DNA of 32,552 nucleotides from a virus, in IMG/VR virus record IMGVR_UViG_3300025810_000039, positions 1 through 32,552 of that record; one strand, given 5' to 3'. The notes under the pieces were generated by a model. It was given only the letters and a program-made list of their open reading frames with translations. It was not told where the DNA came from and made no database searches. Shown one piece after another: positions 1-32,552 of this stretch. Position numbers and translations under genes: made by a program. The stretch's first letter is position 1; every line of letters begins with the position of its first letter.

Positions 1-3000
1 ATGAATGCAGAAGCTACTCGTATGTTTGAACCTCAGATTGAACAAATGAACAACGCTGGTCGTGCTGTACAAGCACAACAAGGTGGTACAATCCCAGAGT
101 ATGCTGCAAATGGTGGACCTGTGTATCTTGCAGAAGGCAGTGGTGGGTTCTTTGATAAACTGTTAAATATGTTTTCTGATGATGATACTCCAAAAGTACC
201 GGATGCAATTCAAGCTGTAGTACCTCCACCAGATTCTAGTCGTGCTGATCGTATTGCTGCTTTAATTGAAGCTTCAAAAACAGATGGTCCAACTAGACCA
301 GACCCAACTATATCTAATAAGATGTATATGGATTTCCTTAAAAACAAAGAAGGGTTTCGTAATGAAGCTTACCTTGATTCTGCAGGTGTCCCAACAATTG
401 GTTATGGATTTACTGAAGGCGTACAAATAGGAGACACTATTGATGAGAAGACTGCTAATGAAAGACTTCTTAAAGAGATGGCAAAAACTGATCAAGACTA
501 TAACAAATTAGTAACTGCTGATCTTAACCCTAATCAACAAGCTGCTGTTAAGTCACTTCTGTATAATATTGGTGGACCACAGTTTGCTAATAGTAAGGCA
601 CGTGCTGCACTTAACGCAGGTGACTTTGAGTCCTTTAAGAAAGAAGCTGCAGAGTTTCGTATGGCTGATGGTAAAGTGATTCCAGGATTGGAAAACCGTA
701 GGCGAGAAGAGTTAGAGTTATTCTTTAAACCTTATAAAGCAGACAGACCTGAAACTTCTAATGCACCTATGTCAATGGTTTCTCCAGAAGAACAAGCTGC
801 TTTTCAAAGAGATGTTGAAGCAGCACAGAAGGCTACACGTGAGGAGGGCATGTATGATCCTGATGGTGCGGGTGCAGCTAACAAAGCTGTGGCTGAACAG
901 TCACGCATTTTAGAAGACCAACGGCGTATGCAACAAGGACAAGTACCTCCAATGATCGGTGCTGCAGTTCCACCAAAGCCTACTGATGATCCATTAGTAT
1001 CTACAGTTCCTCCTAGCAATACATCGCGGGATGATCGTGTTGATGTGTTAAACAATGCTGCTAAAGGTGGTAATACTGTAATAGGAACACTTCAAGGTAA
1101 TGATGTTTATCAAGATGATTTAGGTGAGTACATCAACACACCTGAGGGTCCTGTGTATTTAGATGGTAATCAACTACAAGCTATGACAAAGACACCAGCT
1201 TCAGTTCCCCCTAGTAGTAGTACTGTACCTGTGATCCCTCCTAGTAATACTTCACGTGATGATCGTGTATCTAAATTAACTGATGCTGAAACCGTTCCTG
1301 GTGCGTCATCTAATACTGAAGTTCCATTACCTGATGATGATATATTCTCAACACCAGCTATGAGTACTGATCCAACAGCCTCTATGCTTGCACGACAACA
1401 AGCCTTAAAGATAGGTCCTCAAGATGTTAAACAACCTGATGTAAATGTAACCCTTAATCAAGGAGAGTATGGTGTAAACGATACTATCATTAGAGAAGAT
1501 GCTAATGGTAATCCTATTACTTACAAATGGGATTCATCTAAAGATGCTTATGTTGACAATGAAGGTCTTGAGTATAACCGTACAATTGGTGAACGTGCAT
1601 CTGGTTTATTTAAATCAGAAACTGTGGAAAACGCTGAACCAGAAACAGGTGATACACAAATTGGAACACTCAATGGTAATCCAGTGTATATGGGACAAGA
1701 TGGTAAGCCATATGTTATGGAAGACTTAGAGGTTCTTGGGACATCTGCAGGTGTTCAAAAGATGAATATCCAACCTTGGCAAACCGATGACATTAAAATG
1801 TTACCTAAAGAAAACCGTCCAGTGGCTGGTCCTAAAACCCCTTCTCCTAAAGACAAAGATGGTTTAGTTCCACTACCTATGGATACTTCTATCCCTGATG
1901 AACTTAGTGGTACACCAATGGACTCAAGTGCTAGTGTGCCTAAACCAGCAGCAGCACCACCTAAACCAAAAGAAAAATCTTCTACAACATCTACTGTAAC
2001 AGGGATGGATGATGAGTATGATGAAGACTTAGACTCCACAACTAAAGAAATACTTAAACGTATTACTTCTGATGATGGCACTACTAGTGGTCAAACACCA
2101 GCAGCAGCAACAGAAGCAGGTAATGGAGCACCGAAAGAAGATGTAAACAAAGCAGAGTCTTTCTTATCAGGTATCTTTGGTGATCTCTTTGATGCAGATG
2201 AACTTAAACGTATGGCTATTATGTATGTTGGTTCTCGTGTAATGGGTGGGTCTCATGCTGGATCTATGAACTTTGCTGCTAAACAATATGTTAAACGTGT
2301 TGATGCAAAGGCAGCTGAAAAGAAAGCTTTAGAAAAAGAGAAACGTCTTGATCTAAAAGCTGCTAGAAAAGAGTTTAATAAAAATGTATTTAAACTTGAA
2401 ACAGAACGTAACTTCTCTCCTAAATCTATTAAAGCATGGAAAGATTCATACGATCCTGAAACAGGAACAGCAGACAGTTCTTTATTAACCCCTATAGTTA
2501 AACCATCACCAATGAACATTGAAGGTCCACCACAACTATGGTACCCTGAAGGTGGTGGTAAACCAAGACTAGGTATTGAGGTTAAGGTTGGGACTAAAGA
2601 AACTGGATATACTAAAATGATTGTTGATCCTAAAACACGTGAGCAGATACCAACTTATATGTATCATCAGGATCGGTCTAGGGTAAAGGAGACTGACGAG
2701 TATAAAGCAGCTGTTTTTGCAGACTCTGATAGGTACGCACGTATGCTTGCAGACCTTCAAGCTAAACAGTTTAAGCCAGGGAATAAGGCAGCTAACACTG
2801 AAGATTATAGACCAACTGATATTACAGCATCAGTAGCAGGTGGTAACATTGCTAAATGGCAACGTGATCGTGGTGTTGATCCTACCCTTATGCCTCAGAT
2901 TCTAGAAAGCGCATATGCAAATATGGTCGCTCTTGGTAACGAGGCACGTGCTGAGGGTAAGTCTGTAAAACATAAGAACATTGAAAAATTCTTAGACGGT

Positions 3001-3387
3001 GCTTATATGCCAGCGTTGGTTGGTGATGGATCAATTTTTAATGTTCCTGATAAAGATAAACCAGGGGACTTTAAAAGGATTTCAGAGTTAACTAACAGTC
3101 TTGTTCGTCAGGCTAGGGCTAATCCTAAACAGGGTATTAAACCCACAGCCAAGGACCATGAAGTTGCTAAGCATATTTATACGCAACTTAAAAATGAGTT
3201 CTTAAATGGTTCATATTCAGTACCTGACCCTGATAGTAATAACCCTAATGAAACTAAAATGCAAAACATATGGACTGACGAAGAGTCAAAAGCAGACTTC
3301 TTTAAAGAAGCTAAAGAAAGAAACATATCTGCATTTGAGTTATTCATTGAGCAAAAACAAAGAGCTTATAATAAAAAACCTGTATAG
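1..3387 (+). CDS. Large virion/ejection protein with GH24 lysozyme domain (possibly 5'-partial)
   Basis: 1128-residue protein that begins at the first base of the window, so the true start may lie upstream. Residues about 108-246 form a phage-type lysozyme (GH24). The catalytic pattern is E117, D126 and T132 (KEGFR..AYLD..GVPTIGYG), with the same +9/+15 spacing as T4 lysozyme E11-D20-T26. This domain probably cuts peptidoglycan locally during DNA entry. The middle (about 250-720) is Pro/Thr/Asp-rich and low in complexity. It contains three copies of a short motif, PPSNTSRDDRV-like, near residues 74, 334 and 410. A glycine-rich possibly membrane-active stretch follows (about 735-760), then a charged helical region. 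It is first of three consecutive rightward giant genes, 15 bp before the next, which matches the internal core/ejection block of T7-like phages. The lysozyme is firmly supported; the virion location is inferred from size and context. Confidence 0.85.
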   Translation: MNAEATRMFEPQIEQMNNAGRAVQAQQGGTIPEYAANGGPVYLAEGSGGFFDKLLNMFSDDDTPKVPDAIQAVVPPPDSSRADRIAALIEASKTDGPTRPDPTISNKMYMDFLKNKEGFRNEAYLDSAGVPTIGYGFTEGVQIGDTIDEKTANERLLKEMAKTDQDYNKLVTADLNPNQQAAVKSLLYNIGGPQFANSKARAALNAGDFESFKKEAAEFRMADGKVIPGLENRRREELELFFKPYKADRPETSNAPMSMVSPEEQAAFQRDVEAAQKATREEGMYDPDGAGAANKAVAEQSRILEDQRRMQQGQVPPMIGAAVPPKPTDDPLVSTVPPSNTSRDDRVDVLNNAAKGGNTVIGTLQGNDVYQDDLGEYINTPEGPVYLDGNQLQAMTKTPASVPPSSSTVPVIPPSNTSRDDRVSKLTDAETVPGASSNTEVPLPDDDIFSTPAMSTDPTASMLARQQALKIGPQDVKQPDVNVTLNQGEYGVNDTIIREDANGNPITYKWDSSKDAYVDNEGLEYNRTIGERASGLFKSETVENAEPETGDTQIGTLNGNPVYMGQDGKPYVMEDLEVLGTSAGVQKMNIQPWQTDDIKMLPKENRPVAGPKTPSPKDKDGLVPLPMDTSIPDELSGTPMDSSASVPKPAAAPPKPKEKSSTTSTVTGMDDEYDEDLDSTTKEILKRITSDDGTTSGQTPAAATEAGNGAPKEDVNKAESFLSGIFGDLFDADELKRMAIMYVGSRVMGGSHAGSMNFAAKQYVKRVDAKAAEKKALEKEKRLDLKAARKEFNKNVFKLETERNFSPKSIKAWKDSYDPETGTADSSLLTPIVKPSPMNIEGPPQLWYPEGGGKPRLGIEVKVGTKETGYTKMIVDPKTREQIPTYMYHQDRSRVKETDEYKAAVFADSDRYARMLADLQAKQFKPGNKAANTEDYRPTDITASVAGGNIAKWQRDRGVDPTLMPQILESAYANMVALGNEARAEGKSVKHKNIEKFLDGAYMPALVGDGSIFNVPDKDKPGDFKRISELTNSLVRQARANPKQGIKPTAKDHEVAKHIYTQLKNEFLNGSYSVPDPDSNNPNETKMQNIWTDEESKADFFKEAKERNISAFELFIEQKQRAYNKKPV

Positions 3388-3402
3388 ATAAGGAGATTCA
3401 GT

Positions 3403-6400
3403 ATGTCGATGTTTGATACTATGGCCCCCATGCCTAATAGACAACTAGAAGGTACAAGCTTTAGTGTTATAGATGCTGATACTGCTGTGAACACTGACAC
3501 TGGGGAGTCTTATAGATTCCCTGGTGTTGATGCACCTGAAGTACAAAAGTTTCTAGGTACTGAAAGATACACTACTGGTGAAGCTGGTGGTGAAGCAACA
3601 ACAGAAGCTGTTTATAATCTAATGAATAACCTTGGGTATACAAACCCTAAGCCAAGACTTGATGAGAATGGTGAAGTCCAAATGGATCGTGGAGGTACTC
3701 GTATTATTGCCGATTGGTATAATGATGCGGGTGAAAACTTTGTTGATAGAGGTTTGTCAGAAGGTATCTATAAACCTACTGAGTTTACTAATGATGCTCA
3801 AGATTTAATCTATTCTCTTGGTCAAGCTAAAAGAGACCGTGAGGATAGACTATATGATCCTGCAGCTGAACCATCTGTTGTTACTGATGATTGGGCTACA
3901 GCCCGAAGCATGATTGCTGACGCTTTAGAAAAAGAAGGGTATCAACAGTACGGTCTTAAACGTATAGCATCTGATGAGGCTGAGTTAGCTGCTGCTAAAG
4001 AAGCTGGAATGCTACAATTCTATGATCAAAATCAAGTTGAAACACGTTCAAGTGATCGTACACTTATGAATGAGGCACTGAATCCTTGGTCAGATAACTT
4101 TGAAAAGTCTCTTATAGGTATCCAGGAAAGCTGGAGTGGCCTTAAGAATATGTGGGGTGAAGCCACAGATAATGAGAACCTTGCAGAGGTAGGTCGTCTA
4201 GGTGTTGAAAGACAACGTGAACGTCTTGCAAAGTACGGGACTAGTATTGTAGACTGGAAAGATATCGATAGCTTTAGTGACGGTATCGATTATGTTATGA
4301 ACAACGCTGCTATGTCTTTACCTTACATGGCTGTGATTGGTGCATCTGCACTTGCTGCTCCTGTTGTGGGAACTGCAGCAGGTGCTTTAGGCGCTGGATC
4401 ATTACTAACAGGTGGTGTAACACTAGCCACAAGTATGCTTGCTCCTGCTTCTATTTATGCTGCTCAAACTTGGAATGAGATGGAAGGCAAAAAGAATATG
4501 GGTGTAGCTGTTGGTTCAGGTATTCTACAATCTGCTTTTGAACGTCTTGGTCTTGAGATCATTGTTGGTAAAACATTAGGTTCTTTTGCACCAAAAAAGC
4601 TTATGCAAGAAGCAGTAGAAAACTTAGTGACTAAAGGCGTTAAGGGTGTTAAGTATACTAGAGCAGAAGCTACTAAGATGGTTGGTAATGCAACCCGTCA
4701 GGCAATTGCAGAGTATACAGGTGATGCTGCTAAAGCTGCTGCTTCACAGGTTGCTGCTAAACAAATTGTTAAAAGCCTTTCTGCTCGTGCCTTAAGGGGT
4801 GGTAGTGGTGAGATGTTAACAGAGGGATTACAAGAAGCTGTAGCATATACCTCAGCTACTCTTGGGTCCGATAAGGTTTTTGATTATAATGAACTAGCTG
4901 ATCGTATGATTGCTGGTGCTGTTGCTGGTGCTACTCTTGGTACAGCTTTTTCTGCCCCTGGTGCTATCTATGATGTTGGTGCTTGGAAGGATTTACAAGT
5001 TCGTAAGTTACCCGCAGAAGCTAAGCGGCTATCAGAAGAAGGTGCACGTGCTGAACGTGAACGTGTTGAGAATGGGCAAATTGCTTATGATCTAGCTAAA
5101 GCTAAAGAAACACAACGACAATTAGATGCAGGTCAAACTGTAAACATGGTTGAGGTTGAAAGGGTTGCTGAAGAAGCAAGAGAAAAAGGAACTCGTGTTC
5201 AAACTATTGATGAGTTGTTAGAAGAAGAACAAGAGTATCTTGCTGCAATGAAAGGCAATACTCTTCTTACTATGGATCAGTTTAAAGAAGAACAAAAAGC
5301 AGCTAAAGATAGTGGTGCAAAAGGGTTTCCTAGTTTTGAAAAGTGGAGAGCACAAAAGAAAAAAACTTATAAGGTAAAAGGACAAGATGTAGAAGTTAAA
5401 AGATCTATGGTTTCAGATATGAATGATCGTAAAGCTGAACATGAAAGAGTTGAAAAAGATAACACCCTTGCTGGTGTTGTTGGTCGTGCTCTTGAAGGGT
5501 CTGTTAAACTTGTAAGAAAACTAACAAGAACTGCCGTACCAGATAGGTATAGAGAAACAAAGTCAGGTAATACTCTTGGAGCTATGACTGATTCAAGTCA
5601 TTCAAAATCTAACTCTGGTAGAGACTTAGAGTCCTATAAGTTTAACCTTGTGTCTATGTTTAAAAATATGGTGAGTGTACCAGAAAACTTTTATGCTGCC
5701 TTAAATAATAACAAGATTACTAGCAGAACAAAAAGAGCAGAGATTAGTAAACAAGTATATGCAATCTTAAAGCACATAATCAAAAACAAAAGTGGTCTAC
5801 CTGATATAAGTAAGATACCACAAGATGGTGAGGTTGTTACTTTAGATGGTATAACTTTCACTATGACTGGTCGAGATCAAATTGTACAATTAGCTCAAGA
5901 CTTAAACAAGTTATCAGACTTAATGCACAGTCGTCAGGCTAAGTATACTATAGATCCAAAGACTGGAAAACCTACTCTTGGTTATATACAAAACTATTTG
6001 TTTAAGTTTAAGACACTAAACAAGGCAGCAATAGCTGCTGATCGTGCCAAGTTTGAAGCCACATTAGTAGATCAATATAGACAAATAACACCTGCTATAG
6101 CAAAAGAATTAACTGATAAGATACTTGAGAATGATCAAGTTAGTTCTATTAATGATGTAGTAGATGAAAACTTTAACGTAACCAAAGGTGGTATTGTTCC
6201 TGGGTCACATCGTAAAAGATCTCTTGCTATGTCAGAGAACCCAGAGTTCGATCAGTTTATGGAACAAGATATCTTTGCAAACGTATCTCAGGCAGCTAAG
6301 TCTGCTGCTAGATTTGAAACACATCGTAAATACATTGGTCAAAATGGAGAGGTCATGGCATCTCTCCTAGATAAAATGGAGTACGATGAAGGTGTACCAA

Positions 6401-7827
6401 GAGAAGAAGTAAACGCTATTGCTTCTAGGCTTGTTGATTATCTTAACGCTGAATCTGGTAACTATAAAAGGCCTACTTCAGAGGCGGGTAAAAAAGCTGT
6501 AGCTGCACAAAAGAACCTTATGTTCTTAGCTACATTTACAATGCTTGGTTTGGCTACAGTTGCTTCTCTTGTAGAGATAGCTTTGTCAGGTCGTGCTCTT
6601 ACCTTTAATCAAATCTATGGTCGTGAAGGTAAAACTTCTGGAAGAACTAGTCTTAATTCTTTTGGTAGAGAGCTTGCTAAAATGTTAGCAGACCTTATGG
6701 GATTTGCTGGTGACACTGTTCGTTGGCAGGACAAAGGTGTTGGTACACAATCAAGAGGTCAAGAGATCATACGTGATTTAGGTTACTATGAATGGGATGT
6801 TGGTGCCGCTACTGTGACAGGTGTGTCTGAAGTTAACCCTCTACATCAGAAATGGTATGAGCTATTCTTTAAGATGACAGGTCTTACAGGGTGGACTAAC
6901 TTTACTCGTTCTATGAGAGCTTCTATTGCTAATGATTTTATGTATGATCATATTAATAAAATTGTAGAATTTAGGCAAATGAAAAGAGCCAACCCTGAAC
7001 TTGTTAAAGATAATGATATTCAAGAGTCCGAAGAAATGCTTCGTAATCTTGGTGTCAATGTCGATGACGTAGCCCGTATCTATGAACAAATGGCTGGTGA
7101 TATGTCAGCGGTTTTAAGTGAAGCAGATGATGCAATCTTAACAGAAAATATGAGGACAGGCACGTTTAACTTTATCAATGATGCAGTCGCTCTACCTACT
7201 GTTGGTAACAGACCACTGATCTATCAGGATCCTAGGTTTGCTTTACTTACACAGTTCCAGGGATTTATGGCTACATTCTCATCGAATCATATACCTAAAA
7301 TGTATGAGCAGTATATCAAGCGTGGTAATCCATCAATGAAGTACAATGCTTTTGCTTTAATGACTACTATGATTATGCTTGGGTTTGCTTCTCAGTATCT
7401 TAAAGATCTTATCAAGTATGGTGGAAGCGGTAAGAAAATGATGACTGCTGGTAACCCTTACCTTGATACCTCTGAGTATATCCAACGTGGTATTAGATCT
7501 TCAGGATTACTTGGTGTTGCAGATCGTTTAATTGACACTGCAGGTTATGGTCTTTATGATGATGGAAGAACTAAAGGCGGTCTTGATTGGGCATGGAAGA
7601 CAGTTTCTGGTGAAGCTCCAGCAGCTGGTATTATTAATAGAACTGGAAGAGTTGCAGAAAAAGTAGCTGAAGGAGACTTTGGTGGTGCAGGTCAACAGTT
7701 AAGTAAGATGACACCAATTTTAAGTATCTTCGGTGCTGAAAGAACTGGTCAAGTAATAAGTGATACGGCTACTGCTATCTCTGATGCAGTACCTTCATGG
7801 AACTTTAAGGAGAAAAGTAATGAGTAA
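3403..7827 (+). CDS. Giant internal virion (ejection) protein with N-terminal SNase-like nuclease domain
   Basis: 1474 residues; the start follows a good ribosome site (AAGGAG). Residues about 18-125 match a staphylococcal-nuclease fold: D24, D26, then YRFPGVDAPE giving R38, D43, E46, and GTRIIADWY giving R100. These correspond to SNase D19/D21, R35, D40, E43 and R87, so all three catalytic residues appear to be kept. Residues about 298-360 are strongly hydrophobic and Gly/Ala-rich, and a second hydrophobic segment lies at about 1039-1063; both are candidates for inserting into the host envelope. The middle (about 540-700) is charged and probably coiled coil. The C-terminal part (about 1340-1474) resembles the ends of T7 gp16-type core proteins. 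It overlaps the next gene by 8 nt. The role as a gp16-like ejection protein is inferred from size, hydrophobic segments and position. Confidence 0.75.
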   Translation: MSMFDTMAPMPNRQLEGTSFSVIDADTAVNTDTGESYRFPGVDAPEVQKFLGTERYTTGEAGGEATTEAVYNLMNNLGYTNPKPRLDENGEVQMDRGGTRIIADWYNDAGENFVDRGLSEGIYKPTEFTNDAQDLIYSLGQAKRDREDRLYDPAAEPSVVTDDWATARSMIADALEKEGYQQYGLKRIASDEAELAAAKEAGMLQFYDQNQVETRSSDRTLMNEALNPWSDNFEKSLIGIQESWSGLKNMWGEATDNENLAEVGRLGVERQRERLAKYGTSIVDWKDIDSFSDGIDYVMNNAAMSLPYMAVIGASALAAPVVGTAAGALGAGSLLTGGVTLATSMLAPASIYAAQTWNEMEGKKNMGVAVGSGILQSAFERLGLEIIVGKTLGSFAPKKLMQEAVENLVTKGVKGVKYTRAEATKMVGNATRQAIAEYTGDAAKAAASQVAAKQIVKSLSARALRGGSGEMLTEGLQEAVAYTSATLGSDKVFDYNELADRMIAGAVAGATLGTAFSAPGAIYDVGAWKDLQVRKLPAEAKRLSEEGARAERERVENGQIAYDLAKAKETQRQLDAGQTVNMVEVERVAEEAREKGTRVQTIDELLEEEQEYLAAMKGNTLLTMDQFKEEQKAAKDSGAKGFPSFEKWRAQKKKTYKVKGQDVEVKRSMVSDMNDRKAEHERVEKDNTLAGVVGRALEGSVKLVRKLTRTAVPDRYRETKSGNTLGAMTDSSHSKSNSGRDLESYKFNLVSMFKNMVSVPENFYAALNNNKITSRTKRAEISKQVYAILKHIIKNKSGLPDISKIPQDGEVVTLDGITFTMTGRDQIVQLAQDLNKLSDLMHSRQAKYTIDPKTGKPTLGYIQNYLFKFKTLNKAAIAADRAKFEATLVDQYRQITPAIAKELTDKILENDQVSSINDVVDENFNVTKGGIVPGSHRKRSLAMSENPEFDQFMEQDIFANVSQAAKSAARFETHRKYIGQNGEVMASLLDKMEYDEGVPREEVNAIASRLVDYLNAESGNYKRPTSEAGKKAVAAQKNLMFLATFTMLGLATVASLVEIALSGRALTFNQIYGREGKTSGRTSLNSFGRELAKMLADLMGFAGDTVRWQDKGVGTQSRGQEIIRDLGYYEWDVGAATVTGVSEVNPLHQKWYELFFKMTGLTGWTNFTRSMRASIANDFMYDHINKIVEFRQMKRANPELVKDNDIQESEEMLRNLGVNVDDVARIYEQMAGDMSAVLSEADDAILTENMRTGTFNFINDAVALPTVGNRPLIYQDPRFALLTQFQGFMATFSSNHIPKMYEQYIKRGNPSMKYNAFALMTTMIMLGFASQYLKDLIKYGGSGKKMMTAGNPYLDTSEYIQRGIRSSGLLGVADRLIDTAGYGLYDDGRTKGGLDWAWKTVSGEAPAAGIINRTGRVAEKVAEGDFGGAGQQLSKMTPILSIFGAERTGQVISDTATAISDAVPSWNFKEKSNE

Positions 7828-10800
7828 ACAACTTGGTCAATCACGTGCTGCTACAATAGCAGAGACAGCAACTCAAAAACTAGCAAGAGAGTCAGCATTA
7901 GCACCTGTTGTCCGAGAAGAACAAAAAGCAGTGGGGGTAGAAGAAACCCCTGCTGTTAAGCCTGTTCAGTTAACACTATTTGACACTATGGAACCGATGC
8001 CGGATACCTCTGAGGTTACTTCTAATGATAACCTTGAGGATACCCCTGAGGTAAATGTACGTACTGTAGAAGAAAGTGCAGACTTATTTGGTGAGGAAGA
8101 GTATAGGGAAAGCACAGCTACTGGGCCACTTGTAGTAACCCCAGAACAACGAGAAGGAGGGGTTGTGCCTCGTGGTCAAGAAGAAGGTCGTGTAGACCTT
8201 TGGGATTATCGAAATAACTATTTTAATAGATCTGAACAACAGCGTAATAAATCTATGGTAGCGGCAAGACAAGCTAATCAAGCAGTTGCTGATGATGGTG
8301 GCCTCAGTGCACGTGTTTTAAATCTAGCAGATCAAGTTGAAATAGGTAACGTTGGATTAGGGGGGTTAGGTGTTAACGCTCAAGATAACGTAGCCCTTAA
8401 TGTTTTAAACACTGTTAACGCTATTAACCCAGAGACTCGTAAACCAGACAGAGATTTCTTACAAGTAGCTGGACTAGTTGTAGAAGATGCTATGGCTACT
8501 ATGTCTATGCAAGATGGTGTTGAAGCATATGAGTTAATGGAAGATGAAGGTGATACTTTTCAAGGTGTAAATAAAAAAGGTAAGCCTGTAACAAAAGTTG
8601 TACCTAAAGCACAAGGCCGAGTTCAAATTGGAAGACGCATCCATAGTGAATATCAAAAAATGAAAGGTGTTGAGAATCCAGTAAGTCTTTCTAAAGATGA
8701 TGCTGAAACCTTAGGTGATCTAGCTAAAGAATTATATTTTGCTGCTAATGAATCTGATGTTAATCCTATCATTGAGCTAATACATATTGATAAGAACGAT
8801 GGTAAGAGACCACAAAGGGCATTTAGAATCACACCTTATGGGGAAACCATGTTATCTGCTGGTACTTGGAAGAGGGCAAAGATGTTCCCTAAAGCCAAAA
8901 TCAGACCTTCAAAGAGTGCTTTGAAAAAAGGTAAACTAGTTGGTGAACCAGAGCAGGTAGTAAGAAATATTTCTGGTGCTCAAGGATCCGTAGTTGGTAC
9001 TAAACAAATCAATGAAGCAAAAGAAAATATGTCTACGATACCTAACTACATACTACCATCTAGGCTTAAAATATTATTAGCAACAGTAATACCTGTGTTA
9101 ACAGGCCAGGTTACTGCAGAAAATGATGTTTTTGGATTAGCTACTATAAACCATGTAGGTCTTGATAAAAAGAATGAGTTACGTGCTCAAGCTAAACGTA
9201 AAAAACTTCCTCAGCTAGAAGAAAATCAAGAGGTTGAACGTAACTACAGTCAGTTAGTTAATAATTTAGCACAGGATGTTTATGGTATTGCATTAGAAAG
9301 ACATGGTGCAAACTTCCTTACTTATTATACACAAGCATTTTCTGGTCGTATATCAGATGCTCAACAGAACACACTTAACCCTACTCGTTCTAAGACTGCT
9401 AGGTTTGTTACAGCTAATGCTGTTCCAGCCAGGGTAGGTAATCGTTCAGCAGCTAGTAGACGATATGAGAAAGCGTTACGTCAGATGTACGCTATGACCC
9501 TTATCGATAAAAACCTTACGGGGCTAGACTATGGGGCAGATGTTCTTACACCAACTGAACGAGAGTTTATGTTGGAAACAAAATCAGCACAGCTATATGA
9601 GTGGGGAGATGTGTTAAGAACTGCTATGGATGCCATTTCTGATGCCGATGTCCAGGCGGTTGCTAATGCAATTGAACAAGGTGTTCCGTTGATACTGGCA
9701 AATGGTCAACCTAATCCCGACTTTCCACAACTACCTAAGTGGGAATCTAAGATTGATCCTGAGGCTAATGCAGAGTTACTCAAAGCTATTAAAGATAAGG
9801 GTGAAGACGGTCAAGTATTTATAGACGGTCTTATTGACTTTGCTAATTACCAAGACAAGAGAAATAACAGAAGCTCTGATGGAACTTATGAACATCAATC
9901 ATTCTTTAACGCTATGATGGATGGTAAGACTAATGGACTTGCATCTAATGGTATGCAGATGGGTGTCTATGAGATGGCTTTTAAAACTGGTATTCTTAGA
10001 CAGGTTGGATCAAAGACTTTCTTAGATGGGAATAAAGATATACGTGATCAACTTGCAGAAAATCTTATAGAAGAACTTAATAAGTCATTCAGAGGCCCAG
10101 AACTAGATAGATCTGAGAGTCTTAGAGATATCCTTAGTGTTGCACGTACTGTGTATCAAGATCGTGCGCTTAACAAACAAACCACTATGACGTTTCCATA
10201 TGGTCGAGAGTTAGAAAGCTTTAAGTCTGATATCGAAGAACGTTTTAACGTTCTCTTACAAGAGTCTCAACAACAAAAACAATTAGATATTAATAATGGT
10301 TTTTCAGATCCTGATTCATATCTTGTTGATTGGGTTGAGTCCCTTAACAGAAACAAAATACCTAACTCATTAATTATTGAGACACTTCATGGTAAATATA
10401 TCGATGGTCTTATGGCTACATTATCTCCTGAGGTTATTGCATCAAGAGCAATGATGCGTAGCGTTGCACAGATGGCTGGTATATCTAATGAATTGTTTAC
10501 TATTGTTTCACCTACAGGTTTTGAAATTAATCTTGGAGGATCTGTTAGTACAGGGCTAGATCAAGATGCTTCTAAACAAGTAAAGGTGTGGTCCCCTAAA
10601 GATAAATCTGTTAGGCCAAACCCAAAAGAGAAACTCCCTATTGGTGAAATGAAAAAGACTGAACCAGTTGTATCAAAGTATGGTGAAGTGTTTACAGCTG
10701 CTGCGGAAAAGAGATACACAAATGTTGACTCAGAAGGTAATGAAGTTATTACCTATGTTCCTGGTGATGTAGCTTATGGTGGGTCTGTTCCGGCTCCTAT

Positions 10801-11443
10801 GCATTCAATTGATGCAGCAACCGTTGTCAAAACCATGACAGGTAAATCATGGAATAAACTTAAGGCTAACTCTGGTGGTCACCCATATGTCCATACAGTG
10901 TATGATGCATTTAAAGTAGATGCTATGTCTTATGACACTATCCTTGAAGAAGCTAACAACAACTGGGTTGATGTTAATCTACAGTGGTCTTATCTTGAAG
11001 CAGCTAGAGATTCACTATCACAAATTGATAGACAGTTTAATGAACGCTTTAAGGGTATACCGGATAGTCAAGTATTAACAAACCCTACTGATACTTCTGT
11101 TATGGAGTATTTGTTAGAGTTTGATCCCAATAGTAAAGCACTAAAAGATGGGTCACCTACACTTGGTTACCCTAACTTAGCTGGTAAATTATCTAAGACT
11201 CTTCCTCCAGGGACAGACATTGAATTTACTCTTCGTATCATCTTAGGGTCAATTAATATTAAAGAAAACATAACTCTTGGTGATCTAAAACAGTTCCGAA
11301 AGACAATGATGGAATCTCTTGATATTAATAAAAGATTAAACTCTATGATAAAAGAAACCAATAAGCGTAAGGTTAAATTAAAAAGAGAAATTGCTAAAGC
11401 AATACGAGAAGGTAGACCTGTGTATCAGTACTACTCTCACTAA
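7820..11443 (+). CDS. Virion-associated single-subunit RNA polymerase-like protein (N4 vRNAP-like)
   Basis: 1207 residues. The ATG at 7820 is chosen because AAGGAGA lies just upstream and it overlaps the previous stop by 8 nt. It carries the ordered motifs of the T7/N4 polymerase family: xxGR (FSGR, R510); motif A DGKTNG (D701, like T7 D537GSCSG); motif B R782xxxK786x7Y794G795 (T7 R627, K631, Y639, G640); HSIDAA (H995, like T7 HSQDGS); and motif C HTVYDAF (D1029, like T7 D812). The long gap from motif B to C (243 residues) is nearer to N4 virion polymerase than to T7. The first ~110 residues are low complexity and contain FDTMEPMP (54-61), nearly identical to FDTMAPMP at residues 4-11 of the preceding protein. 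The position in the ejection block and the stop just before a terminator suggest it is packaged and injected. Activity is inferred. Confidence 0.7.
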   Translation: MSKQLGQSRAATIAETATQKLARESALAPVVREEQKAVGVEETPAVKPVQLTLFDTMEPMPDTSEVTSNDNLEDTPEVNVRTVEESADLFGEEEYRESTATGPLVVTPEQREGGVVPRGQEEGRVDLWDYRNNYFNRSEQQRNKSMVAARQANQAVADDGGLSARVLNLADQVEIGNVGLGGLGVNAQDNVALNVLNTVNAINPETRKPDRDFLQVAGLVVEDAMATMSMQDGVEAYELMEDEGDTFQGVNKKGKPVTKVVPKAQGRVQIGRRIHSEYQKMKGVENPVSLSKDDAETLGDLAKELYFAANESDVNPIIELIHIDKNDGKRPQRAFRITPYGETMLSAGTWKRAKMFPKAKIRPSKSALKKGKLVGEPEQVVRNISGAQGSVVGTKQINEAKENMSTIPNYILPSRLKILLATVIPVLTGQVTAENDVFGLATINHVGLDKKNELRAQAKRKKLPQLEENQEVERNYSQLVNNLAQDVYGIALERHGANFLTYYTQAFSGRISDAQQNTLNPTRSKTARFVTANAVPARVGNRSAASRRYEKALRQMYAMTLIDKNLTGLDYGADVLTPTEREFMLETKSAQLYEWGDVLRTAMDAISDADVQAVANAIEQGVPLILANGQPNPDFPQLPKWESKIDPEANAELLKAIKDKGEDGQVFIDGLIDFANYQDKRNNRSSDGTYEHQSFFNAMMDGKTNGLASNGMQMGVYEMAFKTGILRQVGSKTFLDGNKDIRDQLAENLIEELNKSFRGPELDRSESLRDILSVARTVYQDRALNKQTTMTFPYGRELESFKSDIEERFNVLLQESQQQKQLDINNGFSDPDSYLVDWVESLNRNKIPNSLIIETLHGKYIDGLMATLSPEVIASRAMMRSVAQMAGISNELFTIVSPTGFEINLGGSVSTGLDQDASKQVKVWSPKDKSVRPNPKEKLPIGEMKKTEPVVSKYGEVFTAAAEKRYTNVDSEGNEVITYVPGDVAYGGSVPAPMHSIDAATVVKTMTGKSWNKLKANSGGHPYVHTVYDAFKVDAMSYDTILEEANNNWVDVNLQWSYLEAARDSLSQIDRQFNERFKGIPDSQVLTNPTDTSVMEYLLEFDPNSKALKDGSPTLGYPNLAGKLSKTLPPGTDIEFTLRIILGSINIKENITLGDLKQFRKTMMESLDINKRLNSMIKETNKRKVKLKREIAKAIREGRPVYQYYSH

Positions 11444-11456
11444 AATAAAAAAAATA

Positions 11457-11499
11457 CCCCTACTAGAATCCAATTAAGGAAACTAGTAGGGGCTTTTTT
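11457..11499. terminator. Bidirectional intrinsic terminator between convergent gene blocks
   Basis: A perfect 10-bp stem, CCCCTACTAG (11457-11466) with CTAGTAGGGG (11483-11492), and a 16-base loop. It is followed by six Ts on the plus strand and preceded by an A-run (11446-11454) that gives a T-run on the minus strand. It sits between the rightward virion genes and the last leftward gene, so it can end transcription from both sides. Confidence 0.9.
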
Positions 11500-11746
11500 A
11501 TTTAAGCATACCGTTCTTAGCCAGTAGCTCTCTGATGTCACGCTCAGCATTCTTCTTAATCTCTGCAGCTTTGTCAGGTTCTAAACCTCCCTCAACTGCT
11601 TTATCATAGTTATACTGTAGCATGTCTTCGTTAATCTTATTTGAGTATGCAGAGTCTGGTGATAGACCAAAGGTTTCTACATACTCCATGTCATCTACTG
11701 GTGCTCCACGCAGAGCCAAGTAGTTATACGATTTCTTATCGCTCAT
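11498..11746 (-). CDS. Small hypothetical protein downstream of the RNA polymerase
   Basis: 82-residue acidic/charged protein starting MSDKKSYNYLALRG. The start at 11746 is preferred to an in-frame upstream one because AAGGAGATA precedes it, 10 bp after the RNA polymerase stop. The C-terminal half is helical and charged (DKAAEIKKNAERDIRELL). No family is recognised. It is the last gene of the leftward replication block and its stop touches the terminator. T7-like phages often place small host-takeover genes next to their polymerase, but nothing here shows that role. Confidence 0.7.
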   Translation of the reverse strand: MSDKKSYNYLALRGAPVDDMEYVETFGLSPDSAYSNKINEDMLQYNYDKAVEGGLEPDKAAEIKKNAERDIRELLAKNGMLK

Positions 11747-11756
11747 TGTTATCTCC

Positions 11757-14075
11757 TTAGGCAAAGAAGTAATCAGACTCATAGATCTGTGTTACATCTA
11801 GATCACCTAGTTGTGGTTGCTCAACGTCAAGGTTAGTAGCATCAGTGATGATGTTGTCTTGAATTAAGTCATAGTAATTTCTTTTATCGTACATATCGAT
11901 AAATGTTTTCTTTGTCTTTGTTAGTAACTCTTCGACATCACATGCATGAGTACTAAAGGAATCATGCACTGCTCCGAAGTCACCATTCCAGTCTTCAATA
12001 ACCAATGCCATATGGCTTGCATCTTGACTGTGAATGTAGTTAGGACTGACCCCGCACATAAATCCGCGAATGTCTGGGGTCTTCGTAGGTACTCTTGCCA
12101 CATGGTTTACTCCTTTGTGTCCCTTAGAGTCAGTCTTGTATCCACTTATGGTACCTCTACATTTACGTGTAGCTGTTGTGAAGTTTTCATAGGTTACTTT
12201 AAACCCTGAAGGTGTTACCCATGTAAGTTTATCTCTACCGTTACCATAGATGAGCTTACTCTTGAAAGATTTTAACTTGACAGTTAGATTGTTTAACTCT
12301 TCAATCTCTTCATCTGTTTTATCTTTTTTAGTATATAGTTCTTTCTGATCCTTGACTAGTTGTTTGTATTCAGGTCCAGCAACATCTCCATTGGGACAGA
12401 ACTTTTTGTACTCACCGATCTCATACTGTGCAATCTTTTGTAAGAATGCCATAGTGTGTAAAGGACCTGGGCATACCATGTTGATTGCTTTGATTAGTAA
12501 CTTAGATAACTTATCACAGTCATCTTGTGTTATACCATAAGTAAGATGGAAGTCTTCTGTCTTACAATCAAAGAACATGTTCTCAGCAATCTTCCTAGCA
12601 CCTGCAGAGTATGCTCTTGTCATACTCCCACGTTTAGATATACCTTTTCTGATGTGCTTCATTGGCATCTTATCTAAGATACATTTAAGACGATCATCAG
12701 TGACAAGGTTATATAATTGTTTCGCAGTCTGAACATAGAAGTCATATTGTATATCTACTGGTACAAGGCCTACAAGCCTCCCTGTGTGGCTGTCCTTAGA
12801 AATAGCACCTAGATGCTGCCAACCATTGTTAGACCCGTCTACGGGCACTGGAAGGTGGCTTATGTAGATTCTATTATCTTTGACTGCCTTTTGATAGTCG
12901 TACCATTCAAGGCAGCAAGCAAGAAACGATACTGGTTTCTCTGCGATATCAGCAATGATAGACTCTCTACCCATTTCAATTAGGATATTCATATTGTCAT
13001 TAGTCCAGCGTACCCTATCCTCTAGTGTAAACTTATCTACACTGATAGACTCTAAGCCTTCTTCTTGTAGGTACTTTTGGTATTCACCTTCACACCACTC
13101 AGGTAGCTCATCAATGTTGTAGCTTTGATTGAAACTACTTGCTGTGTATACAGCTAACCAGAAGAGTCCATCTTCTGTCATAGGTTTACCCCTGGCAAAA
13201 GACATCATACCCCTGGCAAGATCAGATCCCTGGTAGTTTAAGAAAGACTCTGAGTAATAAAGCCTACCACGATAGTCGGCTTGCATGTATTGATAGAACA
13301 CATCATGTTCATACAGAAGTTTGGCTTTCGTAGTGATGAAACCCCACTCAACGTTCTTACTTCTACGTTTCATCTCCTTAGCATCGTTATCTTCGATGGG
13401 TACAGATGAAACAAAAGAATCTTTGTTGTCCATTAAAGCATCGTAGACACGTTGGTTAATACGCCAACCTGTCCTTTGTAGATTATCCACTGCTTTAATC
13501 CAAGGTTGCCCTATCATTGTACGGAACTCATCGTTGTCCTCTTCTGTCCAGTTCTTGATTAGGGGTTCACCATCTGGTTGTGTAACCTTTGTTATTCTTT
13601 CTGGTCTTTCTAGTACTGTGTGATTCAAAGAGATCCTTGATAGTGCCTCAGGGATATCTGCTAGGTCAATCCATTTAGCTGTAGCTGATACAATATAACT
13701 AGTATCCCTTGTCTTGGGGTAGTACAAGTTAATATATCCACAGTTAAAGAAAGCTTCAATGAAGAGATCACCTAGTCTTACATGCATATTCCAGGGTAAC
13801 CCAGGGGGTTCTCTTTTTATTACACGTGCTACACGTTGTCCTATTGCTGTGGATACAGCAGTTAACTGTGCAGTCCCTGCAGGACTATCGGAGGTATCGT
13901 AGGTGAATCTCATTTGTATTGTTTGAAATGCTACAGCAACTAGCCGTGGCATATCTTCTTTGTATTCTTTGTATAATCTTAAAAGTACACCACCTGAGTT
14001 AGACTTAGGGTTATTTGGATTAACCCTTGAGACTTTATCTATCAGGTACTCTGAGATCTGATCGAATGGATTCAT
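11757..14075 (-). CDS. T7-like single-subunit DNA-directed RNA polymerase
   Basis: 772 residues from the ATG at 14075 (AGAGG upstream). It has the full set of single-subunit polymerase motifs: DYRGRLY (about residue 265, T7 DxxGR); motif A VDGSNNGWQH with the metal-binding Asp at about 413; motif B KGISKRGSMTRAYS; IHSQDASHM; and motif C AVHDSFSTHA. Compared with T7 (883 aa) it is about 110 residues shorter, mostly before DxxGR, so the N-terminal promoter/exit domain is reduced. In motif B the T7 Arg627 position is Lys and the YG pair is YS. It probably transcribes the later phage genes, plausibly from the CTATAAGGGG repeats in this window. It lies between ThyX and a small gene in the leftward block. 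Confidence 0.93.
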   Translation of the reverse strand: MNPFDQISEYLIDKVSRVNPNNPKSNSGGVLLRLYKEYKEDMPRLVAVAFQTIQMRFTYDTSDSPAGTAQLTAVSTAIGQRVARVIKREPPGLPWNMHVRLGDLFIEAFFNCGYINLYYPKTRDTSYIVSATAKWIDLADIPEALSRISLNHTVLERPERITKVTQPDGEPLIKNWTEEDNDEFRTMIGQPWIKAVDNLQRTGWRINQRVYDALMDNKDSFVSSVPIEDNDAKEMKRRSKNVEWGFITTKAKLLYEHDVFYQYMQADYRGRLYYSESFLNYQGSDLARGMMSFARGKPMTEDGLFWLAVYTASSFNQSYNIDELPEWCEGEYQKYLQEEGLESISVDKFTLEDRVRWTNDNMNILIEMGRESIIADIAEKPVSFLACCLEWYDYQKAVKDNRIYISHLPVPVDGSNNGWQHLGAISKDSHTGRLVGLVPVDIQYDFYVQTAKQLYNLVTDDRLKCILDKMPMKHIRKGISKRGSMTRAYSAGARKIAENMFFDCKTEDFHLTYGITQDDCDKLSKLLIKAINMVCPGPLHTMAFLQKIAQYEIGEYKKFCPNGDVAGPEYKQLVKDQKELYTKKDKTDEEIEELNNLTVKLKSFKSKLIYGNGRDKLTWVTPSGFKVTYENFTTATRKCRGTISGYKTDSKGHKGVNHVARVPTKTPDIRGFMCGVSPNYIHSQDASHMALVIEDWNGDFGAVHDSFSTHACDVEELLTKTKKTFIDMYDKRNYYDLIQDNIITDATNLDVEQPQLGDLDVTQIYESDYFFA

Positions 14076-14092
14076 ACAATCCTCTTTCTGTT

Positions 14093-14797
14093 TTAAGTTA
14101 GGCACCCCCAACTGATGGGAGCGATATCTTCTAGACAGTCACCAAACATCTTGGCTAACTCTTGGATCTCTACTTGTGCATGTGCATCTGTACGTTGAGC
14201 ATAGATACGTGCAGCAGCAGCTAGGGATCCCGTTTCTACCCATTCAGTCATCATTGATTGAGGTAGAATCATACGTGCTTGTTCAGGGCATACACCCTGG
14301 GCTAACATCTTTTCATAACACACAATAGCGTTTTCATGGATATTCTTTAGATATTTATTAGGGAAGTACTGAGACTCAGCAGCACCACTGGATCCTTGCT
14401 TAGCCCCATCTGTTGGTTTAGCTCTCCATGTAGTAGGTTCATAGAACTCCGGTGTACTGTCAACATATCTTCGGGACACCTCATTACGTGTAATACCAAC
14501 TATATGTTTGAACCACTGTCGGGCTACAAAAATAGGTGCTTTGATACGTACTTGGTATTGTACTTGACTGAAGGGTGTCCAGTGCCCATGTTGTGCTAAG
14601 TATTTAATTAGTTTTTTATCTTTATTATTTAAACGTTTAATAGTATGAGGTTCTCCAGGATTACAATCTTCATCATAACCAACCTCGATTGTTTCATATT
14701 CAGATTGTTTATTAAAGGAGACTCTAGCAGCATTAACTACTGCTAGGTCACTCCCCATACTATCAATCAGTGTTACTTCAAACTGTGAAGTATTCAT
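14093..14797 (-). CDS. thyX: Flavin-dependent thymidylate synthase ThyX
   Basis: 234 residues from the ATG at 14797, preceded by GGAGG. ThyX makes dTMP from dUMP using FAD, NADPH and methylene-tetrahydrofolate. The signature region reads ARQWFKH then ITRNEVSRRY, matching the ThyX core RQWF(R/K)HR...NExSxRY. The usual third residue of the RHR triad is Ile here (KHI), a departure worth noting, while NEVSRRY is intact. The C-terminus (VEIQELAKMFGDCL...IAPISWG) also fits the family. It overlaps the primase-helicase end by 20 nt, so it sits in the replication operon and supplies thymidine for phage DNA. Common in marine phages. Confidence 0.9.
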   Translation of the reverse strand: MNTSQFEVTLIDSMGSDLAVVNAARVSFNKQSEYETIEVGYDEDCNPGEPHTIKRLNNKDKKLIKYLAQHGHWTPFSQVQYQVRIKAPIFVARQWFKHIVGITRNEVSRRYVDSTPEFYEPTTWRAKPTDGAKQGSSGAAESQYFPNKYLKNIHENAIVCYEKMLAQGVCPEQARMILPQSMMTEWVETGSLAAAARIYAQRTDAHAQVEIQELAKMFGDCLEDIAPISWGCLT

Positions 14798-16409
14798 CAA
14801 ACCCTCCTGACGATACTAGTCTTGTTGTCTTATTGTTGTACGTAGAACTTCCGGCAGGTCCTGTAAGTCCGGTGAATCTAGACTTGAGTACTTTGAACTT
14901 GATTGTGTTTCGTTCTGACTCTGACTCTGCGACAAGGTTTCTTGAGAAAGCAATGATGTCGAACGAGATCTGCTTGATCGAACCACTGCCTTTGATATCA
15001 TCGATAGATGCGATGTTCCCTTCTTCAAAACTCTTACCCCCTTGGGCTTTGCGTAGGTGTGAGATGAGACCCAACCATACATTGTGTTTCTTTACAACTT
15101 TCAATAGGTCAGACATTACTTTATCTACCGCTTCGTTACCAGATAGTCCTTCAGAACCTTCTGATACCGCGATAGTGATGTGGTCAAGAACGAGGTACTT
15201 GCAGCCCATAAGGGCCATGTATTCGATCTTATCGATAAGAGATGAGTCCCCAACGGAGCCTTGGTGATCCAAGAGAACCAGTCGCTCGTCACCGAACACA
15301 GCTTCGTATCCGCGTCTAAGTTCCTCTTCACTAGTTGGTGGAGGATCCATGATGTTACGTTTAAGTTGCATTGAGATAAACTTTTCGGCTGTATCTCCAA
15401 CACTTTCTTCCAGACTAATGAGTCCAACCTTATCATTTGTCTTAGTAAGAAGGTCAAGAACAATCTCTTTAATGACAGTAGACTTACCACTACCAGTGCC
15501 AGAGGTAAACAGAGTAATCTCACCATAGCGTATCCCCTTTAGTTTTTCATTGAGTCCACTCATACAGTCAGGATAAGGTACAGACTCTACGTTTTGTCTT
15601 GATTTAAATTGTTCCCATACTGCTTCTCCTGTTACAATACCTGCAGGTGACCACACTTGGGCAGTGAAGATAGCATCATTAAGAGACTTTGGACCATGTT
15701 TTATTAGTACTTCGCATGGATCTTTCTCTTGAAGCTTAGCAACTTTTACTTTACCAGCACTAAACATTTTAGCTGCAGCATCTTGTGCTTTCTGACCTGC
15801 ATCATCTTGATCAAAACACAGTACAATTTCTTTGAATGAGTTAATCCAGTCACGTTGTTCTAGAAGACCCTTTAGATTAGATGCTGATGGGATTGACACA
15901 ACATTCCAGATTTTGTCACTGGTACTCAGCATACTTTGGGCTACCGCACAGGCATCTAGTTCACCTTCAGTGATAACCAATCTGTGTTTACCAGCAACAC
16001 AAGAAGACTGACCAAACAGTTCACAGTCTTTGAAGTCACCATGAGTCTTGAACTCCTTTGGTAGCTTGCGTTCTTTGTATGCGACAGTGATACCATGTTT
16101 TGTGTACGGATAAAAGTGTGCTTCAGGCATACCTGTATCTGTTACACTCATTTTAATACCGAAGTGATCTATTACTTCTTGAGAGATACCACGAGAAGTA
16201 ACAGGGTAGCTACGATAAGAACTGATATCGGAGAATTTAGTAAGCTCAGTAAAGGTGGTAGGTTCATAACTATCCATGTTTGTATTTACTTTCTTTGATT
16301 TTCCACAGCTGAAGCAGTGACCCACTCCATCAGTGTATGTTGTGAATGCATCGGAGCTACCACATTCGGGGAATGGGCAGGGTCCTTTAGTATATCTTCG
16401 TTCATTCAT
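14778..16409 (-). CDS. Bifunctional primase-helicase (T7 gp4-like)
   Basis: 543 residues, close to T7 gp4 (566). The N-terminal zinc ribbon has C11, C16, C32 and C35 (CPFPEC...HCFSCG). A TOPRIM domain follows, with VITEGELDA and VLCFDQDDAG holding the acidic metal-binding residues. The C-terminal half is a RecA-like hexameric helicase, with Walker A SGTGSGKST at about residue 300 and Walker B YLVLDHITI. It unwinds the fork ahead of the DNA polymerase and lays RNA primers. The start at 16409 lacks a strong ribosome site but leaves the zinc ribbon intact. It overlaps thyX downstream. Confidence 0.95.
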   Translation of the reverse strand: MNERRYTKGPCPFPECGSSDAFTTYTDGVGHCFSCGKSKKVNTNMDSYEPTTFTELTKFSDISSYRSYPVTSRGISQEVIDHFGIKMSVTDTGMPEAHFYPYTKHGITVAYKERKLPKEFKTHGDFKDCELFGQSSCVAGKHRLVITEGELDACAVAQSMLSTSDKIWNVVSIPSASNLKGLLEQRDWINSFKEIVLCFDQDDAGQKAQDAAAKMFSAGKVKVAKLQEKDPCEVLIKHGPKSLNDAIFTAQVWSPAGIVTGEAVWEQFKSRQNVESVPYPDCMSGLNEKLKGIRYGEITLFTSGTGSGKSTVIKEIVLDLLTKTNDKVGLISLEESVGDTAEKFISMQLKRNIMDPPPTSEEELRRGYEAVFGDERLVLLDHQGSVGDSSLIDKIEYMALMGCKYLVLDHITIAVSEGSEGLSGNEAVDKVMSDLLKVVKKHNVWLGLISHLRKAQGGKSFEEGNIASIDDIKGSGSIKQISFDIIAFSRNLVAESESERNTIKFKVLKSRFTGLTGPAGSSTYNNKTTRLVSSGGFDEYFTV

Positions 16410-16426
16410 TTAGTTTCATCTTTCTT

Positions 16427-16777
16427 TTAAGTACAATAAAGGTAATATTTCAATAGTTCATTAATTGTTTTTTTGTTTCCTACAGGGTCCTTATCATTAT
16501 AAACACTCATATAAAATGTTCTTAGTACATGGTTAGCTATGTTTATTAATTCTTCACTACTCATAAGATTTACTTTATTATAAACTGCTCTACGAATATG
16601 AGCAGGTGAACAATTATCATAATTAATAGGATACCCTATTTCAATAAACTCACCTTCAACATATTTGGCATCTACAATTTCATAAGGTTTTGGCATTATT
16701 TCTATATCATCACCAGTGTCTCTTACATAGATACCATTAAACGTTGGATCTTTTTCTATTATCATATTTAGTTCCAT
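16427..16777 (-). CDS. Hypothetical protein between primase and RusA-like gene
   Basis: 116 residues; unrecognised. The sequence is mixed alpha/beta in look and acidic in the first half (DTGDDIEIMPKPYEIVDAKY), then helical (SSEELINIANHVLRTFY). The start may be 16777 or the ATG at 16765, which has GGA upstream. A purine-rich stretch of the type AAAGATGgAACTAAatATG precedes this gene and, nearly identically, the primase gene. Spacing to its neighbours is 9-17 bp, consistent with one transcript. Confidence 0.7.
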   Translation of the reverse strand: MELNMIIEKDPTFNGIYVRDTGDDIEIMPKPYEIVDAKYVEGEFIEIGYPINYDNCSPAHIRRAVYNKVNLMSSEELINIANHVLRTFYMSVYNDKDPVGNKKTINELLKYYLYCT

Positions 16778-16786
16778 CTTTCTTCT

Positions 16787-17212
16787 TTAGCTTGACGATT
16801 TAGTTTCCTCTTGTAACTCGCTTCTCGTTTCTTGTTGAGTCTCTGTTGCTTGATCACCTTCATACTCTCGTATTCTGATGTCAAGGAACTCTCCTCCTCG
16901 TTTAACGATTCGCTTTTCAAGTTCGATGTTGTAAACTTTATTGTCATTGAATTCCTCATACACTCCTTGATATGTATCTAGTATTGGTTTGATTACATTA
17001 TCTAGGTCTGCTCCACGATTAGATAGACCTGCTATAATGTTAAAGGATACCTGACCAGACCCGAAGGGCCAGTCAGTTCCGATCAGTTGATCACGGATAT
17101 CATTCTGATACTGTAGATAATCCGCTGACTTGAACGTTGTCTTCCCCCTCCGGTTCCACATCTTGTTTGCACTCAGTGGCTTCAGGGAGAAGTAGTGACT
17201 CATCTTGTACAT
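16787..17212 (-). CDS. RusA-like Holliday junction resolvase
   Basis: 141 residues (or 138 from the ATG at 17203). The start SLKPLSANKMW resembles the RusA opening. The diagnostic motif is RGADLDNVIKPILDTYQGV, where the Asp residues of DxDN...K...D bind the catalytic metal. RusA enzymes cut four-way junctions. In a phage of this type this would resolve recombination or branched replication intermediates before packaging, the role T7 gp3 plays. Unusually, its first 113 nt overlap the 3' end of the exonuclease gene in another frame. The tail (about 115-141) is a low-complexity Glu/Thr/Ser stretch. Confidence 0.8.
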   Translation of the reverse strand: MYKMSHYFSLKPLSANKMWNRRGKTTFKSADYLQYQNDIRDQLIGTDWPFGSGQVSFNIIAGLSNRGADLDNVIKPILDTYQGVYEEFNDNKVYNIELEKRIVKRGGEFLDIRIREYEGDQATETQQETRSELQEETKSSS

Positions 17213-17897
17213 ACTTACTCATTTCCTCTAGTTCTTCCCATGTTGTCAACATAGTAAGTAGTTTACGACTAAGCCAAGGGTCACCTGCATTGTGTTCCTT
17301 CCAAGCCTTCTCAACAGCTGCCCATCGTTGACCTGCTGGGATTCCCTCAAGTATCTTAGCAGCTTTCTTTGGTCCAATACCATTGATCCCAGGGATGTTA
17401 TCACTCGTGTCACCTGTTAGACATTGTAACATTAAGTTCATTTCTGCTTTGTCATCATCAACAAACTCATGTGTTTTCTTAGAGTAATTGTAATGATGAC
17501 CTGGTATTTGTTTAAGATCTTTATCGATACCACAAACAACAAAGTCTAGTTCCATTTCTCTAGCTTCATATGCCCAGATACAAACAAGGTCATCAGCTTC
17601 CATACCGTCAGCTTCAATACCACCCCATTTCTCTTTCATGTAATCATGACCATAGTTAAGGGCTTCTTTTAGATCGTTCGGTATTGGGGGTCTGGTGCCC
17701 TTGTAGTCGGGGTAAAGACCTTTCCGGTAGTTCCCCCTACCCTTAAGGGCTACACGGTACTCCTGAGGCCCTGAGAAGGCGTAGGAGATACATTCCCTCA
17801 TTGTTCTATCAATAATCTTACGGATCTCTATATTACTAGGGTTACTGTAAGCAGCCCTAAAGTATATAGAATCAGCATCAACTAATGCTATTGCCAT
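17100..17897 (-). CDS. 5'-3' exonuclease (FEN/PIN family, T7 gp6-like)
   Basis: 265 residues from the ATG at 17897 (AAAGGAAACAAA upstream). It opens with MAIALVDADSIYFRA, where the Asp pair binds metal. YPDYKGTRPP is the conserved arch/ssDNA region, EADGMEADDLV and CGIDKDLKQIP hold further acidic residues, and GDTSDNIPGINGIGPKKAAKIL is the helix-3-turn-helix DNA-binding motif. It removes RNA primers and degrades 5' ends during replication and recombination. The last ~40 residues are acidic and overlap the RusA-like gene, so that part may be free to vary. Confidence 0.93.
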   Translation of the reverse strand: MAIALVDADSIYFRAAYSNPSNIEIRKIIDRTMRECISYAFSGPQEYRVALKGRGNYRKGLYPDYKGTRPPIPNDLKEALNYGHDYMKEKWGGIEADGMEADDLVCIWAYEAREMELDFVVCGIDKDLKQIPGHHYNYSKKTHEFVDDDKAEMNLMLQCLTGDTSDNIPGINGIGPKKAAKILEGIPAGQRWAAVEKAWKEHNAGDPWLSRKLLTMLTTWEELEEMSKYVQDESLLLPEATECKQDVEPEGEDNVQVSGLSTVSE

Positions 17898-17907
17898 TTT
17901 GTTTCCT

Positions 17908-18168
17908 TTATCTATAAATTATTTCTATACCCCAGTGTTTTACCTTGTTTTCTAATGGGTAGGGGTCCCATTCATCTCTTTCGTACTCAACTGCTGCGAG
18001 TTTATGGAGGACGATGTGGCCTTGTGAAGTATACCAGCGAGATAGTATATTGAACCACTCTCTGGGCATAAGTTCTTTAGGCTTGGGGTGGTAAGATACA
18101 AGGTATCCTGGGTACTCAATTGAGTTTTCATAAGGTCTCTCTTTTATATTATTAATGTACGTCTGCAT
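17908..18168 (-). CDS. Hypothetical protein between DNA polymerase and exonuclease
   Basis: 86 residues from the ATG at 18168 (GGAAACAG upstream), overlapping the DNA polymerase stop by 17 nt. An upstream start at 18258 would lie wholly inside the polymerase gene and is less likely. The protein is rich in aromatic residues (SRWYTSQGHIVLHKLAAVEYERDEWDPYPLE) and has no motif I can assign. Tight packing suggests translational coupling with the polymerase. Confidence 0.6.
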   Translation of the reverse strand: MQTYINNIKERPYENSIEYPGYLVSYHPKPKELMPREWFNILSRWYTSQGHIVLHKLAAVEYERDEWDPYPLENKVKHWGIEIIYR

Positions 18169-19978
18169 AACTGTTTCCGATAACATAATCACCACCTTCC
18201 ATACAAGTAACACCAAACATCTCTGGTCCTTTCTTGAATGACTCTTGTAAGATTTCACCTACACGATCAGCATCATCTGGATGTGCAACGTAAGCAATCT
18301 CATCGTGATAGAACAAGCGTGGTTCTGCACGTAGTCCTTCTTCATCAATCTTATTCATAGAGTATGACAAAGCAGACTTACAAGTGATACCCTCTGCAGT
18401 TTGCAGTAAGTAGTTAAGAGCTTGATATTCTCCAGAGACAAACACAGGTCTACCATCAAGACCAGGGAACCAACCCTCACCTGAAGCATACTGTGTGCTG
18501 CGCCAGACTTCACCTAGTTTATCACGTAGTTCTTGCAAACCTTTGATGCCTTTGGCAAAGTCTTCACGTGACTTCTTACCAGCGTTAGCATTAGGTTTAC
18601 CTGTAAGGATAGAACCCAGCTTAGCATCACCAGCACCAAAGAGATAAGCATAGAGATAGTTCTTTGCTGTAGGTCTATCACAACCTAGGGCATCTGCATT
18701 ACGTTGGTGTTGGTCACCATAGATAACCTCATTGGTGAAGTCTTCGTTACCTACGTAATGACATAGGCCACGTAATTGGTTACCGGAGCTATCTGCACCA
18801 ACAACTTTCCAGTCATCATCAGGAATGAATAGTTCACGTAACTCTTTACCCCAGGGTGCATTAACACCTGGAAGATTCACAATGACCTCGTGACGACAAC
18901 GGAATGTTTGAGTACCGATAGTCCACATGTTACCGTGGATACGTCCATCTTGTAATGACTCAAGCCACCCTTTAATTACAGAGCTACGGTTACGCAAAGT
19001 GTAGTACTCACTAATCATCTTACCGATATCACCTAGTTTACTCAAGGATGTGTCAGTAATCTTAGGACCTACTGTTATCCATTCACGACCAACCTTCTTA
19101 CGATTGTACTCGTCAGGCTTCCAACCAATGGTCAACAACCATTCTTTAACAAGTTCCATAGAGCCAAGTGTTATTTGTTCTACAGTAAAACGTTGGAATG
19201 GTTCTCCTGCTGGGTGTACATGAATGTCTGTTTGTTTAATCTCTTTACCGTAGTAGTCAGATAACAAACGTGCACTTACTGTGGTGTAGTCACCATTCTT
19301 TTTGTACTTAGGAAACTTTTTGATCTTATCAATGAATACTTTATGTGTACCCAATTGTGGATGTATTATCTTTTCAATCTCAGACATACGTGTTTCCATA
19401 AGCTTAAGGTTCTTTTTAGCTTTTGTCTTGTCAAAGTTCCAACCACGGGTCTTTACACGGGCATTGAACTTAGCTGTATCATGCTCAATAAGTAAACCCT
19501 CTTTTATTGTAGGACGTTTAGCAGCAATACGTTTGTATTCTGCCATTAGGGTGTTGAATACATTTACGTTTAACATTACGTCCTGTACACAGTACCGTAG
19601 CATTTCTTTAGAGTACTTATCCCAGTCATCAAAAGAGATCTTTGAGTTGTTAAGATGTTCTCCCCAACCTGCTAGTCCATGCTTGTGTTGCCTCTTGTAC
19701 TGTAATACTTGAGACATGACCCAAGTGTCGTACACTTTCTTGTTATTTAGTTTCAAACCGTATAGCTTTTCCATAATTAAATTATCAAAGCCAATAATGT
19801 TATGACCAATGAGGACTTCTGCATTGTTCAATACGGCACAACCATCGTCCATTCCTGGAAGAGAGTCATCGTAATCACTGAATTTGTATGTAGTACCTGT
19901 GTCCAGATTGTAAGCTACAAGACACCATACTTTTGTTGCATCAATACCGTCTGTTTCAATATCATATACTAGTTTCAT
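18152..19978 (-). CDS. Family A DNA polymerase (T7-like) with 3'-5' exonuclease domain
   Basis: 608 residues, about 100 shorter than T7 gp5. Exo I is VYDIETDG (D6, E8), and GHNIIGFDNLIM is Exo II. Motif A reads VVGADSSGNQLRGL (T7 VGADASGLELR), motif B DRPTAKNYLYAYLFGAGD with the Tyr equivalent of T7 Y526 kept, and motif C LFYHDEIAY. The C-terminal pattern WFPGLDGRPVFVSGEYQALNYLLQ is also T7-like. It replicates the phage genome with the primase-helicase. It overlaps the HNH gene at its start and the 86-residue gene at its end. Known T7-type enzymes recruit host thioredoxin; I cannot confirm such a loop here. Confidence 0.96.
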   Translation of the reverse strand: MKLVYDIETDGIDATKVWCLVAYNLDTGTTYKFSDYDDSLPGMDDGCAVLNNAEVLIGHNIIGFDNLIMEKLYGLKLNNKKVYDTWVMSQVLQYKRQHKHGLAGWGEHLNNSKISFDDWDKYSKEMLRYCVQDVMLNVNVFNTLMAEYKRIAAKRPTIKEGLLIEHDTAKFNARVKTRGWNFDKTKAKKNLKLMETRMSEIEKIIHPQLGTHKVFIDKIKKFPKYKKNGDYTTVSARLLSDYYGKEIKQTDIHVHPAGEPFQRFTVEQITLGSMELVKEWLLTIGWKPDEYNRKKVGREWITVGPKITDTSLSKLGDIGKMISEYYTLRNRSSVIKGWLESLQDGRIHGNMWTIGTQTFRCRHEVIVNLPGVNAPWGKELRELFIPDDDWKVVGADSSGNQLRGLCHYVGNEDFTNEVIYGDQHQRNADALGCDRPTAKNYLYAYLFGAGDAKLGSILTGKPNANAGKKSREDFAKGIKGLQELRDKLGEVWRSTQYASGEGWFPGLDGRPVFVSGEYQALNYLLQTAEGITCKSALSYSMNKIDEEGLRAEPRLFYHDEIAYVAHPDDADRVGEILQESFKKGPEMFGVTCMEGGDYVIGNSYADVH

Positions 19979-20264
19979 AAACTTTTCTTTCTAGGTAGTG
20001 TTTTTCTTTTACTGACCTGATTGTGTGACAGTTAGCGCAACGGATGTCGCACTTACGGGCCTCAAGGATGATGTTCTTAATACTGTAAGAAGCCATTCGA
20101 TGAGGTGTGAATATTTTATCTGATGGATCTCTGTGATCCCATTGAAGAGCATAGGGGTTATTGTTGTAACCACAGTCAATGCAACCTTTACTTATTTTGT
20201 AACGGTCTAGTATTTCTCTACGTCTTCTGATTTTTAGTACTGTTTTACTTATGTCTTCATTCAC
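19962..20264 (-). CDS. HNH endonuclease (free-standing)
   Basis: 100 residues starting with GTG at 20264; the nearby ATG is out of frame. The HNH core is visible: CIDCGYNNNPYALQWDHRDP, with two Cys, then the DH pair, then CANCHTIR with the second Cys pair and the final His. Such genes nick or cut DNA and often act as homing endonucleases beside replication genes. It overlaps the polymerase start (17 nt) and the small zinc-finger gene upstream (8 nt), so it is now part of the operon. No intron is visible in the polymerase. Confidence 0.88.
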   Translation of the reverse strand: MNEDISKTVLKIRRRREILDRYKISKGCIDCGYNNNPYALQWDHRDPSDKIFTPHRMASYSIKNIILEARKCDIRCANCHTIRSVKEKHYLERKVYETSI

Positions 20265-20415
20265 TGTTTTCTACTTTCTCTATGTCGCATTTGGGACAGA
20301 TTTTAGATCGGTTATCAATAGCCATAGTGGAAAAGGTTTTGTTACACATTATACATGTTACTTTTTTAAATGGTTTATCTGTTATGTGATCTAATTTGTT
20401 TCTGTCTTGTTTCAT
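20257..20415 (-). CDS. Small zinc-ribbon protein
   Basis: 52-residue protein with two CxxC pairs, CIMC and CPKC, about 19 residues apart, suggesting a zinc ribbon or knuckle. The start ATG overlaps the stop of the upstream gene (ATGA) and the stop overlaps the GTG start of the HNH gene, both signs of coupled translation. Role unknown; it could bind nucleic acid or assist the HNH enzyme. Confidence 0.65.
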   Translation of the reverse strand: MKQDRNKLDHITDKPFKKVTCIMCNKTFSTMAIDNRSKICPKCDIEKVENSE

Positions 20416-20624
20416 TTTATAACACCAAGTACCCAGTTTTCTGCACAGTCTTCTGCGTATTGCTCTGAGTGTCCTTTGATGTTACGTTCTTCAATGATTG
20501 CTGCGTCTTGTACCATTGTGATAGTATATGAACCATCGGGTTCTTTGAATACTGATGCTTTACGATAACTTGAATCACCACGTGAACAATCATCGTCACT
20601 GTAAAACTCATGTAGTAACATCAT
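20412..20624 (-). CDS. Hypothetical protein
   Basis: 70 residues from the ATG at 20624, preceded by GGAGG. Acidic protein with DGSYTITMVQDAAIIEERN and a Cys/Trp-containing end. No family recognised. It overlaps the DUF3310-like gene by 17 nt and shares an ATGA with the zinc-ribbon gene. Confidence 0.65.
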   Translation of the reverse strand: MMLLHEFYSDDDCSRGDSSYRKASVFKEPDGSYTITMVQDAAIIEERNIKGHSEQYAEDCAENWVLGVIK

Positions 20625-20871
20625 AATCCTCCAGTATCATTTGTAAATAATGCATAGCTTTCTCAATATCTTTCTTACCGTTTTTATTCTGATGCCTAAC
20701 GATATACTTGATAACGTTTGCTTCTCTAAATGGTATATTATTTTTAACAATAAAGTCTATTGGTTGTATTGGTAGTTGATAGTGGTCACCGTCTACTTGT
20801 CTTGATTTAGCATCCATTTCTTTACTCATCCTTTTCATAAATGCTTCATGTGGTTCATGGTTAACGTTCAT
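20608..20871 (-). CDS. DUF3310-like protein
   Basis: 87 residues. The core QVDGDHYQLPIQPIDFI...FREANVIKYIVRHQNKNGKKDIEKAMHYL is the characteristic pattern of the DUF3310 family, common beside nucleotide-metabolism genes in tailed phages. The biochemical role is not established; nucleotide kinase labels seen in databases are not supported by any P-loop here. Its start overlaps the MazG-like gene by 11 nt (AGGATCAGGAG upstream), consistent with a shared dNTP-supply job. Confidence 0.8.
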   Translation of the reverse strand: MNVNHEPHEAFMKRMSKEMDAKSRQVDGDHYQLPIQPIDFIVKNNIPFREANVIKYIVRHQNKNGKKDIEKAMHYLQMILEDYDVTT

Positions 20872-21196
20872 CTCCTGATCCTTTCAGTGTTCCTTCTTGT
20901 TTACGTGAAGCTAGTTTATCCAGATTAGCAGCAGCAATAGTAGAAAGGTCAGTGTCAAGCTCTGAGGCAAGAACAGCGAGATACCAAAGAGTATCACCAA
21001 GTTCTTTACTAATAGAGACCAGGGCTTCTTCTGCTTTTGTTGGGTCATTGTCGTAATCTCCACGAAGAATTTTCTTCACTTTGTTTGCGACTTCTGCAGC
21101 CTCTCCTGACAAACCTAATGCCAAGTACGGAAGTGCTTGATGTTTTGGATAGACAGCTGTAGTAATAGCTTTTGTTTGGTAATCATTGAAATTCAT
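20861..21196 (-). CDS. MazG-like nucleotide pyrophosphohydrolase
   Basis: 111 residues. The MazG/dUTPase-like helical motifs are LGLSGEAAEVANKVKK and ISKELGDTLWYLAVLASELD, the EExxE...ExxD pattern that binds magnesium. Such enzymes hydrolyse (d)NTPs; phage versions may clean the nucleotide pool or alter alarmone levels. It is the first gene of the leftward replication block and has almost no ribosome site. A candidate phage promoter (21206-21220) ends only about 10 nt upstream, so the AAGGGG of the promoter may double as the ribosome site or the mRNA may be nearly leaderless. Confidence 0.82.
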   Translation of the reverse strand: MNFNDYQTKAITTAVYPKHQALPYLALGLSGEAAEVANKVKKILRGDYDNDPTKAEEALVSISKELGDTLWYLAVLASELDTDLSTIAAANLDKLASRKQEGTLKGSGDER

Positions 21197-21205
21197 AGTA
21201 ATTAT

Positions 21206-21220
21206 ATATACCCCTTATAG
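21206..21220 (-). promoter_or_regulatory. Candidate phage promoter, copy 1 (leftward)
   Basis: Exact copy of CTATAAGGGGTATAT on the minus strand, one of five in the window. The CTATAxGGG part resembles the initiation region of T7 and SP6 promoters (CACTATAG). It faces the MazG-like gene and would drive the replication block. Use by the T7-like polymerase is inferred. Confidence 0.65.
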
Positions 21221-21227
21221 AATTATA

Positions 21228-21258
21228 CCTTATTGATGACGAGGCTTGTCCTCGGCAT
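21228..21258 (-). promoter_or_regulatory. CTTGT-loop hairpin element H1
   Basis: Read on the plus strand: ATG, unpaired A, CGAGG, loop CTTGT, CCTCG, unpaired G, CAT (21236-21258). On the minus strand it is followed by CAATAAGG. The same layout (3-bp outer stem, one A/G mismatch, 5-bp inner stem, identical loop, then CWANWWGG) recurs at H2 and H3 with different stem bases. It lies between divergent promoters and faces the replication block. Candidate promoter hairpin for the virion polymerase (inference). Confidence 0.6.
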
Positions 21259-21269
21259 AAAAGATATAC

Positions 21270-21284
21270 CTATAAGGGGTATAT
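21270..21284 (+). promoter_or_regulatory. Candidate phage promoter, copy 2 (rightward)
   Basis: Exact CTATAAGGGGTATAT, facing the small-terminase gene. It is placed back to back with copy 1, with hairpin H1 between them. The implied transcript leader is about 30 nt and contains the GGAGAAG ribosome site of the 21304 start. Confidence 0.65.
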
Positions 21285-21303
21285 AGAATTTATGGAGAAG
21301 ACA

Positions 21304-21708
21304 ATGCCTTTTAATAAAAAGAGTTTGAAAAACCTTGCTGATGGGTGGACTACTGAGTCTGCTAGAGAAGCCCAAAAGAAAGGTGTAGCAACACGTAAGG
21401 CTAACAAAGAGGCTCGTGAAGCTGCTAAGATGTCTATGGCTGAATGGAAGCTGTATAAAACAGATGTTCTTGATTCAACAGATATGACATCTATAGATGT
21501 TCTTAAAGTTATGATGATTAAAGCAGTAGCAAAAGATGATCTTGATACAGCATTAGAGATTGCAAAGACTCTTGCAGAGTTTGAAGCACCTAAGCTTGCA
21601 CGTATTGATCAGACCAATGTAGAAATACAGGCTGAAGATTTGTCTGATGAGGAACTGCAAGAGCTATTAGATCAAGCTGCATCGGATCAGGCGCAACCAC
21701 GGCACTGA
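21304..21708 (+). CDS. Probable terminase small subunit
   Basis: 134 residues. The ATG at 21304 is preferred over 21292 because GGAGAAG precedes it by the right distance. The N-terminus is basic (SAREAQKKGVATRKANKEAREAA), as in DNA-binding small terminases. A helical middle (DVLKVMMIKAVAKDDLDTALEIAKTL) is typical of the oligomerisation region, and the acidic tail (AEDLSDEELQELLDQA) could contact TerL. It is the only rightward gene between two leftward blocks, about 7 kb from TerL, and has its own promoter and terminator. The family call rests on the overall pattern, not on a unique motif. Confidence 0.6.
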   Translation: MPFNKKSLKNLADGWTTESAREAQKKGVATRKANKEAREAAKMSMAEWKLYKTDVLDSTDMTSIDVLKVMMIKAVAKDDLDTALEIAKTLAEFEAPKLARIDQTNVEIQAEDLSDEELQELLDQAASDQAQPRH

Positions 21709-21764
21709 TGCATTTTGTCGGTTACCCAAAAAAGATGCATATGCGTTTTGTCGGTTACCTAAAA
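21708..21764 (+). repeat. Direct repeat ATGCRTTTTGTCGGTTACC (two copies)
   Basis: ATGCATTTTGTCGGTTACC (21708-21726) and ATGCGTTTTGTCGGTTACC (21741-21759), each followed by YAAAA, lie just after the small-terminase stop. A third, weaker copy (ATGCGTGTTGTCGGTTCG) lies at 25627-25644. Function unknown; possible protein binding or packaging recognition sites, given the small terminase next door. Confidence 0.6.
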
Positions 21765-21777
21765 TAAAATAAAAGAG

Positions 21778-21813
21778 TCCCTAAGTACACACAAAGTGTA
21801 CCTAGGGATTTTT
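21778..21813. terminator. Bidirectional intrinsic terminator
   Basis: Stem TCCCTAAGTACAC (21778-21790) pairs with GTGTACCTAGGGA (21796-21808) with one mismatch and a 5-base loop. Five Ts follow on the plus strand, and the A-rich flank (21760-21776) gives T-rich sequence on the minus strand. It ends the small-terminase unit and the leftward small-gene block. Confidence 0.88.
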
Positions 21814-21815
21814 GG

Positions 21816-22010
21816 TTATACTTTAGGGCGGCTACAGAAGTTACCACCAGTACCGTTAGGGCTACCTGCAGCTAACCGTGATACAGACAAGTATCCTTGG
21901 TTGCTTGAGAAAGAACCTTTAGGGCCATATTGGTTAGTTGTACGGCGAAACTGCAGGTTCTGCCGACCAATAGGGTTTACGATAATTTTAGCTGCGATTG
22001 ATTTTTGCAT
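21816..22010 (-). CDS. Hypothetical protein, last gene of the small-gene block
   Basis: 64 residues, MQKSIAAKIIVNPIGRQNLQF start, with a Gly/Ser/Asn-rich C-terminus (RLAAGSPNGTGGNFCSRPKV). The weak ribosome site (AGAAAG) and position directly before a terminator fit the final gene of an operon. No family recognised. Confidence 0.6.
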   Translation of the reverse strand: MQKSIAAKIIVNPIGRQNLQFRRTTNQYGPKGSFSSNQGYLSVSRLAAGSPNGTGGNFCSRPKV

Positions 22011-22022
22011 GATACAAACTTT

Positions 22023-22187
22023 CTATTGAATGTTAAACTGTCCATCTAGTTCCTGTAGAACATAGCCTAGATCTATATATAAATGTGTAGCCTCTTCTTG
22101 TGTAAGAAGGACTTCTTCACCGCCAAAGTCGATAGCAATTTTACCATCGGCTTCAGCGTATACGTTTTCTATATCAACGATTGTCAT
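22023..22187 (-). CDS. Small acidic hypothetical protein
   Basis: 54 residues (MTIVDIENVYAEADGKIAID start, then GGEEVLLTQEEATHLYIDLG). Its ATG overlaps the upstream stop as TAATG, so it is probably translated by coupling. Function unknown. Confidence 0.65.
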   Translation of the reverse strand: MTIVDIENVYAEADGKIAIDFGGEEVLLTQEEATHLYIDLGYVLQELDGQFNIQ

Positions 22188-22408
22188 TAAACATCGTCAC
22201 TATCGTCTACAAAACCTTCTTTGAAAGCATCGTGTAAAGTCGAGACATCTGCTGTGTCTACAGATCCATACACGTTGTAGTATGTTATTTCTGAACCATA
22301 GCGTGTACCTTTACCCATTCTGATTTCTTTACATACAGAATTTAGTTGTTTGTATGCTTCTGTAGCATTGTCTAGGTTTCTTGTATATACGTCAAATGAT
22401 AGTTTCAT
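22187..22408 (-). CDS. Small hypothetical protein
   Basis: 73 residues from the ATG at 22408, chosen for GGAG 6 nt upstream. Contains SFDVYTRNLDNATEAYKQL and an acidic end (FVDDSDDV). Unrecognised. Confidence 0.65.
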   Translation of the reverse strand: MKLSFDVYTRNLDNATEAYKQLNSVCKEIRMGKGTRYGSEITYYNVYGSVDTADVSTLHDAFKEGFVDDSDDV

Positions 22409-22409
22409 A

Positions 22410-22637
22410 TTATACTCCATAAATTGAATTGATTGCGTCTTCTACCATATCTTGGATTTCATCTTGAGACATTGTAAGACCAATGTTTTGTAGCTGAAAG
22501 TTTACAAGGTCTTTTACGTGTACTTTTATATATTCTTTTGATTCCATAATGTAGTCTTCGACCATGACCCATTCATTGTACACTTCTTGATCTATCATTT
22601 CTTGAATGCTCATATGGATTTCTTTTAGTTTACCCAT
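22410..22637 (-). CDS. Small hypothetical protein
   Basis: 75 residues from the ATG at 22637, with TTGGAG upstream. Mostly helical and acidic (SIQEMIDQEVYNEWVMVEDY; SQDEIQDMVEDAINSIYG). It overlaps the upstream gene by 8 nt. Unrecognised. Confidence 0.65.
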   Translation of the reverse strand: MGKLKEIHMSIQEMIDQEVYNEWVMVEDYIMESKEYIKVHVKDLVNFQLQNIGLTMSQDEIQDMVEDAINSIYGV

Positions 22638-22794
22638 TTTGTTTCTCCAAGTAATGGAAACGTTTCCACCACATTTTTTGTGAGAATCTATCATTACGAG
22701 CAATGAATAATTCTAGTAGTTGATCTATAGCTGTATCTGATAGGTTGTGATCTACAGCAAACTTAGCAAAGAACTCAAAGTCTTGTTTAGTCAT
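22630..22794 (-). CDS. Small hypothetical protein
   Basis: 54 residues from the ATG at 22794 with a strong AAGGAGAT site. Helical start (MTKQDFEFFAKFAVDHNLSD) and basic aromatic end (QKMWWKRFHYLEKQNG). Unrecognised. Confidence 0.65.
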   Translation of the reverse strand: MTKQDFEFFAKFAVDHNLSDTAIDQLLELFIARNDRFSQKMWWKRFHYLEKQNG

Positions 22795-22990
22795 ATTTAT
22801 CTCCTTCTTTACGTTCCTGTAGTTCATCCACATCCACACTATCACAGACGTATGAGTAGTCATAGTTAGGTATGTTGAACAGCTTGACTGTGCCATCTTC
22901 ATTACGAATGTAGTCATCCAGTTCGTTGTCAAATACACTGACAGGCATATCCCATACGAGTACGCTGTATGATTTACCTATGTCAAACAT
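22787..22990 (-). CDS. Small acidic hypothetical protein
   Basis: 67 residues from the ATG at 22990 (AAGGGG upstream). Strongly acidic, with FDNELDDYIRNEDGTVKLF and CDSVDVDELQERKEGDKYD. It overlaps the next gene by 8 nt. Small acidic phage proteins sometimes mimic DNA or inhibit host factors, but nothing specific is visible. Confidence 0.62.
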   Translation of the reverse strand: MFDIGKSYSVLVWDMPVSVFDNELDDYIRNEDGTVKLFNIPNYDYSYVCDSVDVDELQERKEGDKYD

Positions 22991-23002
22991 CTTCAATCCC
23001 CT

Positions 23003-23230
23003 TTACAGTAGTTGGTCAGTACCATCAACGCCCATCAGGTTCATCACATCTCTAGTCAGGCTATCAATCAATTCATAAACATCATTGACAGGCCAATACT
23101 CTAGCGGTTCCCATGCGTTGTCCTCAAAAAACTTATCTAGTTTTTCTTCAGGCCAGTCTGCCCAATCATCAGGTAAATGTTGACATAGGAAATGTCCAGA
23201 CATTCTAGCAAATATTTGTTGTTCAGTCAT
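23003..23230 (-). CDS. Small acidic hypothetical protein
   Basis: 75 residues starting MTEQQIFARMSGHFLCQHLP, then a Trp/Asp/Glu-rich stretch (DDWADWPEEKLDKFFED). The ATG overlaps the stop of the micro membrane gene upstream (TAATG) and there is no other ribosome site, so translation is probably coupled. An upstream in-frame start at 23269 would read through that micro gene. Confidence 0.6.
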   Translation of the reverse strand: MTEQQIFARMSGHFLCQHLPDDWADWPEEKLDKFFEDNAWEPLEYWPVNDVYELIDSLTRDVMNLMGVDGTDQLL

Positions 23231-23307
23231 TACACAATAAGCCAAACAGCAATTATTACATGTACCCATCCGATAGTGGCAATCATTTTATCAATATCAA
23301 TGTTCAT
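23230..23307 (-). CDS. 25-residue micro membrane protein
   Basis: A 25-residue peptide with one hydrophobic span (IGWVHVIIAVWLIV) at the C-terminus and a charged start (MNIDIDKM). Its ATG follows GGAG by 8 nt and overlaps the previous stop as TAATG; its stop overlaps the next ATG as TAATG. This double coupling argues that it is translated despite its size. Confidence 0.55.
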   Translation of the reverse strand: MNIDIDKMIATIGWVHVIIAVWLIV

Positions 23308-23525
23308 TAGCAAGTCTCCAATTGTTCAATGTTTGGATCATAGTTTTCCTCAAGATATTTACACACTTGATTCCAGTTTGTTGGTAGGAACTCTAGATCA
23401 CCACACCAGATACCATCTTGGTTTTCGTCATTGCATACAACAGAGAAATTACTATCTTCTTCTACGACACCATAGCATAGTGTAGTACCACCATTTAGTC
23501 TTGGATAAACATAATCAGCTGTCAT
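23307..23525 (-). CDS. Small hypothetical protein
   Basis: 72 acidic residues from the ATG at 23525, with GAGG upstream; overlaps the upstream gene by 11 nt. Contains four Cys (CYG, VVCND, WCGD, QVCKY) plus a C-terminal Cys. Unrecognised. Confidence 0.62.
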   Translation of the reverse strand: MTADYVYPRLNGGTTLCYGVVEEDSNFSVVCNDENQDGIWCGDLEFLPTNWNQVCKYLEENYDPNIEQLETC

Positions 23526-23892
23526 AGTTGAACCTCGCTGCTATTTCTTGAGTGGTTGACATGACACATTTCTCGTTACGTTTGAATAGTTCAGCTTCAA
23601 TTAGATTGAGGCCAGAGAATGTGGGGTCATCAGATACAACGCGAACAACCCAGACTTCTTCACGCATTTGCACAGAGTTAGTAGTACCATCAGTGTTAGT
23701 ACCTTCATTGTTCCAGTGTCCGACACTGTGATAAGCTGTGCAGCCACCGTGAATGTTAGTGAGAAGTGTTTTAGCATCTTCAAATGTTTGTCTACCCATT
23801 GCACATGGGATATATACTTCATGCTGTGTTTTAGCATCTTCAAATGTTTGTCTACCCATTGCACATGGGATATATACTTCATGCTGATACAT
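23515..23892 (-). CDS. Hypothetical protein with 20-residue internal tandem duplication
   Basis: 125 residues from the ATG at 23892 (AAGGGATCG upstream). Residues 3-22 and 23-42 are identical, QHEVYIPCAMGRQTFEDAKT, caused by an exact 60-bp tandem repeat. Without it the protein would be 105 residues. The remainder (LLTNIHGGCTAYHSVGHWNN...) is unrecognised. Confidence 0.6.
   Translation of the reverse strand: MYQHEVYIPCAMGRQTFEDAKTQHEVYIPCAMGRQTFEDAKTLLTNIHGGCTAYHSVGHWNNEGTNTDGTTNSVQMREEVWVVRVVSDDPTFSGLNLIEAELFKRNEKCVMSTTQEIAARFNYDS
23766..23886. repeat. Exact 60-bp tandem duplication
   Basis: Two directly adjacent, identical 60-base units plus one shared base (23766-23825 and 23826-23885, with 23886 matching). 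It is in frame, adding 20 residues near the N-terminus of the 23515-23892 gene. Complete identity means a very recent event or an assembly artefact. Confidence 0.95.
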
Positions 23893-24097
23893 TTTCGATC
23901 CCTTCATACCAATGTGGTTCTGTACCAATAACAATTTGTGATATAGCGGCACAGTATACATCATCGTTTTTATTTAGGACTAGATCGTACATTGCAGATG
24001 CATGAGACCAATCTTGAGATACCTGCCAGTGATCTACAAGTGCAGGTTTGTTGTCAATTGTTTGTTTGACTTGCCATGACACAATGTACATACTCAT
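23879..24097 (-). CDS. Small hypothetical protein
   Basis: 72 residues from the ATG at 24097 (GAAGAAGAA upstream). Contains YIVSWQVKQTIDNKPALVD and SHASAMYDLVLNKNDDVYCA. Overlaps both neighbours slightly. Unrecognised. Confidence 0.62.
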   Translation of the reverse strand: MSMYIVSWQVKQTIDNKPALVDHWQVSQDWSHASAMYDLVLNKNDDVYCAAISQIVIGTEPHWYEGIENVSA

Positions 24098-24489
24098 AGT
24101 TCTTCTTCCCATTGACTGACTTCGTGATCAACTTCATAGCATTCCATATCATTATGTAGTGCTCTTAACTTTACAATTACTTTACCATCTTGCCATTCTT
24201 CTACAGATGCTTGGTAGAAATCCCAATCATTTGGCAGATTAATTATTAAGTACATACATCCAGATCCACGAATGTTTTCTTTCCAGTCGTTGGAAGAGAA
24301 TAAATTATCTCGTCTAGCAAGTTTCATAAATTCCTTACTAGAGTCTTTTGTTAGTTCTATGGCTACTTCACCGTATCCATTAGAGTATACGTCATCAATG
24401 TCATCTATTGTAAATCCATATGGTAGATCACAATATAAATCGACATCATAGTATTCAACACATCGTATATCAATTCTTAATTTCGACAT
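24094..24489 (-). CDS. Hypothetical acidic protein
   Basis: 131 residues from the ATG at 24489 (GGAG 11 nt upstream). Acidic, with CDLPYGFTIDDIDDVYSNGY near the start and an end rich in Glu (VSQWEEEL). Beta-rich in look. It is one of the larger products of this block. No family recognised. Confidence 0.65.
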   Translation of the reverse strand: MSKLRIDIRCVEYYDVDLYCDLPYGFTIDDIDDVYSNGYGEVAIELTKDSSKEFMKLARRDNLFSSNDWKENIRGSGCMYLIINLPNDWDFYQASVEEWQDGKVIVKLRALHNDMECYEVDHEVSQWEEEL

Positions 24490-24682
24490 CTTTAAGATAC
24501 TCCTGTTTCCATTCAGAGAAGCCATAACCACTCATTTTACTGAACTCATGTAGTGTATAGTTTTCAACCATGAGTGCAAGGACTGTTGCGTAAGCTTTGT
24601 ATTCAAAAGTATCTTTTATATAGTTGTTTATATCATCCCATGATTCTGGGATAACTACAATTTTGTTGTTTGATAGATCCAT
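24470..24682 (-). CDS. Small hypothetical protein
   Basis: 70 residues; the ATG overlaps the upstream stop (TGATG). Contains VIPESWDDINNYIKDTFEYK and a charged C-terminus. Unrecognised. Confidence 0.6.
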   Translation of the reverse strand: MDLSNNKIVVIPESWDDINNYIKDTFEYKAYATVLALMVENYTLHEFSKMSGYGFSEWKQEYLKDVEIKN

Positions 24683-24915
24683 CAGTGACCAGCCTTTCCT
24701 GTGTAACCATTACTGTTAAGGCGGTTACGATTATCAATAGCATCTTGTCTATCGATACGTTCTACGTCTTGCATTTGGTCACGTAGGAAATAATACAGCT
24801 GAGTCATTTGCTCTACAGGTGTTTTGTCTGATTCTTTGCACCAGCATGTAAAACAAGTCTGCATGAATTGATAGTTATCTATCATTCTTTGTATTTTCTT
24901 TTCTGTGAGTGTCAT
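24682..24915 (-). CDS. Small helical hypothetical protein
   Basis: 77 residues from the ATG at 24915 (AGAAAG upstream). Cys pair in CFTCWCKES, then a helical region (PVEQMTQLYYFLRDQMQDVE). Unrecognised. Confidence 0.6.
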   Translation of the reverse strand: MTLTEKKIQRMIDNYQFMQTCFTCWCKESDKTPVEQMTQLYYFLRDQMQDVERIDRQDAIDNRNRLNSNGYTGKAGH

Positions 24916-25021
24916 TAGATTTCTTTCTGTTGTAAATCTTTTTTGACTGCACAACCTGTTTGCCTTGCCTGTTCATAAGCATAGTACGGGCAATACGGTT
25001 GACTGGTTTGATAGGATCCAT
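24875..25021 (-). CDS. Small basic protein
   Basis: 48 residues, very basic (VVQSKKIYNRKKSNDTHRK), starting 2 bp after the stop of the micro membrane gene, with AGAGAT upstream. It overlaps the next gene by 41 nt in another frame, which lowers confidence. Possibly nucleic-acid binding. Confidence 0.4.
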   Translation of the reverse strand: MDPIKPVNRIARTMLMNRQGKQVVQSKKIYNRKKSNDTHRKENTKNDR

Positions 25022-25023
25022 TT

Positions 25024-25107
25024 TTATCTCTGTGTTGCTATGTATTTTAGAATGTTTAACATAATAAAGAATAGCAGTATGATGATATAGATAGATCCAA
25101 ATAACAT
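25024..25107 (-). CDS. 27-residue micro membrane protein
   Basis: Nearly the whole peptide is one hydrophobic span (FGSIYIIILLFFIMLNIL) followed by a basic end (KYIATQR). It starts 2 bp after the upstream stop with GGTAA as a weak ribosome site. Position in an unbroken chain of tightly spaced genes supports it. Confidence 0.5.
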   Translation of the reverse strand: MLFGSIYIIILLFFIMLNILKYIATQR

Positions 25108-25109
25108 AT

Positions 25110-25421
25110 TTAGTTTACCGACACATCATCATGTTGGATTTCATATTCAGTAATATGTTTGATTAGAGCGACATCCTCAATGATACCACAGTCTGCAAGG
25201 ATACTTGTAGCTTCATCTACATAGTCAGCTTTGATCACAATCACTCTTCCTGTTTGACTAATAAAGATTTCTTTGTCGTGTGCTTTTCCGACTTCTATAA
25301 GTAATGGACGTTCAGCACCTACAATTGGATCTGTTAGTGTGAACTCTACGGTGTTATACACGATAGCACGTATACCTGTAGTGTCACTGTCACGCCATTC
25401 GTTACCATTGTCATTAGACAT
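25110..25421 (-). CDS. Hypothetical protein
   Basis: 103 residues from the ATG at 25421 (AGAGGA upstream), overlapping the upstream gene by 8 nt. Sequence VEFTLTDPIVGAERPLLIEV...VIVIKADYVDEATSILADCG suggests an alpha/beta fold. Unrecognised. Confidence 0.65.
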   Translation of the reverse strand: MSNDNGNEWRDSDTTGIRAIVYNTVEFTLTDPIVGAERPLLIEVGKAHDKEIFISQTGRVIVIKADYVDEATSILADCGIIEDVALIKHITEYEIQHDDVSVN

Positions 25422-25617
25422 GTTTCCAAATCCTCTTCTCATGGACTGCTGCCCATTGACTTGCGTTTTGTTCGGCATGTTCAAAGATTGTCCAATCAAC
25501 ATCATCACCACTGTCGTCTGCATTAGCTTTTTCTGCATCTGCAATAGCAAGTAGTCTGGTGTATACTTTTGATTCAAACGTATCTTTACGTGCGTGTGGG
25601 TCTGTGAATATACTCAT
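25414..25617 (-). CDS. Small hypothetical protein
   Basis: 67 residues from the ATG at 25617, preceded by AGGAGT. Starts MSIFTDPHARKDTFESKVYT and is acidic in the middle (ANADDSGDDVDW). An upstream extension to 25764 would read back through a hairpin and lacks a ribosome site. Confidence 0.65.
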   Translation of the reverse strand: MSIFTDPHARKDTFESKVYTRLLAIADAEKANADDSGDDVDWTIFEHAEQNASQWAAVHEKRIWKHV

Positions 25618-25626
25618 TTTACTCCT

Positions 25627-25644
25627 ATGCGTGTTGTCGGTTCG
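25627..25644 (+). repeat. Third, weaker TTGTCGGTT repeat
   Basis: ATGCGTGTTGTCGGTTCG, related to the pair at 21708-21759 and followed by TCTAAAA. It lies in the leader of the 25414-25617 gene, near its ribosome site. Confidence 0.4.
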
Positions 25645-25721
25645 TCTAAAAATTCTTTGAGTGTCCCTCGTTATTGTAAGAGACACACAGATGTTTGTAC
25701 GAGATTCCCCGAAGGATGCAC

Positions 25722-25748
25722 AAAGTGCCCCTCGAAGGGGGACTTTTT
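25722..25748 (+). terminator. Possible terminator or stable hairpin, plus strand
   Basis: AAAGT, CCCCT, loop CGA, AGGGG, ACTTT, with one G/G mismatch, then a five-T run on the plus strand (25744-25748). Genes here run leftward, so it would stop rightward (antisense) transcripts, or act as an RNA stabiliser in the leader of the 25414-25617 gene. Confidence 0.5.
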
Positions 25749-25978
25749 GCGATGAAATTAACAAGCGCCTCTGGTGCTACAAGGTTAACTAAGACCGAGC
25801 ACACAGAGTCGCTATTCGAAACTGGCGAGATGTGGGTGTAACAGTGTGACTGGGATGCATCACCTATACGCAGTTTAATTTGTTACAGAGTCCCACTCGA
25901 CACAGTTGTAGCTGTGCCACTACCCTCGCAAGGCAGCATTGCAATTTGAAGATGCGTGATCTGTAATATAGACCACGA

Positions 25979-26143
25979 CTAGTTGTATTCCTGCTGTACA
26001 GGCAAACCTATGCTTCCATAGGATACTTTGAGTATGTAGCACTGAACACCCGAATCTGATTCTGCGATGTGCCCCACCGTGGTTATTAATCCATCGTGCT
26101 TAGGGTTCTTTTGAAGACGCAGTACGTGTACCGCTTGTTGCAT
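25979..26143 (-). CDS. Possible 54-residue protein
   Basis: 54 residues (MQQAVHVLRLQKNPKHDGLI start, then GHIAESDSGVQCYILKV). No good ribosome site, but the repeated CTGCTCTCTTCA leader element ends 25 nt upstream, as it does before two better-supported genes. Unrecognised. Confidence 0.42.
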   Translation of the reverse strand: MQQAVHVLRLQKNPKHDGLITTVGHIAESDSGVQCYILKVSYGSIGLPVQQEYN

Positions 26144-26168
26144 TTGTATTAGGACTACAACCAGATCC

Positions 26169-26211
26169 TGAAGAGAGCAGTCAGGTTAACCACAGAGGTC
26201 TGCCTGACTGC
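26169..26211 (-). promoter_or_regulatory. Leader element CTGCTCTCTTCA, copy 1
   Basis: On the minus strand a hairpin, GCAGTCAGG with CCTGACTGC (9 bp, 26203-26211 and 26177-26185), runs directly into TCTCTTCA. It precedes the possible gene at 25979-26143. One of four copies of the 12-base motif (26169-26180). Confidence 0.55.
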
Positions 26212-26330
26212 AATATTAGAACTGCCCTTTCTTCAAGGTACAATGTGTTCTAATAGAAGGGCATCTGAGTCATCCCATAGCTTACCACATTACTTTACAT
26301 AATGTACATACAGGTTTATCATCCCTGTAA

Positions 26331-26357
26331 TGAAGAGAGCAGATTAGTGTCATGCTC
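26331..26357 (-). promoter_or_regulatory. Leader element CTGCTCTCTTCA, copy 2
   Basis: Minus-strand stem GAGCA/TGCTC (26353-26357 with 26337-26341, 11-base loop) then TCTTCA. It lies just after the ancestral stop of the ssDNA-binding gene. The 26222-26272 region beyond it also contains an imperfect GCCCTT/AAGGGC hairpin. Confidence 0.55.
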
Positions 26358-26368
26358 AGGACATAGAA

Positions 26369-26527
26369 CTAGAACAGATCGCTAGCTGAACCTTGAACTT
26401 CTGTTGGCTCAATAGAACCTACAGCTTCAAAGTCTACACCGTTGCTAGGTGCATATACGATATGGTCTGTGATCTGTACAGCAGTAAGTGAACTACCCAC
26501 GCCTTTACGACCAGCTACATCATATGG
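26369..26527 (-). pseudogene. Stranded C-terminal tail of the ssDNA-binding gene
   Basis: Reading the minus strand through this copy of the repeat in the ancestral frame gives GVDFEAVGSIEPTEVQGSAS, then DLF and a stop at 26369. That is an acidic tail ending in Phe, as in T7 gp2.5 and bacterial SSB. The 98-bp duplication puts this tail out of frame with the present gene. Confidence 0.7.
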
Positions 26528-26626
26528 AAGTCTACACCGTTGTTAGGTGCATATACGATATGGTCTGTGATCTGTACAGCAGTAAGTGAACTACCCACGC
26601 CTTTACGACCAGCTACATCATATGGA
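26430..26626. repeat. 98-bp tandem duplication at the end of the ssDNA-binding gene
   Basis: Two adjacent 98-base units (26430-26527 and 26528-26625, plus one shared base) that differ at one position (C at 26445, T at 26543). Since 98 is not a multiple of 3, the event shifts the frame. The single difference suggests either time since duplication or two strain variants joined during assembly. Confidence 0.95.
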
Positions 26627-26976
26627 TATTGGAACACAATGACATTAGCTTTAGAGCCATTACCGATTGTAGTAAGCTTATCCATAGGTGTTAGGTCAGA
26701 GTTTACTACACGTACCTTACCGTTGTCTTCACCGTTAGCTTTATGTGCTTTACGTTTAAGACTAGCAGTGAACATACCTGTAGCGTCTTTGACTAATTCA
26801 CCATCTTTCCTGCGGAAGTTGATATAGTTATCCTCAAGTTCCTTGACCTTTGATTCGTCAGTAGTAGCAATCTGTAGCTCATACTGTTCAGTACCAAAGG
26901 GATTGACAGGTTTATCCAGTTTAGGATAGTTGATAGTTACATCAGTGATCTTGAAATTACGTACTTCTGTTAGCAT
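26515..26976 (-). CDS. Probable ssDNA-binding protein, tail lost by frameshifting duplication
   Basis: 153 residues from the ATG at 26976 (GGAAGG upstream). The opening FKITDVTINYPKLDKPVNPF and the beta-rich body (YELQIATTDESKV...VRVVNSDLTPMDK) resemble phage OB-fold ssDNA-binding proteins of the gp2.5/Enc34-like kind. The present reading ends GVDFHMM because of the 98-bp duplication. Without it the end would be an acidic tail closing with SASDLF, the kind that recruits polymerase and helicase partners. The leader carries hairpin H2 and the CTGCTCTCTTCA element. Function call is moderate; the frame disruption is certain in this sequence. Confidence 0.6.
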   Translation of the reverse strand: MLTEVRNFKITDVTINYPKLDKPVNPFGTEQYELQIATTDESKVKELEDNYINFRRKDGELVKDATGMFTASLKRKAHKANGEDNGKVRVVNSDLTPMDKLTTIGNGSKANVIVFQYPYDVAGRKGVGSSLTAVQITDHIVYAPNNGVDFHMM

Positions 26977-27020
26977 GGGATATTACCTTCCTTGCTGTTG
27001 ATTGTGACACAGGATGTGCC

Positions 27021-27049
27021 TGAAGAGAGCAGTTATATCACACATACTC
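27021..27049 (-). promoter_or_regulatory. Leader element CTGCTCTCTTCA, copy 3
   Basis: 44 nt upstream of the ssDNA-binding gene. The stem is GAGTA/TGCTC on the minus strand, where the changed base still forms a G-U wobble in RNA; on the plus strand it would be an A/C mismatch. This favours the leftward RNA as the functional strand. Confidence 0.6.
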
Positions 27050-27117
27050 AGGTGTGGGGCAGGTGTCAGTTCCTACCACTAGGCCGTTTAGATCTTCTGA
27101 CGTTTACCTAGGTCAGT

Positions 27118-27148
27118 CCAATTTGAGGACGCAGCTTGTCTGCGGCCT
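27118..27148 (-). promoter_or_regulatory. CTTGT-loop hairpin element H2
   Basis: Plus strand: AGG, A, CGCAG, loop CTTGT, CTGCG, G, CCT (27126-27148). On the minus strand CAAATTGG follows. It lies upstream of the ssDNA-binding gene (ATG at 26976) and after the membrane-protein cluster. Same architecture as H1 and H3 with paired base changes in the stem. Confidence 0.6.
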
Positions 27149-27155
27149 TCTATAG

Positions 27156-27317
27156 TTATTTGAATGCTTCTATGATTACTACAATCCAGAACACAGTAGC
27201 AATTGTGAACACCTCTTTGTACCTTAAGTACCAAGGTTTGTCACCGAATGTCATCCAATGCATTAGAGATAGTAACCCATATATGAACAAAGTTAACAGA
27301 ACAATAGATGTAATCAT
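27156..27317 (-). CDS. Small two-span membrane protein
   Basis: 53 residues with two hydrophobic spans (ITSIVLLTLFIYGLLSLM and FTIATVFWIVVIIEAF) separated by a basic loop. GGAG lies 5 nt before the ATG, which is 1 bp past the upstream stop. Last of three membrane genes in a row. Could be holin-like or act on the host membrane; no family recognised. Confidence 0.62.
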   Translation of the reverse strand: MITSIVLLTLFIYGLLSLMHWMTFGDKPWYLRYKEVFTIATVFWIVVIIEAFK

Positions 27318-27318
27318 G

Positions 27319-27486
27319 TTAGCTCCAATCTACAAGAGTTGCTGAGTATAGAACAACACCTGTAATAGTTAGTATTACAAATGTTATAATAAAGAATGGA
27401 TGTGAGTGACTCATGAGTGCTGCAAGAGAAAAGAAGAAGCCTATGAGTGTCAACAAGAGACCGAGGGTTGTGTTAGATACAGACAT
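27319..27486 (-). CDS. Small two-span membrane protein
   Basis: 55 residues with two hydrophobic spans (LGLLLTLIGFFFSLAALM and FFIITFVILTITGVVLY) joined by SHSHP. The ribosome site is GGGA. Two short spans in about 55 residues fit a small holin or membrane effector, but the early-type leftward location argues for a take-over rather than a lysis role. Confidence 0.62.
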   Translation of the reverse strand: MSVSNTTLGLLLTLIGFFFSLAALMSHSHPFFIITFVILTITGVVLYSATLVDWS

Positions 27487-27488
27487 GA

Positions 27489-27602
27489 TTATCCCAACTT
27501 TCTGTTTATGTAATCAATGATAGGTGCTAGACACATTACCCCAAGTGCCGCAAGGGAAGCTACTGTACATACAGCAACGATAACTACTGCTACATCAATC
27601 AT
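27489..27602 (-). CDS. 37-residue membrane protein
   Basis: One long hydrophobic span (VAVVIVAVCTVASLAALGVM) and a short polar end (DYINRKLG). GGACAATAAT precedes the ATG, 1 bp after the DUF4258-like stop. Chain position supports it. Confidence 0.58.
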   Translation of the reverse strand: MIDVAVVIVAVCTVASLAALGVMCLAPIIDYINRKLG

Positions 27603-27603
27603 A

Positions 27604-27813
27604 TTATTGTCCTTTCCAGAATACTGTAATAACGACAGAGACATCAAGGTTAGTAACTACATACAAACCTGATCTGTTATCAATGAATGTGAACTTGTTG
27701 TTAGGATCAGTTCTGTTAGGCATCTTGTTGCCTGTTTGTAAAGCAATGAAGATATCCTGAACAGATGCTCCTCTTTGAGCTAAGCGAACCTTAGCATGTT
27801 TAGTGATATGCAT
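27604..27813 (-). CDS. DUF4258-like small protein
   Basis: 69 residues from the ATG at 27813 (AAAGGAT upstream). The pattern ITKHAKVRLAQRGASVQDI...KFTFIDNRSGLYVVTNLDVSVVITVFW matches DUF4258, a RelE-like fold seen in phage and toxin-like genes. No antitoxin partner is evident; the next three genes encode membrane proteins. The leader holds a copy of the CTGCTCTCTTCA element 28 nt upstream. A role as an RNA-cleaving or structural RelE-like protein is possible but unshown. Confidence 0.68.
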   Translation of the reverse strand: MHITKHAKVRLAQRGASVQDIFIALQTGNKMPNRTDPNNKFTFIDNRSGLYVVTNLDVSVVITVFWKGQ

Positions 27814-27841
27814 GACAGATCCTTTCTTAGATCTTTGAGAA

Positions 27842-27867
27842 TGAAGAGAGCAGTTAGAAGCTTGCTC
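27842..27867 (-). promoter_or_regulatory. Leader element CTGCTCTCTTCA, copy 4
   Basis: Minus-strand stem GAGCA/TGCTC (27863-27867 with 27848-27852, 10-base loop) then TCTTCA, 28 nt before the DUF4258-like start. Same layout as copy 2. Confidence 0.6.
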
Positions 27868-27878
27868 AGGCTGTCCCC

Positions 27879-28076
27879 TTAGAGTAACTCTTCAGGGTAA
27901 GAACACATTCTTATCTCACGACAAGACTGGTTATGTTCAGACTCTAGAAACTGATCGTAGTCTAGGTTGTCTGATACAACTTCAGCACATGTGATGTTGA
28001 CACCAAAGTGTTCGGTTTTGTTGAACTGGACGTTACTGACAGTTCCATCAGTGTTAACAGAATATGTGAAAGACAT
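27879..28076 (-). CDS. Small acidic hypothetical protein, first gene of the leftward block
   Basis: 65 residues from the ATG at 28076 with a strong AAAGGAG site. Starts MSFTYSVNTDGTVSNVQFNK and is acidic in the second half. It is first after the non-coding hub and hairpin H3, the position of immediate-early host take-over genes in T7-like phages; function is unknown. Confidence 0.65.
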   Translation of the reverse strand: MSFTYSVNTDGTVSNVQFNKTEHFGVNITCAEVVSDNLDYDQFLESEHNQSCREIRMCSYPEELL

Positions 28077-28118
28077 ATCTGGTCTCCTTTCAGGAGTTTG
28101 AGGATAACATGATTGTTA

Positions 28119-28149
28119 CCATCTAGAGGACTCAGCTTGTCTGAGGCCT
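28119..28149 (-). promoter_or_regulatory. CTTGT-loop hairpin element H3
   Basis: Plus strand: AGG, A, CTCAG, loop CTTGT, CTGAG, G, CCT (28127-28149). On the minus strand CTAGATGG follows, about 43 nt before the ATG at 28076. Compared with H2, a G-C pair has become T-A in the stem, leaving pairing intact. Confidence 0.6.
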
Positions 28150-28233
28150 AGTATAAGACACTATAAGAGTCTATAAGTACTCAGAGTATCTATAGGATAC
28201 TTATAGTAGTATAGTAACATTCTTAGGCCTTTT

Positions 28234-28248
28234 CTATAAGGGGTATAT
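28234..28248 (+). promoter_or_regulatory. Candidate phage promoter, copy 3 (rightward)
   Basis: Exact CTATAAGGGGTATAT, facing TerL about 400 bases downstream. It is convergent with copy 4. Confidence 0.6.
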
Positions 28249-28329
28249 ACATTGAAGCATTGTCCTTCGGTACTCTCATAGTACACTCCCAGTACCCACC
28301 ATCTGGTAAAGATCTCAGTAAAGGACTAC

Positions 28330-28344
28330 ATATACCCCTTATAG
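28330..28344 (-). promoter_or_regulatory. Candidate phage promoter, copy 4 (leftward)
   Basis: Exact 15-base repeat on the minus strand, facing the small-gene block. A CCTTTTATAC stretch upstream resembles the CCTTTATG upstream of copy 5. Confidence 0.6.
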
Positions 28345-28373
28345 AGTATAAAAGGTTGTTTAATCCCTCTACA

Positions 28374-28429
28374 AGGCTCTGTGAGTGCCCTTAGGGGTAC
28401 TGAGAGTAGGTGTAGTACTCAGAGAGCCT
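28374..28429. repeat. 13-bp inverted repeat
   Basis: AGGCTCTGTGAGT (28374-28386) and ACTCAGAGAGCCT (28417-28429) pair with one mismatch around a 30-base centre. Can form a long hairpin in DNA or RNA; possible origin, packaging or leader structure. Confidence 0.6.
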
Positions 28430-28505
28430 AGCGGCGACTGAGCGAAGAGAGAAAGATACTATAAGTATCCCGAAGGGATTCAAAGATATGATTGAATGAT
28501 TAAGA

Positions 28506-28548
28506 GTACCCTGATTGATTGAGGGGGCTACGAAAGTAATCAGGGTAC
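28506..28548. repeat. 11-bp perfect inverted repeat upstream of TerL
   Basis: GTACCCTGATT (28506-28516) and AATCAGGGTAC (28538-28548), 21-base loop. Lies about 92 bases before the TerL start. No T-run follows, so it is more likely a binding site or leader structure than a terminator. Confidence 0.6.
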
Positions 28549-28640
28549 TTATATATATTGTTACTTTAATCAGGCTTACTCAAAGAAACACTTATAAACA
28601 ACCAGGGGTACTTAAACATATTCAGGGGACAACCATAGAT

Positions 28641-30293
28641 ATGAACAAAAAAGATATAGCTAAACTAATTAAAGAAAAGCAAAGAAGGTCTAGACTCAAA
28701 GACTATGAAGATAACTTCAGTAGATTTGCACAAGAACAAATACAAATTGTAACAAAAGATGTATCACAAGGCTTTGTACCATTTATATTTAACGAAGCTC
28801 AGAAGATAATTACAGAAAAACTGGAGAAACAAAAGAATGATACAGGAAAGGTTAGAGCAATTATTCTCAAAGCTCGTCAACAAGGTATCTCGACATACTG
28901 CGCTGGACGAGTCTTCTGGAAGAGTTACTATACTCCCTATGCGAGATCAGTTGTCATGGCTCATGATTCGGCTACGTCAGATGCTCTATTTAATATGTCA
29001 AAGAATCTTATCCGTAACATGGAGGGTGATCTTGCTCCTAAAGAAATACGTAGTAATGCTAAAGAAATTATTATTAATAGTCCCGCTATGTCTGATAAAG
29101 ATGCTACTGCTTCTTATCGATTATATACAGCGGGGTCTCCAGAAGCTGGACGAGGTACTACGCCAACTATAGCACACTGTTCAGAAGTAGCTTTCTGGCA
29201 ACATGACGAGAAGATCCTAGCAGGACTCTTCCAGGGTATCTCAAGTGCTGATGGAACAGAAGTTATCCTGGAGTCTACAGCTAATGGTGCTCAAGGGGAG
29301 TTCTACAGGCTCTGGAAGGGTGCTGTAGATGGTGATAATGAATACCTTCCAATCTTCTTACCGTGGTATATTACACCGGAATACACTAGAAAACCCCCAG
29401 AGAACATGGAGTTAACAGTTGAAGAAGAAAAACTACGAGATAAACATAGCCTTGACAACGGACAGATCTACTGGAGAAGGCTTAAGATTGCAGAAGGTGG
29501 AGAACTCAAGTTCAAACAAGAGTACCCATCAACAGCTGACGAAGCGTTTATTATGTCAGGATCTAACGTCTTCAACCTGGAGCGTCTGGACGCACTAGTA
29601 CCACAGTCCTACGAGAGAAGGTCTGAATGGGATCCTTCATCTAAAATGTTTGATGAAAACAAAGAAGGTTCTCTGTACATATACCAGTTCCCTGATTGGG
29701 ATTCACCTTATGTTATTGCTGCTGATGTTGCCCTGGGGGTAGGTCAAGATTATTCTGCTGCAGTTGTACTAAATAAGAATTATGAAGTAGTTGCTCATTA
29801 TAGGAACAATAAGATTGATCCATCTATGTGGGGAGATCTACTGTTTTACTTAGGGAGATACTACAACAATGCTTTGTTAGCTGTAGAATCTAACTCTATG
29901 GGTATTGCTACGTTACAGAAACTTGACAGTATGGGCTACATAAACTTATACAGACAAACTAAAGTAGCTAATGTATCTAAAGAAGAAGGTGTACGACTAG
30001 GGTTTAGAACTACATCTGCTACTAAACCTGTCATCATAGCAAACCTAAAGAACCTTATAGAAAACGAAGAGTTGTTAATACCTTCTGTTCAAATCATTAA
30101 GGAACTTAAGGATTATATATCTACTGATACAGGTAAAACAGAAGCTGCTCCTAACTGTTACGATGATTCAGTTATTGCATTAGCTATAGGATGTGAAGTA
30201 CTACGGACCCATTGGGATAAACTAGGTACCTCAAATGTATCCTGGAAACAGAAACTATCTACTATTGAACAAGTGGACACAAACTGGCTGTAA
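28641..30293 (+). CDS. Terminase large subunit
   Basis: 550 residues from the ATG at 28641 (AGGGGAC upstream); a TTG-initiated extension to 28515 would run through the inverted repeat. ATPase: KARQQGISTY is the Walker A-like motif, TIAHCSEVAFW the Walker B region and ESTANG the coupling motif. Nuclease: VIAADVALGVGQDYSAA, LLAVESNSMG and NCYDDSVIAL carry the acidic metal-binding residues of the RNase H-like fold. It cuts concatemers and drives DNA into the prohead through the portal, encoded at the end of this window. The small subunit is about 7 kb away, an unusual separation. Confidence 0.93.
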   Translation: MNKKDIAKLIKEKQRRSRLKDYEDNFSRFAQEQIQIVTKDVSQGFVPFIFNEAQKIITEKLEKQKNDTGKVRAIILKARQQGISTYCAGRVFWKSYYTPYARSVVMAHDSATSDALFNMSKNLIRNMEGDLAPKEIRSNAKEIIINSPAMSDKDATASYRLYTAGSPEAGRGTTPTIAHCSEVAFWQHDEKILAGLFQGISSADGTEVILESTANGAQGEFYRLWKGAVDGDNEYLPIFLPWYITPEYTRKPPENMELTVEEEKLRDKHSLDNGQIYWRRLKIAEGGELKFKQEYPSTADEAFIMSGSNVFNLERLDALVPQSYERRSEWDPSSKMFDENKEGSLYIYQFPDWDSPYVIAADVALGVGQDYSAAVVLNKNYEVVAHYRNNKIDPSMWGDLLFYLGRYYNNALLAVESNSMGIATLQKLDSMGYINLYRQTKVANVSKEEGVRLGFRTTSATKPVIIANLKNLIENEELLIPSVQIIKELKDYISTDTGKTEAAPNCYDDSVIALAIGCEVLRTHWDKLGTSNVSWKQKLSTIEQVDTNWL

Positions 30294-30400
30294 ACATATA
30301 GATACTCTTACTACCACTACACACACGGATAAATCGTACTCAAACCTATAGTGGAAGCCAAACAGTAATTTAATCTAAACACTATTCTGTGTCTTAATCC

Positions 30401-30415
30401 ATATACCCCTTATAG
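30401..30415 (-). promoter_or_regulatory. Candidate phage promoter, copy 5 (leftward, antisense to TerL)
   Basis: Exact 15-base repeat on the minus strand, 108 bases after the TerL stop. No leftward gene lies directly downstream; a transcript from here would be antisense to TerL. Confidence 0.55.
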
Positions 30416-30430
30416 AACATAAAGGATAAA

Positions 30431-30500
30431 AGGGTCACTAAGGACCCTAGAGTTCCGCGTTGTCCTCATACGTCCGGTGGTACGTAGCGGAAATACCACC
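30431..30500. other. Cluster of hairpins between TerL and the next gene
   Basis: AGGGTC/GACCCT (30431-30448) is followed by a nested stem: TTCCGC (30453) with GCGGAA (30487), and TACGT (30469) with ACGTA (30482). A competing stem pairs GGTGGTA (30476) with TACCACC (30494), so two folds exclude each other. The rest of 30294-30561 is AT-rich with nothing else recognisable except the ribosome site of the next gene. Confidence 0.5.
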
Positions 30501-30561
30501 ACTTATTTTATATACAGAAAAAATAAAAAGCAAGAAAAGCTAAACAAAATAGGAGAAAACT

Positions 30562-30759
30562 ATGTTGTTATTTAAAAAAACCTGGTTATTAGAAGAAGAC
30601 TATAAATCAGGAGATTCAATTGATATTTATCACGATGGTTTTGGTCGTATGCATGTTGAACGTCACGTGTCTCCAGAAGAACGTGAGTTTATCCAAAAGA
30701 AAAAACGATTAAGACTTCTTAAAGAAGAAGTAGAAACTTTAGAAAAAGAAGTATCATAA
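30562..30759 (+). CDS. Small hypothetical protein with C-terminal coiled coil
   Basis: 65 residues (AGGAG upstream). A short N-terminal region (GDSIDIYHDGFGRMHVERHV) is followed by a charged helix (KKKRLRLLKEEVETLEKEVS) with heptad spacing of Leu. First of a run of small rightward genes between TerL and the portal. Unrecognised. Confidence 0.65.
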   Translation: MLLFKKTWLLEEDYKSGDSIDIYHDGFGRMHVERHVSPEEREFIQKKKRLRLLKEEVETLEKEVS

Positions 30760-30770
30760 CGGAGGTTTGT

Positions 30771-30974
30771 ATGCCAGTAACAGTAGAACAATTTCTTAAA
30801 TGGAAAATATTACCACGTTTAATGATGCTGGCAAGTACAGTAATGTCTTGGCGTTGTGCTGAATGGTTTATGGAACTAGATAATCCAACAGGAGCACAGT
30901 CTGCTTTTGTGTCTGTTGTCATGGGTGTTATGACTGGTGTATTCGGAATCTGGATGGGCCATGAACACAAATGA
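30771..30974 (+). CDS. Small membrane protein, holin-like
   Basis: 67 residues with a strong GGAGG site. Two hydrophobic segments, about residues 14-32 (LPRLMMLASTVMSW) and 44-62 (AFVSVVMGVMTGVFGIWMG), joined by an acidic loop. Size and topology fit a class II holin, and the next gene may be a lipoprotein, but no specific holin family is recognised. The overlap with the next gene (ATGA) suggests coupling. Confidence 0.62.
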   Translation: MPVTVEQFLKWKILPRLMMLASTVMSWRCAEWFMELDNPTGAQSAFVSVVMGVMTGVFGIWMGHEHK

Positions 30975-31153
30975 TATGGTCTCTTATTTTAACTGCTTGT
31001 ATGCAAACTAGCTGTGTGAATCAAGAAATACAGTGGTTTGAAGATAGACAAGACTGTGTAGAATTTAAACTACTACACGAAGAATTACCAAAAGATGGTA
31101 ATTGGAGCACTGTTGAATATAAATGTAAACTGCTCAATGGAGTAGAAACATGA
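30971..31153 (+). CDS. Small secreted or lipoprotein-like protein
   Basis: 60 residues. The N-terminus MIWSLILTACMQTSC contains LTAC, a lipobox-like site, though there is no basic residue before it. The mature part has Cys residues (QTSCVNQ, QDCVEF, YKCKLL) that could form disulfides. Overlaps both neighbours by ATGA. It could be a spanin-like lysis accessory or a superinfection-exclusion lipoprotein; neither is proved. Confidence 0.6.
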   Translation: MIWSLILTACMQTSCVNQEIQWFEDRQDCVEFKLLHEELPKDGNWSTVEYKCKLLNGVET

Positions 31154-31293
31154 AAAGTCCCTGTGTAAACATTTGTACTTTAGACCCTATGGGAAAATAT
31201 TGTGTTGGTTGTGGTCGTACTATAAGCCAGATAGTGGAGGCAGGTAATGCTACATATTCCATACGACCATCGAAGGAAACAAAAAAGAGTTAA
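31150..31293 (+). CDS. DUF1289-like protein
   Basis: 47 residues. MKSPCVNICTLDPMGKYCVG followed by CGRTISQI matches DUF1289, short proteins with four Cys (SPCxxxCxLD...CxGCxRT) found widely in Proteobacteria and their phages, likely metal-binding. The ATG overlaps the previous stop. This supports a proteobacterial host. Function of the family is unknown. Confidence 0.78.
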   Translation: MKSPCVNICTLDPMGKYCVGCGRTISQIVEAGNATYSIRPSKETKKS

Positions 31294-31450
31294 GCCTTAT
31301 AAAAGCCCTGTAGTAAAAAGCGGAGAAGAAGAATGTCAATTGAAAAATCAGGAGAAACCTTCTCCGGTTACAACAAACCAAAAAGAACTCCCAACCATCC
31401 CAAAAAATCCCACGCTGTCCTTGCAAGGTCGGCTGGTAAGGAAAAACTAA
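31247..31450 (+). CDS. Possible overlapping small basic protein
   Basis: 67 residues (MLHIPYDHRRKQKRVKPYKS start), with GGAGG 7 nt before the ATG. However, it overlaps the DUF1289-like gene by 47 nt and the next gene by 118 nt in different frames. The first 30 residues look protein-like; the rest is low complexity. Confidence 0.35.
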   Translation: MLHIPYDHRRKQKRVKPYKSPVVKSGEEECQLKNQEKPSPVTTNQKELPTIPKNPTLSLQGRLVRKN

Positions 31451-31611
31451 TCCGGTTCGGTGAGAAAGGCGCAAGCACTGCAGGTAAACCAAAGGCTGGT
31501 GAATCTAGACGTATGAAGATGAAACGTAAATCATTTAAAGCTAGACACGCAAAGAACATTGCACGTGGTCCTTTAAGTGCTGCTTACTGGGCAGACAAAG
31601 TAAAATGGTAG
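31333..31611 (+). CDS. Basic small phage protein
   Basis: 92 residues (GGAGAAGAAG upstream), rich in Lys and Arg. The C-terminal stretch KSFKARHAKNIARGPLSAAY followed by WADKVKW is of a type often seen in short phage genes near the portal. Probably DNA- or virion-associated; function unknown. Confidence 0.68.
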   Translation: MSIEKSGETFSGYNKPKRTPNHPKKSHAVLARSAGKEKLIRFGEKGASTAGKPKAGESRRMKMKRKSFKARHAKNIARGPLSAAYWADKVKW

Positions 31612-31620
31612 GAGAAGGAG

Positions 31621-31788
31621 ATGGCTGTTAATGAGGCAGGAAACTACACAAAACCGACCATGCGTAAAAACCTGTTTAACAAAATTAAAGCGGGTGGTAA
31701 AGGAGGTCGTCCAGGCCAATGGTCGGCTAGAAAGGCGCAGATGCTTGCTAAGCAATATAAAGCAAATGGTGGAGGCTATCGAGATTAA
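31621..31788 (+). CDS. Small basic phage protein
   Basis: 55 residues after a strong GGAGAAGGAG site. VNEAGNYTKPTMRKNLFNKI and GGRPGQWSARKAQMLAKQYK are of a kind seen in short basic proteins of marine phages next to related small genes. Function unknown. Confidence 0.68.
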   Translation: MAVNEAGNYTKPTMRKNLFNKIKAGGKGGRPGQWSARKAQMLAKQYKANGGGYRD

Positions 31789-31790
31789 AA

Positions 31791-32042
31791 ATGAGAAAGC
31801 CATCGCAAAAAAGTCTGAACAAATGGACTTCTCAGAAGTGGCGAACCAAAAGTGGTAAAAACTCTACTCAGGGTCCATTGGCTACTGGAGAGCGTTATAT
31901 GCCAGCTTCAGCTGTGGGAAGTCTCACGGCAGCAGAACACGCTGCTACCACTAGGGCTAAGAGAAAAGCTACAAAAGCAGGAAAACAATTTAGCAGACAA
32001 CCTAAAAAGGTTGCAAGCAAAGTAAAACGACATAGAGCGTAA
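31791..32042 (+). CDS. DUF5872-like basic protein
   Basis: 83 residues starting 2 bp after the previous gene. LNKWTSQKWRTKSGKNSTQG and ATGERYMPASAVGSLTAAEH match the conserved signature I associate with DUF5872 (KWTxQxWRTKSGKPS...TGERYLP). Very basic tail. Function of the family is unknown; nucleic-acid binding is plausible. Confidence 0.7.
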   Translation: MRKPSQKSLNKWTSQKWRTKSGKNSTQGPLATGERYMPASAVGSLTAAEHAATTRAKRKATKAGKQFSRQPKKVASKVKRHRA

Positions 32043-32058
32043 ACCCAGGAGTGGTAAC

Positions 32059-32199
32059 ATGTCTAGATTTATAGAAGAAACACACAAACAAAAAGAGCCT
32101 AAGAAAGCACAGGCTCCGTTGCCAAAAGCTGGCGCTTACTCTGTAAAGGAATTAGAAAAGGCTAAGCCTATTTATTCCGGTACCGGAGGGAAGAATTAA
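32059..32199 (+). CDS. Small hypothetical protein before the portal
   Basis: 46 residues (AGGAG upstream), Lys/Pro/Ala-rich (KQKEPKKAQAPLPKAGAYSV). The stop overlaps the portal ATG as TAATG, suggesting coupled translation. Probably disordered; function unknown. Confidence 0.62.
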   Translation: MSRFIEETHKQKEPKKAQAPLPKAGAYSVKELEKAKPIYSGTGGKN

Positions 32200-32552
32200 T
32201 GGATAAACCCCACGGTTATAAAGAAGTTGTTAGTGATGAGCAACTTGTCAATCTTGTTGAGTCGGGTATACAAAACTCAACTGGTGATTGGTTAAACTCA
32301 TCAGAACTAGCAAGAGAGCGACTAAAAGCAACGTATGAATATGCAGGTGTTGCCGACTTTCACCTAGCACCACAAGGTGTTAGTTCTATTGTCGATACAT
32401 CAACTACTGAAGTTGTTGAAGCATATACTGCAGTATTGTCTGATTTGTTTCTTAGTAATCAGAAGTTAGCACGAATGATACCCTATGATGCAACCCCTGG
32501 GGCTATCCAGGCAGCAAAGGATGCATCAGATCTAGTCAACTACTGTCTATTT
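32199..32552 (+). CDS. Portal protein, N-terminal part (cut by window end)
   Basis: 118 residues with no stop before the window edge. The stretch LAPQGVSSIVDTSTTEVVEA followed by YTAVLSDLFLSNQKLARMIP is typical of the N-terminus of podovirus portals of the large P22-like kind (about 600-700 residues when whole). The portal is the dodecameric ring through which TerL packages DNA. It follows the small-gene run after TerL, the expected order. Confidence 0.78.
   Translation, partial: MDKPHGYKEVVSDEQLVNLVESGIQNSTGDWLNSSELARERLKATYEYAGVADFHLAPQGVSSIVDTSTTEVVEAYTAVLSDLFLSNQKLARMIPYDATPGAIQAAKDASDLVNYCLF

Follow-up and report, generated by a model that had tools for sequence, protein, structure and literature searches.

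A 98-bp tandem repeat that truncates a phage ssDNA-binding protein gene is very probably a false duplication between two strain haplotypes

The gene for a probable ssDNA-binding protein (SSB) in IMG/VR virus record IMGVR_UViG_3300025810_000039 is cut short by a 98-bp tandem repeat, which very probably is a false duplication from metagenome assembly, the real gene being intact. The gene runs leftward in the window (the whole stretch of DNA analyzed, 32,552 nucleotides). Direct comparison of the two copies, which lie head to tail (Table 1), showed them to be identical at 97 of 98 positions, the sole difference being a C in copy 1 and a T in copy 2. Tandem Repeats Finder reported a period of 98 and 2.0 copies for 26430-26626, and at the edge of the repeat one further base matches beyond the period. 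The coordinates originally given for the duplication, and its one differing base, were thus correct. Such a repeat is far beyond chance, and no gap letters are present at it. A length of 98 bp is not divisible by three; the repeated sequence is therefore read in another frame the second time, and the SSB ends in HMM. If the original frame is kept beyond the repeat, the protein instead continues as ...GVDFEAVGSIEPTEVQGSASDLF, with SASDLF as its final residues, the ending also found in contigs L001-L005 of relatives. Translation confirmed both ends that had been predicted, GVDFHMM for the ORF of the contig and SASDLF, at 26369, for the original frame.

Table 1. Coordinates of the SSB gene and of the two tandem repeats in the window.
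Feature	Position	Strand	Remarks
SSB-like ORF as present in the contig	26515-26976	-	153 aa; ends GVDFHMM owing to the repeat-induced frameshift
Original 3' end, no longer in frame	26369-26429	-	...EAVGSIEPTEVQGSASDLF; stop codon 26371-26369
Copy 1 of the 98-bp repeat	26430-26527		26445 is C, as in L002-L004; protein ...PSNGVDF
Copy 2 of the 98-bp repeat	26528-26625		26543 is T, as in L001 and L005; protein ...PNNGVDF
Second tandem repeat, 2 x 60 bp	23766-23885		100% identical; in frame in ORF 23515-23964(-)

The gene probably encodes an SSB resembling gp2.5 of phage T7, an assignment made by sequence profile only. In a profile search, residues 12-139 of the ORF matched PHROG 112 ("Gp2.5-like ssDNA binding protein") with an E-value of 4.7e-13, which supports the function proposed for the product at the outset. 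The match to Pfam PF10991 (Enc34 SSB family) was weak (E = 0.0013), and its score of 18.8 bits, under the curated cut-off of 26, distinguishes the protein from Enc34 ORF6. No match was obtained when PDB sequences were searched by profile with the SSB, nor when named phages were searched at the DNA level, and the AlphaFold2 model of the intact relative L001, with a mean pLDDT of 36, was too poor for reading an OB-fold with a long helix after strand 2. Distant relatives in the Pelagibacter phages HTVC103P, HTVC104P, and HTVC115P carry the annotation ssDNA-binding protein. The same window encodes a single-subunit RNA polymerase, a primase/helicase, a DNA polymerase, and an exonuclease, as well as a RusA-like resolvase, a thymidylate synthase, and the terminase large subunit, so that the SSB gene is surrounded by a T7-like replication set. 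In its intact form, the gene would be an ordinary member of the gp2.5-like family.

A search of 2.9 million IMG/VR viral contigs, a set from which the records closest to the window's own may be absent, returned 30 relatives of the SSB with identities of 51-98%. All 30 contain the repeated stretch in a single copy and have an intact gene end, which reads DLF in 27 cases and DMF in three; the HMM end was found in none of them. A 25-base probe spanning the junction of copy 1 and copy 2 had no match in the 2.9 million viral contigs, among which the closest sibling records are possibly missing, and a probe placed within the 98-bp repeat matched the four nearest contigs once each. The last 19 residues of the restored tail include four D/E and no K/R; those of the relatives include 2-5 acidic and 0-1 basic residues, compared with 16 D/E of 29 in Enc34 ORF6 (PMC5686142). 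Judged by composition, the tail of the relatives is only mildly acidic, and its invariant part is the terminal D-L/M-F. The acidic, Phe-ended tail that had been postulated therefore stands as regards its Phe end, D-L/M-F being invariant in the relatives, and holds for acidity only in a mild form. Besides the profile match to PHROG 112, this conserved terminus is what the family shares with T7-type SSBs, from which the ORF of the contig differs in having lost the tail through the repeat. A role in contacting DNA polymerase and primase-helicase has been ascribed to the tail of T7-type SSBs (PMC5686142).

The mismatch between the two copies corresponds to a strain allele. Between 24725 and 27284, two of the nearest contigs, L001/L032 and L002/L034, are each identical to the window except for the duplication and one site, at which the former has T and the latter C. 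This only polymorphism in about 2.5 kb falls inside the 98-bp repeat, copy 1 having the base of L002 (C) and copy 2 that of L001 (T). Each copy thus bears one allele of the population, which indicates that the repeat joins two strain haplotypes. Two copies made within a single genome would have been identical, and any subsequent mutation would have had to fall on exactly this site and yield exactly this base. A join of two strain variants, one of three explanations offered in the original prediction, is consequently favored, both alleles of the mismatch existing as haplotypes in near-identical relatives.

We infer that the join was made during assembly and not in a phage. The sampled phage population would have comprised at least two almost identical haplotypes, with C or T at one site in this region. 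The contig of the C haplotype would have ended at 26527, 82 bases past the polymorphic site, and that of the T haplotype would have begun at 26528, 15 bases ahead of it. Had the two contig ends then been set end to end with their overlap unmerged, the 98-base overlap would be present twice, as is observed. In the actual phages, the SSB would be intact, about 169 aa long, and end in SASDLF. That the repeat removes the tail is accordingly true of the contig, and probably not of any actual phage.

False duplications of this kind, termed "heterotype" duplications and arising from divergent haplotypes, are a recognized assembly error in diploid genomes (PMC9516828). The resemblance lies in both alleles of one locus standing in a single sequence as though they were separate loci, and in copies that differ at haplotype sites. 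Two marks of such duplications were found here, namely, that the alleles of the copies correspond to real haplotypes and that the stretch is single copy in the independent assemblies of relatives. The published cases, however, are from diploid vertebrate genomes and usually have gaps between the copies, whereas here a 98-bp overlap stands without a gap in a phage metagenome contig (PMC9516828). On such artefacts in viral metagenomes, a literature search yielded nothing more specific than general benchmarks of assembly; in virome benchmarks, local misassemblies in a spiked phage genome occurred with nearly all assemblers tested (PMC6350398).

The second tandem repeat (Table 1) causes the protein encoded by its ORF to repeat QHEVYIPCAMGRQTFEDAKT. 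It and the 98-bp repeat are the only near-exact tandem repeats with a period of 30-500 in the 32.6-kb window, compared with none in 182.6 kb of relatives; if an equal rate is assumed, the probability of both falling in the window, calculated from the two lengths, is about 0.02. The 60-bp unit is present once in the relatives L001 and L026, and its junction had no match among viral contigs. Beside it, at 23665-23700, L032 differs from the window by a cluster of changes that L026 does not have, so that strain variation adjoins this second seam as well. From its sequence context, the region probably marks another assembly seam like the one proposed for the 98-bp repeat, the case for a haplotype origin being weaker because its copies show no mismatch. 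The lengths 98 and 60 equal 99 and 61 minus one, which are odd k-mer sizes of some assemblers; this is taken as a lead only. The idea that the duplications are common to other samples was rejected, as the junctions of neither the 98-bp nor the 60-bp repeat were matched in viral contigs.

The SSB gene lies in a region with two further features. Over 27285-28103, identity to the nearest relatives is about 72-91%, compared with 100% before and 99-100% after this segment, whereas L005 keeps 94-98% identity over 27.2-27.8 kb; from this pattern, the segment is read as a cassette exchanged between strains. A 12-mer, CTGCTCTCTTCA, occurs four times exactly, always on the minus strand and always intergenic (26169-26181, 26331-26343, 27021-27033, and 27842-27854). 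Two of these copies closely precede a Shine-Dalgarno-like site and a start codon, one for the SSB gene and the other for the ORF starting at 27813, and two lie downstream of the SSB gene in a stretch of about 600 bases (25770-26368) in which no ORF of at least 60 aa is found. The motif recurs in many relatives, where it usually follows, at a distance of about 10 bases, a conserved CCTGAGCA block with which it can pair (GAGCA/TGCTC). No compensatory changes in this pairing were seen among the relatives, and an Rfam search with the CTGCTCTCTTCA element returned no match. The element is possibly a phage promoter, an RNA-processing site, or a regulatory element.

Among the alternatives to an assembly artefact, a real and recent lesion is the one that survives best, if it is attributed to illegitimate (unequal) crossover, with an offset of 98 bp, between co-infecting phages of the C and the T haplotype. 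Such an event would yield exactly the same sequence, allele pattern included, with the SSB truncated, and the phage group is visibly mosaic, the identity of the relatives switching between 27.2 and 28.1 kb. It would, however, require two independent tandem duplications within 3 kb, whereas none occurs in 182.6 kb of relatives; the breakpoint offers only 1 bp of microhomology; and the mutant would have to be the form that was assembled and hence dominant. Unless the tail were dispensable, the phage carrying the lesion would be rare, rescued by complementation, or dying out, and the contacts ascribed to the T7-type tail (PMC5686142) lead one to expect a tail-less phage to be unfit. Because two events in 3 kb without breakpoint homology would be needed, and because of these tail contacts, crossover is considered unlikely. 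That a real unequal-crossover variant, with an SSB devoid of the conserved Phe-ended tail, persists in nature appears more doubtful still, and is regarded as improbable.

Tandem repeats of about 98 bp can arise by slippage, which is a general route to repeats of this size. Nevertheless, it is very improbable here that replication slippage duplicated the stretch within a single phage lineage and that one copy then acquired a point mutation, since the chance mutation would have had to fall on the one site that varies within about 2.5 kb and to recreate the exact base of a population allele. Furthermore, the copies share only the one base beyond the period, so that no pre-existing repeat was there to guide slippage and no flanking repeat to act as primer, and no relative shows the duplication. 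Of the recent lesion that had been proposed, the form involving slippage and mutation is therefore largely set aside, and the form involving crossover is retained as the unlikely option described above. That loss of the SSB tail has become fixed in this lineage, is tolerated, or is adaptive deserves hardly any credence: the ORF is open across the whole protein body and has kept its ribosome-binding site, which is true under every model, but relatives that are 100% identical on both flanks have an intact tail, and all 30 relatives end in D-L/M-F. Fixed tail loss was rejected, given that it was seen in 0 of 30 relatives; a tolerated change, also put forward originally, fares no better, being shown by none of these and its junction being absent from the 2.9 million viral contigs.

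The assembly artefact is by far the best-supported reading. Gene-loss claims that are made from single environmental contigs call for comparison with near-identical relatives. Assembly seams of this kind can be flagged by short, near-exact tandem repeats in which each copy bears one allele. The SSB gene described here would illustrate cleanly how microdiversity among strains in a metagenome can make a core phage gene look as if it had lost its function.
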